A stretch of 52,825 bases of DNA from an uncultured Flavobacteriales bacterium (GTDB taxonomy: Bacteria; Bacteroidota; Bacteroidia; Flavobacteriales_E; Vicingaceae). Positions 1 to 52,825 of the stretch are shown piece after piece (the first letter of the stretch is position 1; each line of letters begins with the position of its first letter). The notes beneath the pieces are model-generated. The model did no database searches, was not told where the DNA came from, and saw only the letters and a list, made by a program, of their open reading frames with translations. The stretch spans positions 1 through 52,825 of the forward strand of contig CAJXMH010000021.1 in assembly GCA_913056345.1 (NCBI GenBank), written 5' to 3'. Both the position numbers and the translations under genes were made by a program.

Positions 1-77
1 TTGATGCTCGATATGTTTACAAAGACCGGAGCTCCTTGATCGCGGTTTAACTGGATACTGTCTCCCACGATTTGTCC
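1..77. repeat. 77-bp direct repeat, copy 1
   Basis: These bases match 580-656 without a mismatch that I can see; the two flanks then diverge gradually. On the minus strand the repeat region encodes part of the peptide SDTNVVSGQIVGDSIQLNRD and the residues that follow it. The 579-bp offset is an exact multiple of three (193 codons). Because the repeat starts at the window edge, its true length is unknown. Confidence 0.9.
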
Positions 78-2534
78 GGACACCACATTGGTGTCTGAAC
101 CTAAAGCAGTATATCGACTTAAATCTACACTGTCGCTTAAAGTCCCATTCTCAAAAATCCTTAGAAAATCATTGGCCGTTAGATCAACCGAGTCTACTCG
201 CTCATTCAAAGCAGAAAGGTCGCCATCTAATCCAATGTGAGTGTTCAATGCACTTTGGTTAGCTGCAATTCTTGTATCATAATTAGCAATAGAATCGCGG
301 ATATCTTTAATGCTTATAAAACCTCCATCTTCTAATAAGATCGTATCCTGAGTGGCATTAAAACTCAAGGTTTGGTCATCTGTGCCGGCTGCCACGATCA
401 AACTTCGGAGTACGGCAGAGGTATCACGCAACTGGCCACTTAAAGTAGTATCGTTGATGAAGCGTGATAAACTATCCGCATTGATTCTTGCAAGCAATCG
501 GCTGTTTAAATTGTTAGTCGAATCGATAATGCCTGTAGCATTGGCTGCAATGTTAGATTGGTTCGCAGCGATCGCACTATTGATGCTCGATATGTTTACA
601 AAGACCGGAGCTCCTTGATCGCGGTTTAACTGGATACTGTCTCCCACGATTTGTCCCGATACTACATTGGTGTCAGATCCACCTGTATTGAACCGATCTA
701 AACCTATTCTTCTAATGCCACCAGCATCGACTAGCTCTAGAGTATCACCGTCTAAGCGGAAGCTGCTAATTAATTCGTTTGTTGCACTTGTATCATTATC
801 CAAGGCAATCGCAGCTGCATTGGCCTGAGTCAAAGCTGAATCAAGACTGAAATATTTTTGAAGTGAGTCAATGTTGTTGCGGTTCTGATTGATTCTGCTT
901 AATAAAAATGCTCTTCTCACTGCACCCAAAGTGTCAAAATTGACCGTGAATACATTGCCTTGCTCGTACAACTCCAACACGCCATTATTCAAGCGCATAC
1001 TATCCACCAGCTCATTGGTGGCACTAGTATCGCTCACATTCCCGGCCAAAGCCAAGGTATCAATGCTTCCGCCGTGGTTATAGACGAAAACACTGTCGTT
1101 TTGCTCTTTCACCGAATCAACTCCCAAAAGCGGAGCCATGTCTACAAAAGATGGATTATCACCGCTTAAGAAGAGCGTATCGTTTGAGCGGCTTAGCTGT
1201 TGATCATCAGTGTTGGTATTATCAAACTGACTAAGGTCTATTCGCAAGGTGTCTAAGCCTTGAAAAAGCTGCAACTCATTGACTAAAAGTCGCGCAGAGT
1301 CAAGTAATTCATTTGTATTACTTGTATCTACTCCCAAGCCTCTCAATACAATGTCTTCTAGACTACCGTTAGCATTAAAAATCCGCAAAGTAGTATCATC
1401 GACTGAGCGGATCGAATCGATACCTAAAACAGTGGTCAGATCGACACTCCCTTGCACTGCTCCTTGTTGATAAGCTTCAAGGATTTTCCCGCTTAAACGA
1501 AGACTATCTATCAGTTCATTGGTAGCAGAAGTATCTGAGACTAAACCTCTAACTATTACATCCTCTGTAGAGCCATTGGCATTAAAAACCCTAAGGGTTG
1601 TATCGTTAATGCTACGTAAAGAATCTATTCCTAAAATAGTGGTTAAATCAACCGAGGAAGGATTGAGACCAGTTAAGTCTAGGTTTTTTCCAGTGAGACT
1701 CAATTGTTGATCGTCTGCAAAGCCAAAATCAGCTAACAAAACACCTGTTCCATTTGATAATAAAAGAGAATCTCCTGCTGAGCTAATGCTTAAATTCTGA
1801 ATCTCGTTGGTACTTGAAGAATCTGCATCAGCTACTGAAAACTGAACTGAGTTCCCTCCTGTAATAGAGATAATCCGAAGATTTCCATTTTCCGTTAAAC
1901 TCAAATCTTGGTTAACTAACTCATCTGTAAAAACAGAAAAGTCGAGCGTATCCACTCGACTTCCTTCATTTAAGATCAAAATTGAATCGTTTACCAACTC
2001 AAAACGGCTGATAGCTTCGTTCGTATTGGAAGTGTCGCCTGCATTAAAGATCGAGTCGTTTCGAATGTTAATCCCATCACCGGCTTTCAACTGATTACCG
2101 GCTGATTTCGCGTAAAGCGCATAAGGCACTGAGAGTAATTGAGTAGTGCCTAGGTCTTCAAATCCATTACCTGCGTCAACTTCAACCTTAAGAAAATGAC
2201 TGCCACTGCTCCAGTCAATCCCCGAAAAAGCAGTGAGACTTCCACTGCCGGTATTTCCTCCTTGCCCAATAATTAGATTGAACAAACCAAAGTCATTGGT
2301 GGTAATCATGTCGTACTGCTCTTCATAAAGAAGTGTGCCATTTGCACTGTTTTGAATGATACCAAAGCGCACGGATACCATCCGATTGACCAAAGCATTC
2401 CCATTGTTATCTCGAGCTATGGCTTGATAATTTACTCCTTCAGGTGCTTGAGCATAGGCCTTTTCAGACCATACTATTGACATCAAGAAAAAGAGAATAA
2501 AGGCAGCAGGGCTAAATTTTCTAATTAGCTTCAT
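1..2534 (-). CDS. Large repetitive secreted protein, C-terminus beyond window edge
   Basis: An open frame of 844 codons without a stop runs from an ATG at 2534 to the left edge, so the C-terminus is missing. The N-terminus is a signal peptide ending in AYAQ, followed by a globular domain of about 130 residues that opens with PEGVNYQAIARDNNGN. This type of N-terminal domain is widespread in Bacteroidota secreted proteins, some of which end in a tail-fibre or chaperone-like domain; I cannot see whether this one does. From about residue 150 the chain consists of degenerate repeats built around a DTSATNEL motif (variants include DTSNTNEL and DSSSTNEI), with many Asp-Ser and Leu positions as in beta-strand stalks. 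Two neighbouring copies lie 207 bp (69 codons) apart. A 77-bp stretch recurs exactly 579 bp away. A surface stalk or adhesin role is inferred. All plus-strand open frames here are shadows. Confidence 0.85.
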   Translation of the reverse strand, partial: MKLIRKFSPAAFILFFLMSIVWSEKAYAQAPEGVNYQAIARDNNGNALVNRMVSVRFGIIQNSANGTLLYEEQYDMITTNDFGLFNLIIGQGGNTGSGSLTAFSGIDWSSGSHFLKVEVDAGNGFEDLGTTQLLSVPYALYAKSAGNQLKAGDGINIRNDSIFNAGDTSNTNEAISRFELVNDSILILNEGSRVDTLDFSVFTDELVNQDLSLTENGNLRIISITGGNSVQFSVADADSSSTNEIQNLSISSAGDSLLLSNGTGVLLADFGFADDQQLSLTGKNLDLTGLNPSSVDLTTILGIDSLRSINDTTLRVFNANGSTEDVIVRGLVSDTSATNELIDSLRLSGKILEAYQQGAVQGSVDLTTVLGIDSIRSVDDTTLRIFNANGSLEDIVLRGLGVDTSNTNELLDSARLLVNELQLFQGLDTLRIDLSQFDNTNTDDQQLSRSNDTLFLSGDNPSFVDMAPLLGVDSVKEQNDSVFVYNHGGSIDTLALAGNVSDTSATNELVDSMRLNNGVLELYEQGNVFTVNFDTLGAVRRAFLLSRINQNRNNIDSLQKYFSLDSALTQANAAAIALDNDTSATNELISSFRLDGDTLELVDAGGIRRIGLDRFNTGGSDTNVVSGQIVGDSIQLNRDQGAPVFVNISSINSAIAANQSNIAANATGIIDSTNNLNSRLLARINADSLSRFINDTTLSGQLRDTSAVLRSLIVAAGTDDQTLSFNATQDTILLEDGGFISIKDIRDSIANYDTRIAANQSALNTHIGLDGDLSALNERVDSVDLTANDFLRIFENGTLSDSVDLSRYTALGSDTNVVSGQIVGDSIQLNRDQGAPVFVNISSI
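580..656. repeat. 77-bp direct repeat, copy 2
   Basis: Second copy of the 1-77 repeat, at about residues 626-651 of the minus-strand repetitive protein. Identity at DNA level, including silent positions, contrasts with the strong divergence of the other repeats in the gene and suggests recent duplication or gene conversion. Confidence 0.9.
1280..1700 (-). repeat. Two diverged 69-codon protein repeats
   Basis: Two adjacent units of the minus-strand repetitive protein share the pattern GIDS.RS..DTTLR.FNANGS, then an EDxxxRGL segment, then DTS.TNEL.DS.RL. Equivalent bases lie 207 bp apart. The DNA is clearly diverged while the protein pattern is kept, as expected for old repeats under selection. 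Confidence 0.75.
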
Positions 2535-2585
2535 CAGGTAATTATAATTGGTTAATAAAAGTTAATCTGAGGGTATCAAAAATAC

Positions 2586-2617
2586 AAAAAAAGTCCATCT
2601 ATTTTTAGATGAACTTT
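2586..2617 (-). terminator. Rho-independent terminator after the EnvC-like gene
   Basis: Bases 2590-2601 pair with 2606-2617 over 12 bp with one G-U pair around a four-base loop, and the A-run at 2586-2592 reads as a U-run on the minus strand. It lies 41 bp beyond the stop of the LytM-domain gene and before the next minus-strand gene, so it closes the six-gene run that begins at 9425. Confidence 0.8.
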
Positions 2618-2657
2618 GGCTTTAAATCGTTGAAACTAATGATTTTTCAAACGAACC

Positions 2658-3884
2658 TTACTTTTTGTATATCCAGTATTCCGGGTTTAATTTGGAACGA
2701 ACCTTCCAAAGTTCTAAATGCATGGTAGAAGAGCTACCACCATCATCGTCAATGAGTACGCCAAGGTTCTGCTTCGTGTCAACCTTATCGCCTGCTGAAA
2801 CAAAAACTTCTTTAAAGTAGTGGTAAACACTAAAATAGTCTCCGTGGCGTATCATTACCACTTTCCCTTCTCCAGGTATAATGATCACTCGGCTTACCTC
2901 ACCTTCAAAGATGGCTCTGCCAATATTGCCTTTTTTAGTTGAGATATCAACCCCGTTGTTTTGAATTTTCACCCCTTTAAGTGTGGGATGAGGATGCTCC
3001 CCAAACTGCGCGGTAATTACACCCTCTGCAACTGGCCATGGAAGTTTTCCTTTGTTAGAAGCAAAAGATTTTGCGAGCTCTCTTGCTTCAGGGGTCATGG
3101 GGAAGCCCGCCTCTGAATCACCGGCTTTCTTAGCAGCCTCCCTTGCTCTTCTTATTTCTTCAGCAATAATCTTTTCTATTGCTGCATTGATCTTTCTGGC
3201 AGCAGCCTCTTTTTGCTTCAGCTCCTTTCGCAATTCACTCTCCTTGCCCTTCAAATTGCTCACCACCGCTTCTTTTTCTCCTTTCTCTTTTGCTAAAAGA
3301 TTGCGTTCATTCAGCTTTGCTTTCAACAGTCCTTCTTTACTTTTTTTAATGGCTTCTAACATCTTGATCTGGGCGTCTATCTTTTGCTGGGTTTGCTGAA
3401 TGTTTTCCGCCTGTGCCTGCCTGTATTGCGCGTATTGCTGAAAATACTTGAGGCGTTTAAACGCTTGGTTGAAATTCTCTGCCGAAAAAACGAACATCAA
3501 ACGATCATAAGAACTCCTATTTTGATAGGCGTTTCGAATCATTTCAGCATATTCCTCTTTCAATTTGCTTAAGTCACTTTCTAAACTGTCTACCTTCAAT
3601 TGTTGACCAGAGATGCTGTCGTTCAGGTAAACGATTTCTTCTTCCATGGCCCTAATCAAAGCCTCTCGACTTGAGATCTTTTTACTCAACTTGCGCAGTT
3701 GATTTAATGACGTTTTTTTGGTTTTCTCAGTTTGCTTCAGCAGTTCATTGGTGTAACGGATCTCTTTTTGAAGCTTTTTCTTTTTGGCCTGAAGGTCTTT
3801 TTTCGATTGTGAATAAGCAGGGTTAAACCCTACCGATATGAGAAGCCCAATCAGTGCTATTTGCCTAATAAAAAACTTGCTCAT
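2658..3884 (-). CDS. EnvC-like coiled-coil protein with degenerate LytM (M23) domain
   Basis: A 408-residue protein with a signal peptide (ending in AYSQ), a long charged coiled coil over roughly residues 27-250, and a C-terminal LytM/M23 fold over about residues 285-405. This architecture is that of EnvC/NlpD-type activators of cell-wall amidases. The catalytic zinc ligands of active M23 enzymes look degraded: the usual H-x-x-x-D reads NNGVDIS, the usual YAHL reads YHYF, and HLHFE reads TMHLE, leaving only the last His. I therefore infer an activator or scaffold in daughter-cell separation rather than a working endopeptidase. It is the last gene of a six-gene run, and its start overlaps the end of the upstream DUF4292 gene by 20 bp. 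Confidence 0.88.
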   Translation of the reverse strand: MSKFFIRQIALIGLLISVGFNPAYSQSKKDLQAKKKKLQKEIRYTNELLKQTEKTKKTSLNQLRKLSKKISSREALIRAMEEEIVYLNDSISGQQLKVDSLESDLSKLKEEYAEMIRNAYQNRSSYDRLMFVFSAENFNQAFKRLKYFQQYAQYRQAQAENIQQTQQKIDAQIKMLEAIKKSKEGLLKAKLNERNLLAKEKGEKEAVVSNLKGKESELRKELKQKEAAARKINAAIEKIIAEEIRRAREAAKKAGDSEAGFPMTPEARELAKSFASNKGKLPWPVAEGVITAQFGEHPHPTLKGVKIQNNGVDISTKKGNIGRAIFEGEVSRVIIIPGEGKVVMIRHGDYFSVYHYFKEVFVSAGDKVDTKQNLGVLIDDDGGSSSTMHLELWKVRSKLNPEYWIYKK

Positions 3885-4680
3885 ACTTAGATGAAATGTT
3901 AAAAGCGAACTTGATTGGTTTGTTCAAATATACTCGTGAATAATCAATATCCACAAGCGCGGGCTGTTCACTTTGCAATTCAAAATGCAATGCCCTAGGT
4001 AGTAACTGACCTTCAATCTCTTGGTATTCACTGAAAGTGCCCATTAAAAAGCGATCAGCGGTATTGTCAGAAAGCAAAAATTCGCGAACCTTAAAGCTAT
4101 TTTGATCAAGCCACAAACTAACTACCTCATCATCTTGACGCTCAATCTTCTCAGGCTTGTCATCTGCTTTTTTGGCTTTTCTTTTCTTTAAGTTTCCAAG
4201 GTAGTAATGCTCTTTATCTATCCCAAACTTAAGTTTGTCATCAGGTTCAAATTCTATGGTGTTACCAAGCAGAATGGCTTGCATAAGATCATAATCTAAA
4301 TCAACATTGAAACGATTTTTGATGTAACGGTTGTCACCCACAAAGTATTCTTTACTAATGCGATTGATCACCTTTACTGTATCAGGTGTGACCATAATTC
4401 GGCCTAGCTCAATCCCCAATAAAGGTGTAATGGAAATCCAAATAATGCTGTCTTTTTTTATGCGAATATTGGCCTTGAAACTATTCTTTTTGGATTTTTG
4501 ATGGAAGGTAAATTCAGCTTTAGCAGAAAATGTATCAAAATCAAATTCATTGGCTTTCATCTGCTCAATGAGATAAAGCGCCTTCTTTCCCTCGAGGGGT
4601 TTTCTGCTTGCACGTTCTTTTTTTCCGCAACTCACAAAAAAAAGCAAGCTAAGTCCTACTAAAAAAACGAACTTTCTCAT
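3865..4680 (-). CDS. DUF4292 family lipoprotein
   Basis: A 271-residue protein with a lipoprotein signal (LFFVSCGKK; lipidated Cys at about residue 18). The rest matches my knowledge of DUF4292, a Bacteroidota family with a LolA/LolB-like beta-sheet fold: an early segment (FSAKAEFTFHQ) followed by alternating strands with SIIWISITPLLGIELGRIMV near residues 85-105. A role in lipid or lipoprotein handling at the outer membrane is inferred from the fold only. Its ATG overlaps the TGA of the upstream TPR gene (ATGA at 4677-4680) and its 3' end overlaps the EnvC-like gene, so all three are probably translationally coupled. Confidence 0.82.
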   Translation of the reverse strand: MRKFVFLVGLSLLFFVSCGKKERASRKPLEGKKALYLIEQMKANEFDFDTFSAKAEFTFHQKSKKNSFKANIRIKKDSIIWISITPLLGIELGRIMVTPDTVKVINRISKEYFVGDNRYIKNRFNVDLDYDLMQAILLGNTIEFEPDDKLKFGIDKEHYYLGNLKKRKAKKADDKPEKIERQDDEVVSLWLDQNSFKVREFLLSDNTADRFLMGTFSEYQEIEGQLLPRALHFELQSEQPALVDIDYSRVYLNKPIKFAFNISSKYEQVFY

Positions 4681-6407
4681 GGCAAACTGTACTTATTGAT
4701 CTTTTGAAGTAATTCCTCAGAAGCCTCCCCTTCAGCTTCACTTGCTTTTTGCCAATATTCAAGGGCTTCCTCTTTGCGGTCTAAAGCAAATAAAATATCT
4801 CCTTTATGCTCTAATAGCACTGCACTTTTATTCCCATCGCTTCTCAATGCTTTGTTGATCCAATCCAAAGCATCTTTATATTCTCCTGTTTGATATAATA
4901 TCCACGCATACGTATCTTGAAAAGAGGCTTGACCCGGAGCCAATTGATTTGACTTCAAGGACATTTGCTTGGCCTTCTCTAAATTTTCTTTCCGCAAGGA
5001 TAGGTAGTAACTGTAATTGTTAAGCACGTAGACACTATTTGGATCTAGTTTGAGTGCCTTCTCATAATAGGCATCTGATTCCGTGTGCTTTTCCATGGCA
5101 TGATAGGCATCTCCCATGGAAGAATAGATCTGTCCTTTCAATAGTTGATTGTCTATCACTAGATCTTGACCAAGATCGAGGTATTCTATTGCTTTCCCAT
5201 ATTGTTTGTCTTGCGATAGACCTAGGCCATAAAGCAAGTAAACCGTAGGCTGGTTGGGAAACAAATTAACTGCCCTTTCGCCGTAGTTTAGTAAAGCAGG
5301 AATATCACCAGATTCAGATAGGATAACTAGTAGTTGGTTCCAAACCGGGAAGCGACTACTATCAAGGGAGATAGTAGTCATATATTCTTCCTTAGCTCGC
5401 TCAGTTTGTTCATCAAAATAGAGAAAGTCTGCTAATAAAGCATGTGATTTAGCGTTATTGGGATGTGCTTTAACAATAGCTTCGCAAAGCGCAATACCTT
5501 CTGCTTTCTTTGCTTGGTTCTTGCTGTTTACTTGGTAGAAACTAAGCAGGTATTTTACCTTACTATCAATTTCCATTTCAGGATTATTAAAGGCTTTTGT
5601 AATTGCTTCTAGGTACTTTGATTGTTCGCCTTCAGTGCGGTAAAACTCAGCCATTGAAAACTGCACGCGGTAATCATTTGGGGCTCTTTCTGCCATTTCT
5701 TGATAGACTTTCAAAGCTTTATCCCGCTTCCCATTGGATATATAAATATCGGCTAACTGCCCATGGTACTTTAGCTCGCCGGGATTTGCCTCGATTAGTT
5801 TTTTAACTTCTCCGGCTGCCCCTTCAACATCATTCTCCGAAAGGTAAATGCTTTGTTTCAACTTGATGATCTCTTCACTTACCCCAATTTCTTCTTCAAT
5901 TTCATTCAAATATTGAATGCTTTCCATTGGCTTGCCTTCATCAAATAAAAACCGTGAAAGCTGGTACTTCAATTCAACCTGATTTGGCTTTAAGTCAATC
6001 AGTTCTTTGTAGATCTTAATGGCTTCCGTTTTATCGGCTTTATTGTCTAAAAAAGAAGCATAAGATAATTTATACCAATAATTCTCAGGATCTAATTCAG
6101 CTGCCAATTTAAATTGCTGGGCTGCAAGTTGTTGTTGCTCCAACTGTAACAATACCAAACCTAACTCATAATTTGCGGCAGGATGAAGCGGCTGCAGCTT
6201 CAAAGCGGCATCAAAGTGAGTTTTAGCCTCAGCATAATTGCCCAAGATCTTGGCTTTTACTCCATCCATAAAGGCTTCGCCAAAAGCAACCTTATCTTTT
6301 TCAGTCAGCTCTTTTAAATTAGCTGACTGCTTTTGCACCGTTTGCTTTGACGAACTGCAAGCAATCAAAAAGGAGAAAATAAGAATGGAATAAAGCCCTT
6401 TATACAT
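4677..6407 (-). CDS. Tetratricopeptide-repeat lipoprotein
   Basis: A 576-residue protein with a lipoprotein signal (FLIACSSSK; Cys at residue 17), followed by about twelve helical TPR units carrying the typical pattern of A at position 8, Y/F at 11 and A at 20, for example in GNYAEAKTHFDAALKLQP. The repeats fill almost the whole chain, so it is a periplasmic or outer-membrane protein-interaction scaffold; no enzyme domain is visible. It lies 5 bp downstream of a sugar nucleotidyltransferase gene and overlaps the DUF4292 gene by 4 bp. The conserved company (flippase, dut, nucleotidyltransferase, TPR, DUF4292, EnvC-like) suggests envelope assembly, but the partner is unknown. Confidence 0.85.
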   Translation of the reverse strand: MYKGLYSILIFSFLIACSSSKQTVQKQSANLKELTEKDKVAFGEAFMDGVKAKILGNYAEAKTHFDAALKLQPLHPAANYELGLVLLQLEQQQLAAQQFKLAAELDPENYWYKLSYASFLDNKADKTEAIKIYKELIDLKPNQVELKYQLSRFLFDEGKPMESIQYLNEIEEEIGVSEEIIKLKQSIYLSENDVEGAAGEVKKLIEANPGELKYHGQLADIYISNGKRDKALKVYQEMAERAPNDYRVQFSMAEFYRTEGEQSKYLEAITKAFNNPEMEIDSKVKYLLSFYQVNSKNQAKKAEGIALCEAIVKAHPNNAKSHALLADFLYFDEQTERAKEEYMTTISLDSSRFPVWNQLLVILSESGDIPALLNYGERAVNLFPNQPTVYLLYGLGLSQDKQYGKAIEYLDLGQDLVIDNQLLKGQIYSSMGDAYHAMEKHTESDAYYEKALKLDPNSVYVLNNYSYYLSLRKENLEKAKQMSLKSNQLAPGQASFQDTYAWILYQTGEYKDALDWINKALRSDGNKSAVLLEHKGDILFALDRKEEALEYWQKASEAEGEASEELLQKINKYSLP

Positions 6408-6412
6408 AATTA

Positions 6413-7417
6413 TTAGTCGCTCAACTCATTGTAATCTCCCACACTTAACTCTTTTGCATCAAATTCAATACTAGTGTGATTGCCGATCATAGAGTTTTCA
6501 CAATTTAAACCCTCTAGTTCACTATTGGTTTGCACGATGGTATTGCGAATAATAGAATCTTTCACCTTAGTGTGATCACCGATGGAAGCATGGGGCCCAA
6601 TAACTGAATTTTTTAATTCAACACCTTCCCCAATGTAACAAGGAGGAATGATAACTGAGTCTTCTACCGTGGCACTGCTTGCTACAATGTCATCGTTTTT
6701 AATGAATTCTAGTACCCTTTGGTTAGTATATACCGTAGCATCTTTTTTACCACAATCTAGCCATTCTTCTACCGCTCCGGGTGTGAACTTTGTGCCATCT
6801 TGCTTCATGCGCTCTAAGGCATCAGTAATTTGGTACTCCCCTTTATCCATAATCTTGTTGTCCAACAAATACTGCAGGTTCTCTTTTAAATAGGCTCCAT
6901 CTTTGAAGTAATAGATCCCGATGATGGCCAAGTCTGAAACAAACTGTTCCGGCTTTTCTACAAACTCAGTAATCACCCCTTCATCATCCAGTTGCACTAC
7001 GCCAAAGGCCGAAGGATCTTCTACTTTTTGGACCCAAATAATGCCGTCTTGATTTTCATCTAAAGTAAAATCAGCTCTAAACAATGTATCTGCAAAAGCA
7101 ACGATGGTCTTGCCGTCTAATACCTCTTTAGCGCACATAATGGCATGCGCAGTACCTAAGGCTTCTGTTTGCTGAAATACGTACCCTTTAGCACCAAGAT
7201 TTTCAGCTACTTTCATCAAGTTATCCTCTACTTCCTGACCAAAATCACCAATTACAAATGCGATCTCTTCGATCTTTTCATCACATACCTTGGCAATGTC
7301 TTCTACCAAACGCTGAACAATGGGCTTACCTGCTATGGGTAATAATGGTTTTGGTATAGTTAACGTATGCGGCCGCATTCTTTTTCCCCTTCCGGCCATG
7401 GGTACAATAATCTTCAT
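6413..7417 (-). CDS. Sugar nucleotidyltransferase (NDP-sugar pyrophosphorylase)
   Basis: A 334-residue enzyme. The N-terminal nucleotidyl-transferase domain opens with MAGRGKRMRPHT and PKPLLPIAGKPI, the signature of glucose-1-phosphate thymidylyl- or uridylyltransferases, and also shows a VAFADTLF metal-site motif and EKP near residue 156. The C-terminal 80 residues form a left-handed beta-helix (hexapeptide-like runs such as NSVIGPHASIGDH). It makes an NDP-sugar for surface polysaccharide; base and sugar specificity cannot be fixed from sequence. It is distinct from the RfbA-type enzyme at 14176-15033. It sits 69 bp after dut in the same direction. Confidence 0.87.
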   Translation of the reverse strand: MKIIVPMAGRGKRMRPHTLTIPKPLLPIAGKPIVQRLVEDIAKVCDEKIEEIAFVIGDFGQEVEDNLMKVAENLGAKGYVFQQTEALGTAHAIMCAKEVLDGKTIVAFADTLFRADFTLDENQDGIIWVQKVEDPSAFGVVQLDDEGVITEFVEKPEQFVSDLAIIGIYYFKDGAYLKENLQYLLDNKIMDKGEYQITDALERMKQDGTKFTPGAVEEWLDCGKKDATVYTNQRVLEFIKNDDIVASSATVEDSVIIPPCYIGEGVELKNSVIGPHASIGDHTKVKDSIIRNTIVQTNSELEGLNCENSMIGNHTSIEFDAKELSVGDYNELSD

Positions 7418-7486
7418 CCTTTTTTCTTTTTCTCGTTACTAATTGTGATTGAGTTTTCACCGATCTATGCGGTGTCTAGTTGTTTT

Positions 7487-7921
7487 TTATTTTTTTCCGG
7501 TACTGCCAAATCCGCCTGCTCCCCTTTCGGTGGAACCCAATTCTTCTACCTCTTCCCATTCAGCTTGCTCATGCGCTGCAATGACCATTTGCGCAATGCG
7601 CTCACCGTCTTCTATAACAAAAGCTTCTTTTGACAAATTGACCAAAATCACCTTGATCTCGCCACGGTAATCAGCATCGATAGTACCTGGAGAATTCAGG
7701 ACAGTAATGCCATGTTTAAAAGCCAAACCACTTCTTGGCCTTACCTGTGCTTCGTAACCTACGGGCAGTTCCATAAAAAGTCCAGTTGGGACGATCTCTT
7801 TCTCCAAAGAACCCAATTTAATTGGCTCTTCAAGGTTAGCCCTAAGATCAAGCCCCGCTGAAGCAACGGTGGCATATTGTGGTGAAGCGTGTTTGGATTT
7901 ATTAATGAGCTTTATCTTCAT
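7487..7921 (-). CDS. dut: Deoxyuridine 5'-triphosphate nucleotidohydrolase (dUTPase)
   Basis: A 144-residue protein, the usual length of a trimeric dUTPase. All motifs are present: SAGLDLRA (motif 1), [12 protein letters not shown] (motif 2), [14 protein letters not shown] (motif 3, uracil pocket with the catalytic Asp), GERIAQMV (motif 4) and the C-terminal [10 protein letters not shown] arm (motif 5). It hydrolyses dUTP to dUMP and pyrophosphate, keeping uracil out of DNA and supplying dTMP synthesis. It lies between a polysaccharide flippase and a nucleotidyltransferase gene, probably as part of one transcript. Confidence 0.96.
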
Positions 7922-7940
7922 AGGGCTTACTTTCTAGAAT

Positions 7941-9425
7941 TCACGAAATTATCGCTTTTTTAGGTTTTTCTGAAACGATGGCCAAGCTAAAAAAAGCGAG
8001 TAATACCATGCTGTAAATAAAGTATTGAAGCCCAACAGAGTCAATGTTTAAAAGAGTGCTGGCTTGATAGAGCAATAATGCGACGAAAAGATACAGTATA
8101 AGTTTCGGCCACTGATATGGTACTTTGTAATATCTACGACCGATTGCAAAGGAAAGAAACACCATACTTCCGTAGCAAATAAGCGTTGCCCAGGCTGAGC
8201 CCATATAACCAATTTTTGGGATTAGCAGGTAGTTTAAAACTATTGTTATAAGTGCTCCGAAGGATGCAATATAAGCTCCAAATTGGGTTTTACCGGAAAG
8301 CTTATACCAAACTGAAAGGTTGTAAAAAATACCTAGAAAGATGTTAGCAAAAAGTAAGACAGGCACTACATCTAAACCAACCCAATAGGCCTCGTCTGCT
8401 ATAAAGTATTTTAAAAGGTCTATGAAAAACATCACGCCTAAAAAGATAGTTGCACAAACAATTACAAAATAGTTCATCACTTTGGCGTATACCGCTTTTG
8501 CATTGGTTTCTTGCTCGCTTTTAAAGAAAAAGGGTTCAGCTGCATAGCGAAAAGCTTGTATAAACAGGCTGATGACAATAGACAGTTTGTAACAGGCTCC
8601 GTAAATTCCAACTTGCCGAGTGGCAGCTTCTGTTCCAACTTCTTCTAACAAAAGCCATTTGAGCATGATCTTATCTGCACTTTCATTTACAATAATGGCA
8701 ATACTCGAAATAAGCAAAGGACTACCATAAATCAGCATCTGCTTTAAAAGTGAAGATTTAAACTTCGCCTTGATCTTGAAAAAGTAAGGACTTAATAAAA
8801 GCAACTTCACTCCGCTAGCAATTAAGTTGGCAATGAAGACATAGCCAACCTGAATCTCATCTGAATAGAAATATTCAAGCAAAAAGTTTGTCTCTCCTGC
8901 CCGATGTGCAGGAATGCAGTAGCCAAGCCAAAAAAGATTCAGCCCGATATTGACCAATATATTGGCAAAATTGATCAACGCAAATCGACTTGCCTTTCCC
9001 TCTACTCTGAGCCTAGCCATGGGGATAGAGGAAATAGCATCCATGCCTACGATAAAGGCAAACCACACCACAAATTCACTGTTATTGGGATAATTGATCA
9101 GGCTTGCAATTGGCTGCGCAAAAAAGGTAGTAAGAAGCCAAAAGGCAACAGTAGAAAAAATCAAAGAAATAAGCGTGGTGCTGTAAACCTGCTGTTGATT
9201 TTGTCCGCTTCTAGAGTGAAAGCGAAAAAAGGAAGTTTCCATTCCATAAGTTAGTATGACTACCAAAAACGCCACATAGGCATACATTTCAGTGATCACT
9301 CCAAAGCGCTCAGGCTGAAAAACTCCCGTATGCAAGGGAACTAATAGGTAGTTCAATAACCTGCCTACAATACTTGGCAAACCGTAGATTGCAGTTTGTC
9401 CGGCTAATTTTTTAAGTGGGGTCAA
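7941..9425 (-). CDS. Polysaccharide flippase (Wzx/MOP superfamily)
   Basis: A 494-residue membrane protein with about 12-14 hydrophobic segments through the whole chain. The N-terminus (LAGQTAIYGLPSIVGRLLNY) is typical of the oligosaccharide flippases of the MOP superfamily that move undecaprenyl- or lipid-linked saccharides across the inner membrane. It is the first gene of a six-gene minus-strand run; a promoter-like pair lies just upstream. The nucleotidyltransferase two genes later fits a role in surface polysaccharide or LPS export. Substrate unknown. Confidence 0.88.
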   Translation of the reverse strand: MTPLKKLAGQTAIYGLPSIVGRLLNYLLVPLHTGVFQPERFGVITEMYAYVAFLVVILTYGMETSFFRFHSRSGQNQQQVYSTTLISLIFSTVAFWLLTTFFAQPIASLINYPNNSEFVVWFAFIVGMDAISSIPMARLRVEGKASRFALINFANILVNIGLNLFWLGYCIPAHRAGETNFLLEYFYSDEIQVGYVFIANLIASGVKLLLLSPYFFKIKAKFKSSLLKQMLIYGSPLLISSIAIIVNESADKIMLKWLLLEEVGTEAATRQVGIYGACYKLSIVISLFIQAFRYAAEPFFFKSEQETNAKAVYAKVMNYFVIVCATIFLGVMFFIDLLKYFIADEAYWVGLDVVPVLLFANIFLGIFYNLSVWYKLSGKTQFGAYIASFGALITIVLNYLLIPKIGYMGSAWATLICYGSMVFLSFAIGRRYYKVPYQWPKLILYLFVALLLYQASTLLNIDSVGLQYFIYSMVLLAFFSLAIVSEKPKKAIIS

Positions 9426-9445
9426 AGAGTTGTTTTACTTCCATT

Positions 9446-9474
9446 CAAAGCTAACAAAACTGAACGTTAAGCAA
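9446..9474 (-). promoter_or_regulatory. Bacteroidota-type promoter for the flippase gene cluster
   Basis: On the minus strand a -33 TTG (9474-9472) is followed after 18 bp by the -7 element TAGCTTTG (9453-9446), fitting the Bacteroidota consensus TTG-N(18-20)-TAnnTTTG. The expected start near 9442 leaves a leader of about 16 nt before the ATG at 9425. Confidence 0.6.
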
Positions 9475-9480
9475 GTTAAA

Positions 9481-10257
9481 TTATTTCCCCGGAAAATCTG
9501 GCTTACGCTTTTCAACGAAAGCAGTGGTTCCTTCTTTAAAGTCTTCGCTACCAAAACTTTCCCCAAAAGCCTCTATTTCAGCTTCAAAACCATTTTTACC
9601 ATCCTCGTATCCTGCATTTATTGCTTTAATGGCTGCTCCAACAGCTACAGAAGAGTTTTTCATAATCTTCATAGCCAAGCTTTCGCAAGTGCTAATGAGT
9701 TCTACTTGGGTAGTAAGCTGATTAACTAAGCCTATTTCAAGCGCCTGCTCAGCGCTAACCATTCCTGCAGTAAAGATCATTTCGAAGGCTTTTCCCTTTC
9801 CTGCAATTTGAGCCAAACGCTGTGTTCCACCATAACCGGGTATTACGCCCAAACTAACTTCTGGTAAGCCCATACGAGCATTTTCAGAGGCGATGCGAAT
9901 GTGGCACGCCATAGCCAACTCTAAACCTCCTCCTAATGCAAACCCATTAATAGCGGCAATAATTGGTGTACTGCTTTTTTCTGCAACATTGAACAGCTTT
10001 TCTTGCCCACTTTTTGCCAAGTCCTTGCCTTCATCAACTGAATACTGGTAAAACTCAGAAATATCCGCTCCTGCCACAAAGGCTTTGTCGCCCGCTCCGG
10101 TCAAGATCATAACCTTAACTTCAGGATCTTGATCTCCCTTTTTAATGGCCTCACCAAGCTCAGCAATGGTCTCCCGATTCAGGGCATTCAGCTTATCTGG
10201 GCGGTTTACAGTTAAATACAGAATGTTGTTTTTTGTCTCTTGAAGAATGTTGGACAT
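9481..10257 (-). CDS. Enoyl-CoA hydratase/isomerase family protein
   Basis: About 258 residues from the ATG at 10257 (MSNILQE); an in-frame ATG at 10281 would add eight residues that look unrelated to the family. Crotonase-fold signatures are clear: NRPDKLNALN at the start, FVAGADISEF (first oxyanion strand), GFALGGGLELAMACHIRIAS and PEVSLGVIPGYGGTQRL. The two catalytic acids of enoyl-CoA hydratases are present (Glu in GGGLEL and in PEV). It hydrates trans-2-enoyl-CoA in fatty-acid or butyrate-type metabolism; exact substrate open. It stands alone between the flippase cluster and a T9SS cargo gene. Confidence 0.92.
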   Translation of the reverse strand: MSNILQETKNNILYLTVNRPDKLNALNRETIAELGEAIKKGDQDPEVKVMILTGAGDKAFVAGADISEFYQYSVDEGKDLAKSGQEKLFNVAEKSSTPIIAAINGFALGGGLELAMACHIRIASENARMGLPEVSLGVIPGYGGTQRLAQIAGKGKAFEMIFTAGMVSAEQALEIGLVNQLTTQVELISTCESLAMKIMKNSSVAVGAAIKAINAGYEDGKNGFEAEIEAFGESFGSEDFKEGTTAFVEKRKPDFPGK

Positions 10258-10365
10258 GGCTCTTTGTTTGATGAACAACAAAAATAATTGAATGATGGTA
10301 GAATACCAGCTATTTAAGGCAGGTCTTTTAAGCTTGCTTTTTTAAGGGCTTGAATCATGAGTGTT

Positions 10366-12105
10366 TCATTTGGAAACAATTACCTTTATTTGTTGTAAAC
10401 CATCGGTATTTTGTAAGTGGAAAATATAAACCCCGTTTTTGAAACCAGATAAATCTATCTGCTCCCCGCTTCCAGACAAGTCCCCCTCTTTCATCAATTT
10501 ACCATTCAATGAAAATAGTTGATAATTACTCCTTTGGGTCAGATTATTTATGCGAATATAATTACTTGTGGGAACAGGGTAAACAGTAATATTTTGAGAA
10601 CTTCTTTCTTCGATTCCTACACTATTAAAGCAGTTAGATAGGCGGTTTAAAGTAAAATAAAACTCACGAACGAAATCTGCACTACTTTTTAATGTATCTA
10701 CACTGGCATTTACTCCAATTTGCGATGTATCCCTTGCAAAAATAAAGGCGTATGTTAAATCAAGTTCTTCTTGTGGCGTGAATGTAATCGGCCCCGAACT
10801 TAGCATTGCTAATCGATCACCGGGAGGATTATTCCCATCTTCCGTCCAGTCATTTGCAACCGTATCTCCAAAAGTACTATAGTAAGTAGGATCAGTATCT
10901 CCAAAATAGGCAATACGGCAAGTAGGTCCTGTTATTGGAAAGAAGCCATTCCCACCAAAATTTAGTAGCAGTCCATTTTGCCATATCCCACGCATGTAAT
11001 TGTAATGGTGAACGGCTAAATCAGGCATACCGTTGTTAAAACTTGTATTGTTTATAGGCATAAAATAAGTTAACCCCAATCGTTCGTTATCTATTACATC
11101 ATCCTTAAAACCCCATCCATTAGGAGTATAAAAGGGAGAAACCAAACAAGAGTCATCTAGTCTATTACTATCTAAATAAGGACCTTTCAATACCAATACG
11201 CCAGCTGCACCGGGTCGAATTCCATAACCAGCTTGGCCATTAGGTGGATTATCATCTAAGCTATCTCCATTTTTAACGAATACCATACCACGACTTACAT
11301 CAGCTTCTATATAATCATCTGTATAATTTCCTAAGTCAGGATCTACGAACTGACCAATGTAAAAATCAGTGTAAGTGGTCCTTGAACGATTTATTACTTT
11401 GTAGTCAACAAAAAGTGCCTCATTGAGGGGGTTAGAAGTTGAATAACCGTAAACCATACAATGAATTTCAACTCCCATTGAAACTGAAGATGTATAATTT
11501 TTGACAGAGCCATCATTGTTAATGAAATAAAATGAAAAGTCACCTTTCACATCAGGATAATCTCCAGTCCTAGGTTCATAAACGCCATTTTGATTGACAT
11601 CAACAAAAGGAGCAAGATAAAAGTCGTAACCGGCAGTAGTGTCTCCGTGTGCAGGCCATTCTAATATATCTATAGGTATAGCGTATGTAGGATCTGAAAA
11701 ACTATTCCGATGCTGGGTTACTTGATTTCTATTTACCTGCCAAATTCGATTGTATTTCAATTCAACAGAATCGCTCCTCGAGGCCCCACCTACGGTTAAT
11801 GGGCCTTTCGCATAATCTGTTAATTCTCTATAAGCACTAGCTGCCCTTAGTTGCTGATTAGAATCAAGCCCCCCCATAGTTAAAGCTGCACTACAAAAAG
11901 CATGCGAATTGGAGCCAATTGGAACCTCAAAAGCAGCTCCATCACTAAATGACATATCTGAAAAAAGCACTCCGGTATTATGTATTCTGGCATTAATATT
12001 ATTCCCTGATACCTGCGCCAACTTTATTTGATTAAGTTGGCTGTAGGCATGATTATGAACAGAAAAACAAGTTAATGTGGCAACAAAGAGCAAGTGGGGT
12101 TTCAT
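10366..12105 (-). CDS. T9SS type A sorting domain-containing secreted protein
   Basis: A 579-residue protein with a signal peptide (ending in AYSQ) and a C-terminal type A sorting domain over about the last 75 residues (begins VYPVPTSNYIRI, contains LFSLNGKLMKEGDL, ends with GVYIFHLQNTDGLQQIKVIV). It is therefore expected to be exported by T9SS, cleaved, and released or anchored at the surface. The middle of about 460 residues is rich in Asp, Asn, Tyr and Gly and has calcium-site-like segments (DVNQNGVYEPRTGDYPD), but I recognise no enzyme motif. Function unknown. The 161-bp gap upstream (12106-12266) holds a short palindrome near 12190 and no clear promoter. Confidence 0.88.
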   Translation of the reverse strand: MKPHLLFVATLTCFSVHNHAYSQLNQIKLAQVSGNNINARIHNTGVLFSDMSFSDGAAFEVPIGSNSHAFCSAALTMGGLDSNQQLRAASAYRELTDYAKGPLTVGGASRSDSVELKYNRIWQVNRNQVTQHRNSFSDPTYAIPIDILEWPAHGDTTAGYDFYLAPFVDVNQNGVYEPRTGDYPDVKGDFSFYFINNDGSVKNYTSSVSMGVEIHCMVYGYSTSNPLNEALFVDYKVINRSRTTYTDFYIGQFVDPDLGNYTDDYIEADVSRGMVFVKNGDSLDDNPPNGQAGYGIRPGAAGVLVLKGPYLDSNRLDDSCLVSPFYTPNGWGFKDDVIDNERLGLTYFMPINNTSFNNGMPDLAVHHYNYMRGIWQNGLLLNFGGNGFFPITGPTCRIAYFGDTDPTYYSTFGDTVANDWTEDGNNPPGDRLAMLSSGPITFTPQEELDLTYAFIFARDTSQIGVNASVDTLKSSADFVREFYFTLNRLSNCFNSVGIEERSSQNITVYPVPTSNYIRINNLTQRSNYQLFSLNGKLMKEGDLSGSGEQIDLSGFKNGVYIFHLQNTDGLQQIKVIVSK

Positions 12106-12266
12106 AGATATTGGATTTCAAATTATAAAAATAACACCATTAAAAGTTAATCTTTTATTTGACCTTAAAAAACAAAATTCCCTGATTGCTTATAGACAGC
12201 CTGGCTGTTCTGAAAGTAGGCTACGGACTATTTATCAGTTTTTAATATTAGTTATTTCACTGTAAA

Positions 12267-13238
12267 TCAAACCCCGCGCTGCATCAAGAAAGCGGCAAGT
12301 TCTTGCAAAGGCTTTTTAGTCTCTTCAGGGCGCTCTATTTGGGCTAAGGCATTCATGGCCTTGTCTGAATAATGTTTAATGGCTTCCTTGGCCTTTTGTT
12401 TGGCTCCAAGTGATTCAAAAAGGGCTTTTACTTCTTTGATCTTTGCTGGCTCTTCTTCAATCTGCATGGCCTTTTTCAAAGCCACTTTCCCTGTTTCATC
12501 ACCACTTTCTAAGGCAGCTAAAAACAGGTAGGTTTTCTTGTTGGCCACAATATCGCCTCCCACTTTTTTCCCAAACTGATCGGGATCTGCAAAAGCGTCT
12601 AAATAATCGTCTTGAATTTGAAAGGCAAGTCCTAAGTTCAAGCCAAAGTCATAAAGTAAGTCTGCCTGCACCGTATCAGCATCTGCTGAAATAGCCCCTA
12701 ATTTTAAGCTAGCTGCAAGTAAGACCGCTGTTTTGAGTTTGATCATGTGCAAGTAGTCGGCCAGCTCAAGCTCCTCTTCTTGCTCAAAGTTCATGTCCAT
12801 TTGTTGGCCTTCACAAACTTCTATGGCTGTTTGGTTAAAAAGAGAAAGTAGACGAACCAAGTGCTCAGGTTTTGTTAAGCAAAGCTCTTGATAGGCTTTT
12901 ACAAACATTACATCGCCTGAGAGTATGGCAATGTCCCGATTCCACTTTTCATGCACTGTTTGTTTTCCCCTTCTTATAGGTGCTTCGTCCATGATATCAT
13001 CATGCACCAAGGTAAAGTTGTGGAAGATTTCTACTGCTTTTGCGATTGAAAGTGATGATTCTGAAGCTTGACCAAAGAGTTCAGCAGCCATTAAAACCAG
13101 TACTGGCCTAATTCGCTTGCCTCCCATAGAAAGGGTATACACAATAGGCTCATATAGCTCCTTAGGCTCGCCTTTAATTGGTTCAGCTTCAAGCTTATCT
13201 GCAACAATTTTTGCTAGATCTTGCCAGTTATGTTGCAT
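12267..13238 (-). CDS. Polyprenyl (isoprenyl) diphosphate synthase
   Basis: A 323-residue trans-prenyltransferase. The first Asp-rich motif is DDIMD at residues 80-84 followed by RRGKQTVH, and the second is DDYLD at 210-214; GGKRIRP near residue 39 binds isopentenyl diphosphate. The DDxxD spacing differs from the DDx4D of classic bacterial farnesyl synthase, so a longer product (geranylgeranyl or longer, as in quinone side chains or carotenoids) is possible; chain length cannot be fixed here. It starts one base after the epimerase gene ends and closes a tight four-gene minus-strand run. Confidence 0.93.
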   Translation of the reverse strand: MQHNWQDLAKIVADKLEAEPIKGEPKELYEPIVYTLSMGGKRIRPVLVLMAAELFGQASESSLSIAKAVEIFHNFTLVHDDIMDEAPIRRGKQTVHEKWNRDIAILSGDVMFVKAYQELCLTKPEHLVRLLSLFNQTAIEVCEGQQMDMNFEQEEELELADYLHMIKLKTAVLLAASLKLGAISADADTVQADLLYDFGLNLGLAFQIQDDYLDAFADPDQFGKKVGGDIVANKKTYLFLAALESGDETGKVALKKAMQIEEEPAKIKEVKALFESLGAKQKAKEAIKHYSDKAMNALAQIERPEETKKPLQELAAFLMQRGV

Positions 13239-13239
13239 C

Positions 13240-14175
13240 TTAAAGTATAAATTCAGGATTGTCGATGATCTTCTTTAAGCCATTTTCCAGACTGATGGGA
13301 TCTTGCTCAAGCAGTTGCAACATTTTGGTGGTATCGGGTAACCTTCTTTTCATATCCCCTTCCTCTAGGGCAGGCAAATGAACGATCTTTGATTTGGTTC
13401 CGCTTACTTTCTGAATAGCTTCTGCCAATTCCAAAACTGTAATCTCTTTGTCTGATCCAATGTTAACTACATCGTTTATGCAACGGTCTTCAGTAAAGGC
13501 ATTTACGCAAGCCTTTACATTATCATCTACATAACAGAAGGTTCTTGTTTGAGAACCATCTCCGTAAATGGTTAAGTCTTGTTCTTTTATAGCTTGGGCA
13601 ATAAACTTGCTCACCACAAAGTCTTTGCTTTGCATAGGCCCATAAGTATTGAAAAACCTAAAAATGGTATACTCCAAACCAAACTCTTGCCAATATGACT
13701 TCAAAAAGGCTTCGCCCAAGTTTTTTACAATGGCGTAAGGTAATCTAGAGTTTAGTGGTGTGGTGTGCTCATTTTGTGGCAATTCAACTGGCTCACCGTA
13801 AACTTCTGAAGAAGAAGAAAAGAACACCCTTTTTACATTGGTATTTTTCGAAAGGTCCAGAATGTTTTTGATCCCTGTCACATCCTCAAGCACCAGTACT
13901 GGTTGTTCTAAAGTGCGCTTTACGCCGACTACAGCAGCGTAATGAAAAACATAATCGAATCTGAAACGAAAAAAGATGCTTGAAATATCACTTAAACGGT
14001 TTACGTCTGCTTTGATAAAGTGCACGTTTTTCGCTTTGGGCAACCTTTTTTTATCACCTGTAAGTAAGTTGTCTACCGCTATAATTTGATTCTTTGGGTC
14101 GTTTGCCAACTCTCTTACAAGTGCGCTGCCTATAAAACCTGCACCGCCTGTAACTAATATGTTTCTCTTTGCCAC
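13240..14175 (-). CDS. NAD-dependent epimerase/dehydratase (extended SDR)
   Basis: A 311-residue extended SDR enzyme. The Rossmann motif is GGAGFIGS at residues 10-17, an Asp near residue 36 binds the NAD ribose (IIAVDN), the active site has SSSSEVYG and a YAIVK Tyr-x-x-x-Lys pair, and the sugar-nucleotide region reads RFFNTYGPMQ. Such proteins act as NDP-sugar 4-epimerases, dehydratases or UDP-glucuronate decarboxylases; I cannot choose between them. It abuts the thymidylyltransferase gene with no spacer and is probably co-expressed for surface-sugar synthesis. Confidence 0.9.
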   Translation of the reverse strand: MAKRNILVTGGAGFIGSALVRELANDPKNQIIAVDNLLTGDKKRLPKAKNVHFIKADVNRLSDISSIFFRFRFDYVFHYAAVVGVKRTLEQPVLVLEDVTGIKNILDLSKNTNVKRVFFSSSSEVYGEPVELPQNEHTTPLNSRLPYAIVKNLGEAFLKSYWQEFGLEYTIFRFFNTYGPMQSKDFVVSKFIAQAIKEQDLTIYGDGSQTRTFCYVDDNVKACVNAFTEDRCINDVVNIGSDKEITVLELAEAIQKVSGTKSKIVHLPALEEGDMKRRLPDTTKMLQLLEQDPISLENGLKKIIDNPEFIL

Positions 14176-15033
14176 TTAAACTAAATTTAAAAGGTAATTT
14201 CCATATCCACTTTTTAAGAGTGGCTGCGCTAAGGACTTTAATTGATCTTTACTAATGAATCCCTGACGGTATGCAATTTCTTCTAGGCAACCAATCTTCA
14301 ACCCTTGGCGTTCCTCAATAACCTCAACAAATTGCGAGGCTTGCATTAAAGAAGCAAAAGTTCCGGTGTCTAACCAAGCGGTTCCCCGATCTAAAATAGC
14401 TACTTGAAGGTTGCCTCTTTTCAGGTATTCCTTATTTACATCTGTAATTTCGTACTCTCCTCTAGCACTTGGCTTCAAGTTTTTGGCAATATCAATTACT
14501 TCATTATCATAAAAGTATAAACCCGGTACCGCATAATTGGACTTGGGTTGCTGTGGCTTTTCTTCTATAGAAACTGCGACTTGATCTTCATCAAACTCAA
14601 CTACCCCATAACGCTCAGGATCTGATACGTGATAAGCATAAACGATGCCTCCATCAGGGTTGTTATTGGCTTCCAAAAGCTTGCCTAAGCCTGCTCCGTA
14701 AAAGATATTATCTCCAAGTATCAGGGCTACCTTATCGTTGCCGATAAACTCTTCTCCAATCACAAAAGCTTGCGCTAATCCATTGGGCTCTTCTTGTATA
14801 GCATATTGAAAATCACAACCAAACTGAGAACCATCTCCCAACAATTTCTTGAAACTTGCATTATCATGAGGAGTAGTGATAATCAGTATCTCACGAATCC
14901 CTGCCATCATCAAAGTTGATAAAGGGTAGTAGATCATGGGTTTATCGTAAACCGGCATGAGTTGTTTACTTACTGCTAAGGTTAAGGGATGCAGTCGAGT
15001 TCCTGATCCTCCTGCAAGTACAATTCCTTTCAT
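14176..15033 (-). CDS. rfbA: Glucose-1-phosphate thymidylyltransferase (RfbA type)
   Basis: A 285-residue enzyme close to the normal RfbA length. The N-terminal signature [11 protein letters not shown], then [27 protein letters not shown] (metal and nucleotide site) and EKP are all present. It forms dTDP-glucose, the entry to dTDP-rhamnose and related sugars. rfbB, rfbC and rfbD homologues are not in the window unless the adjacent SDR enzyme serves as one. It lies 25 bp after the RND transporter gene and directly before the epimerase gene. Confidence 0.92.
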
Positions 15034-15058
15034 GGTAGTTAGTTTGCTGCCAAATTAA

Positions 15059-17461
15059 CTAATCTTCAGGCTTTGTCTCTTTTTTTACGGCTAATTCTTC
15101 TAGTTCAATGTCTCCCTCTTCATCAACAAGCTCTACTAGCATTTCAGTTTTAAAAGCTTTGGTTGTCAACCAATTGTCGAAGAATAGAATTAAAGAAGGC
15201 AGTAAGATCAGGTTGGAAGCCATCGCGATCAGTAAGGTAATGGATACAAGCAAACCAAGAGCAACAGTTCCCCCAAACTCAGAGGCTGTGAATACCCCAA
15301 AACCAAAAAAGAGCACAATAGAAGTATAGATCATACTAACGCCGGTTTCTTTTAAAGCCAACAGACAAGCCTCTCTTAAATTAAGCGAATGCTTGCTTAA
15401 CTCTTGACGGTATTTGGCTAAATAATGGATGGTGTCATCTACAGAAATACCAAAAGCAATGCTAAAAATTAAGATCGTAGATGGTTTTATAGAAATGTCA
15501 AAATAACCCATTACACCGGCTGTAAAAAGCAAAGGAAGTAGGTTAGGAACCAAGCTAACCAAGACCATTCTGGCAGATGAAAACAAAAAGGCCATAATAA
15601 TCGCAATCAATACAATGGCGATACCTAAACTTAAAAAGAGGTTCTTGACCAAATAGTCGGTACCTTTAAGCCAAACCACAGAGGTTCCTGTGTATTCTAC
15701 ATCATACTTGTCAGCAGGAAAAATTGAATCGATCCTGCTTTCTAAACTTCCTAGCAGCTCTTCCATGCGGTTTGAACCAACATCTGCTACTTGAGCAGTT
15801 ATACGGGTAATCTGTCGATTAGAATCTAGGTAAGATTGCAGCATTTCTTCACCATTTCCTTCTGAACCGCTTAGATAAGGCAAAATAAAACTCTGCTCTT
15901 GCCGATTCAATAAGGCGTACTTTGAAACCCTACCTCCATAGTATGACTGTTTTGCGAATTTTAATCCCTCCACAATAGAAAGTGGCTTTGAAAATTCGGG
16001 GTAACTCTCAATTACTTCTTGCAGCTTTTCTATTCGTTTTAAGGTTGACAGTCGACTTGCTCCACCTTTTTTTCTTGTATCAATGGTAACTTCAAAAGGC
16101 AAAACTCCCTTGAAATTCTTTTCAAAGAACTTCAAATCAAGATAAACCGGATCGTTACGCGGAAGGTCGTCAGCTATGTTGCCGGTGGTCTTAATTAAGG
16201 TTGAACCATAAATGCTGGCAACAATAATGATTAGCGAAACCACAAAAACTGCAGGGCGGTTATTGGTTACAATTTTGACCAACTGCTCTACCACCAAATG
16301 AACCCATTTGCGCTCAAGATGCTTGGTATGTCTTTCTTTTGGTGGTTTCTGAAAACTTAAAATAATAGGAAGCAAAGTGATGGATACAAGAAAAACCGAA
16401 GCAATTCCAAAGGTGGCAACTATTCCAAATTCAATTAAGATTTGGCTATTGGTAAATATGAAAGTTCCAAATCCAAGGGAGGTAGTGGTATTGGTTAGAA
16501 AAATAGCGTTGCCTATTTTTTGGATCACGCGGCTAAGCGCCAAAATTTGATTTCCATGACGCTTATACTCTTGGTGATATTTATTCAGGATAAAAATACA
16601 ATTGGGAATCCCGATCACAATGATCAAAGGCGGAATGAGTGATGTAAGAATGGTAACTGGATAGCCATACATTACTTGTATTCCCACTGACCACACAACC
16701 CCTATCAATACAACGATCATAGAAACTACCATCGCTTTGAACGAACGGAAAAACAAAAGCAAAATAGTGGCAGTAATCAAGATGGCAAGTAAGATAAAGA
16801 GCTTGATCTCTTCGCTGACCTTAGACGTATTATTGGCTCTGATGTAGGGCAAGCCTGAATAACGGACCTTTAAGTTGGTTTCGGTTTCAAAATCCTTAAT
16901 CATGGGCAACAATTCACCCATCAGCACTCCTCGATCTTTTGAATCTAATAATTGTCGATCTAGCGTAAGCGCCATTAAAGTGGTTGAACTATCACTGCTG
17001 TAGACAAAACCCTGATAAAAGGGTAATTGATATACTTTATCAATAAGAGAGTCAAGTTCAGCTTGGCTTTGAGGTGGCTTTTCAAATAAGGGAACCGCTT
17101 CAAACTTTCGTTCTTCGCGATTTCTTTCTAACTGATAAATGCTTCCTAATGAAACTACCTCATCTACTCCTTCAATTTGCTTGAGTTGAGCTGAAAGGGT
17201 TAGCCAAGCATTAAAGTTCTCAAGTTCATAGAGTTTTTGATCCTTAATACCGATCACCATGATGCTACCCTCTTGTCCAAACTTTTCTTTGAAGCGCTCA
17301 AAAGTGAGTAGAGTGGAGTCGGTCTTGGGCAAAACTTGAGCCATTTCATAGCTCATCTTTATATCCTTAGCGCGATAGCCAAAATAAATCGTGGCCAAGG
17401 CAAGAACAAGTAAAATAAAGTAACGCTTCCGTAAAATAAAGCTGGAAAAAACTCCCCACAT
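15059..17461 (-). CDS. RND/MMPL family transporter
   Basis: An 800-residue protein with the RND layout: one N-terminal helix, a large periplasmic domain, five to six helices, then the same order again. The second half carries FGISVDDTIHYLAKYR, the conserved GxSxDD-type helix of MMPL/SSD transporters. These move lipids or hydrophobic molecules using the proton gradient. No membrane-fusion or TolC-like partner is adjacent, so it may be a lipid or hopanoid/carotenoid-type carrier rather than a drug pump; the downstream polyprenyl synthase makes an isoprenoid cargo possible but unproven. It is the first gene of a four-gene run. Confidence 0.87.
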   Translation of the reverse strand: MWGVFSSFILRKRYFILLVLALATIYFGYRAKDIKMSYEMAQVLPKTDSTLLTFERFKEKFGQEGSIMVIGIKDQKLYELENFNAWLTLSAQLKQIEGVDEVVSLGSIYQLERNREERKFEAVPLFEKPPQSQAELDSLIDKVYQLPFYQGFVYSSDSSTTLMALTLDRQLLDSKDRGVLMGELLPMIKDFETETNLKVRYSGLPYIRANNTSKVSEEIKLFILLAILITATILLLFFRSFKAMVVSMIVVLIGVVWSVGIQVMYGYPVTILTSLIPPLIIVIGIPNCIFILNKYHQEYKRHGNQILALSRVIQKIGNAIFLTNTTTSLGFGTFIFTNSQILIEFGIVATFGIASVFLVSITLLPIILSFQKPPKERHTKHLERKWVHLVVEQLVKIVTNNRPAVFVVSLIIIVASIYGSTLIKTTGNIADDLPRNDPVYLDLKFFEKNFKGVLPFEVTIDTRKKGGASRLSTLKRIEKLQEVIESYPEFSKPLSIVEGLKFAKQSYYGGRVSKYALLNRQEQSFILPYLSGSEGNGEEMLQSYLDSNRQITRITAQVADVGSNRMEELLGSLESRIDSIFPADKYDVEYTGTSVVWLKGTDYLVKNLFLSLGIAIVLIAIIMAFLFSSARMVLVSLVPNLLPLLFTAGVMGYFDISIKPSTILIFSIAFGISVDDTIHYLAKYRQELSKHSLNLREACLLALKETGVSMIYTSIVLFFGFGVFTASEFGGTVALGLLVSITLLIAMASNLILLPSLILFFDNWLTTKAFKTEMLVELVDEEGDIELEELAVKKETKPED

Positions 17462-17586
17462 AATTAGATAGCTGTAGCCAAGCTAAGCTTAATGCCCTTT
17501 AATTGATCAATCTGCAAATATCACAATTAAATTAAAGCTATAAAATCAAGCAAAGCGAATGCTTCCTAGAATCTATCTAGAAACAC

Positions 17587-17594
17587 TAATTTCG
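17587..17594 (+). promoter_or_regulatory. Possible -7 element just before the TRIC gene
   Basis: TAATTTCG matches TAnnTTTG with one mismatch and ends five bases before the ATG at 17600, so a transcript from it would be leaderless or nearly so. Confidence 0.3.
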
Positions 17595-17599
17595 TATGC

Positions 17600-18259
17600 A
17601 TGGAAGTAAGGATCCCTGCTGATGTAAATGATATTCTGCACCTCTTAGACCTTATTGGAACCTTAGTATTTGCGATTAGTGGGGCCATGGCAGCCTCTTC
17701 TAAAAAACTAGACCTCTTTGGTGCGGCCTTTATTGGTTTTGTAACGGCAGTGGGCGGTGGTACCATTCGAGACCTTCTAATTGGTGACACGCCGGTCGGT
17801 TGGATGCAAAATGTAGATTACATTTTCATCATTTTAGCGGGTGTTGGGATTACTTTTCTTTTTCAACGCTATGTAAGAAAACTGCGCAAAACCTTATTCC
17901 TGTTCGATACCATTGGAATTGGGGTATTTACCACCCTAGGGCTTAAAAAAGCTTTGATCTTTGGGGTAGAACCTGCAGTAGCTATTATGATGGGCATGTT
18001 TTCGGCAACCCTCGGAGGCGTAATTCGAGATACCCTGATTAATGAGATACCGCTTATTTTTAGAAAAGAGCTTTATGCCCTAGCCTGCATTGCCGGAGGA
18101 GCGCTTTTTATCTTTCTTCAGAATTACCAGATCAGCTTCGAAGCCAATGCACTTGCCACGGTTTTTACCATTATCTTGATTAGAATCATTGCCATTAGAT
18201 TTAAGATTGGACTAAGCGGAATAGATGAGGGGAAAAAGTTTCCCTTCAAAAAGTCTTGA
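17600..18259 (+). CDS. TRIC (UPF0126/YadS-like) family cation channel
   Basis: A 219-residue protein with about seven hydrophobic helices. It carries the two diagnostic Gly-rich motifs of prokaryotic trimeric intracellular cation channels: VGGGTIRDLL near residue 54 and LGGVIRDTL near 137, in two inverted three-helix repeats. These form homotrimeric K+/Na+ channels in the inner membrane. It is transcribed divergently from the RND transporter and lies 39 bp before the macroglobulin-like gene. Confidence 0.92.
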   Translation: MEVRIPADVNDILHLLDLIGTLVFAISGAMAASSKKLDLFGAAFIGFVTAVGGGTIRDLLIGDTPVGWMQNVDYIFIILAGVGITFLFQRYVRKLRKTLFLFDTIGIGVFTTLGLKKALIFGVEPAVAIMMGMFSATLGGVIRDTLINEIPLIFRKELYALACIAGGALFIFLQNYQISFEANALATVFTIILIRIIAIRFKIGLSGIDEGKKFPFKKS

Positions 18260-18269
18260 CTCTTGGTAT

Positions 18270-18277
18270 TAAGTTTG
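18270..18277 (+). promoter_or_regulatory. -7 element before the macroglobulin-like gene
   Basis: TAAGTTTG is a full match to TAnnTTTG; the expected start near 18281 leaves about 18 nt to the ATG at 18299. No good -33 TTG is visible at the usual spacing. Confidence 0.4.
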
Positions 18278-18298
18278 CTTTGAATATGAAAAAGCTTC

Positions 18299-21200
18299 AT
18301 GAAAAATAGTGCTCTGCTTCTTATCATTACCCTCACACTTTGGACTTGCAAAAGCGCACAAAACAGCAAAGCCGAGAGTATATCAAGTCCCTCTTTTGAG
18401 GAAACAACTTACCAAGACCAATGGAAGAATGTCAAACGCTTAGAGCAGAAAGGAGCTTTTAAAAGTGCACAAGTTGTTTGTGACAGTATTTTACAGCAGG
18501 CCATAAGCAACAAGAACCCTAATCAGCTTTTCAAGGCTCTAGCACACCGATCAAAGTACATCCATCTTATAGAAGAAGATGCTGAAGAAAAGATCATCGG
18601 TGATTTTGAAGCGCAAATCAAAACTGCTGAACAGCCTGCTAAAGCATTATTACACTCTGCTTGCGGAGAACTGTACCGGCAATATCATGATCGCAACCAA
18701 TGGAAACGGAATAATCGTTCTGATGTATCGGCAGACATTAGTGCTTCACTAGCTTATTGGAGTCTTGAAAAAATTATGCAGTTTGCTGCCAAGCATCACC
18801 TAAAAGCCATAGAACAAGCTGAGTTAATTGAAAGTTACCCTACCCAGCGCTTTGAGACCATACTGCAGGAAGCGCCAGAGCAAACCACCTACCTATTTTA
18901 CAATAAAAAGGCATTGCCAACTTTATATGAGCTGTTGGCGAAGAGGAGCTTAGCCTTTTTTAAATACCACTGTAGTAGAAAAACCAGACCTATTGGTTTT
19001 CAAAAAGTAGCAGATTCAATTTTATTTAGCCCGCTTGATCATTTTCTAAAAAAAGAGCTTAGTCAGCAAGATCAAAAAGCAATTGATTTTCAAACTTTGA
19101 AGCTCTATCAAAAAGTCTTACAACAGCTTGATCAAAATAAACGGCTTGATGCACTCCTACATTTTGAGCTTGACCGACTGGAATGGGCAAAACAAGAAAG
19201 TGAAAAAGACAAAAAGCAAGAATTATTTCGAGAAGCATTAGGACAGCTAGAAAAGAGCAGAGATTGGAGTTCAGAGCAAGTTAGCCTGATCAAGTTGGCC
19301 TTAGCTGAAAGCTATCAGAGTAGTTCAAGTCTGTTCAAGTCTAGAACGAAAGAAGACCGCGAGTCCAATTACCTCAGCCAAGCGCTAGCAATTACACAAG
19401 AGTTTCAAAACGACAGCACCTATGCCGGTCAAAGGCTAAAGCAATTGCAGGCAAATATTTTGCAAACTGACTTCAGCATTACCTCTGAAAACACCTATCC
19501 CAAAGGACAAGCTGCCTTGTTTTTTATGAACTATCGAAATTTAGATAGCCTAAACTTAAAACTTTACCGCATCCCTCAAGATTTAGAGCTTAATCACAGG
19601 CAAGAAAGAGAAATGGCCCTTGCCCTTTGGCGCAAAAACCCTTTGAGAAATTGGTCTGTTGAATTGAAAAACCCAAAGGATTATCGTTACCACAACACAG
19701 AATTTTATACGAAGGGCCTAGAAGCAGGCCGTTATTTATTGTTGGCCTCTTCTCAAGTAAATAATGCAGAGGAAGTAGATGATTTAGCAGCTGTCCTATT
19801 CAATGTTAGCAATTTGAGCTTGCATAGCATTTCACTCACAAAGAAAGGACAAACCTATTTACGAGTGCTTAACCGCATAAGTGGAAAGCCACTAAAGAAA
19901 GTGAAAGTAGCATTGATCAAACGTGTTTATCAAGCATCAACAAGACACTATAAACGTCAAGTGGTTTCAAACTACTTTACCAACTCAAAGGGTGAGCTTA
20001 CTCTAAATCAAATAGAAGCTGATCACTACCAATTTCGCTTAAGCCTGGGAAATGACAGCCTTACGATTAACCGAGGACTCTACCTATCTTCACATCAACC
20101 GAAAGAGAAAGTACGCAAACAAAGTCAAATCTTTACCGATCGCGCAGTCTACAAAGCAGGCCAAATCGTAAAATTGAAAGGCATTGTGATGAACCAAAAT
20201 GATGTAGTGGCAAATGAGAAAGTCGAAGTAAAACTGCTTGATGCCAACAATAAGGAGCTTGGTAAAAAAGCGCTTACAACTAACGATTATGGCTCTTACT
20301 ATACCCAGTTTGTCATTCCTAAAGGGAAATTAAATGGCACTTTCAAGGTGGTCGATAACTTTGGTCAAAAGTCCATTGAGGTTGCAGCCTACAAAAGGCC
20401 AACTTTTCAGCTTAAATTAAACCCACCGGCTAAAGAAGTAAAACTTGGCGATAGCATTTCAATTAATGGAAGTGTGAAGAGCTATTCAGGCTTTGGTCTG
20501 CCAGAAATTAAAGTCCGATACCGAATAGTGGAAAAAATCACTTATCCTTATTGGCCTTTTTTTAGAAGCTATATGCCTGAGCAAAAAGAAACCATAATTG
20601 CACAGGGAGTTGTTCTAAGCGGTGAAGGAGGTGATTTTGAAGTCTCCTTTAAGACTAGCAGTAAAAAAGACGCAGCTAGGAACTGGAGTAGCGTCAAACA
20701 GTATACTGTAGCAGTAGAGGCTGTAAATCAAGCAGGGGAAACACAACAAACAGAAGAATTGATCCGCTTGAGTGATCAAGCGCTCTTTATGAGTACCAAC
20801 TTAGGTGAGTGGATTTCGCAACAGCAACTGCAAGAATTAGTAGTTACCACTAAAAACATTAACGGTAAGGCAATAAAAAGTGACTTAGAACTGACACTTT
20901 ATCAACTTCAAAACAAGCATGATGGAGGCATTAAGCGCTATTGGGCAGACCCTGAATTTAGTAGTATTAGCAAGAAAGAGTATCAAAAATATTTTCCACA
21001 GTATGAGCGAAAAGCAGAACTCGAATTAAATGAATTGAAACGTGGAGAACCCTTACTGAGCGGACAAATCAACAGTAACCAAAAGGTTAAGCTCTTCAAC
21101 CAAATAAAAGTTGGAGCCTATGAGTTAAGCCTTAAAACAACAGATAGGTTTGGGAAAGAGATCAGCTATACGCAGCGTTTTGTGCTCTATGACCCTGCCT

Positions 21201-24200
21201 CTAAAACAGCGGCCTTCCCAAGTTTTTTGAAAATAACTCCCCTTCAAGATGAAGTGAATGCTGGTGAACAAACAAGCTTTAGCCTGAGCACTGCTTTTGA
21301 TAGCTTAGCGGTTCATTATCAGGTAGAACAAGAGGGAGCCCTTATCAAAAGCGGCTTAGTTTGGTTAAACAAAGAGCAAAAACTCTTGAAGCTTGAGCTG
21401 CAGGCGTCTAAAGAACCATATTACGTCTATTTTCAAACCATACGCCACAACCGGTTTTTACAGCAAAAAGAAAGCGTAAGGGTAAAGAAGGTAATGGAAA
21501 AGTTAAGCCTTGAGCTCATTCAATTTCAGTCGAAAACTGAACCTGGTAAAACTGAAAATTGGGCTTTGAAATTGCGGAATCAAGAAGGAGAAGCAGTTGA
21601 AGCTGAAGTGCTTTTAAGTATGTATGACCAATCATTAGATGTTTTTGCCCCTAATAAATGGAGAATAAGCAAGTCAACAGCAAAGCAATCGAGTGTGAGT
21701 GTGAGGAGTTTTACTTTCCATCAACAGAATGGACAAAACATAATTAGAAGGAGGTTACACAATGCTTTTCCACAAGAGATTTTTCCTAGAATAAACTGGT
21801 TTGGCTTGCGTTTGGGAAATTCATTTTATGGAAGAAATGCCTTACCAATGGCAGCAAAAAGCTTCGGTAATGAATCATCTAACATCATGTTGTCTGAAGC
21901 AAGTGCGGAGCTTGATGGCTCTATAAATGAGCAAGAATCAGTTTCTGCAAAACTTGAGCAAGAAAAGAAGCCCAAGCTTCGATCGGATTTTGCTGAAACC
22001 GCATTCTTTTTTCCCCAACTTAAAACTACTAGCAAGGGTGAACTTTCATTTGAATTTACCATGCCTGATGCTTTGACAACTTGGAGGTTTCAGGCTTTTG
22101 CCCACAAGAAGGATTTTAAATTTGCTCAAATTGATACCCTTGTGATCAGCCAAAAACCCTTGATGCTTGTTAGCAATGCTCCCCGCTTTTTTAGAACCGC
22201 AGACAAACAAAGTTTTAAAACAAGTGTGCAAAACAATACCGACAGCCTGCAGGAGGTGCGGCTAAGGCTAAGCTTCTTTGATGGTTTAACAGGTAGGCCC
22301 CTTTCAATTTTTGGTAACGCCTACCAAGATCAAACTGTAGTAGTTGAACCGATGAAATCAAAAGGTGTAAGTTGGGCAATAGAAATCCCAACTAATTTGC
22401 AGTTGTTAAGCTATGAGTTAACGGCCCGATCAGACAAGTATGGAGATCGGGAACGCAAAACGGCAGTTGTATTAAACAATAAAACACTTGTTACAGAACG
22501 AGAGTCCTTCACTTTAAATCAAAATGGAATTAGCCAGTTCACATTTCAACCCTTAGCTGAAAAATGGAGTGCAGATAAAGCGTCTCAGACTCTCACTTTC
22601 GAATACAGCGCTAATCCCCGATGGTATGTTTTACAAGCCTTGCCTTACCTAGCCGAGCCCAGAGCTTTAAGAACTGAAAAGTTGTTTTATAAAGTTTTTG
22701 CCACAGCAGTAGCAAAGAAACTAGTTGAACAAAATCCAAGCCTTAAGGCAACCATCAGGCAATGGAGCCAAGCAGAAACAGAAGTTTCTAATCCACTCTT
22801 AAAGAACCCAGAACTTAAAGAAGCCCTGATCGAGTCAACTCCTTGGGAAAGTTTAGCCAAACAGAATAGTCAGCAGGCAAACAGTTTATTGACTTTAATT
22901 GAGTCTAATCAGCAAGCGTATGCCTTGAATAATAGCTTAGAAAAATTGGCTGCATTACAAAAGGAAAATGGCGCTTGGCCATGGATCAAAGGAATGCGGG
23001 GAAACCGTTACATCACCCAAGAAATAGTGCTTGGTATAGGACAGTTAATGCAAATAGGAGCTGTCAGCATTGAAGATCAAATCATTAAGCGCATGCTTGA
23101 GCGAGCTCTTCCTTATCTCACAAATCAAATCGAGCTAGATTACCAAAATTTAATCAAGAGAAAATCATCCATAAATGATAATCACCTTAGCCGAAACCAA
23201 ATTCAATACCTATACCTAAGAAGTCTTTTAAGTCCTTTTTACGACTTTGGAAAATCAAAAGGGTATCAGTATTACCTGAATCAAGCAGAGCTTTATTGGT
23301 TAAATCGACCCATAATGCTGCAAGCAATGCAAGCGTTAGCATTGAATAAGCTTAAACCTTATTCAAACACTGCTAATGAAATTTTAGCTTCCTTAAAAGA
23401 GCAAGCTATTAAAGATGGTAGAGGTGGTTTGTATTGGAAACAAATTAGAAAGTCCAATTATTGGCAAGAAGCCCCAATAGAATCGCATGCGCTATTAATT
23501 GAAGCCTTTTCACAGATCATGCCTCATAATAGCGCTGATTTAGCTCAAATGAAAACATGGTTGATCTCTCAGAAAAGGGTACAACACTGGGAAAGTTCAA
23601 AAGCGACTGCCTATGCCTGTCATGCTCTCCTAAAAAGCTATGAGGAAAACGACCAAGCAGCAAGCCCAGTTTTTATAAAAATAGGTAAGGAAATAATAAA
23701 TACACAAACGCCTAAATCTCCTGCTGCATACATTAAAAAAACATGGAAAAGAAGCGAAGTGAAGCCTAGTTTGGCAACTATTAAGATTGATAAAAGTGAT
23801 AAGCAAAGCTCCTGGGGCGCTATATACTGGCAATATTTTGAAGAATTGGACAAAGTAGAGGCTAGTAATCAAGCCACCATGTCAGTGAAAAAAAGTATTT
23901 ACAAACTAGTAAAAGACACTAAAGGGGTGCACTTAAAACCCATGGAAGAGGCTGAACTAAAAGTAGGTGACCTACTTACCATTCGCCTAGAAGTAAATAA
24001 TGCTTTTGATCTAGAGTTTGTGCACTTAAAAGATGAATTTGCTGCTTGTACTGAACCCGTTGAGCAGCTTTCCGGCTACTCACGAATTGAGGGATTAGCT
24101 TACTACCGGCATGTTCAAAATACTTCGAACAATTTATTTTTTGAGCGCTTGCCCCGTGGCAAATACGTTTTTGAATACCAGCTTAGGCTCAGCCAAAGTG

Positions 24201-24304
24201 GAGAATTTCAAGGTGGCATTAGTAAGATCAGCTCTCAATATGCTCCTGAATTTGGAGCACATAGCAAAAGCGGTAGACTTAATATCAAACCACAAAGTCA
24301 GTAA
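18299..24304 (+). CDS. Alpha-2-macroglobulin family lipoprotein, thioester motif not found
   Basis: A 2001-residue protein with a lipoprotein signal (TLWTCKSAQ; Cys at residue 17). The first 450 residues are helical and specific to the Bacteroidota form. An MG2-type domain follows (QSQIFTDRAVYKAGQIVKLKG near residue 610), more beta domains, and the A2M core near 1220-1270 (ETAFFFPQLKTTSKGELSFE, then TMPDALTTWRF). The thioester-helical domain follows from about 1430, with alternating helices as in family members. Where other members have a CxEQ thioester (CAEQ-like), this one reads LAEPRALRTEKLFYK, with no Cys-Gly-Glu-Gln. It may trap proteases non-covalently or have a structural role. No PBP1C gene is nearby. 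The family assignment is firm, the mechanism open. Confidence 0.88.
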   Translation: MKNSALLLIITLTLWTCKSAQNSKAESISSPSFEETTYQDQWKNVKRLEQKGAFKSAQVVCDSILQQAISNKNPNQLFKALAHRSKYIHLIEEDAEEKIIGDFEAQIKTAEQPAKALLHSACGELYRQYHDRNQWKRNNRSDVSADISASLAYWSLEKIMQFAAKHHLKAIEQAELIESYPTQRFETILQEAPEQTTYLFYNKKALPTLYELLAKRSLAFFKYHCSRKTRPIGFQKVADSILFSPLDHFLKKELSQQDQKAIDFQTLKLYQKVLQQLDQNKRLDALLHFELDRLEWAKQESEKDKKQELFREALGQLEKSRDWSSEQVSLIKLALAESYQSSSSLFKSRTKEDRESNYLSQALAITQEFQNDSTYAGQRLKQLQANILQTDFSITSENTYPKGQAALFFMNYRNLDSLNLKLYRIPQDLELNHRQEREMALALWRKNPLRNWSVELKNPKDYRYHNTEFYTKGLEAGRYLLLASSQVNNAEEVDDLAAVLFNVSNLSLHSISLTKKGQTYLRVLNRISGKPLKKVKVALIKRVYQASTRHYKRQVVSNYFTNSKGELTLNQIEADHYQFRLSLGNDSLTINRGLYLSSHQPKEKVRKQSQIFTDRAVYKAGQIVKLKGIVMNQNDVVANEKVEVKLLDANNKELGKKALTTNDYGSYYTQFVIPKGKLNGTFKVVDNFGQKSIEVAAYKRPTFQLKLNPPAKEVKLGDSISINGSVKSYSGFGLPEIKVRYRIVEKITYPYWPFFRSYMPEQKETIIAQGVVLSGEGGDFEVSFKTSSKKDAARNWSSVKQYTVAVEAVNQAGETQQTEELIRLSDQALFMSTNLGEWISQQQLQELVVTTKNINGKAIKSDLELTLYQLQNKHDGGIKRYWADPEFSSISKKEYQKYFPQYERKAELELNELKRGEPLLSGQINSNQKVKLFNQIKVGAYELSLKTTDRFGKEISYTQRFVLYDPASKTAAFPSFLKITPLQDEVNAGEQTSFSLSTAFDSLAVHYQVEQEGALIKSGLVWLNKEQKLLKLELQASKEPYYVYFQTIRHNRFLQQKESVRVKKVMEKLSLELIQFQSKTEPGKTENWALKLRNQEGEAVEAEVLLSMYDQSLDVFAPNKWRISKSTAKQSSVSVRSFTFHQQNGQNIIRRRLHNAFPQEIFPRINWFGLRLGNSFYGRNALPMAAKSFGNESSNIMLSEASAELDGSINEQESVSAKLEQEKKPKLRSDFAETAFFFPQLKTTSKGELSFEFTMPDALTTWRFQAFAHKKDFKFAQIDTLVISQKPLMLVSNAPRFFRTADKQSFKTSVQNNTDSLQEVRLRLSFFDGLTGRPLSIFGNAYQDQTVVVEPMKSKGVSWAIEIPTNLQLLSYELTARSDKYGDRERKTAVVLNNKTLVTERESFTLNQNGISQFTFQPLAEKWSADKASQTLTFEYSANPRWYVLQALPYLAEPRALRTEKLFYKVFATAVAKKLVEQNPSLKATIRQWSQAETEVSNPLLKNPELKEALIESTPWESLAKQNSQQANSLLTLIESNQQAYALNNSLEKLAALQKENGAWPWIKGMRGNRYITQEIVLGIGQLMQIGAVSIEDQIIKRMLERALPYLTNQIELDYQNLIKRKSSINDNHLSRNQIQYLYLRSLLSPFYDFGKSKGYQYYLNQAELYWLNRPIMLQAMQALALNKLKPYSNTANEILASLKEQAIKDGRGGLYWKQIRKSNYWQEAPIESHALLIEAFSQIMPHNSADLAQMKTWLISQKRVQHWESSKATAYACHALLKSYEENDQAASPVFIKIGKEIINTQTPKSPAAYIKKTWKRSEVKPSLATIKIDKSDKQSSWGAIYWQYFEELDKVEASNQATMSVKKSIYKLVKDTKGVHLKPMEEAELKVGDLLTIRLEVNNAFDLEFVHLKDEFAACTEPVEQLSGYSRIEGLAYYRHVQNTSNNLFFERLPRGKYVFEYQLRLSQSGEFQGGISKISSQYAPEFGAHSKSGRLNIKPQSQ

Positions 24305-24319
24305 ATCAATTTCTTATGA

Positions 24320-24327
24320 TATATTTG
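24320..24327 (+). promoter_or_regulatory. -7 element before small lipoprotein gene
   Basis: TATATTTG is a full match to the TAnnTTTG consensus; expected start near 24331, leaving about 22 nt to the ATG at 24353. The -33 region is poor. Confidence 0.4.
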
Positions 24328-24352
24328 ACTTCCTAATGTCAAATAATTCAAA

Positions 24353-24907
24353 ATGAAAAATTCCTACCTGATCCTTTTTACCGCTTCACTAATGAGTTTT
24401 GCAGCTTGTGAAAGCACTAAATCTGATAAAGAAGAAACAACCGTAGAAACTGAAGAGGTTACGGCAGATGAAGCAGCGGATTACTCAGGAATGCAAAAGC
24501 TTGACCTTAGCGATTATGCTATAGCAGGAAGCCTATATATTCCTAATGAGAATAAAGGCAAAGCTAAAATTAACGAAACAGCTTACGGAAGTGTTCAAAT
24601 AGTAGTAGGAGACCGTTTTGGTTTAGAGATCGTTCCTTTTGGTCAAAGCCTGGAAGAGAAAAAAGCAGAGCTTTCAAACGACCTCGTTTATGAGCTTAAT
24701 GTGATTGAAGAAGATGAAAACTACATGATGTTCGAGAAAAGCATAAAAGAGAGTGATGTAGAACCAGAATATCACTTCTTTATGAACGTTGAACTTGATG
24801 GAGAAATTTACGAGATCAAAAGCATTACAGATAATGCCTACAGCAAGGCGGCTGTAGAATCAATGCTAAAGTCGGCTCAATCATTTAGCTCTCAGGCAGT
24901 TTCTTAA
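24353..24907 (+). CDS. Small lipoprotein of unknown function
   Basis: A 184-residue protein with a lipoprotein signal (SFAACEST; Cys at residue 19) and an acidic Glu/Thr-rich linker (EETTVETEEVTADEA), then about 140 residues of mixed alpha/beta. I do not recognise the family. It begins 48 bp after the macroglobulin-like gene and ends 20 bp before a strong hairpin. It has its own -7 element, so it may be expressed separately. Confidence 0.75.
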   Translation: MKNSYLILFTASLMSFAACESTKSDKEETTVETEEVTADEAADYSGMQKLDLSDYAIAGSLYIPNENKGKAKINETAYGSVQIVVGDRFGLEIVPFGQSLEEKKAELSNDLVYELNVIEEDENYMMFEKSIKESDVEPEYHFFMNVELDGEIYEIKSITDNAYSKAAVESMLKSAQSFSSQAVS

Positions 24908-24927
24908 AAGAGAAAAAGTTTAAAATA

Positions 24928-24957
24928 AAAAAGTCCCGCTAATTGCGGGACTTTTTT
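24928..24957. terminator. Bidirectional Rho-independent terminator
   Basis: A perfect 9-bp stem, AAGTCCCGC (24931-24939) with GCGGGACTT (24945-24953) around a five-base loop, has an A-run before it and a T-run after it. It lies between convergent genes ending at 24907 (+) and 24972 (-) and can serve both. Confidence 0.9.
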
Positions 24958-24971
24958 ATATCTATAATCCA

Positions 24972-25799
24972 TTAGCCGAAATGCTCTGGTACAAAGACCT
25001 GAGTTGGATTCAGCACTATAGTTGGTATCTTGAACTTATTGTTTAATACATCAATCTCACCGCTACCTTTGAAAACGTCTGGTAAGAATCCACCATCACC
25101 TGAAGAGTTAACAATAGCAATCATGTCAGCTTCAATATCATTCGAGTACTGGATCATTTGCGGAACAAAGTTACCTGTCTCTGGTGCCATTTCTACTTCA
25201 TATTTTACTCCACGCTCATCAAAATAATGCTTAGCAAAAGTAAGTTCTCTGCTTACTTTAGTGCGAATAAACTCATCAGACTCATTAGAGGTAAAGATGT
25301 GCACCACAGCGCCGAAGTGCTTCGCAATAGTTGAGGTAATAGAGAGTTTTGATTTAGTTTCTTGAGAAAACTTAATGGGTAATACCAAATCCTTAATCTT
25401 TCCTGTAGAAGGCTTGCTTTGGCAAACAATAAATGGAACTTTTGAATGACCGATCACTTTTAAAGCATAACTTCCCGTAATGTGTTGGATTCCTTTTACA
25501 CCATGGGTTCCCATGACAATTAACATGGCATTTTTTTGTTCCGCTATTTTTGGAATAGCATCAAAAATGCTCCCTTTTTCTATCACCACGGCTGCTTCAA
25601 TTCCATGAGAAGCTTTTGCACTCTCAGCTATAGCATTTAACTTATTTTCTGCATCGCTACGTGCTTTCTCAGATGAAACAACATGCAACAATAGCAGCTC
25701 TCCATCGAAGCTTTTTGCAACATAAGCAGCATGGCTAACAGCCGCTTCCGCTTCTTCTGTAAAATCATGTGGCACTAGAACTTTGTAAGTTTCCTCCAT
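24972..25799 (-). CDS. Universal stress protein, two tandem UspA domains
   Basis: About 275 residues from the ATG at 25799 (MEETYKVLVPHDF); an ATG 30 bp upstream is possible but less typical. Two Usp domains of about 140 residues each are seen, as is common in Bacteroidota. The first has the ATP-binding pattern MGTHGVKGIQHITGSYALKV, with eight rather than the usual nine residues between GxxG and GS. The second domain has lost the glycine motif (NSSGDGGFLPDVFKGSGEID). Cytoplasmic stress and survival role inferred from the family. Confidence 0.9.
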   Translation of the reverse strand: MEETYKVLVPHDFTEEAEAAVSHAAYVAKSFDGELLLLHVVSSEKARSDAENKLNAIAESAKASHGIEAAVVIEKGSIFDAIPKIAEQKNAMLIVMGTHGVKGIQHITGSYALKVIGHSKVPFIVCQSKPSTGKIKDLVLPIKFSQETKSKLSITSTIAKHFGAVVHIFTSNESDEFIRTKVSRELTFAKHYFDERGVKYEVEMAPETGNFVPQMIQYSNDIEADMIAIVNSSGDGGFLPDVFKGSGEIDVLNNKFKIPTIVLNPTQVFVPEHFG

Positions 25800-25927
25800 T
25801 GTATAGCTTTTTGTGGTTAAGTTGTTCAAATATAGAGAATAATCAGAAAATTCAAAGAAGGGGTTCAGAAACTTATTTTCCGTTTGAAGGTGATTCGCAC
25901 TAAACTCTGCTTACTTGATGCTTAGTT

Positions 25928-27493
25928 CTAATTAAATTCTAACTTACCGTAACGAACTGTTTTTCTCTTCATCAAACCAATTACGTAAGGCTTTTCTTCC
26001 GTATACGTTTTGGAGGTTACAAAGAAACCACCTTCTTCCTTATTATCGAAAAACACTTTACTCTTAAGCTTCCCTTCAGAATCTACGGTATATAATCTGG
26101 TAATTTCCTTGTTTGGAAAATTCATAGCCTTAACATCGTCTTGTGTTCTTACTCCGTTATTCTTCTCCTCATCGTTAAAGATCAAATAGAGCTGTCCTTG
26201 CTCCACAAAGGCGCTGTATGAGGTATAGAGTTCCATCAATTTTAGAAATCCATAGGGTACGGCAAAAGTGAAAGAAACAAAACCTATGCTGGTTTGAGGT
26301 TGGGTGTAAGAATTAACTTGATACTTAGGTAATAAGTTCATGTGGGTCAATTCGCCGGTGCTACTATAGCCCACTACTAAAATCTCTTTGTAGTTATGAT
26401 AAACATTCCCACTTTTAGCATATATATTCAAATTCTCAGCTACTAAAAATCCTCCCCCTTTTTCGTTAGGATACATCTCCACTTGGTATTCTCCTCGAAT
26501 ATTGGCTTCTCCTTTTTTGGCTGCTCTCTTGCCAAATTTTGCGATCAGCTTTGAGCTAAATGGCTTGGCATGAAACCCTTTTAAAGTGTTCTCTTCAAAT
26601 GAAAATGAGGTTAGAAAAAACCCTTTATAGAATGATTTTCTTTTTTCTTTTTCGAGGTATAAGCCCGATAGTTTAAGGTTATCATCTAGATCGCTTACGA
26701 TACTAAAATTGTCCAATACTTTGTCTTCATATTCTAAGGCAATCTTATCACTAACCGAATTGTTTTTATAAACGACCAAATAGCTGTTTGAGGGTTCTTT
26801 TTTGTCAACCACCTCTTTGATCACGTAAACCAAGCGTCCTTGATTGTCAACCTGCAAATCTTCTATCCCAATTTCATCTCCTGAAAAGTCAATAGAATGT
26901 TCGAACAGCTGGCTGTTTGATGGATTATCTAAAGTAATAGTGATGATTTGGTGCCGGAATGGTTCGTCCTTTTTGCGACCCACCCCATGCATCGCCACTA
27001 ATTTGCTCTGATCTCTACTAGATGAAAACTGTAAAGGACTATAATTCCCTTTTTTATCCAAGCGGATCTTAGCAATCTGATGAGTTTTAATTTTTTTGCC
27101 GATCAGATCGAAAGTCTCGCAATAAACCTTTTGAGCGTCTTCGCTTCGCTCATAGGTTGAACTAAATAAGAAAATGGTGCCATCTGTATAGTGGAAATAC
27201 TCAAAATTTACATTGTATGAAGATTCGTATTTGAGGGGCACTACCGAAACTACTTTCATCGCTTTCGACATCTTCTCAAGCATCGCATCGTAGTTGTTTC
27301 CCATTTTATTGTATTCAAGCCTTACGTTATAGTAATAACCGTCTACCCATCCTATGGGAAAGTGCGTACTGTTCTTATCCCCTAGATCACTTTCCGTTCC
27401 CCATGAAACATCCAATTTCTGGGCATTCAGTTCAGTTGATAAAATTGAAATAGTAAAAATAAAGATTGCAATAAATGATGCTGTAGTTTTCAT
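25928..27493 (-). CDS. Secreted protein of unknown function
   Basis: A 521-residue protein with a signal peptide (ending in LNAQK). The mature chain is rich in Lys, aromatic residues and short beta-strand segments such as GRLVYVIKEVVD and GQLYLIFNDEEKN, which look like the blades of a beta-propeller or a similar all-beta fold. No catalytic motif, T9SS sorting domain or lipobox is visible. It has no close neighbour on its strand. Homologous-looking proteins are common as uncharacterised Bacteroidota secreted proteins, but I cannot name a family. Confidence 0.7.
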   Translation of the reverse strand: MKTTASFIAIFIFTISILSTELNAQKLDVSWGTESDLGDKNSTHFPIGWVDGYYYNVRLEYNKMGNNYDAMLEKMSKAMKVVSVVPLKYESSYNVNFEYFHYTDGTIFLFSSTYERSEDAQKVYCETFDLIGKKIKTHQIAKIRLDKKGNYSPLQFSSSRDQSKLVAMHGVGRKKDEPFRHQIITITLDNPSNSQLFEHSIDFSGDEIGIEDLQVDNQGRLVYVIKEVVDKKEPSNSYLVVYKNNSVSDKIALEYEDKVLDNFSIVSDLDDNLKLSGLYLEKEKRKSFYKGFFLTSFSFEENTLKGFHAKPFSSKLIAKFGKRAAKKGEANIRGEYQVEMYPNEKGGGFLVAENLNIYAKSGNVYHNYKEILVVGYSSTGELTHMNLLPKYQVNSYTQPQTSIGFVSFTFAVPYGFLKLMELYTSYSAFVEQGQLYLIFNDEEKNNGVRTQDDVKAMNFPNKEITRLYTVDSEGKLKSKVFFDNKEEGGFFVTSKTYTEEKPYVIGLMKRKTVRYGKLEFN

Positions 27494-27929
27494 AGTAAGT
27501 GTTTTAACTTAGGTTGAATAATGTATAATCAGTGGTGCGAAAATAAAGTTTTAGACTGATTAATTGCTTTCCAGCTTAGAAACTTTGTGAAAGTGATATC
27601 TTTTTAGAGATAGCAGAAATAAAATCTATTACTTGATTAGCGCCATTAATCTAAAACTCTGCTAATTCTGTCTTGATAATCAAATTTGTATCTGAATAAT
27701 TGATAGTTGTGCTTGCAAATTCTTAGCCTTACCACTTCAAGACTATCCTCGAAGAAGAGATAGCTATTTTCTTTTTTGATAATAACGTTAGTAACGTAAA
27801 ATAAAAGATACAAAAATGGAGCCGCTTACTTTTTGTTGCCCTTCCCAAATGCTCATGGCAAGTCCTCAAATCTAAGTACAGGCTTTGAGCTCTAAGTCCA
27901 AGCAGCTGATGCCGCTCAGCCGGACGGAG

Positions 27930-27952
27930 AAACAAGGACCCACTGATTATCT
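27930..27952 (-). other. Partial, diverged copy of tRNA-Asn sequence
   Basis: Bases 27930-27952 match 28053-28075 of the tRNA-Asn gene at 20 of 23 positions, covering part of the T arm, the variable loop and the 3' half of the anticodon stem. The rest of the tRNA is absent, so it cannot be functional. It could be a decayed duplicate or a trace of integration or excision at the tRNA. Confidence 0.55.
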
Positions 27953-28005
27953 TTAAAGCATCAACATTTTAACTTCTTTAGATACTTTTCTTGGATCTAT
28001 TCCAT

Positions 28006-28032
28006 AAAAAAAGCAGTGCTTTCACACTGCTT
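28006..28032 (-). terminator. Terminator of tRNA-Asn
   Basis: AAGCAGTG (28011-28018) pairs with CACTGCTT (28025-28032) around a six-base loop; the A-run at 28006-28012 gives a U-run on the minus strand. It starts 4 bp after the tRNA 3' end. Confidence 0.8.
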
Positions 28033-28035
28033 TTG

Positions 28036-28109
28036 CTCCTCTTCTTGGACTCGAACCAAGGACCCTCTGATTAACAGTCAGATGCTCTAACCAGCTGAGC
28101 TAAAGAGGA
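28036..28109 (-). tRNA. tRNA-Asn (anticodon GTT)
   Basis: A 74-nt cloverleaf on the minus strand: acceptor stem TCCTCTT/AAGAGGA, D arm with GCTCAGCTGGTTAGAGC, anticodon stem TCTGA/TCAGA around CTGTTAA (anticodon GTT), and T arm CTTGG-TTCGAGT-CCAAG. The discriminator base is G, as normal for tRNA-Asn. CCA is not encoded. A small inverted repeat (28115-28120 with 28125-28130) lies just upstream of the 5' end. Confidence 0.97.
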
Positions 28110-28166
28110 ATCTTCTATTCAAAAGAATAGGGGTGCAATATTACCTCAAAGTTTTTAATTAAACAA

Positions 28167-28174
28167 TATCTTTG
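28167..28174 (+). promoter_or_regulatory. -7 element before adenosine kinase-like gene
   Basis: TATCTTTG is a full TAnnTTTG match; the expected start near 28178 leaves a leader of about 88 nt. The same octamer precedes the next kinase gene. Confidence 0.45.
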
Positions 28175-28265
28175 CGCAAAATTAATTCTTTCAAAATCAC
28201 GCTGTGATAGAATTATAATCTAAGAAACGTGCCAATTAATTGGCGCCCAAACAAGCACAAAAGCT

Positions 28266-29258
28266 ATGAGTAAAAAGTATAATGTTTACGGTATCGGAAA
28301 TGCCCTGGTTGATATTGTAACGGAAGTAGACGACCAATTCTTAATTGACCATAAAATTGAAAAAGGTCTGATGACTTTGGTTGACGAGGAAAGTCAAACC
28401 CGAATTTCTAACGCCATTAACATGAGCAAGAGTAATAAGCAATGTGGCGGTTCTGTTGCTAACTCTGTTATTGCCGTTGCCCAATTTGGTGGTACTTCCT
28501 ATTATTCTTGCAAAGTGGCAAAGGATGAATTAGGTGATTTTTACCGTAAAGACTTAAAAGCTAATGGAGTTGACACGAGTCTGGATGAACATGAACTTGA
28601 AGAGGGCATTACCGGAAAATGTTTGGTTATGACCACCTCAGATGCCTCAAGAACCATGAATACTTACTTAGGCATTACAGCAGACTACTCACGAGAACAG
28701 ATTACAGAGCATGCTTTAAAAGATAGTGAATACCTTTATATAGAAGGTTATTTAGTGACTTCAGAAAATGGTCAAGATGCTATGAAGTATGCCAAGCAAA
28801 TGGCTGAAGAAAACGGAGTTAAAGTAGCGCTTACTTTTTCTGATCCATCTATGGTGAAGTACTTTAAGGAACCCATGCAAGAAGTAGTGGGAGCAAGTGT
28901 AGATCTTCTTTTCTGTAATGAGGAAGAAGCCATGCTATACACTGGAAAAGACAACTTACAAGAGGCCCGAGAAGAATTGAAAAAAGATGCTAAGCGTTTT
29001 GTAATTACCCAAGGTGAAAATGGAGCTATGATCTACGATGGAGTCACTTTCGTTGATATAGAACCCTACCCGGTAAAGGCCATAGACACCAATGGAGCTG
29101 GCGATCTATTTGCAGGAGCATTTTTGGCAGGCATCACCAATGGTCGAAGCTATGCTGACTCAGGTAAACTCGCCTCTTTAGCTTCTTCAAAAGTAGTGAC
29201 CCAATTTGGCCCGAGACTAGAATGGCACCAAGCGAAAGATATCTTGCAAAAAGTATAA
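28266..29258 (+). CDS. Adenosine kinase-like PfkB family kinase
   Basis: A 330-residue ribokinase-fold enzyme. The N-terminus YGIGNALVDIV, the Gly motif CGGSVANSV near residue 60 and the C-terminal catalytic motif DTNGAGDLFAGAFLAGI (Asp as base) are intact. The pattern of N-terminus and length resembles adenosine kinase-like members common in Bacteroidota. It phosphorylates a nucleoside or sugar with ATP; substrate not proven. It is followed by a terminator, so it is expressed apart from the second kinase gene 72 bp downstream. Confidence 0.88.
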   Translation: MSKKYNVYGIGNALVDIVTEVDDQFLIDHKIEKGLMTLVDEESQTRISNAINMSKSNKQCGGSVANSVIAVAQFGGTSYYSCKVAKDELGDFYRKDLKANGVDTSLDEHELEEGITGKCLVMTTSDASRTMNTYLGITADYSREQITEHALKDSEYLYIEGYLVTSENGQDAMKYAKQMAEENGVKVALTFSDPSMVKYFKEPMQEVVGASVDLLFCNEEEAMLYTGKDNLQEAREELKKDAKRFVITQGENGAMIYDGVTFVDIEPYPVKAIDTNGAGDLFAGAFLAGITNGRSYADSGKLASLASSKVVTQFGPRLEWHQAKDILQKV

Positions 29259-29280
29259 GTTGAATGTAATTATCAATGCT

Positions 29281-29309
29281 AAGGCGATTCATACGAATCG
29301 CCTTTTTTT
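29281..29309 (+). terminator. Terminator after adenosine kinase-like gene
   Basis: A 10-bp perfect stem, AAGGCGATTC (29281-29290) with GAATCGCCTT (29295-29304), four-base loop, followed by a T-run. The T-run runs straight into the next -7 element. Confidence 0.9.
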
Positions 29310-29316
29310 ATCTTTG
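29309..29316 (+). promoter_or_regulatory. -7 element abutting the preceding terminator
   Basis: TATCTTTG follows the terminator T-run directly. The expected start near 29320 gives a leader of about 11 nt before the ATG at 29331. The -33 region would fall inside the hairpin stem and has no TTG. Confidence 0.4.
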
Positions 29317-29330
29317 CAAAAAATATATCC

Positions 29331-30263
29331 ATGAGTTTACTTGCAGTTGGAACCGTAGCCTTCGACGCCCTTGAAACACCCTTTGGGAAAACGGACAAAA
29401 TTTTAGGAGGTTCTGCCACTTATAGCAGTTTAGCAGCTTCTAATTATATCGATCGTATCGAACTGGTGTCTGTGGTGGGAGAAGATTTTCCTGAAGCTTA
29501 CATCCAAATGCTGCAAGAACATGGCATAAACACCTCAGCACTGCAAATCAAGCATGGAGAAAAAACATTCTCTTGGAGTGGTAAGTACCACCACGATATG
29601 AACACAAGGGACACCCTAGATACACAGTTGAATGTGTTGGAAAAATTCGATCCGATCATTCCAGATCAATACCAAGACTGTAACTACTTAATGCTCGCTA
29701 ATCTATCTCCAAAGCTTCAAAGAAAGGTTATTCAGCGTATGCGAAAAAAACCAAAGTTGATTGTAATGGATACCATGAACTTTTGGATGGACATGATGCC
29801 TGATGAACTCAAGGAAACATTGAAGTTAGTGAATGTGCTTTCGGTTAATGATGAAGAGGCACGCCAACTATCAGGAGAATATTCTTTGGTAAAGGCAGCT
29901 CAAAAGATCATGAAGATGGGCCCCGATTATTTGGTGATCAAAAAAGGAGAACACGGGGCTTTGTTGTTTCATGAGAGCGAAGTTTTCTTCGCTCCCGCAT
30001 TGCCCTTAGAAGAGGTATTTGATCCAACAGGGGCAGGCGACACTTTTGCCGGTGGCTTTATTGGTTACCTAGCTGCTACTGATGATATTTCTTTTGGCAA
30101 TATGAAAAGAGCCCTAATTCACGGTAGTGTACTCGCCTCTTTTTGCGTAGAGAAGTTTGGCACTGAGCGCTTGGTAAATCTACGACAAGAAGAAATAGAA
30201 GGACGTTTACAGCAGTTTATTGATTTGGTTCAATTTGATATTGTTTTGGAAGATAGCTTATAA
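29331..30263 (+). CDS. PfkB family carbohydrate kinase
   Basis: A 310-residue ribokinase-fold kinase with LAVGTVAFDAL at the N-terminus, a GGSATYSSLAA Gly motif near residue 26 and the catalytic DPTGAGDTFAGGFIGYLA near 236. It differs clearly from the adenosine kinase-like neighbour, so the pair is not a recent duplication. Substrate unknown (sugar or nucleoside). It ends 47 bp from a convergent gene, with only a weak hairpin between. Confidence 0.88.
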   Translation: MSLLAVGTVAFDALETPFGKTDKILGGSATYSSLAASNYIDRIELVSVVGEDFPEAYIQMLQEHGINTSALQIKHGEKTFSWSGKYHHDMNTRDTLDTQLNVLEKFDPIIPDQYQDCNYLMLANLSPKLQRKVIQRMRKKPKLIVMDTMNFWMDMMPDELKETLKLVNVLSVNDEEARQLSGEYSLVKAAQKIMKMGPDYLVIKKGEHGALLFHESEVFFAPALPLEEVFDPTGAGDTFAGGFIGYLAATDDISFGNMKRALIHGSVLASFCVEKFGTERLVNLRQEEIEGRLQQFIDLVQFDIVLEDSL

Positions 30264-30286
30264 AAGCTTGACGAGGTTTTGCTTTT
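30262..30286. terminator. Weak bidirectional hairpin between convergent genes
   Basis: AAAAGC (30262-30267) can pair with GCTTTT (30281-30286) over a 13-base loop. It is the only terminator-like structure between the convergent genes ending at 30263 and 30310. Confidence 0.25.
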
Positions 30287-30309
30287 ACCGAGAGAATTGT
30301 TTGTGTTCG

Positions 30310-31389
30310 CTATTTATAACTTACTCGCTCCAACAAACCCCTTTTCCGAAACTGCTCAGGATTAAACTCTAAAAATATAGACAGGTTTAGACACTTTTTA
30401 GGCTTAACCTCATCGCTTCGCTTGGCTCGAAAATCAACTTCATGGCCAAGCCCACTTTTGCTAATAAAACTAACTTTAGAGTGAACAGAATCAATGCTTA
30501 CAGGAGCTTGCTTAGTGTATTCCCAAAATGAATAATGTTGCAGATGCTTAGCCTTTTTTAAGCCAGCATTGATGGGTTCGTCCAATTCATTCAACCAACG
30601 ATATTCATAAGAAACTACTGCACTATCTAAACTAAAAATAACTTTCGCATGCTGTTTCATCTTACTCTTACCTTTAGTTGTTAATTCAAACACATAGCCT
30701 TCGGAAGATTTTTTTTGATCTACATTAAATTCCTTTTCAAATTTTAGATTTCTCAACAGCCGATTCTTTCTAAAGCCATCTTTTTCAAACATCCCTATCA
30801 GAGTTCCTAATACCAACTCCTTTCTCTTGGGATAAAACCAATATGCTGAGTCTACCTCCACCATAAAATCACAATAAGTAGAGTTCCAAACTTTTGTACC
30901 CTTCTTATCATATGAATTATAGTTGAGGCTCAGTTCTCCTTTCCGAACTTCATTCCAATTACTATCAGGAACTGTTGTTTTCGTTATAAAGCCAAATGGA
31001 ATATCTACTTTTTCGGTTCCCATTCGTTTTACATTAAATGAGACAAACTTGAGTAGTTTCTCAAATGGACTGATTGACTCTTCAAACACATTTACAGCTT
31101 TAAGTTGATAAGACTTTTGTTTCAATTCTATAGTAATATTGGACTTCAAACTAATCGTAGTATCCTGATAACCCAATCTGTGCAAGAGAACCGATTTTCC
31201 TATTTGCTTATTTTGAAAATCAAGTTTTCCGTTAGAGTCAGAGATTCCTAACAAAAAGGAATTATTGTAAAGAGCAAGCACTCCTTCTATTCCTTTCTCA
31301 TTTGAATCAAGTAGCTGGATAGTTTGAGAAGTAGAAACGAAAGATTGCAGATAAAAAGATAATAAACAAATCCACTTCAACCTTTTCAC
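30310..31389 (-). CDS. CarboxypepD_reg-like domain secreted protein
   Basis: A 359-residue protein with a signal peptide (ending in TSQ). Residues about 25-95 look like a carboxypeptidase-D regulatory-like beta-sandwich (EGVLALYNNSFLLGISDSNG then LLHRLGYQDTTISL), the same domain that starts many TonB-dependent receptors, here without a barrel or plug. The remaining 260 residues are an all-beta domain of the kind found in uncharacterised Bacteroidota periplasmic proteins. Its start codon overlaps the stop of the upstream lipoprotein gene (31386-31389), so the two are coupled. Confidence 0.75.
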   Translation of the reverse strand: MKRLKWICLLSFYLQSFVSTSQTIQLLDSNEKGIEGVLALYNNSFLLGISDSNGKLDFQNKQIGKSVLLHRLGYQDTTISLKSNITIELKQKSYQLKAVNVFEESISPFEKLLKFVSFNVKRMGTEKVDIPFGFITKTTVPDSNWNEVRKGELSLNYNSYDKKGTKVWNSTYCDFMVEVDSAYWFYPKRKELVLGTLIGMFEKDGFRKNRLLRNLKFEKEFNVDQKKSSEGYVFELTTKGKSKMKQHAKVIFSLDSAVVSYEYRWLNELDEPINAGLKKAKHLQHYSFWEYTKQAPVSIDSVHSKVSFISKSGLGHEVDFRAKRSDEVKPKKCLNLSIFLEFNPEQFRKRGLLERVSYK

Positions 31390-32231
31390 TCCTGCAGTTT
31401 TATCACCCTTTCCCCAGAATCATTAAAAGGACCCTCAACCAGCTTGCCGTCTGCATCAATAAGCTGAAGCCTGAAAGTATGCTCGCCCATACTTAAGCCT
31501 TCTACAAAATAGGGTTGCCAATGACTTAACATAAATTGGTTATCATCAATAATTGCTTTTACTTGATAGCCCTCTTCGCTAAGTTCAGTGTTAACCAAAA
31601 AGAAATCCAATAAGATTCTTTTGGTATCCTCACCTGTATAACTTCCTTTAGGCCGGCTGTAAAATAAATGCTTGGCTGTTTGGTCAAAAGAAGCCACGTT
31701 TTCACCAATCGGGAAATTTTGCAAAATAAACGCATCTTCTTGTTTAATGCTCTCATGATAAGAGCGAGATAGAAAGGCTAGTACCACATTGTTTCCTTCC
31801 ATTAATTCAGCTTTGAAGCTTGGCTCATAGTGAGCCTCATAAGGAGCATTATTTAAAATAAAATGAATGTGTTGACCTTTCTGCGAGTTAGCGCAATGAC
31901 GTTCTTCAGCCATGGGAGTCTGTTCCATTAACTCATAATTATCAACTGCAAAAGAAAATTCGTATTCCTTGGCTTCTGTAACTTCTGATGCTGCAGGGCT
32001 TTTCAAACTGAGTTTTGCATTGGGAAATGATTCAGCTATTTCGGCCGGATAGACTTTGAGCCCCCCGGACTCCATAACTTTCTGACTATTTTCAGATTCT
32101 CCTTGCTTTAGAGTAGGCCGTTCTGTTTGTTTTACTGTTTGTTCATTAGCATCTTTTCTAGATTCATTTTGACAAGCAGCAGCAGCCAACATTAAGAATC
32201 CCGAGAGGAGCAGTACATTCAAATTTTTCAT
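31386..32231 (-). CDS. His-containing lipoprotein, possibly distant DUF4399 relative
   Basis: A 281-residue protein with a lipoprotein signal (AAAACQNES; Cys at residue 20), a Glu/Gln/Lys-rich linker, then a beta-rich domain. The segment HCANSQKGQHIHFILNNAPY resembles in order and spacing the KGHHHLIINGGPLEAG segment of the DUF4399 lipoprotein encoded next upstream. A metal-binding or ligand-binding periplasmic role is possible from the His cluster, but that is inference. It is probably expressed with the downstream gene, and is separated from the upstream gene by a terminator. Confidence 0.68.
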   Translation of the reverse strand: MKNLNVLLLSGFLMLAAAACQNESRKDANEQTVKQTERPTLKQGESENSQKVMESGGLKVYPAEIAESFPNAKLSLKSPAASEVTEAKEYEFSFAVDNYELMEQTPMAEERHCANSQKGQHIHFILNNAPYEAHYEPSFKAELMEGNNVVLAFLSRSYHESIKQEDAFILQNFPIGENVASFDQTAKHLFYSRPKGSYTGEDTKRILLDFFLVNTELSEEGYQVKAIIDDNQFMLSHWQPYFVEGLSMGEHTFRLQLIDADGKLVEGPFNDSGERVIKLQE

Positions 32232-32262
32232 GGTCTTAGTTTTTTAGTTAAGCTTAAAGTAT

Positions 32263-32293
32263 AAAAAAAGCCGCTTCTTTCGAAACGGCTTTT
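32263..32293 (-). terminator. Terminator after DUF4399 lipoprotein gene
   Basis: AAAAGCCG (32266-32273) pairs with CGGCTTTT (32286-32293), extended inward by a short TTC/GAA stem; the A-run at 32263-32269 gives a U-run on the minus strand. Confidence 0.8.
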
Positions 32294-32322
32294 CAAAAAT
32301 TATCTTAATGAAGTGTGCTAAG

Positions 32323-32874
32323 CTAATCGATAACGATGGTTTCTGTCACACTCAACTGCTCTCCATAACTGCGGTGATAGCCATCAGCAAACTGCATGGT
32401 TAAAGTATGCTCTCCTGCAGGAAGAACCAATTCTGTTTCAGTTTGCCCTTTTCCGTAATGAATATTAACAGAATCAGCAGGAACAACCATTCCAGCTTCT
32501 AATGGACCGCCATTAATGATCAAGTGGTGGTGTCCTTTACCTTCATTCAATTCTCCGGCAGGCTCAACTTCCATGCCTTCAACGCCAAATTTTACCCTTA
32601 CAGTTGTGGTCTCTTCGCCAGTTTCAGGATCAATTACAACATCTTTGTCCAAACCGGCAAAGAAAACTTTTGCAGAATCAGGAACTGGCAGCAAGTCAGC
32701 TTGGCCTTCGTCTTTCTTTTTTTCCATCATCTTCTCGTGATCATGGTCGGCATGCTCTTCTTTCATCTCGGTTTTCTCTTCCGATTGACTTTCCTCATTT
32801 TTAGGTGCTTGCCCGCATGCTACCATAACGGCTAATCCAAATAGTAGGCTAATTTGTAATACTCTTTTTTTCAT
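32323..32874 (-). CDS. DUF4399 domain lipoprotein
   Basis: A 183-residue protein with a lipoprotein signal (VMVACGQAP; Cys at residue 20), a charged linker with a His/Glu-rich patch (EEHADHDHEKMMEKKKDEG) and a C-terminal DUF4399 domain (residues about 65-180) with the typical GKGHHHLIINGGPLEAG and AGEHTLTMQFADGYHRSYG. DUF4399 is a small periplasmic beta-sandwich without an assigned activity; the His cluster suggests metal binding. It starts 10 bp after the biotinyl carrier gene ends, so both could share the promoter at 33405-33434, and a terminator follows. Confidence 0.87.
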   Translation of the reverse strand: MKKRVLQISLLFGLAVMVACGQAPKNEESQSEEKTEMKEEHADHDHEKMMEKKKDEGQADLLPVPDSAKVFFAGLDKDVVIDPETGEETTTVRVKFGVEGMEVEPAGELNEGKGHHHLIINGGPLEAGMVVPADSVNIHYGKGQTETELVLPAGEHTLTMQFADGYHRSYGEQLSVTETIVID

Positions 32875-32884
32875 GATTTATCTT

Positions 32885-33397
32885 TTAAGATTCAAATTCG
32901 ATTAATAATTGATTTTTTTCAACTGCTTGACCCTGCTCAACTGCTATGCTTTTAACAACGACATCAGAAGGTGCTTTTAACACATTTTCCATTTTCATGG
33001 CTTCAAGCACTATCAAAGGTTCGTCTTTAGCCACTTCTTGTCCAACTTCAACTGAAGTGGAAAGTACAAGTCCCGGCATGGGGGCTTTTAATTCGGTCAC
33101 TCCCGCCGAAGCAAGGTCTTCCATGCCAAGTTTTTGCAGTAACAGATCATATCGATCTTCAACCTCTAATTGGTAAATATGGTTATTGATCCGAATTGCC
33201 ATGCTTTTTGCTGCTGCATCAAATTCTAAGACCTCTGCATTATATGAGCGGTTCTCATGCAAAATATGGAATCGATTCTCACCCAATGGCTGGAAGTCAA
33301 ATTCATGAATGTCTCCATCGATTGAAAAACTTCCATCCGCCAAGCTTTCCAACTCTTTCGATTCTTCTTGATCTATATTTACCTTAAGCTTAGACAT
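32885..33397 (-). CDS. Biotin/lipoyl-attachment carrier protein (BCCP-like)
   Basis: About 170 residues from the ATG at 33397 (MSKLKVNIDQEE). The last 70 residues are a biotinyl domain (MPGLVLSTSVEVGQEV) with the biotinylation motif EAMKMEN, Lys at about residue 135. The N-terminal 100 residues resemble the spacer of the alpha subunits of acyl-CoA (propionyl/acetyl-CoA) carboxylases in Bacteroidota. No biotin carboxylase or carboxyltransferase gene is adjacent, so its complex is encoded elsewhere. An upstream ATG at 33415 would add MYICAS, but the predicted promoter overlaps that codon, so I prefer 33397. Confidence 0.88.
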   Translation of the reverse strand: MSKLKVNIDQEESKELESLADGSFSIDGDIHEFDFQPLGENRFHILHENRSYNAEVLEFDAAAKSMAIRINNHIYQLEVEDRYDLLLQKLGMEDLASAGVTELKAPMPGLVLSTSVEVGQEVAKDEPLIVLEAMKMENVLKAPSDVVVKSIAVEQGQAVEKNQLLIEFES

Positions 33398-33404
33398 AGA
33401 GGCG

Positions 33405-33434
33405 CAAATATACATTAATCAAGGTTTATACAAA
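33405..33434 (-). promoter_or_regulatory. Promoter for the biotinyl carrier gene
   Basis: On the minus strand TTTG (33434-33431) is followed after 18 bp by TATATTTG (33412-33405). The expected start near 33401 leaves only about 4 nt before the ATG at 33397. Confidence 0.6.
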
Positions 33435-33495
33435 GGATAAACGGTTTGCGAATCAAGGCTTTTTATCTGAGTTTTGAGGTTCCAAAATAATCAAT

Positions 33496-36141
33496 ATGAA
33501 AATTCAACACTTTTTAGCCACTTTACTGATTTCTGTAAGCCTTTTAAATGCCTGTAAACCCACTGCCGATGTGGTTGTGGCAGACGAGGAGGTTATGCTT
33601 GACACGATTGATATAACACCTGAAGAACCAAAGGTTTACCAAGCAGCCGAAACGAGAGTTAATGACTTGATTCACACGAAGCTAGAAGTATCTTTTGATT
33701 GGGATAGCACTTTTCTTTACGGAAAGGCTTACCTTACTTTTAGTCCCTATTTCTATCCTGTTGACAGCTTGACTCTTGATGCCAAAGGATTTCAATTACA
33801 TGAAGTGGCTTTATTGAATGAGCTTGATGAAAAGCAAGCCCTTACCTACACTTACGACAGTAGCTTTATCCATATTGCGCTTGACAAGACCTATCAAAAA
33901 GAAGATACCTACCGTGTTTTTATTGACTACACGGCTATGCCTAACAAGTTAGATGCGGGCGGCAGCGCAGCCATTACTTCTGACAAAGGCTTGTATTTTA
34001 TAAATCCTGACGGAAGTGAAGCTGATAAGCCCCAACAAATTTGGACACAAGGAGAAACAGAGGCAAGCTCATGTTGGTTCCCTACCATTGACGCTCCAAA
34101 TGAGAAAACCAGCCAAGAAATCTACATGACAGTAGATACTGCTTATGTAACCTTATCAAACGGTGCATTGATGTTTCAAACAGAAAATGGTGATGGAACA
34201 CGCACCGATTATTGGAAACAAAAACTTCCTCACGCTCCCTATCTGTTTATGATGGCGGTTGGCGATTTTGCAGTAGTAGAAGACGAATGGAGAGAGATTC
34301 CCGTAAACTATTATGTGGAGCCTAAATATGAAGCTTATGCCAAGGACATTTATCCGCATACGCCAGAAATGTTAGAGTTCTTTTCGAAGCGCCTAGGCTA
34401 CGACTACCCTTGGGACAAATACCACCAAATTGTAGTTAGAGACTACGTTTCAGGGGCCATGGAAAACACTGGTGCGGTAATCTTTGGAGAGTTTGTTCAG
34501 GGCGACGACCGCTTTTTAATTGACAATTCTGGAGAAGATATTGTGGCGCACGAAATGTTTCACCATTGGTTTGGAGATTTGGTAACCTGCGAATCTTGGG
34601 CAAACCTGCCGCTTAACGAGGCGTTTGCAACCTATGGAGAATACTTATGGAATGAATACAAATATGGTTTAGATCAGGCAGACTACCATGGATACAATGA
34701 TTACCGCGTTTACATGCAAAGTGCACGAACTGCCAAAAAGCAATTGATTCGCTATTACTATGATTACCGCATGGAAATGTTTGATGCTCACTCTTACCAA
34801 AAGGGTGGTCGTGTTTTACACATGTTGAGAAAAGAAGTTGGAGACGAAGCTTTCTTTGCTGCACTGGAGCTTTACCTTAAGGACAATGAGTACCAACCAG
34901 CAGAAATCCACCACCTACGATTAGCTTTTGAAGAAATCACCGGAGAAGACCTCAATTGGTTTTTCAACCAGTGGTTTCTGAGTGCCGGCCACCCCGAAAT
35001 TGAAGTTGAACAGGAATACATTGACTCTACTAAAACACTCAACATCCAACTTACACAAACACAAGAAGGGGAAAACATTCCTGAGGTTTTTGAATTGCGC
35101 ACCGATGTTGAGATCGTGAATGCCAAAGGAGAGAAAACCATCTATCCGATCCACCTCAAGCAAAGAGAAAAGACCTTTACTTTCAATTTAGAAGAGGAAC
35201 CCATTTTGGTAAATCTTGATGCTGATAAAAGTTTACTTGCCAAGATCGATCAAGACTTTGATGAGGAGGCGGCTAAGGCTTTGTATGAGCATGGAGGCAA
35301 CTTCCTAGACCGCTATCAAGGTATTCGCGAATTGAAAAGAGAGAAAGAAGCCAAATACCTTGACGCAATTGAAAGTGCTTTAAAAGATGACTTCTGGAAA
35401 ATTAGAGAAACCGCTTTATCAAATGCCAAGTATTTGATCAGAGAACGAAAAGATCAGGTTTTAGATCAAATTAAAGACATGGCTAAGAACGATGAAAAGT
35501 CGGCAGTTAGGTCAGCAGCGTATGGCGCCCTTAGTAAGTATTATGAAGATGAACTAGGAGCAGATTTCTTTCAAAGCGGATTAGAAGATCGATCATATCG
35601 TGTGGTTGCTAGCTGCCTTGATGCACTTTATGAAATAGACAATGCAGAAGGAATCAAAGCAGCAAAGGAGCTTGAAAAAGAAGACAACAATGGTATTAAA
35701 TTAGCTATTGCCAATATGTATGCTGATGATGGAGCAGCAGAACACCTACCATTTTTCAAAACAGCTTTAAATGAATTGAACGGTTTTAGCCTATACCCTT
35801 TACTAGCGAGTTATGGTCAATATTTGAAAGAGCAAGATGCTGAGGTTGTAACTGAAGCCTTGCCTAGTTTAACCGCTATCGCAATGGGTGAAGAAGCTTG
35901 GTTTGTAAGAATGAATGCGATCAATAGCTTGGCTAGCTTATTCACAAACTACAAGAATAATGCTGAAGAAGCAGCTGAAAGTCTTGAAAATGAGGCGAAT
36001 TTAGCTGATCCAAGTGCGATCAAGGCAAAATTAGAAAGCTCAACAAAAATGCAAGAAATGTTGAAGGAAAACTTAACCAAGATCCGAGAGCAAGAGGAAA
36101 ACGAAAACCTAAAGCGTATTCTTGATGGGGCTTTGAATTAG
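33496..36141 (+). CDS. M1 family metallo-aminopeptidase lipoprotein
   Basis: An 881-residue protein with a lipoprotein signal (SLLNACKPT; Cys at residue 20). The M1 core has GAMENTGAV near residue 319 and the zinc site HEMFHHW at 352-358 with the third ligand Glu in NEAFATYGEY 19 residues after the second His. Residues from about 590 form alpha-helical HEAT-like repeats (YRVVASCLDALYEIDNAEG). It removes N-terminal amino acids from peptides in the periplasm or at the cell surface. It converges with RNase HI, the stops overlapping by 4 bp (36138-36141). Confidence 0.94.
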   Translation: MKIQHFLATLLISVSLLNACKPTADVVVADEEVMLDTIDITPEEPKVYQAAETRVNDLIHTKLEVSFDWDSTFLYGKAYLTFSPYFYPVDSLTLDAKGFQLHEVALLNELDEKQALTYTYDSSFIHIALDKTYQKEDTYRVFIDYTAMPNKLDAGGSAAITSDKGLYFINPDGSEADKPQQIWTQGETEASSCWFPTIDAPNEKTSQEIYMTVDTAYVTLSNGALMFQTENGDGTRTDYWKQKLPHAPYLFMMAVGDFAVVEDEWREIPVNYYVEPKYEAYAKDIYPHTPEMLEFFSKRLGYDYPWDKYHQIVVRDYVSGAMENTGAVIFGEFVQGDDRFLIDNSGEDIVAHEMFHHWFGDLVTCESWANLPLNEAFATYGEYLWNEYKYGLDQADYHGYNDYRVYMQSARTAKKQLIRYYYDYRMEMFDAHSYQKGGRVLHMLRKEVGDEAFFAALELYLKDNEYQPAEIHHLRLAFEEITGEDLNWFFNQWFLSAGHPEIEVEQEYIDSTKTLNIQLTQTQEGENIPEVFELRTDVEIVNAKGEKTIYPIHLKQREKTFTFNLEEEPILVNLDADKSLLAKIDQDFDEEAAKALYEHGGNFLDRYQGIRELKREKEAKYLDAIESALKDDFWKIRETALSNAKYLIRERKDQVLDQIKDMAKNDEKSAVRSAAYGALSKYYEDELGADFFQSGLEDRSYRVVASCLDALYEIDNAEGIKAAKELEKEDNNGIKLAIANMYADDGAAEHLPFFKTALNELNGFSLYPLLASYGQYLKEQDAEVVTEALPSLTAIAMGEEAWFVRMNAINSLASLFTNYKNNAEEAAESLENEANLADPSAIKAKLESSTKMQEMLKENLTKIREQEENENLKRILDGALN

Positions 36142-36617
36142 AACAAAGTCCCTTCAACTTTATCCTTTCCCTCAAAACCTTCGTCTACTAACAGCTGGGA
36201 AGACTCTGCCGCTTTCACTGCCAGTTGATCGCAGCGTTCGTTCCACTGGTTGCCAGAGTGCCCTTTTACCCAATCGAAGCGCACTTGATGCTTCCGATAG
36301 ATCTTAAGAAAACGCTGCCACAAGTCGATGTTCTTTTTCTTAGCAAAACCCTTTTTTTCCCAGTTAAACACCCAGCCCTTTTCAACTGAATCAACCACAT
36401 ACTTCGAGTCAGAAATTACTAACACTTCGGAGTCTTCTTTTTTTAAAGCTTCGAGCCCTGCAATAACGGCAAGCAGCTCCATGCGGTTGTTGGTGGTTTT
36501 TCGGTAGCCTTGAGAGAGCTCTTTTTGGTGCTTGCCTGAAAGCAACACTACCCCATAGCCACCCGGACCGGGATTACCCTTAGCTGCTCCATCTGTGAAT
36601 ATTGTGATTGCTGACAA
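36138..36617 (-). CDS. rnhA: Ribonuclease HI, TTG start
   Basis: A 159-residue RNase HI of normal length. The four catalytic acids are in place: Asp9 (TDGAAKGNPGPGG), Glu47 (NNRMELLAV), Asp70 (VISDSKY) and Asp130 (ERCDQLA). It degrades the RNA strand of RNA-DNA hybrids. The start is TTG at 36617; an in-frame TAG lies two codons upstream and no ATG fits, so TTG is the only sensible start. It converges with the M1 peptidase gene and diverges from lipB. Confidence 0.94.
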   Translation of the reverse strand: MSAITIFTDGAAKGNPGPGGYGVVLLSGKHQKELSQGYRKTTNNRMELLAVIAGLEALKKEDSEVLVISDSKYVVDSVEKGWVFNWEKKGFAKKKNIDLWQRFLKIYRKHQVRFDWVKGHSGNQWNERCDQLAVKAAESSQLLVDEGFEGKDKVEGTLF

Positions 36618-36674
36618 AGTCTAGTTTTAAAGAACGAAAATAAGCAGAAGCAAAAAGATAAGCCCTCTTCTCTG

Positions 36675-36682
36675 TAGCTTTG
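36675..36682 (+). promoter_or_regulatory. -7 element overlapping the lipB start region
   Basis: TAGCTTTG, a full consensus match, ends one base before the first ATG of lipB (36684). A start 4 nt later would fall inside that ATG, favouring the second ATG at 36693. Confidence 0.45.
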
Positions 36683-36683
36683 T

Positions 36684-37361
36684 ATGAGTAAGATGGGAAA
36701 AAACGCATTTAATTTACTTCTGCTTAATCAAACTGATTATGGCTTGGCTTTAAGGCTGCAAGAGCAGCTTTATGAGGCTCAGCTAGCGAAACTAAAAAGC
36801 GAAGAGCCAACTGAAAACACCCTTATTTTTTTACAGCATGATCCTGTTTACACCCTTGGTAAATCAGGAGATGAAAGCAATTTGAAAGTTGCTATTGAAG
36901 AAACCGATGCCACCTTTTATCAAACCAGTCGCGGTGGCGACATCACCTACCACGGCCCCGGGCAGTTAACCGTTTACCCCATTTTTAACCTCAATCATTT
37001 TGAGATGGGAGTTAGAGAATATGTCGAAACCTTAGAGCAATGTGTCATTGATTGCATTGCCGAATATGGCCTAAAAGGGGAGCGATTAGAAGGGGCTAGC
37101 GGAGTTTGGTTAGATGCCCAAAGCACAAAAGCCCGAAAAATTTGTGCTGTTGGTATTAAAGTAAGTCGCGGAATTACCATGCACGGCTTAGCTTTTAACG
37201 TCAATACCGACTTAAGTTATTTTGAAAATATTGTGCCTTGTGGGTTAGAGGATAAAGGAGTTACTTCACTCACTTATGAATTGGGGAGTGCCTGTGATTT
37301 TAAGAGTGTTAGTGAAAAGCTACATCGCCAATTCAGAAAACATTTTAATCCTTCTCTTTAA
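36684..37361 (+). CDS. lipB: Octanoyltransferase (lipoate biosynthesis)
   Basis: A 225-residue LipB with [20 protein letters not shown], the Lys in [10 protein letters not shown] and the catalytic Cys in [14 protein letters not shown]. It moves octanoyl from acyl carrier protein to lipoyl-domain lysines, the step before LipA. Two ATGs (36684 and 36693) are possible; the -7 element just upstream argues for the second, which would remove three residues. It converges with lipA, the 3' ends overlapping by 4 bp, so the pathway pair sits tail to tail. Confidence 0.95.
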
Positions 37362-38236
37362 AGATGCCGCTCTGCGTGATAAGAAGAACGAACTAGAGGT
37401 CCACTTTCAACATAATCAAACCCTCTTTTTAAGCCTTCTTCCTTGAAAAAAGCAAATTTATCAGGATGCACAAATTCAGCTACTGGCAAATGCTTTTTAG
37501 AAGGTTGCATGTATTGGCCGAGCGTCATAATGGTAACCCCAACCGAGCGCAGGTCATCCATGGTTTCAAGCACCTCTTCATCAAACTCACCCAAGCCCAA
37601 CATAATGCCTGATTTGGTTTTGTTAATGCCACCTTCTTTCAAACGTTTCAAGACTTCGAGGCTTCGGTCATATTTTGCCTGAACCCTAACTTTTTTGGTA
37701 ATCCTTCTTACTGTTTCCATGTTATGCGAAACAATTTCCGGCTTGACATCTATGATCGGTTGTAGATTTTCCCACTCTCCCTTAAAATCTGGAATAAGCG
37801 TTTCAATAGTCAGTTCGGGATTGTGCTTTCTTGCTAGCTCAACGGTTCGTTTCCAAGCGTCAGCTCCTCCATCAGGTAAATCGTCGCGGTCTACTGAAGT
37901 GATTACCGCATGTTTTAAACCCATCAGTTTAATCGACTTTGCAACTCGCAAAGCTTCAAAAGGATCGAGCTCTTCGGGCTTTCCTGTATTTACATTGCAA
38001 AATTGACAAGAGCGTGTACAGGTATTACCTAAGATCATAAAAGTTGCGGTACCAGCTCCCCAACATTCTGACTGGTTAGGACATTTACCGCTTTCACAAA
38101 TGGTGTGAAGCTTATGCTCTTTCACCACTTTTTTAGTCTCGCGGTACTCTTTACCTGAAGCAATTTTGGTTTTTAACCATTCAGGCTTCCCGATTCGTAC
38201 TTCCTGATCTTCTTTGTTTTTAAATAAATTGGGCAC
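37358..38236 (-). CDS. lipA: Lipoyl synthase, GTG start
   Basis: A 292-residue radical-SAM enzyme with both iron-sulfur sites: the auxiliary cluster Cys47-x4-Cys52-x5-Cys58 and the SAM cluster Cys73-x3-Cys77-x2-Cys80 (CTRSCQFC), and a C-terminal [10 protein letters not shown] with the conserved Ser. It inserts two sulfurs into octanoyl groups made by LipB. The start codon is GTG at 38236, preceded at 5 nt by AAGGAG (38247-38242), a strong Shine-Dalgarno that stands out in this window and fixes the start. Confidence 0.97.
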
Positions 38237-38241
38237 GCTTT

Positions 38242-38267
38242 CTCCTTTTTATTTCCAAACAAAAGTA
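38242..38267 (-). promoter_or_regulatory. lipA -7 element and Shine-Dalgarno
   Basis: On the minus strand TACTTTTG (38267-38260) matches TAnnTTTG, and AAGGAG (38247-38242) lies 5 nt before the GTG. The predicted leader is about 20 nt. Confidence 0.6.
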
Positions 38268-38289
38268 AGTAAGAAAGGTTGCCCAGAAA

Positions 38290-38856
38290 CTAGATTCCGA
38301 GGTTTGTTCTGAAGAGTTTAACAGCAATAGCCAACAGGATTATTCCAAAGACTTTTCTTAGAACGGCTATTCCGCCTTGGCCAAGCACCTTCTCAATTCT
38401 TTTGGAGGATTTAAGTACCGCATACACCACAATAATATTCGCTACGATGGCAACAATTATATTTTGCACTTCATATTCAGCTCTCATAGCAAGCAAAGAA
38501 GTCATTGTGCCTGCACCCGCAATTAAAGGAAAGGCAATCGGCACTATGCTCGCCGTTTCTGGTATATCGTCTTTGTAAAGTTTCACCCCTAGGATCATTT
38601 CAATCGCTAAGAAAAACAAGACAAATGAACCTGCAATCGCAAAACTATTTACATCGATTCCGATCAAGGTTAAGATCGACTCCCCGACAAACAAGAATAA
38701 GATCATTAAAACAAGCGCTACTATTGAGGCTTTTTCTGATTTAATATGTCCTACTTTTTGTCTTAGGTCAATGATAATTGGCACAGAACCAATGATATCG
38801 ATCACCGCAAACAGAACCATCCCTGCGGTAAATATTTCTCTGAAGTTTAATGTCAT
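38290..38856 (-). CDS. MarC family integral membrane protein
   Basis: A 188-residue protein with six hydrophobic helices and the family motifs FAVIDIIGSVPIIIDLRQ near the start and PLIAGAGTM near residue 115. MarC/NAAT-like proteins are inner-membrane proteins of uncertain role; earlier links to multidrug resistance were not upheld, and some relatives carry amino acids. It is a single gene with its own -7 element upstream. Confidence 0.92.
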   Translation of the reverse strand: MTLNFREIFTAGMVLFAVIDIIGSVPIIIDLRQKVGHIKSEKASIVALVLMILFLFVGESILTLIGIDVNSFAIAGSFVLFFLAIEMILGVKLYKDDIPETASIVPIAFPLIAGAGTMTSLLAMRAEYEVQNIIVAIVANIIVVYAVLKSSKRIEKVLGQGGIAVLRKVFGIILLAIAVKLFRTNLGI

Positions 38857-38885
38857 AACTAAAGCACCCTGATTTTTTGAGCGCG

Positions 38886-38893
38886 CAAAAGTA
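38886..38893 (-). promoter_or_regulatory. -7 element before the MarC-family gene
   Basis: TACTTTTG (38893-38886) on the minus strand; expected start near 38882, leader about 25 nt. No clear -33. Confidence 0.4.
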
Positions 38894-38938
38894 GTGAGAA
38901 AAAAGGGTTAGAAACGTATCTTTTTTGGTAAACAAATG

Positions 38939-40228
38939 TTAAGGTTTTTTACCCCAATCCCTTCGGTTTACCTTTTCGTGAAAACGCCATAGTTTCCGAT
39001 CTAAGTTGCCTACACAATCAAGGTAGTTCATAGGCGAAAAAAGTTTTAAAGGAAAGTAAAAAATGCCATGATCTGGGTGGTCTTCCATAGCCTTGAACAA
39101 GGCCCTTGAATAATAAGGGAAAGGGCGATATAACTGACGGAACTGTTGATCCTTAATAACCAAGGACATGAAAGTATTGCCTCCCCCACCATAAAAAACT
39201 GGCACTTGTACTGCAGAAAAATTGCCGGTAGGCACCCAGCGATAGTGTGAGAAAAAAGTTGACGTATCAGGCTCGATCAGATCAAACTCAGCCGTGTAAA
39301 TGTGCTTTTTGTTTCTCAGGATAATATTACTGTCAACTTGTATGCTGTCATCCACAAAAATTCCTTCATAGTTACCTTGTCTTACTTTCCATGATTTATC
39401 GCTAGTAAAAAAGCGCACTTCACTAAAACGATACCTGCTTTTAAAAGCCTTGATCAAAGAGATATTCTCAATACGCTGCTGGCGTTCTTTTTCTCTTGCT
39501 TTATAGAATAAGCCTTTTCGCTTTAAAGCCTCGATAGTTGGTTTAGCGGTTTTTAAACGCACCAAAAGCGCACCATCTTTCAATGATTTGATCTGTCTCG
39601 CAGTAATCCGCTTTCTAATTTTTCGTGGGCTCTCTTTATTGGTTCGAGGTTGATTAATTCGGTAAGATAAACCTAGCTGAAAATTTCTGCTTTGACTGTT
39701 AAAAGCAGGTAATATAAAATTGGCGGTCATGCGCCATGAGGGCATTAACTTTAATTCGAATCCCATAAGGAGATTGAGCTGCCTGCTACGTTCTTCTGCA
39801 ATTGCATCATCTATTCTGGTTCCTTCAGAACCTCCGCTACCTCTGTATTGCAGGTTTCTGTTGATGGGAAAGTCAACTGCCAAGCCCGCATTTAAAAACA
39901 AGTCGTCTATTTTATATTGCGGATACAATTGAAGGTCAATACCTGTTTGTTGCAAACTAACCGTTGAACTAAAAACAGAGGACTTCATAGAAAAAAAACC
40001 TGCACCTTTAAGACCAAGCCTACGGTTAAGCACATAAGTAGCATCTACCCCTGAAAATGGTCGTGCACCTGAGCTCAATCGGTTATCTCTGATATCGAGC
40101 TTGCTATAGTTAGCGCCTAAATTGACCCCAATCAAGAATTTTCCTTCTTCCCAAAGAGGTTCTTGAGCTTGCAAACAAACGGCTGCAAACAAACAACAAG
40201 AGAAAGTAAAAATTCGCCTTAGCATCAT
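38939..40228 (-). CDS. Outer-membrane-type protein with conserved C-terminal domain, paralogue 1
   Basis: About 429 residues from the ATG at 40228 (a TTG nine bases upstream is also in frame). A signal peptide ending in LQAQ leads into about 170 residues of amphipathic beta-strands, as in a small outer-membrane barrel (GKFLIGVNLGANYSKL). A charged helical linker (about 195-255) and a C-terminal domain follow. Linker and C-terminal domain are shared with the next gene upstream: LKDGALLVRLKTAKPTIEAL, then FKSRYRFSEVRFF, FSHYR, and VIKDQQFRQLYRPFPYYSR. I recognise no named family. It sits 90 bp downstream of its paralogue and is probably on the same transcript. Confidence 0.72.
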   Translation of the reverse strand: MMLRRIFTFSCCLFAAVCLQAQEPLWEEGKFLIGVNLGANYSKLDIRDNRLSSGARPFSGVDATYVLNRRLGLKGAGFFSMKSSVFSSTVSLQQTGIDLQLYPQYKIDDLFLNAGLAVDFPINRNLQYRGSGGSEGTRIDDAIAEERSRQLNLLMGFELKLMPSWRMTANFILPAFNSQSRNFQLGLSYRINQPRTNKESPRKIRKRITARQIKSLKDGALLVRLKTAKPTIEALKRKGLFYKAREKERQQRIENISLIKAFKSRYRFSEVRFFTSDKSWKVRQGNYEGIFVDDSIQVDSNIILRNKKHIYTAEFDLIEPDTSTFFSHYRWVPTGNFSAVQVPVFYGGGGNTFMSLVIKDQQFRQLYRPFPYYSRALFKAMEDHPDHGIFYFPLKLFSPMNYLDCVGNLDRKLWRFHEKVNRRDWGKKP

Positions 40229-40318
40229 CTCTATCAATCCTAATACACCATATAAGATGCATTAAGGTAGCAATTTGTTGCAAACTAATAAATGTTTGCC
40301 CTTTTTCTAAGCTACTGC

Positions 40319-41545
40319 TTAATAGAATCTATACAATCTTCGGTTGAGCTTTTTAATTGCACTTAAAAAAGTGGTTTTTGAAAGTAACAAAGGAATAGGA
40401 CCTAAAAATAAAAACTGCTCAGGGTGTTTTTTAAGCGAAGGCATGATCATCCGCTGGTAGTTAGGGAATGGTTTGTTAAGCTGAACAAAGTTTTGATCCT
40501 TGATCACAAAGGCTTCGAAATTAAGATCCGGTGAACCGTAAAAGAGCGGAGCTAAACTATCAGAGGCTGCAACTCTACTTCTATAATGCCTAAAGTATTT
40601 AATCGTATCAGCTTTCAAGTTTGTCAATTCAGCTGTAAATACTTTCTGCCCCTTTGATGGCGCAAAACTTACTGTTTCCTCAAATTTTTCGTCCAAGAAA
40701 TATTGCCCCCAATTTCCTTCTTTCACTTTTTTTGAATGGTGACTGTAGAAAAAATACAAGTCACTAAAATCATACTTCATTTTAAAGGCCTGCATAATGG
40801 CATCATTTTCTTTTGCTTGCCTTGATTCAAGTCTTGCCGCTTTTGCCTCTCTTCCGGCTTTTTTGAGGGCTTCAATACTTTTATTGAGCGTTTTGAGTCT
40901 CACTAGTAAAACTCCATCTTTAAGCTGCTGAATCTGTGACTTTGAGGCTTGTCTCTTAACTCTCCGGTAAGAGGGGTTTTCCCTGCCCTTGTTGATCGCA
41001 TACAAAAAGCCCAACTGAGCGATTCTGGGCCCATTATTTTGCAGTGATATCGCAGAACTGAGCTGCATTCTAAGCCGATAATCTAACTTTAATTCTACCC
41101 CAAGGTAGGCAGCCAGGTTTGAATTTGGAAGATCATCAAGTAAAACAGACGGAACGGCTTCATTCACTGAATTTTGAAAGCGCTGATTGGAGATCATCTG
41201 ATACTGAGCTCCTCCAAATACGCTGAAATCATCTATTGAATAATGAGCCGAAAGCGAAACCGAGACCCCTCGGTTAAGTTGGGTAAGTTGATCTAGTCGA
41301 GCACGGTTGTTGAATGCCCCTAAACCAATTTGGTAAGAAAGTTTTCTTTGAGGATTAAAAAGCGTGTTAAGTCCTACTTCATGGCCAGTTGCAGACCGAT
41401 AGTTCAAGTTTTTATACTGAAAGCTTGATGTATTAAGTCCTGCAAAAGCTCGGATAGAAAAAGCGGTATCTGATTGAGCGCTTAGTCGATAAAAGCAGAT
41501 AATGTTGAGCAGAATAAAGAAGGAAAAAGAAATGCTTAACTTCAA
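40319..41545 (-). CDS. Outer-membrane-type protein with conserved C-terminal domain, paralogue 2
   Basis: A 408-residue protein with a signal peptide ending in RLSAQ, about 170 residues of beta-strands (YQIGLGAFNNRARL), a helical linker, and the same C-terminal domain as its downstream paralogue (LKDGVLLVRLKTLNKSIEAL, FKMKYDFSDLYFF, FRHYR, VIKDQNFVQLNKPFPNYQR). The two are diverged, so the duplication is old. The start is TTG at 41545, touching the TAA of RNase R, which implies translation coupled to rnr. Function unknown; an outer-membrane protein with a periplasmic or surface C-terminal domain is inferred. Confidence 0.72.
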   Translation of the reverse strand: MKLSISFSFFILLNIICFYRLSAQSDTAFSIRAFAGLNTSSFQYKNLNYRSATGHEVGLNTLFNPQRKLSYQIGLGAFNNRARLDQLTQLNRGVSVSLSAHYSIDDFSVFGGAQYQMISNQRFQNSVNEAVPSVLLDDLPNSNLAAYLGVELKLDYRLRMQLSSAISLQNNGPRIAQLGFLYAINKGRENPSYRRVKRQASKSQIQQLKDGVLLVRLKTLNKSIEALKKAGREAKAARLESRQAKENDAIMQAFKMKYDFSDLYFFYSHHSKKVKEGNWGQYFLDEKFEETVSFAPSKGQKVFTAELTNLKADTIKYFRHYRSRVAASDSLAPLFYGSPDLNFEAFVIKDQNFVQLNKPFPNYQRMIMPSLKKHPEQFLFLGPIPLLLSKTTFLSAIKKLNRRLYRFY

Positions 41546-43672
41546 TTAATAATCTTCTAATAGTTCAAAATCGAGCTGTTTTTTAGAAAGGTCTGCCTTT
41601 AACACTTTCACCGTTAGTTCATCTCCAATCCGATAGATCTTGCCACTTCGCTTTCCTTCAAGGGCAAAATTATCCTTGTTAAATTGATAAAAGTCGTCTC
41701 CTAGGTTTCGCATGCGGATCAAGCCTTCACAATGCACCCCATCTAGTTCTACAAACAACCCAAATTCACTAACACCTGAAACTACGCCTCCGTATATTTC
41801 CCCTTCTTTGTCTTGCATGAATTTAACTTGCATAAACTTGATGCTTGCCCTTTCAGCTTCTGTGGCTAACTTTTCTCTTTGCGAACAATGTTTGCATTGC
41901 TCTTCTAACTCCTCTTGGTTTACGGCTTTGCCTTGATCAAGATAATGCTGCAACAAGCGGTGTACCATTACATCTGGATAGCGCCTAATGGGTGAAGTAA
42001 AATGAGAGTAGAAACGAAAACCCAGTCCATAATGACCTACATTTTCAGTGGAGTATTCGGCCTTAGCCATAGTTCTAATCGCCAGCTGAGAAATCAATTG
42101 CTCTTCAGCTTTACCCTCCACATCTGCCATTAACCTGTTCATGGTTTTGCTAATTCCTTTGGGAGAAGTAGTGTCTATTCGGTAGCCAAATTTTTTAATG
42201 AACTGACTAAAGGTTTGGAGTTTCTCAGGGTCAGGATTGTCGTGAATTCGGTAAACAAATGGTTTGGCTTTCTGCTTTGCTCCAATGAAGGTGGCCACTT
42301 GCTTATTTGCCAGCAACATAAACTCTTCGATCAACTTATTGGCGTCTTTTTGTTCTTTTACAAATACGCCGAGTGGCTCGCCCTTTTGATCAAGCTTAAA
42401 TTTCACTTCTAAGGAGTGAAAGTCAATTGCTCCTTTTTTGAACCGGTCTTTTCTTAGCTGTTTTGCTAAGCGATCTAAGGTTAACACTTCTTCTTTTAAT
42501 TCACCTTCTCCGCCTTCAATCAACTTTTGGGCTTCATCATAGGTAAACCTGCGGTCTGAATGGATTACAGTTCTACCAAACCATTGGTTAATGATCTTGG
42601 TGCTCTCGTCCAATTCAAAAATGGCTGAAAAGCAATATTTATCTTCATTTGGCCGCAGAGAGCAAGCAACATTTGAAAGCACTTCGGGTAGCATGGGCAC
42701 AACACGATCAACCAAATAAACCGAGGTAGCCCGGTCATAAGCCTCCTGATCTAACTGACTGTTTGGTTTTAAGTAATGGCTTACATCTGCAATGTGTACC
42801 CCAATCTCCCAATTTCCATTTTTAAGCCGCTGAAGGGATAAAGCATCGTCAAAATCTTTAGCATCATCAGGATCGATGGTAAAAGTAGTGACCTTTCGAT
42901 AATCCTTTCGCTTTTTTATTTCTGTCTCTTTAATGCTGACGTCTATATTTTCAGCCTCTTTCTGAATATGACTAGGGAAATCTGCAGGCAAACCATACTC
43001 AGCCAAAATAGCGTGCATTTCTGTTTCATTTTCTCCAGGTTTACCCAATACCTTGATTACCTCGCCAAAAGGAGAATCAACATCTGAGGGCCAGTCCAAC
43101 ATTTTAACAATCGCTTTATCACCATGCTGAGCACCGTTCATTTTATCAAGCGAAATAAAAAGGTCTACAGGCATGCGCTTACTATCAGGCACTAGAAAAG
43201 CATATTTCAACGACTTTTCGATGGTTCCTACAAATTCCGTTTTAGCTCGTTCTATCACCTTTTCAATCTTCCCGATCGGTTTACCGTTTCGCTTTACCTT
43301 TATTAGAACCACCTCTACCAAATCTCCGTGCAAAGCATTATCCAGATCTCTTTCGCCTACGTAAATATCTTCAGGCATTCCCTCAACCCTTATGTAAGCA
43401 CTTCCGCTCTGTGTCATATCTACATGACCTATCAACTGTTTTAAATTAGCACTAGAAGGTTCTAACTTAAATTTGCCATGGTGCTCTTCAACTAGTTTTT
43501 CTTGATCAACCAAGTCGTAAAGTATTTTATTGAGTAGTTTCTTTTTTGAAGTTTGCTTTACATTCAGCCGACGGGCAACTTGCTTATAATTAAAAGTTTG
43601 GGTAGGGTCTTTTCTAAATACCTCTAATATACTTTGGTGTAAGGAATTTGAGGGGTTTTTCTTTTTACTCAT
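41546..43672 (-). CDS. rnr: Ribonuclease R
   Basis: A 708-residue exoribonuclease with the full domain order: N-terminal winged helix (residues about 8-60), two cold-shock domains, the RNB catalytic domain starting TIDPDDAKDFDDALS with the Mg-binding aspartates, and a C-terminal S1 domain (GVVSGVSEFGLFVELDGVHC). It degrades structured RNA 3' to 5' in the cytoplasm. The Lys-rich tail of many enterobacterial homologues is absent. It is the first gene before the two tandem paralogues. Confidence 0.96.
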   Translation of the reverse strand: MSKKKNPSNSLHQSILEVFRKDPTQTFNYKQVARRLNVKQTSKKKLLNKILYDLVDQEKLVEEHHGKFKLEPSSANLKQLIGHVDMTQSGSAYIRVEGMPEDIYVGERDLDNALHGDLVEVVLIKVKRNGKPIGKIEKVIERAKTEFVGTIEKSLKYAFLVPDSKRMPVDLFISLDKMNGAQHGDKAIVKMLDWPSDVDSPFGEVIKVLGKPGENETEMHAILAEYGLPADFPSHIQKEAENIDVSIKETEIKKRKDYRKVTTFTIDPDDAKDFDDALSLQRLKNGNWEIGVHIADVSHYLKPNSQLDQEAYDRATSVYLVDRVVPMLPEVLSNVACSLRPNEDKYCFSAIFELDESTKIINQWFGRTVIHSDRRFTYDEAQKLIEGGEGELKEEVLTLDRLAKQLRKDRFKKGAIDFHSLEVKFKLDQKGEPLGVFVKEQKDANKLIEEFMLLANKQVATFIGAKQKAKPFVYRIHDNPDPEKLQTFSQFIKKFGYRIDTTSPKGISKTMNRLMADVEGKAEEQLISQLAIRTMAKAEYSTENVGHYGLGFRFYSHFTSPIRRYPDVMVHRLLQHYLDQGKAVNQEELEEQCKHCSQREKLATEAERASIKFMQVKFMQDKEGEIYGGVVSGVSEFGLFVELDGVHCEGLIRMRNLGDDFYQFNKDNFALEGKRSGKIYRIGDELTVKVLKADLSKKQLDFELLEDY

Positions 43673-43723
43673 GTACGATTTAGGACTTATGCTTATTCCA
43701 AGAATTGGGCTTATCGCCTTTTA

Positions 43724-43731
43724 CAAAGCTA
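43724..43731 (-). promoter_or_regulatory. -7 element before rnr
   Basis: TAGCTTTG (43731-43724) on the minus strand; expected start near 43720, leader about 48 nt. No TTG at the normal -33 spacing. Confidence 0.4.
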
Positions 43732-43779
43732 AGTATTCCTAAAGAGCTTTGAAGCAGGCAATTAATATATTGGAAGTCC

Positions 43780-44595
43780 ATGCCATTTTGTGATGTAAAA
43801 TACCATGATTATCATCGCATTAATGATTATTTTTCCCAGATGATTTCAAGCATTTCATATGAGGGCAAAACACTAAAAGTTGACCTTAGCAAACCAATTG
43901 ATGTATCTATTCCGTTAAGGGCTGATCGTCACAACCCCAAGGCATGGTATGTTGATCCCCCAAGAATAGAAGCGGTTAGAACAGAAGCTTTTACAGGGTC
44001 AGTGGCAGAAGGTGGAAGCGTCAACTTTCGTGATATTTATTTTAATCCACACGGACATGGAACTCATACTGAATGTGTAGGACACATTGCACCTGAAGTT
44101 TACTCGATCAATCAACACCTTAAACAGTTTTTCTTTTGGTCGGAATTGGTATCCATAAGACCTGAGCGCCTAGAAAACAAAGACCAAATCATTTCCGCGG
44201 CACAAGTTGAGAAAGCCATACAACATAACAACCCAGAACTTAAAGCCTTGCTTATTAGAACCCTCCCTAACGGTAATGATAAGTTAAGTAGACAATATTC
44301 CGATAGCAATCCCCCCTATTTAAGCCAAGAAGCTATGCAACTGATTGTGGATGCAGGTATTGAGCACTTATTGCTCGATCTTCCATCTGTTGATCGAGAG
44401 GTAGACGGAGGTAAACTAGCCGCCCATCATACTTTTTGGGAATTTCCTGAAAAAATGATGCTGCATAAGAGCATTACTGAAATGATTTACGTCCCCAGCG
44501 AAGTGCCCGATGGCTTGTACTTGTTGAATTTACAATTTGCTCCTTTTGAAAATGACGCAAGTCCATCTAAGCCCATCCTCTATTCCACTTTTTAA
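43780..44595 (+). CDS. Cyclase/kynurenine formamidase-like metal hydrolase
   Basis: A 271-residue protein of the cyclase family. The metal-binding motif is HGHGTHTECVGH near residue 90, with a second cluster around LAAHHTFWE near 210 and catalytic-type residues as in formamidases. The first 20 residues (MPFCDVKYHDYHRIND) are not typical, so ATG at 43840 (MISSISYEG) may be the true start. A TATATTGG at 43766-43773 is a poor -7 match just before the first ATG. Substrate unknown; no other tryptophan-pathway gene is nearby. The EamA gene follows after 9 bp in the same frame, separated by the TAA. Confidence 0.85.
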   Translation: MPFCDVKYHDYHRINDYFSQMISSISYEGKTLKVDLSKPIDVSIPLRADRHNPKAWYVDPPRIEAVRTEAFTGSVAEGGSVNFRDIYFNPHGHGTHTECVGHIAPEVYSINQHLKQFFFWSELVSIRPERLENKDQIISAAQVEKAIQHNNPELKALLIRTLPNGNDKLSRQYSDSNPPYLSQEAMQLIVDAGIEHLLLDLPSVDREVDGGKLAAHHTFWEFPEKMMLHKSITEMIYVPSEVPDGLYLLNLQFAPFENDASPSKPILYSTF

Positions 44596-44604
44596 GTCTT
44601 TAGC

Positions 44605-45498
44605 TTGAATATTTCTACGCAAGTCAAATCCCTGATTATGCTCCACTTTATAGTGGTGATCTTTGGTTTTACAGGAATTTTAGGCAAATTGATAACGGTA
44701 CCTTCTGATGCCTTGGTTTGGTACCGTATGTTATTTGCCTCTCTTAGCTTGGGAGGCTTTTTGATCTTAAAGGGCAAATCGCTTAAAATGAGCAAAAAGG
44801 GCTTGCTATTCACCTTGGCTACGGGCCTTGTAATTGCAGCCCACTGGGTTACTTTTTTTGAAGCCATTAAGCAGTCGAATGTTTCCATCACCTTAGCTGC
44901 ATTGGCCTCAACCTCTATGTTTACTGCTATTTTGGAACCTTTATTCTTTAAAAGAAAAATTCAAGCTTATGAATTCTTATTAGGCGCTCTTGTTATTGTT
45001 GGCTTGTATTTTATTTTCCAATTCGAAACCGAAAATAAGGTTGGAATTCTCATTGGATTGGTTTCAGCTTTGTTTGCCTCACTTTTTACTGTTATTAATG
45101 GCAAACTGATCAAGCAGTACGACTCAAGCAGAATTTCTTTTTATGAATTAAGCGGAGGTGTTATTGGTTTATCTATCTACAGCCTTTTACGATATCAAGC
45201 CCTGCCTGACTTTAGCTTGAGCCAAAGTGATTGGTTTTGGATTATTTTACTAGCAGTATTTGCCACCGCTTTTGCATTTGTTGTTTCCGTTGAAGTAATG
45301 AAAGAATTAAGCCCTTTTACTGTAAGTTTAAGCATCAACTTAGAACCTGTTTATGGCATTATTTTAGCCTTTTTCATCTTTGGAGAAGATGAGCAAATGT
45401 CTTTTGAATTCTACCTTGGAACCGCATTTATCATTGGTTCACTCTTTTTAAACAGTTATTTAAAGAAGCGAATGAGAAAAAAGGCTGAGCTTCATTAA
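44605..45498 (+). CDS. EamA/DMT family transporter
   Basis: A 297-residue protein with ten hydrophobic helices in two EamA repeats; the first begins [18 protein letters not shown] and the second near [23 protein letters not shown] carriers move small metabolites across the inner membrane; this one's substrate is unknown. The start is uncertain: TTG at 44605 gives 11 residues before the first helix, as homologues often have, while ATG at 44638 gives none. It is closely linked to the cyclase gene and followed after 68 bp by metG, which has its own promoter. Confidence 0.88.
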
Positions 45499-45516
45499 TC
45501 AAGCAGTTGCTTTTGC

Positions 45517-45546
45517 TTGAGCTGAAAAGGGCTCTTTGTATATTTG
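45517..45546 (+). promoter_or_regulatory. Promoter for metG
   Basis: TTG (45517-45519) followed after 19 bp by TATATTTG (45539-45546), a full Bacteroidota consensus pair. The start expected near 45550 lies 17 nt before the ATG at 45567, and excludes the in-frame TTG at 45507 as start codon. Confidence 0.65.
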
Positions 45547-45566
45547 CACTCTTCAAAAAACAATCC

Positions 45567-47639
45567 ATGAACAGCCCTTCTAAAAAACTTATTACAGCGG
45601 CCCTGCCTTATGCTAACGGACCCATTCACATTGGACATTTAGCAGGGGCTTATTTACCTGCTGATATTTATGCGCGATACTTGCGGCTTAAAGGAGAAGA
45701 CACCCTTTTTGTATGTGGTTCTGATGAGCATGGAGCAGCCATTACTTTGCGAGCAAAAAAGGAGGGCAAAAAACCACAGGAGATTGTTGACCAATATCAC
45801 GAGCTGAATAAAAAGGCATTCGAAGACTTCGGTATATCATTCGATATATTTCACCGTACATCAGACCCTTTGCATCATGAAACAGCGCAAGACTTCTTCT
45901 TAGCTCTGAATGAAAAAGGGGTTTTTGAAAAAGAAGAAAAAGAACAGTTTTACGACGAAGAATTTCAACAATTTTTAGCCGATCGCTACATAACGGGAAC
46001 TTGCCCCAAATGCCACAATCCCGGCGCCTATGGTGATCAATGCGAAAAATGCGGCTCATCTTTAAACCCGCAAGAATTAATTGACCCTGTTTCGACTTTA
46101 AGTGGAAACAAACCTATTTTGAAAAAAACAACCCATTGGTTTTTGCCTATGCAGGAACATGAAACATGGCTAAAAGAATGGATCGAAGAAGGGGTAGTAG
46201 ATAGCAAAAAACAGCATGATCCAAAAAGTTGGCGAAAGCATGTGATTGGTCAGTGCAAGTCATGGATTGATGGCGGATTGCAAGCAAGAGCCATGACTAG
46301 AGACCTAGACTGGGGTGTAAAAGTTCCGCTAAAAGATGCTAGCAATAAAGTGCTGTATGTATGGCTAGATGCCCCAATTGGCTACATTTCGGCCACCAAA
46401 GCTTGGGCTAAAAAAGAAAACAAAGATTGGAAAGCGTATTGGCAAAGCAGCGAAACTGACATGGTTCACTTCATTGGAAAAGATAATATCGTTTTCCATT
46501 GTATTATTTTCCCCATCATTCTCAAAGCGCATGGTAACTATAACCTTCCAGTTAACGTACCTGCCAATGAATTTTTAAATCTAGAGGGGCAAAAACTCTC
46601 TACCTCTAGAAATTGGGCAGTTTGGTTACACGAGTACCTTGCAGACTTTCCTGAAAAACAAGATGTGCTGCGCTATGTGCTTTGCTCTATTGCCCCAGAA
46701 ACAAAAGACAGTGAATTTACTTGGGAAGACTTTCAAACAAGAAACAACTCTGAACTAGTCGGCATCTATGGAAACTTCGTCAATCGTGCATTGGTGCTAA
46801 CGCATAAGTATTTTGACGGAGAAATACCACAAGCAAAGGCTGATCTTTCTGAATACCAATCCATAGTTGACTCCCTTAAGCAGTATGCTCAAAATTGCAA
46901 CCAATACCTACAAGCTTATCGCTTTAGAGATGCATTGGTTGAAGCAATGGCAATTGCGCGTTTAGGCAATAAATTCCTAGCTGACACCGAACCTTGGAAA
47001 CTTATTAAAACAGATGAAGCTAAAGTAAAGGACATCTTGTTTATTAGCCTGCAAATTGCAGCCAACTGTGCTGTAGCTTTTGAACCGTTCCTTCCTGATA
47101 GCAGCAAAAAACTAAAAAACCTGTTGAACCTCAAAAGCGCTAACTGGGAATCATTAGGTTCTCTTGAAATTCTTCAGTCAGGCAACATTATTAATAAAGC
47201 AGAACATTTGTTCCAAAAAATAGAAGACGAGCAGATAAGCTTACAAGTACAAAAGCTAAAAGCAACCGAAAAACAGACTAGAATGGAAGAGAAAAAATAC
47301 CTGCCCTTAAAGGAAATGATCCAATTTGATGACTTTTCAAAACTAGACCTTAGATTAGGCACTGTTACAACAGCCGAAGCAGTTAAGAAAAGCAATAAAC
47401 TTCTCCAACTAGATATTGATCTGGGTTTTGAGAAGCGAACCATACTGTCGGGTATTGCCAAACACTACACAGCTGAGGAAATGGTTGGAAAACAAGTTGT
47501 GGTTGTTGCTAATCTTGCTCCAAGAAAAATGATGGGTGTTGAATCACAAGGCATGGTTTTAATGGCTGAAAACTCGGAAGGAGAATTAAATTTAATTAAT
47601 ACAGAAGATTCCTTTGAACCTGGTAGTAACGTAAGTTAA
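45567..47639 (+). CDS. metG: Methionyl-tRNA synthetase with C-terminal tRNA-binding domain
   Basis: About 690 residues from ATG 45567 ([20 protein letters not shown]). The class I HIGH motif is HIGH at about 21-24, the zinc knuckle is a four-Cys cluster beginning CPKC near residue 146, and the KMSKS loop reads KLSTS near 342. From about residue 585 a Trbp111/EMAP-type OB fold is fused ([14 protein letters not shown], then [20 protein letters not shown]), which helps tRNA capture and dimer formation. It charges tRNA-Met. The domain order is that of full-length bacterial enzymes. Confidence 0.97.
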
Positions 47640-47704
47640 AAAGAGGCTCAAAGTGCCCACTTCACGCTATTGCAAGAGCAAAGTTAAATCACTAACATTA
47701 CCTT

Positions 47705-48301
47705 ATGAATGTTAAGCTTAAACTAGGGTGCATTGTACTTTTTGTTTTCTTTCAAGAACAATTGTTTTCCCAAAGCTGCAGCGAATTTGAGGCCAATTCA
47801 GTAGTCGAAAAAGTTTTCCCACAGTGCAACAATGGAGATGGGGAAATCATGATCACGAACACTTTTGGTGGGGTGCCACCCTATCAATATGAACTTAATG
47901 GATTACCTACCCAAACTGGAGCTTTTTTTGAACTCGACACAGGGCTTTACCCTATTCAAGTTACCGATGCAAGGGGCTGTAAAGACACCATTATAGTTGA
48001 ACTGCTTTATGAAGATCTTTCAGAATCCATTAAACCTTTTAATGCCTTTACACCAAATGAGGATGGGATGAATGACCGTTGGCAAATACCTGGTATTGAA
48101 AGATACAAAAATGCAGAAGTAAGGGTTTTTAACCGATGGGGTCAGCAAGTATATGTCAATTCACTTTACTCCAACTCAGATGGGTGGGATGGCACCAATA
48201 ACGGGGCTAAGCTTTCATCAGGCACTTACTTTTACATCATTACAGCTTTTAGCAATTGTATAGAATCTAGCCTATCTGGCTTTGTAACGCTGATGAAATG
48301 A
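47705..48301 (+). CDS. Small T9SS type B (gliding-motility CTD) surface protein
   Basis: A 198-residue protein with a signal peptide (ending in LFSQ), a single SprB-type repeat (CNNGDGEIMITNTFGGVPPY to QVTDARGCKDT) and a C-terminal type B sorting domain (FNAFTPNEDGMNDRWQIPG, VFNRWGQQVY, DGWDGTNNG, SSGTYFYII). It should be exported by T9SS and kept at the cell surface. It is far shorter than typical type B cargo. Its TGA overlaps the ATG of the PorP/SprF gene (48298-48301), suggesting that this pair functions together. Confidence 0.88.
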   Translation: MNVKLKLGCIVLFVFFQEQLFSQSCSEFEANSVVEKVFPQCNNGDGEIMITNTFGGVPPYQYELNGLPTQTGAFFELDTGLYPIQVTDARGCKDTIIVELLYEDLSESIKPFNAFTPNEDGMNDRWQIPGIERYKNAEVRVFNRWGQQVYVNSLYSNSDGWDGTNNGAKLSSGTYFYIITAFSNCIESSLSGFVTLMK

Positions 48302-49239
48302 TGCGCGCTTTAATCTTACTCTATTTAGCAATTGTTTCGGTGCAGCTTTTCTGTCAACAATTGCCAACAAGCACCCACTATTTACTTAATCGCTTTGCCT
48401 TTAATCCTGCTTTTGCAGGAATAAAACCCTGTTCTGAGTTCACGCTAGGCAATAAACAGCAATGGGCAGGAATGAACGGGGCACCCACTACAGCCTATGC
48501 AAACTATCACAATAGATGGAATAAAAAAGACAAATACCCTGATGCTATTCACGGTTATGGGATTGGTTTGGCAGCCGATCAAATTGGTTTTGAGTCGAGA
48601 ACTTTTGTAAGATTTGCCTACGCTTATCATCTAAAGGTATTGAAAAACTACCGCCTTAGCTTTGGCATTTATGCTGGCCTTCAGGACTACAGCTTTAATC
48701 TGCAAGAAGTCAATTTACCGGATAAAAACATTGATCCTGCAATTGGAAATGAAACCAATAGGAGTTTAATCGCACCTGAGGTAAGCCCCGGAATGTTCTT
48801 CTATGGCAAAAACTATTTTATTGGATTAAGTTCCTTTCAAATCTTTCCAACTCGCATGTATAGAATTGGCACAAACCAGCAGCGGCTAGCAGCTCATTAC
48901 TTTCTTATGAGTGGTTATCGATTCAGGGGTCAAAAAATAGACTATCTGCCATCATTCCTGATGAGTTTTACCCCTTTTGCGCCACCTACTGTAGATTTTT
49001 CACTTTTAATCGAATATGATCAAAAAGTTGGGCTCATTCTCGGAAGTAAATACCTCAACTCCGCCTATGTATGTCTGAATCTAAATGTTGGTAAAAAATT
49101 AACCTTGGGCTATGCCTATGAGTACGCACTTAATGAAATTAACCGAACGAATCCAAGCACAAATGAATTAGTTCTTAGTTTCAGTAAGTGTTACAGACGA
49201 GATAGGACCCCTAAATTTTTCTGCCCAGCTTATCAATAA
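48298..49239 (+). CDS. PorP/SprF family type IX secretion system membrane protein
   Basis: A 313-residue protein with a signal peptide (ending in LFCQQ) and the family N-terminus HYLLNRFAFNPAFAG, then about 14 amphipathic beta-strands as in an outer-membrane barrel (KNYRLSFGIYAGLQDYSF). PorP/SprF proteins are needed for export or surface retention of particular type B CTD proteins, and their genes lie beside that cargo, as here on both sides. The C-terminus (FSKCYRRDRTPKFFCPAYQ) carries two Cys, which is uncommon in my knowledge of the family. Confidence 0.9.
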   Translation: MMRALILLYLAIVSVQLFCQQLPTSTHYLLNRFAFNPAFAGIKPCSEFTLGNKQQWAGMNGAPTTAYANYHNRWNKKDKYPDAIHGYGIGLAADQIGFESRTFVRFAYAYHLKVLKNYRLSFGIYAGLQDYSFNLQEVNLPDKNIDPAIGNETNRSLIAPEVSPGMFFYGKNYFIGLSSFQIFPTRMYRIGTNQQRLAAHYFLMSGYRFRGQKIDYLPSFLMSFTPFAPPTVDFSLLIEYDQKVGLILGSKYLNSAYVCLNLNVGKKLTLGYAYEYALNEINRTNPSTNELVLSFSKCYRRDRTPKFFCPAYQ

Positions 49240-49314
49240 AAAGCAACCTTATGCGCTTATCAACGTCTAGACTTGAGTATCACACAGATATCTAGATTCA
49301 ACGATTGAAATCTT

Positions 49315-49322
49315 TATATTTG
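49315..49322 (+). promoter_or_regulatory. -7 element before the SprB-like giant gene
   Basis: TATATTTG is a full TAnnTTTG match; expected start near 49326 and a leader of about 68 nt. The -33 region is poor. This suggests that the giant gene can be expressed apart from the two upstream genes. Confidence 0.4.
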
Positions 49323-49393
49323 TTTGTTTGTTACTTCTTTCATTTAGAAGAAGCTAAATGGAATTTAAAAGAAAGCCTATTCAACACTTGTAA

Positions 49394-52300
49394 ATGAGAA
49401 TCTTTAAGAAACTAATTTTACTGACCACCTTTTTGCTGTCGCTTTGCACAGCTCATGCTGGGGTGCTCACAATTCACATCAGTACTAAAAACCCTGATTG
49501 CTTTGGAGGTAATGGATATGTGACTATAGACTCCTTGACAACAATAGCCCCAACCGGTCCTTACGATATCCAACTCCTAACTCCTCCTATATCATTTAAT
49601 GTTGGAGATACTATTTTTCTCGGAAATAATGTATACACAATTAGGGTAAGAGATTTAGGCGATCCATTCAGTCCGCCACGATTAAGGCAATTTTCAATAA
49701 TAGCTCCATTCGAATTGCTTCCAAACCCTTTTGGTATTTCCCCAACATGCTTTGGCGATTGCGACGGTCAAGCCGCAGCTTCTCCTATTGGTGGGACTGC
49801 GCCCTATACATTTCAATGGGATGATCCGGGCAATTCGACTTTGCAAGTAGTTGGTGGACTCTGCGCAGGAACCTACAGAGTAACCATTACTGATGCAAAT
49901 CTCTGTACCGAGGTTGATTCAGTTACGATCAATGACCCAAGCCCAATTCTTCCCAATGTTACAGCTGAAGATGTTCTCTGTAATGGAGATGTTAATGGTA
50001 AAGCTTGGGTAACACCCTCAGGTGGCAACGCTGGGACTTATACCAGTTTCCAATGGCAATCAAACGCAAGTACCATAGATACCGCTTTTAACTATGCCCC
50101 GGGAACCTATAACGTAACCGTTACAGATGCAGATGGATGCACCGGAGTAGAAACCTTTACCATTGGTGAGCCACCAACCTTAGTCTTAACCCCTTCTGTT
50201 AGTGATGCATTTTGTGCCGGTCAAGCAAATGGAAGTATTACAGCAACCACAAGCGGAGGAACCCCTGGCTATTCCTATTTATGGAATAATAACGCAACCA
50301 GTGAAGATCTTTTCAATTTATCTGCAGGCACTTATTCGCTTACTGTTACTGATGCCAATGGATGCACCGCTTCTTTTACAAGAACGGTTAGCGAACCTAA
50401 TCCACCACTCACAGTAGATTCAACTGTAGTTGATGTTAGTTGCAACGGAGGGAACGATGGACAAATCAGCCTAAGCATAAGTGGAGGCGTAGGAGGTTCA
50501 AATACTATTGCTTGGTCTGCAAGCCTTAGCGGCAATCCCGTTACCAACCTTAGCGCAGGAACTTATTTCTACACAGTTACAAACCCTTTTGGGTGCACCG
50601 TAGAAGACTCTGCTGTGGTGAGCGAACCTCCGGCTATTTCAATAAGCTCAGTTAGCACAGACCCTACTTGCGTGGGAGGTAATGATGGTTCTATAACCCT
50701 AACTGTTGCAGGTGGCACCCCATCTCTAACATTTGCTTGGGGAGACAATGGGGTAACTACCCAAGATCGAACAGGCTTGACAGCAGGGATTTATAACCTT
50801 ACTGTAACAGATGGAAACAATTGTACCGCTACCTTTACCGATACTTTAAATGACCCCGCACCGATTCTTCCAAATGTAACGGTAACGGATGTTTTATGTA
50901 ATGGAGAAAGCACTGGTGCTGCTATAGCCTCTCCCTCAGGTGGTTCAAACAACTATGTGAATTATCAGTGGACAAGCAGCTCCAACAACACAGCATTCGA
51001 ACTTAATTTAAGTGCTGGAACTTACACAGTAACCGTTACAGATAGTGATGGCTGCACAGGTACGGAAACCTTTACAGTAACTGAACCTGCTACAGCAGTA
51101 AGCTCAAGTATTACCAATCAAAGTGATGCTTTTTGCTTTGGAGGAACTAATGGTTTTGCAACTGTTCAGGGAGCAGGAGGTAATCCGCCTTACCTCTATC
51201 AGTGGGACGACCCGGCAGCAACCACTACCCCATCGGTGTTTAATTTAAGTCAGGGGACTTACCGGGTCACCGTAAGTGATCAAAATGGCTGTACAACCCT
51301 TGACTCTGTAATCATCTCGAGTCCCTCCGAAATCAGCATTGCTCTTGACAGTGTAGATGTAAGCTGTAATGGTGGGAACGATGGTAGTGTAACGGCATCC
51401 ATTAGCGGAGGAACACCCGGATATACTTATGTTTGGTCTAATAATACAGGGGGCTCAACCGGTGCAGGTACAACTTTTTCCATTAGTACCCTTACTGCAG
51501 GAACTTACCGGATCACAGTAAACGACATTTTCAATTGCGAAAAGATAGATTCTATAGTAGTCAATGAACCACCAGCTATTTCCATTAGCTCAATTGATGT
51601 TAACCCAGATTGTAATGGAGCTTCAACGGGCTCGATTGACCTTTCTGTAACCGGGGGCACAGCTGGTTATACTTTCCTTTGGAGTCCTGGAAGTGCGACT
51701 TCTGAAGACCTTACAGGACTTAGTGCTGGTACTTACTCGGTTGTGGTCACTGATAACAATGGCTGCACAGTCTCCTATTCAACAACTTTAACCGACCCGG
51801 CTTTGCTCAGCGTTAGTATAGATTCGAGTAGAAATGTGCGTTGCAATGGTGAAGGAAATGGATATGCAAGAGCTTTAGCAGTTGGTGGAACAGGAACCAT
51901 TACTTACGACTGGGATAACTTACCTGCAACCAACGACCCAAGAGCTAACGATAATCTATCAGGCGGCACATATACTGTAACAGCAACGGATGATAACGGT
52001 TGTACCGCAACAGCATCCATTAATATTATTGAACCGGCAGCGATAGCAACAAATGTAACTGCTGTAGGTGCATCTTGCCAAGGAGTTGATGATGGAAGCG
52101 CAACTGTAACAGCAAATGGAGGCACTGCGCCATACAATTATTTATGGTCAAACGGTCAAACCACCCCCACTATAATCGACTTGAGCATAGGCACATATCG
52201 TGTTACAGTAACCGATGATAGTAGCTGTGTTAAAATAGATAGTGTTGTAGTTACCCAACCTTCAGCCTTGAGCTTGGGTACAAGTTTTACCAATCCTTTA

Positions 52301-52825
52301 TGTGCAGGAGAAAACAGTGGAACCGCTACTGTAACAGTGTCAGGTGGTACGAACCCATACAGTTTCAATTGGGACGATCCAAACTCGCAAGCTACCGCTA
52401 CTGCGACAAACCTGTTAGCAGGAACCTATAACGTTACCGTAACAGACCTTAACGGATGTACTGAAAGCGCAACAGTAACTTTAACCGATCCACCTCTTTT
52501 AAATGCTTCTATAACAGCAACTTCAAATCCAAGTTGTAATGGAGCTAACGATGGAACGATTACAGTTACAGCCTCAGGTGGCACTTCAGCTTCAGGTAAT
52601 TATTCATATAGCTGGAATGATCCTGCAAACCAAACCACAGCAACTGCCTCTAATTTAAGCGACGGAACTTATACGGTAACTGTGAGTGATGACAATGGTT
52701 GTACAGCCACAGCATCTGCCACAATCAACGAACCTAGTCCTATCACTATAGTGGTTGACACAGTGATAGATGTTGATTGTCGAGGCAATGCCACTGGAGC
52801 AATTAACCTAACCATTTCAGGAGGA
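49394..52825 (+). CDS. SprB-like giant surface protein, N-terminal 1144 residues
   Basis: An ATG at 49394 opens 1144 codons without a stop to the right edge, so the C-terminus is missing. A signal peptide ends in TAHAG; residues about 25-115 are not repetitive. From Cys at residue 119 there are 13 complete SprB-type repeats (PF13573-like) and the start of a 14th, each 75-82 residues with the pattern C.G..[ND]G......GG...Y...W, then L..GTY.VTVTD..GC, then EP. Spacing of the first Cys is 76-82 codons throughout. Such proteins move along the surface in gliding Bacteroidota and act as adhesins after T9SS export. The C-terminal type B sorting domain is expected beyond the window. Confidence 0.93.
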   Translation, partial: MRIFKKLILLTTFLLSLCTAHAGVLTIHISTKNPDCFGGNGYVTIDSLTTIAPTGPYDIQLLTPPISFNVGDTIFLGNNVYTIRVRDLGDPFSPPRLRQFSIIAPFELLPNPFGISPTCFGDCDGQAAASPIGGTAPYTFQWDDPGNSTLQVVGGLCAGTYRVTITDANLCTEVDSVTINDPSPILPNVTAEDVLCNGDVNGKAWVTPSGGNAGTYTSFQWQSNASTIDTAFNYAPGTYNVTVTDADGCTGVETFTIGEPPTLVLTPSVSDAFCAGQANGSITATTSGGTPGYSYLWNNNATSEDLFNLSAGTYSLTVTDANGCTASFTRTVSEPNPPLTVDSTVVDVSCNGGNDGQISLSISGGVGGSNTIAWSASLSGNPVTNLSAGTYFYTVTNPFGCTVEDSAVVSEPPAISISSVSTDPTCVGGNDGSITLTVAGGTPSLTFAWGDNGVTTQDRTGLTAGIYNLTVTDGNNCTATFTDTLNDPAPILPNVTVTDVLCNGESTGAAIASPSGGSNNYVNYQWTSSSNNTAFELNLSAGTYTVTVTDSDGCTGTETFTVTEPATAVSSSITNQSDAFCFGGTNGFATVQGAGGNPPYLYQWDDPAATTTPSVFNLSQGTYRVTVSDQNGCTTLDSVIISSPSEISIALDSVDVSCNGGNDGSVTASISGGTPGYTYVWSNNTGGSTGAGTTFSISTLTAGTYRITVNDIFNCEKIDSIVVNEPPAISISSIDVNPDCNGASTGSIDLSVTGGTAGYTFLWSPGSATSEDLTGLSAGTYSVVVTDNNGCTVSYSTTLTDPALLSVSIDSSRNVRCNGEGNGYARALAVGGTGTITYDWDNLPATNDPRANDNLSGGTYTVTATDDNGCTATASINIIEPAAIATNVTAVGASCQGVDDGSATVTANGGTAPYNYLWSNGQTTPTIIDLSIGTYRVTVTDDSSCVKIDSVVVTQPSALSLGTSFTNPLCAGENSGTATVTVSGGTNPYSFNWDDPNSQATATATNLLAGTYNVTVTDLNGCTESATVTLTDPPLLNASITATSNPSCNGANDGTITVTASGGTSASGNYSYSWNDPANQTTATASNLSDGTYTVTVSDDNGCTATASATINEPSPITIVVDTVIDVDCRGNATGAINLTISGG
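49748..52825 (+). repeat. SprB repeat array with a four-repeat superperiod
   Basis: First-Cys codons lie at 49748, 49979, 50213, 50441, 50669, 50897, 51134, 51365, 51611, 51842, 52076, 52301, 52535 and 52778. Repeats 2-5 correspond to 6-9 in order by junction wording: ILPNVT before 2 and 6, SDAFC before 3 and 7, DVSCNGGNDG at 4 and 8, AISISS before 5 and 9. The offsets are 918, 921, 924 and 942 bp. Confidence 0.8.

Follow-up and report, generated by a model that had tools for sequence, protein, structure and literature searches.

The window, a 52,825-nucleotide stretch from an uncultured Flavobacteriales bacterium, carries two adjacent minus-strand genes whose products combine a predicted outer-membrane barrel with an unnamed C-terminal domain (CTD): P1 (38939..40237, 432 residues as listed) and P2 (40319..41545, 408 residues, with a TTG start). 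Both were taken from the open reading frame list and compared by BLASTP, which aligned them at 32% identity over 422 columns (E = 4e-56), identifying them as tandem paralogues. A sequence-only reading of this DNA had described two adjacent secreted paralogues sharing the motifs DG.LLVRLKT, Y.FS...FF, HYR and VIKDQ.F.QL..PFP.Y; both reading frames lie where it placed them, and all of the motifs are found in the pair. The neighbours, considered for synteny only, are rnr, encoding RNase R, upstream (41546..43672, minus strand) and a gene for a MarC-family membrane protein downstream (38290..38856, minus strand), with lipA also downstream of the pair on the same strand.

The TTG of P2 directly follows the rnr stop codon, as had been noted from the letters alone, and lies in the same frame (GAA GAT TAT TAA TTG AAG); because that stop closes the frame, it is the sole start that preserves the signal peptide. 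The zero gap between the TAA and the TTG (window 41543–41548) could favour termination–reinitiation; in the relatives read, rnr and the barrel–CTD gene are separated by 23–51 bases or overlap slightly. For P1, the true start is probably an ATG at 40228 or 40225, which lies three or four codons downstream of the listed TTG. A promoter scan of the stretch between P1 and P2 gave background levels, and a mobile-element origin was rejected, as tblastn found no match in phage or plasmid collections.

A full-length AlphaFold2 model of P2 (408 residues; pLDDT 85, pTM 0.70) shows a signal helix, eight long strands spanning residues 29–183, and the CTD. The signal peptide (residues 1–24; 41474..41545, minus strand) is a hydrophobic N-terminal helix ending in SAQ, modelled as a helix over residues 3–22 at low pLDDT. 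The eight-stranded, OmpA-type barrel (40997..41461, minus strand) superimposes on OmpA with a Z score of 16.2 and an rmsd of 2.8 over 152 residues, and it also aligns to NspA, OmpW and OprF. In P1, the signal peptide and barrel half (39659..40204, minus strand) pass the gathering cut-off of the Pfam model PF13505 (OMP_b-brl; 30.4 versus 28.7 bits); P2 matches neither PF13505 nor PF13568. In OmpA-type barrels with eight strands, the N- and C-termini are established to lie on the periplasmic side, and the CTD is therefore expected to face that compartment.

The CTD occupies residues 193–408 of P2 (40322..40969, minus strand), where it begins with a helix at residue 193, and the corresponding stretch of P1 (38966..39643, minus strand). 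Modelled alone from 63 sequences with AlphaFold2, the P1 CTD is a mixed α/β domain of about 200 residues (pLDDT 92, pTM 0.85). The two CTDs of the window are 37% identical and the two barrel halves 21%, in keeping with the earlier description of diverged N-terminal and matching C-terminal halves; the separate helical linker of that description is instead the first helix of the CTD. A comparison of 13 relatives gave the CTD the higher identity in every one of the 78 pairs, with means of 41% for the CTD and 24% for the barrel.

The CTD represents a domain family that is new and has no name. Neither Pfam nor NCBIfam holds a model that matched it in P1 or P2, and 63 homologues searched against the same two collections gave scattered single weak matches only. 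A PDB sequence search with the 63-row CTD profile returned no match up to E = 1, and a Foldseek search of the CTD model against the PDB, one of the checks proposed in the sequence-only reading, returned nothing at E ≤ 0.001, the best E value being 1.5. These results uphold the initial statement that the domain could not be assigned to a family, and the literature searches made turned up no description of it.

The closest known kind of protein is one in which, as in OmpA and OprF, a barrel is followed by a periplasmic domain; the layout is known and the attached domain is new. Like OmpA and OprF, the window proteins are predicted to combine an N-terminal eight-stranded barrel and a periplasmic domain in a single chain; unlike in those proteins, the periplasmic domain is not OmpA_C and usually occurs as a stand-alone protein. 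PF00691 (OmpA_C) was found in neither P1 nor P2 (E up to 10), nor in the 63 CTDs or 28 fused proteins scanned. The small Bacteroidota barrels described by PF13505 and PF13568 are a second point of comparison, since the P1 barrel scores above the PF13505 threshold and roughly half of the representative fused proteins match these models (PF13568 in 16 and PF13505 in 14 of 28). Those models, however, end at the barrel, whereas the conserved part of proteins of the window type is the CTD.

The domain is widespread in Bacteroidia, and homologues thus exist well outside this genome. A single scan across 84,980 species genomes yielded 59 CTD loci, all titled Bacteroidota and mostly uncultured, from Flavobacteriales, Crocinitomicaceae, Cryomorphaceae, Bacteroidales and Saprospiraceae. 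A profile search found the CTD in 81 of 395 sampled Bacteroidia genomes and 46 of 196 genera, normally in one copy each, a figure that reflects a broader profile applied to a class-wide draw (a first, narrow profile on a phylum-wide sample gave 3 of 395). The 136 non-redundant CTD proteins include 91 with a short N-terminus and 41 with a long one, and the latter, with one exception, look like small barrels or fragments of barrels. All 95 short-N-terminus proteins scored have an export-type hydrophobic segment and a few have a lipobox, according to a simple pattern that also flagged a few doubtful cases. The commonest form of the CTD is therefore an exported stand-alone protein of about 200 residues. 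On the CTD tree, the fused or stand-alone state changes six times by parsimony, a count that is slightly high because one row scored as stand-alone (L009) is a broken fused gene; well-supported branches force three changes. The barrel fusion has therefore been gained or lost repeatedly.

No conserved gene partner was found in the neighbourhoods of the stand-alone and barrel forms. Stand-alone CTD genes have various neighbours, among them metG-like genes (at ten loci) and rarA-like genes, and these are constant within a lineage and not between lineages. In the metG-like group (L077, L079–L081, L084, L085, L087, L090, L097, L098), the CTD gene follows the metG-like gene and, as called, overlaps it by 20 bases in eight of the ten loci and by 47 in two; the overlap may reflect translational coupling, or the CTD gene start may have been called too early. 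In several lineages (L057, L059, L074, L082, L094, L096 and L104), a stand-alone CTD gene has, within a few kilobases, a gene for a C1-type, papain-like peptidase that by eye resembles bleomycin hydrolase; the two are directly adjacent only in L104.

The neighbourhood of rnr is an inherited position and gives no evidence of a functional unit. Within the family of the window genome, a search recovered rnr in 43 of 46 genomes, and in the 38 neighbourhoods read, barrel–CTD genes lie downstream of it only in one subclade. Among the 12 genomes of the family whose rnr is closest (at least 72% identity, the window genome included), rnr is followed by zero, one or two barrel–CTD genes and then by lipA, with marC not always present. 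No barrel–CTD gene is present in G036, G033 or G011, and G021 and G030 have a broken one. The broken copies (L009 in G021; L011 and L022 in G030) occupy the same position after rnr and show in-frame stops and split frames, which suggest recent loss. The other family genomes read have rnr beside unrelated neighbours or leading directly to marC (G019, G009). According to the trees, in which the P2 side is moderately supported, the P1 and P2 types had separated before at least G000 and G004, and probably G007, diverged. Most rnr genes of the family thus lack a barrel–CTD gene, and elsewhere the CTD adjoins unrelated genes such as metG; a functional link to RNase R was rejected. Because close relatives have repeatedly lost barrel–CTD genes or carry broken ones, the function of these genes is dispensable.

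One CTD protein, the only one of its form among the 136, has a different kind of anchor. In genome G455 (L218, 3433–4611), this protein begins with a charged, cytosolic segment, continues with one transmembrane helix and ends in the CTD; the TTG start of its gene abuts the stop of an ECF sigma factor gene (4612–5151) that matches Sigma70_r2, Sigma70_r4_2 and TIGR02937. No named anti-sigma domain was found in the membrane protein with Pfam or NCBIfam. In sister genomes, the proteins encoded after the closest sigma genes share this layout and differ at their C-terminal ends, which are barrel-like in L232, L233 and UBA5081 (by eye) and consist of PD40 repeats in L235. The CTD therefore stands where a putative anti-sigma factor, which is what we take the L218 protein to be, has its outer module. 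As in known pairs of ECF sigma and transmembrane anti-sigma factors, the CTD of G455 is the outer part of a one-helix membrane protein encoded immediately next to an ECF sigma factor; the window proteins, in contrast, have no transmembrane anti-sigma segment and no adjacent sigma gene. P1 and P2 themselves do not qualify as transmembrane anti-sigma factors, as they start with signal peptides and have rnr, marC and lipA as neighbours.

The wider operon recurs in the family (L224–L235; e.g., L218 3433–5151 and L050 180–3200) and comprises genes for a PKD-repeat protein with a T9SS-like tail, an ECF sigma factor and a one-helix membrane protein. The cytosolic ends of the membrane proteins are alike and their outer ends vary (barrel-like, PD40, CTD and, by eye, SPOR-like in L234). 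An ECF sigma gene upstream of rnr in UBA5081 (L050) was considered as a clue to the barrel genes and rejected, because in other genomes its close homologues adjoin the same PKD-protein and anti-sigma genes at different places.

Taken together, we consider it rather probable that the CTD is a periplasmic binding or sensing module with exchangeable membrane anchors, the anchor in the window being an outer-membrane barrel. This explanation draws on computed domain boundaries, the eight predicted strands, export signals, repeated fusion, CTD conservation and the sigma fusion of one genome. The periplasmic location, inferred from the even number of predicted strands and from the inner-membrane form, is well supported. 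Attached to a plain signal peptide, the CTD would be a soluble periplasmic protein; it is also carried behind a lipobox, on a small outer-membrane barrel (a fusion made several times) and on a transmembrane protein linked to an ECF sigma factor. In P1 and P2, the barrel would most likely serve as an anchor whose sequence is free to drift, and the CTD would make a conserved contact with a periplasmic partner, either a protein or a cell-wall component. The sequence-only reading had argued from conservation over diverged barrels to a distinct function, possibly sensing or binding at the outer membrane; that conservation is confirmed, and the sensing or binding is a step that we infer. For the CTD, binding or sensing within the envelope is the most parsimonious interpretation.

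A role as a cell-wall tether, in which the CTD would bind peptidoglycan as OmpA_C does and fix the outer membrane to the wall without signalling, is unlikely. It has the OmpA-like layout of barrel and periplasmic domain in its favour and would suit both barrel and lipoprotein anchors; however, no CTD member scanned matched PF00691, the commonest form is exported without an evident membrane anchor and could not tether, and the sigma-linked inner-membrane form fits sensing better. Equally improbable is a protein–protein assembly domain related to the α/β domains of HpaA, FlgT, CsgG and LptE, which would help to build an envelope complex. In a second look with VIA-align, these proteins were among 678 chains compared with the CTD (Z of 5.0, 4.7 and 4.4 for HpaA, 3.8 for FlgT, 3.5 for CsgG and 3.1 for LptE), and the order of strands and helices is similar by eye. 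That several of the listed proteins are periplasmic and associated with the outer membrane is suggestive, but all of the scores are within the range of common arrangements, and the top rows, 3brc (6.3) and HcgB (5.1), are archaeal proteins of other kinds. Profile–profile comparison (hhalign) of the CTD with Bacteroidia LptE and CsgG likewise gave a probability of 2.6% at most. That the CTD is an enzyme domain is very improbable, for although it is compact and α/β, with near-invariant polar residues (the R of LLVRL, an N of the long helix and an S after VYFF), conservation is highest at hydrophobic or structural positions (LLVRL, N, VYFF, PFP). No motif for a ligand, for catalysis or for a metal is evident, the family shares no catalytic set (His, Cys, Asp and Glu are nowhere invariant), and Foldseek gave no confident match to an enzyme family.

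The binding or sensing module may, more tentatively, be an undescribed family of Bacteroidia periplasmic sensors that moves among soluble, lipoprotein, barrel and sigma-linked inner-membrane anchors; the barrel and soluble forms might report an envelope ligand or stress, and the sigma-linked form might do so directly. The domain is absent from Pfam and NCBIfam, yet it occurs in about one fifth of the sampled Bacteroidia genomes and has a confident predicted structure, and its sigma-factor-linked copy offers a testable clue to function. A CTD profile would annotate many exported proteins now called hypothetical and also some that are labelled 'outer membrane beta-barrel' although the barrel is not what is conserved in them.
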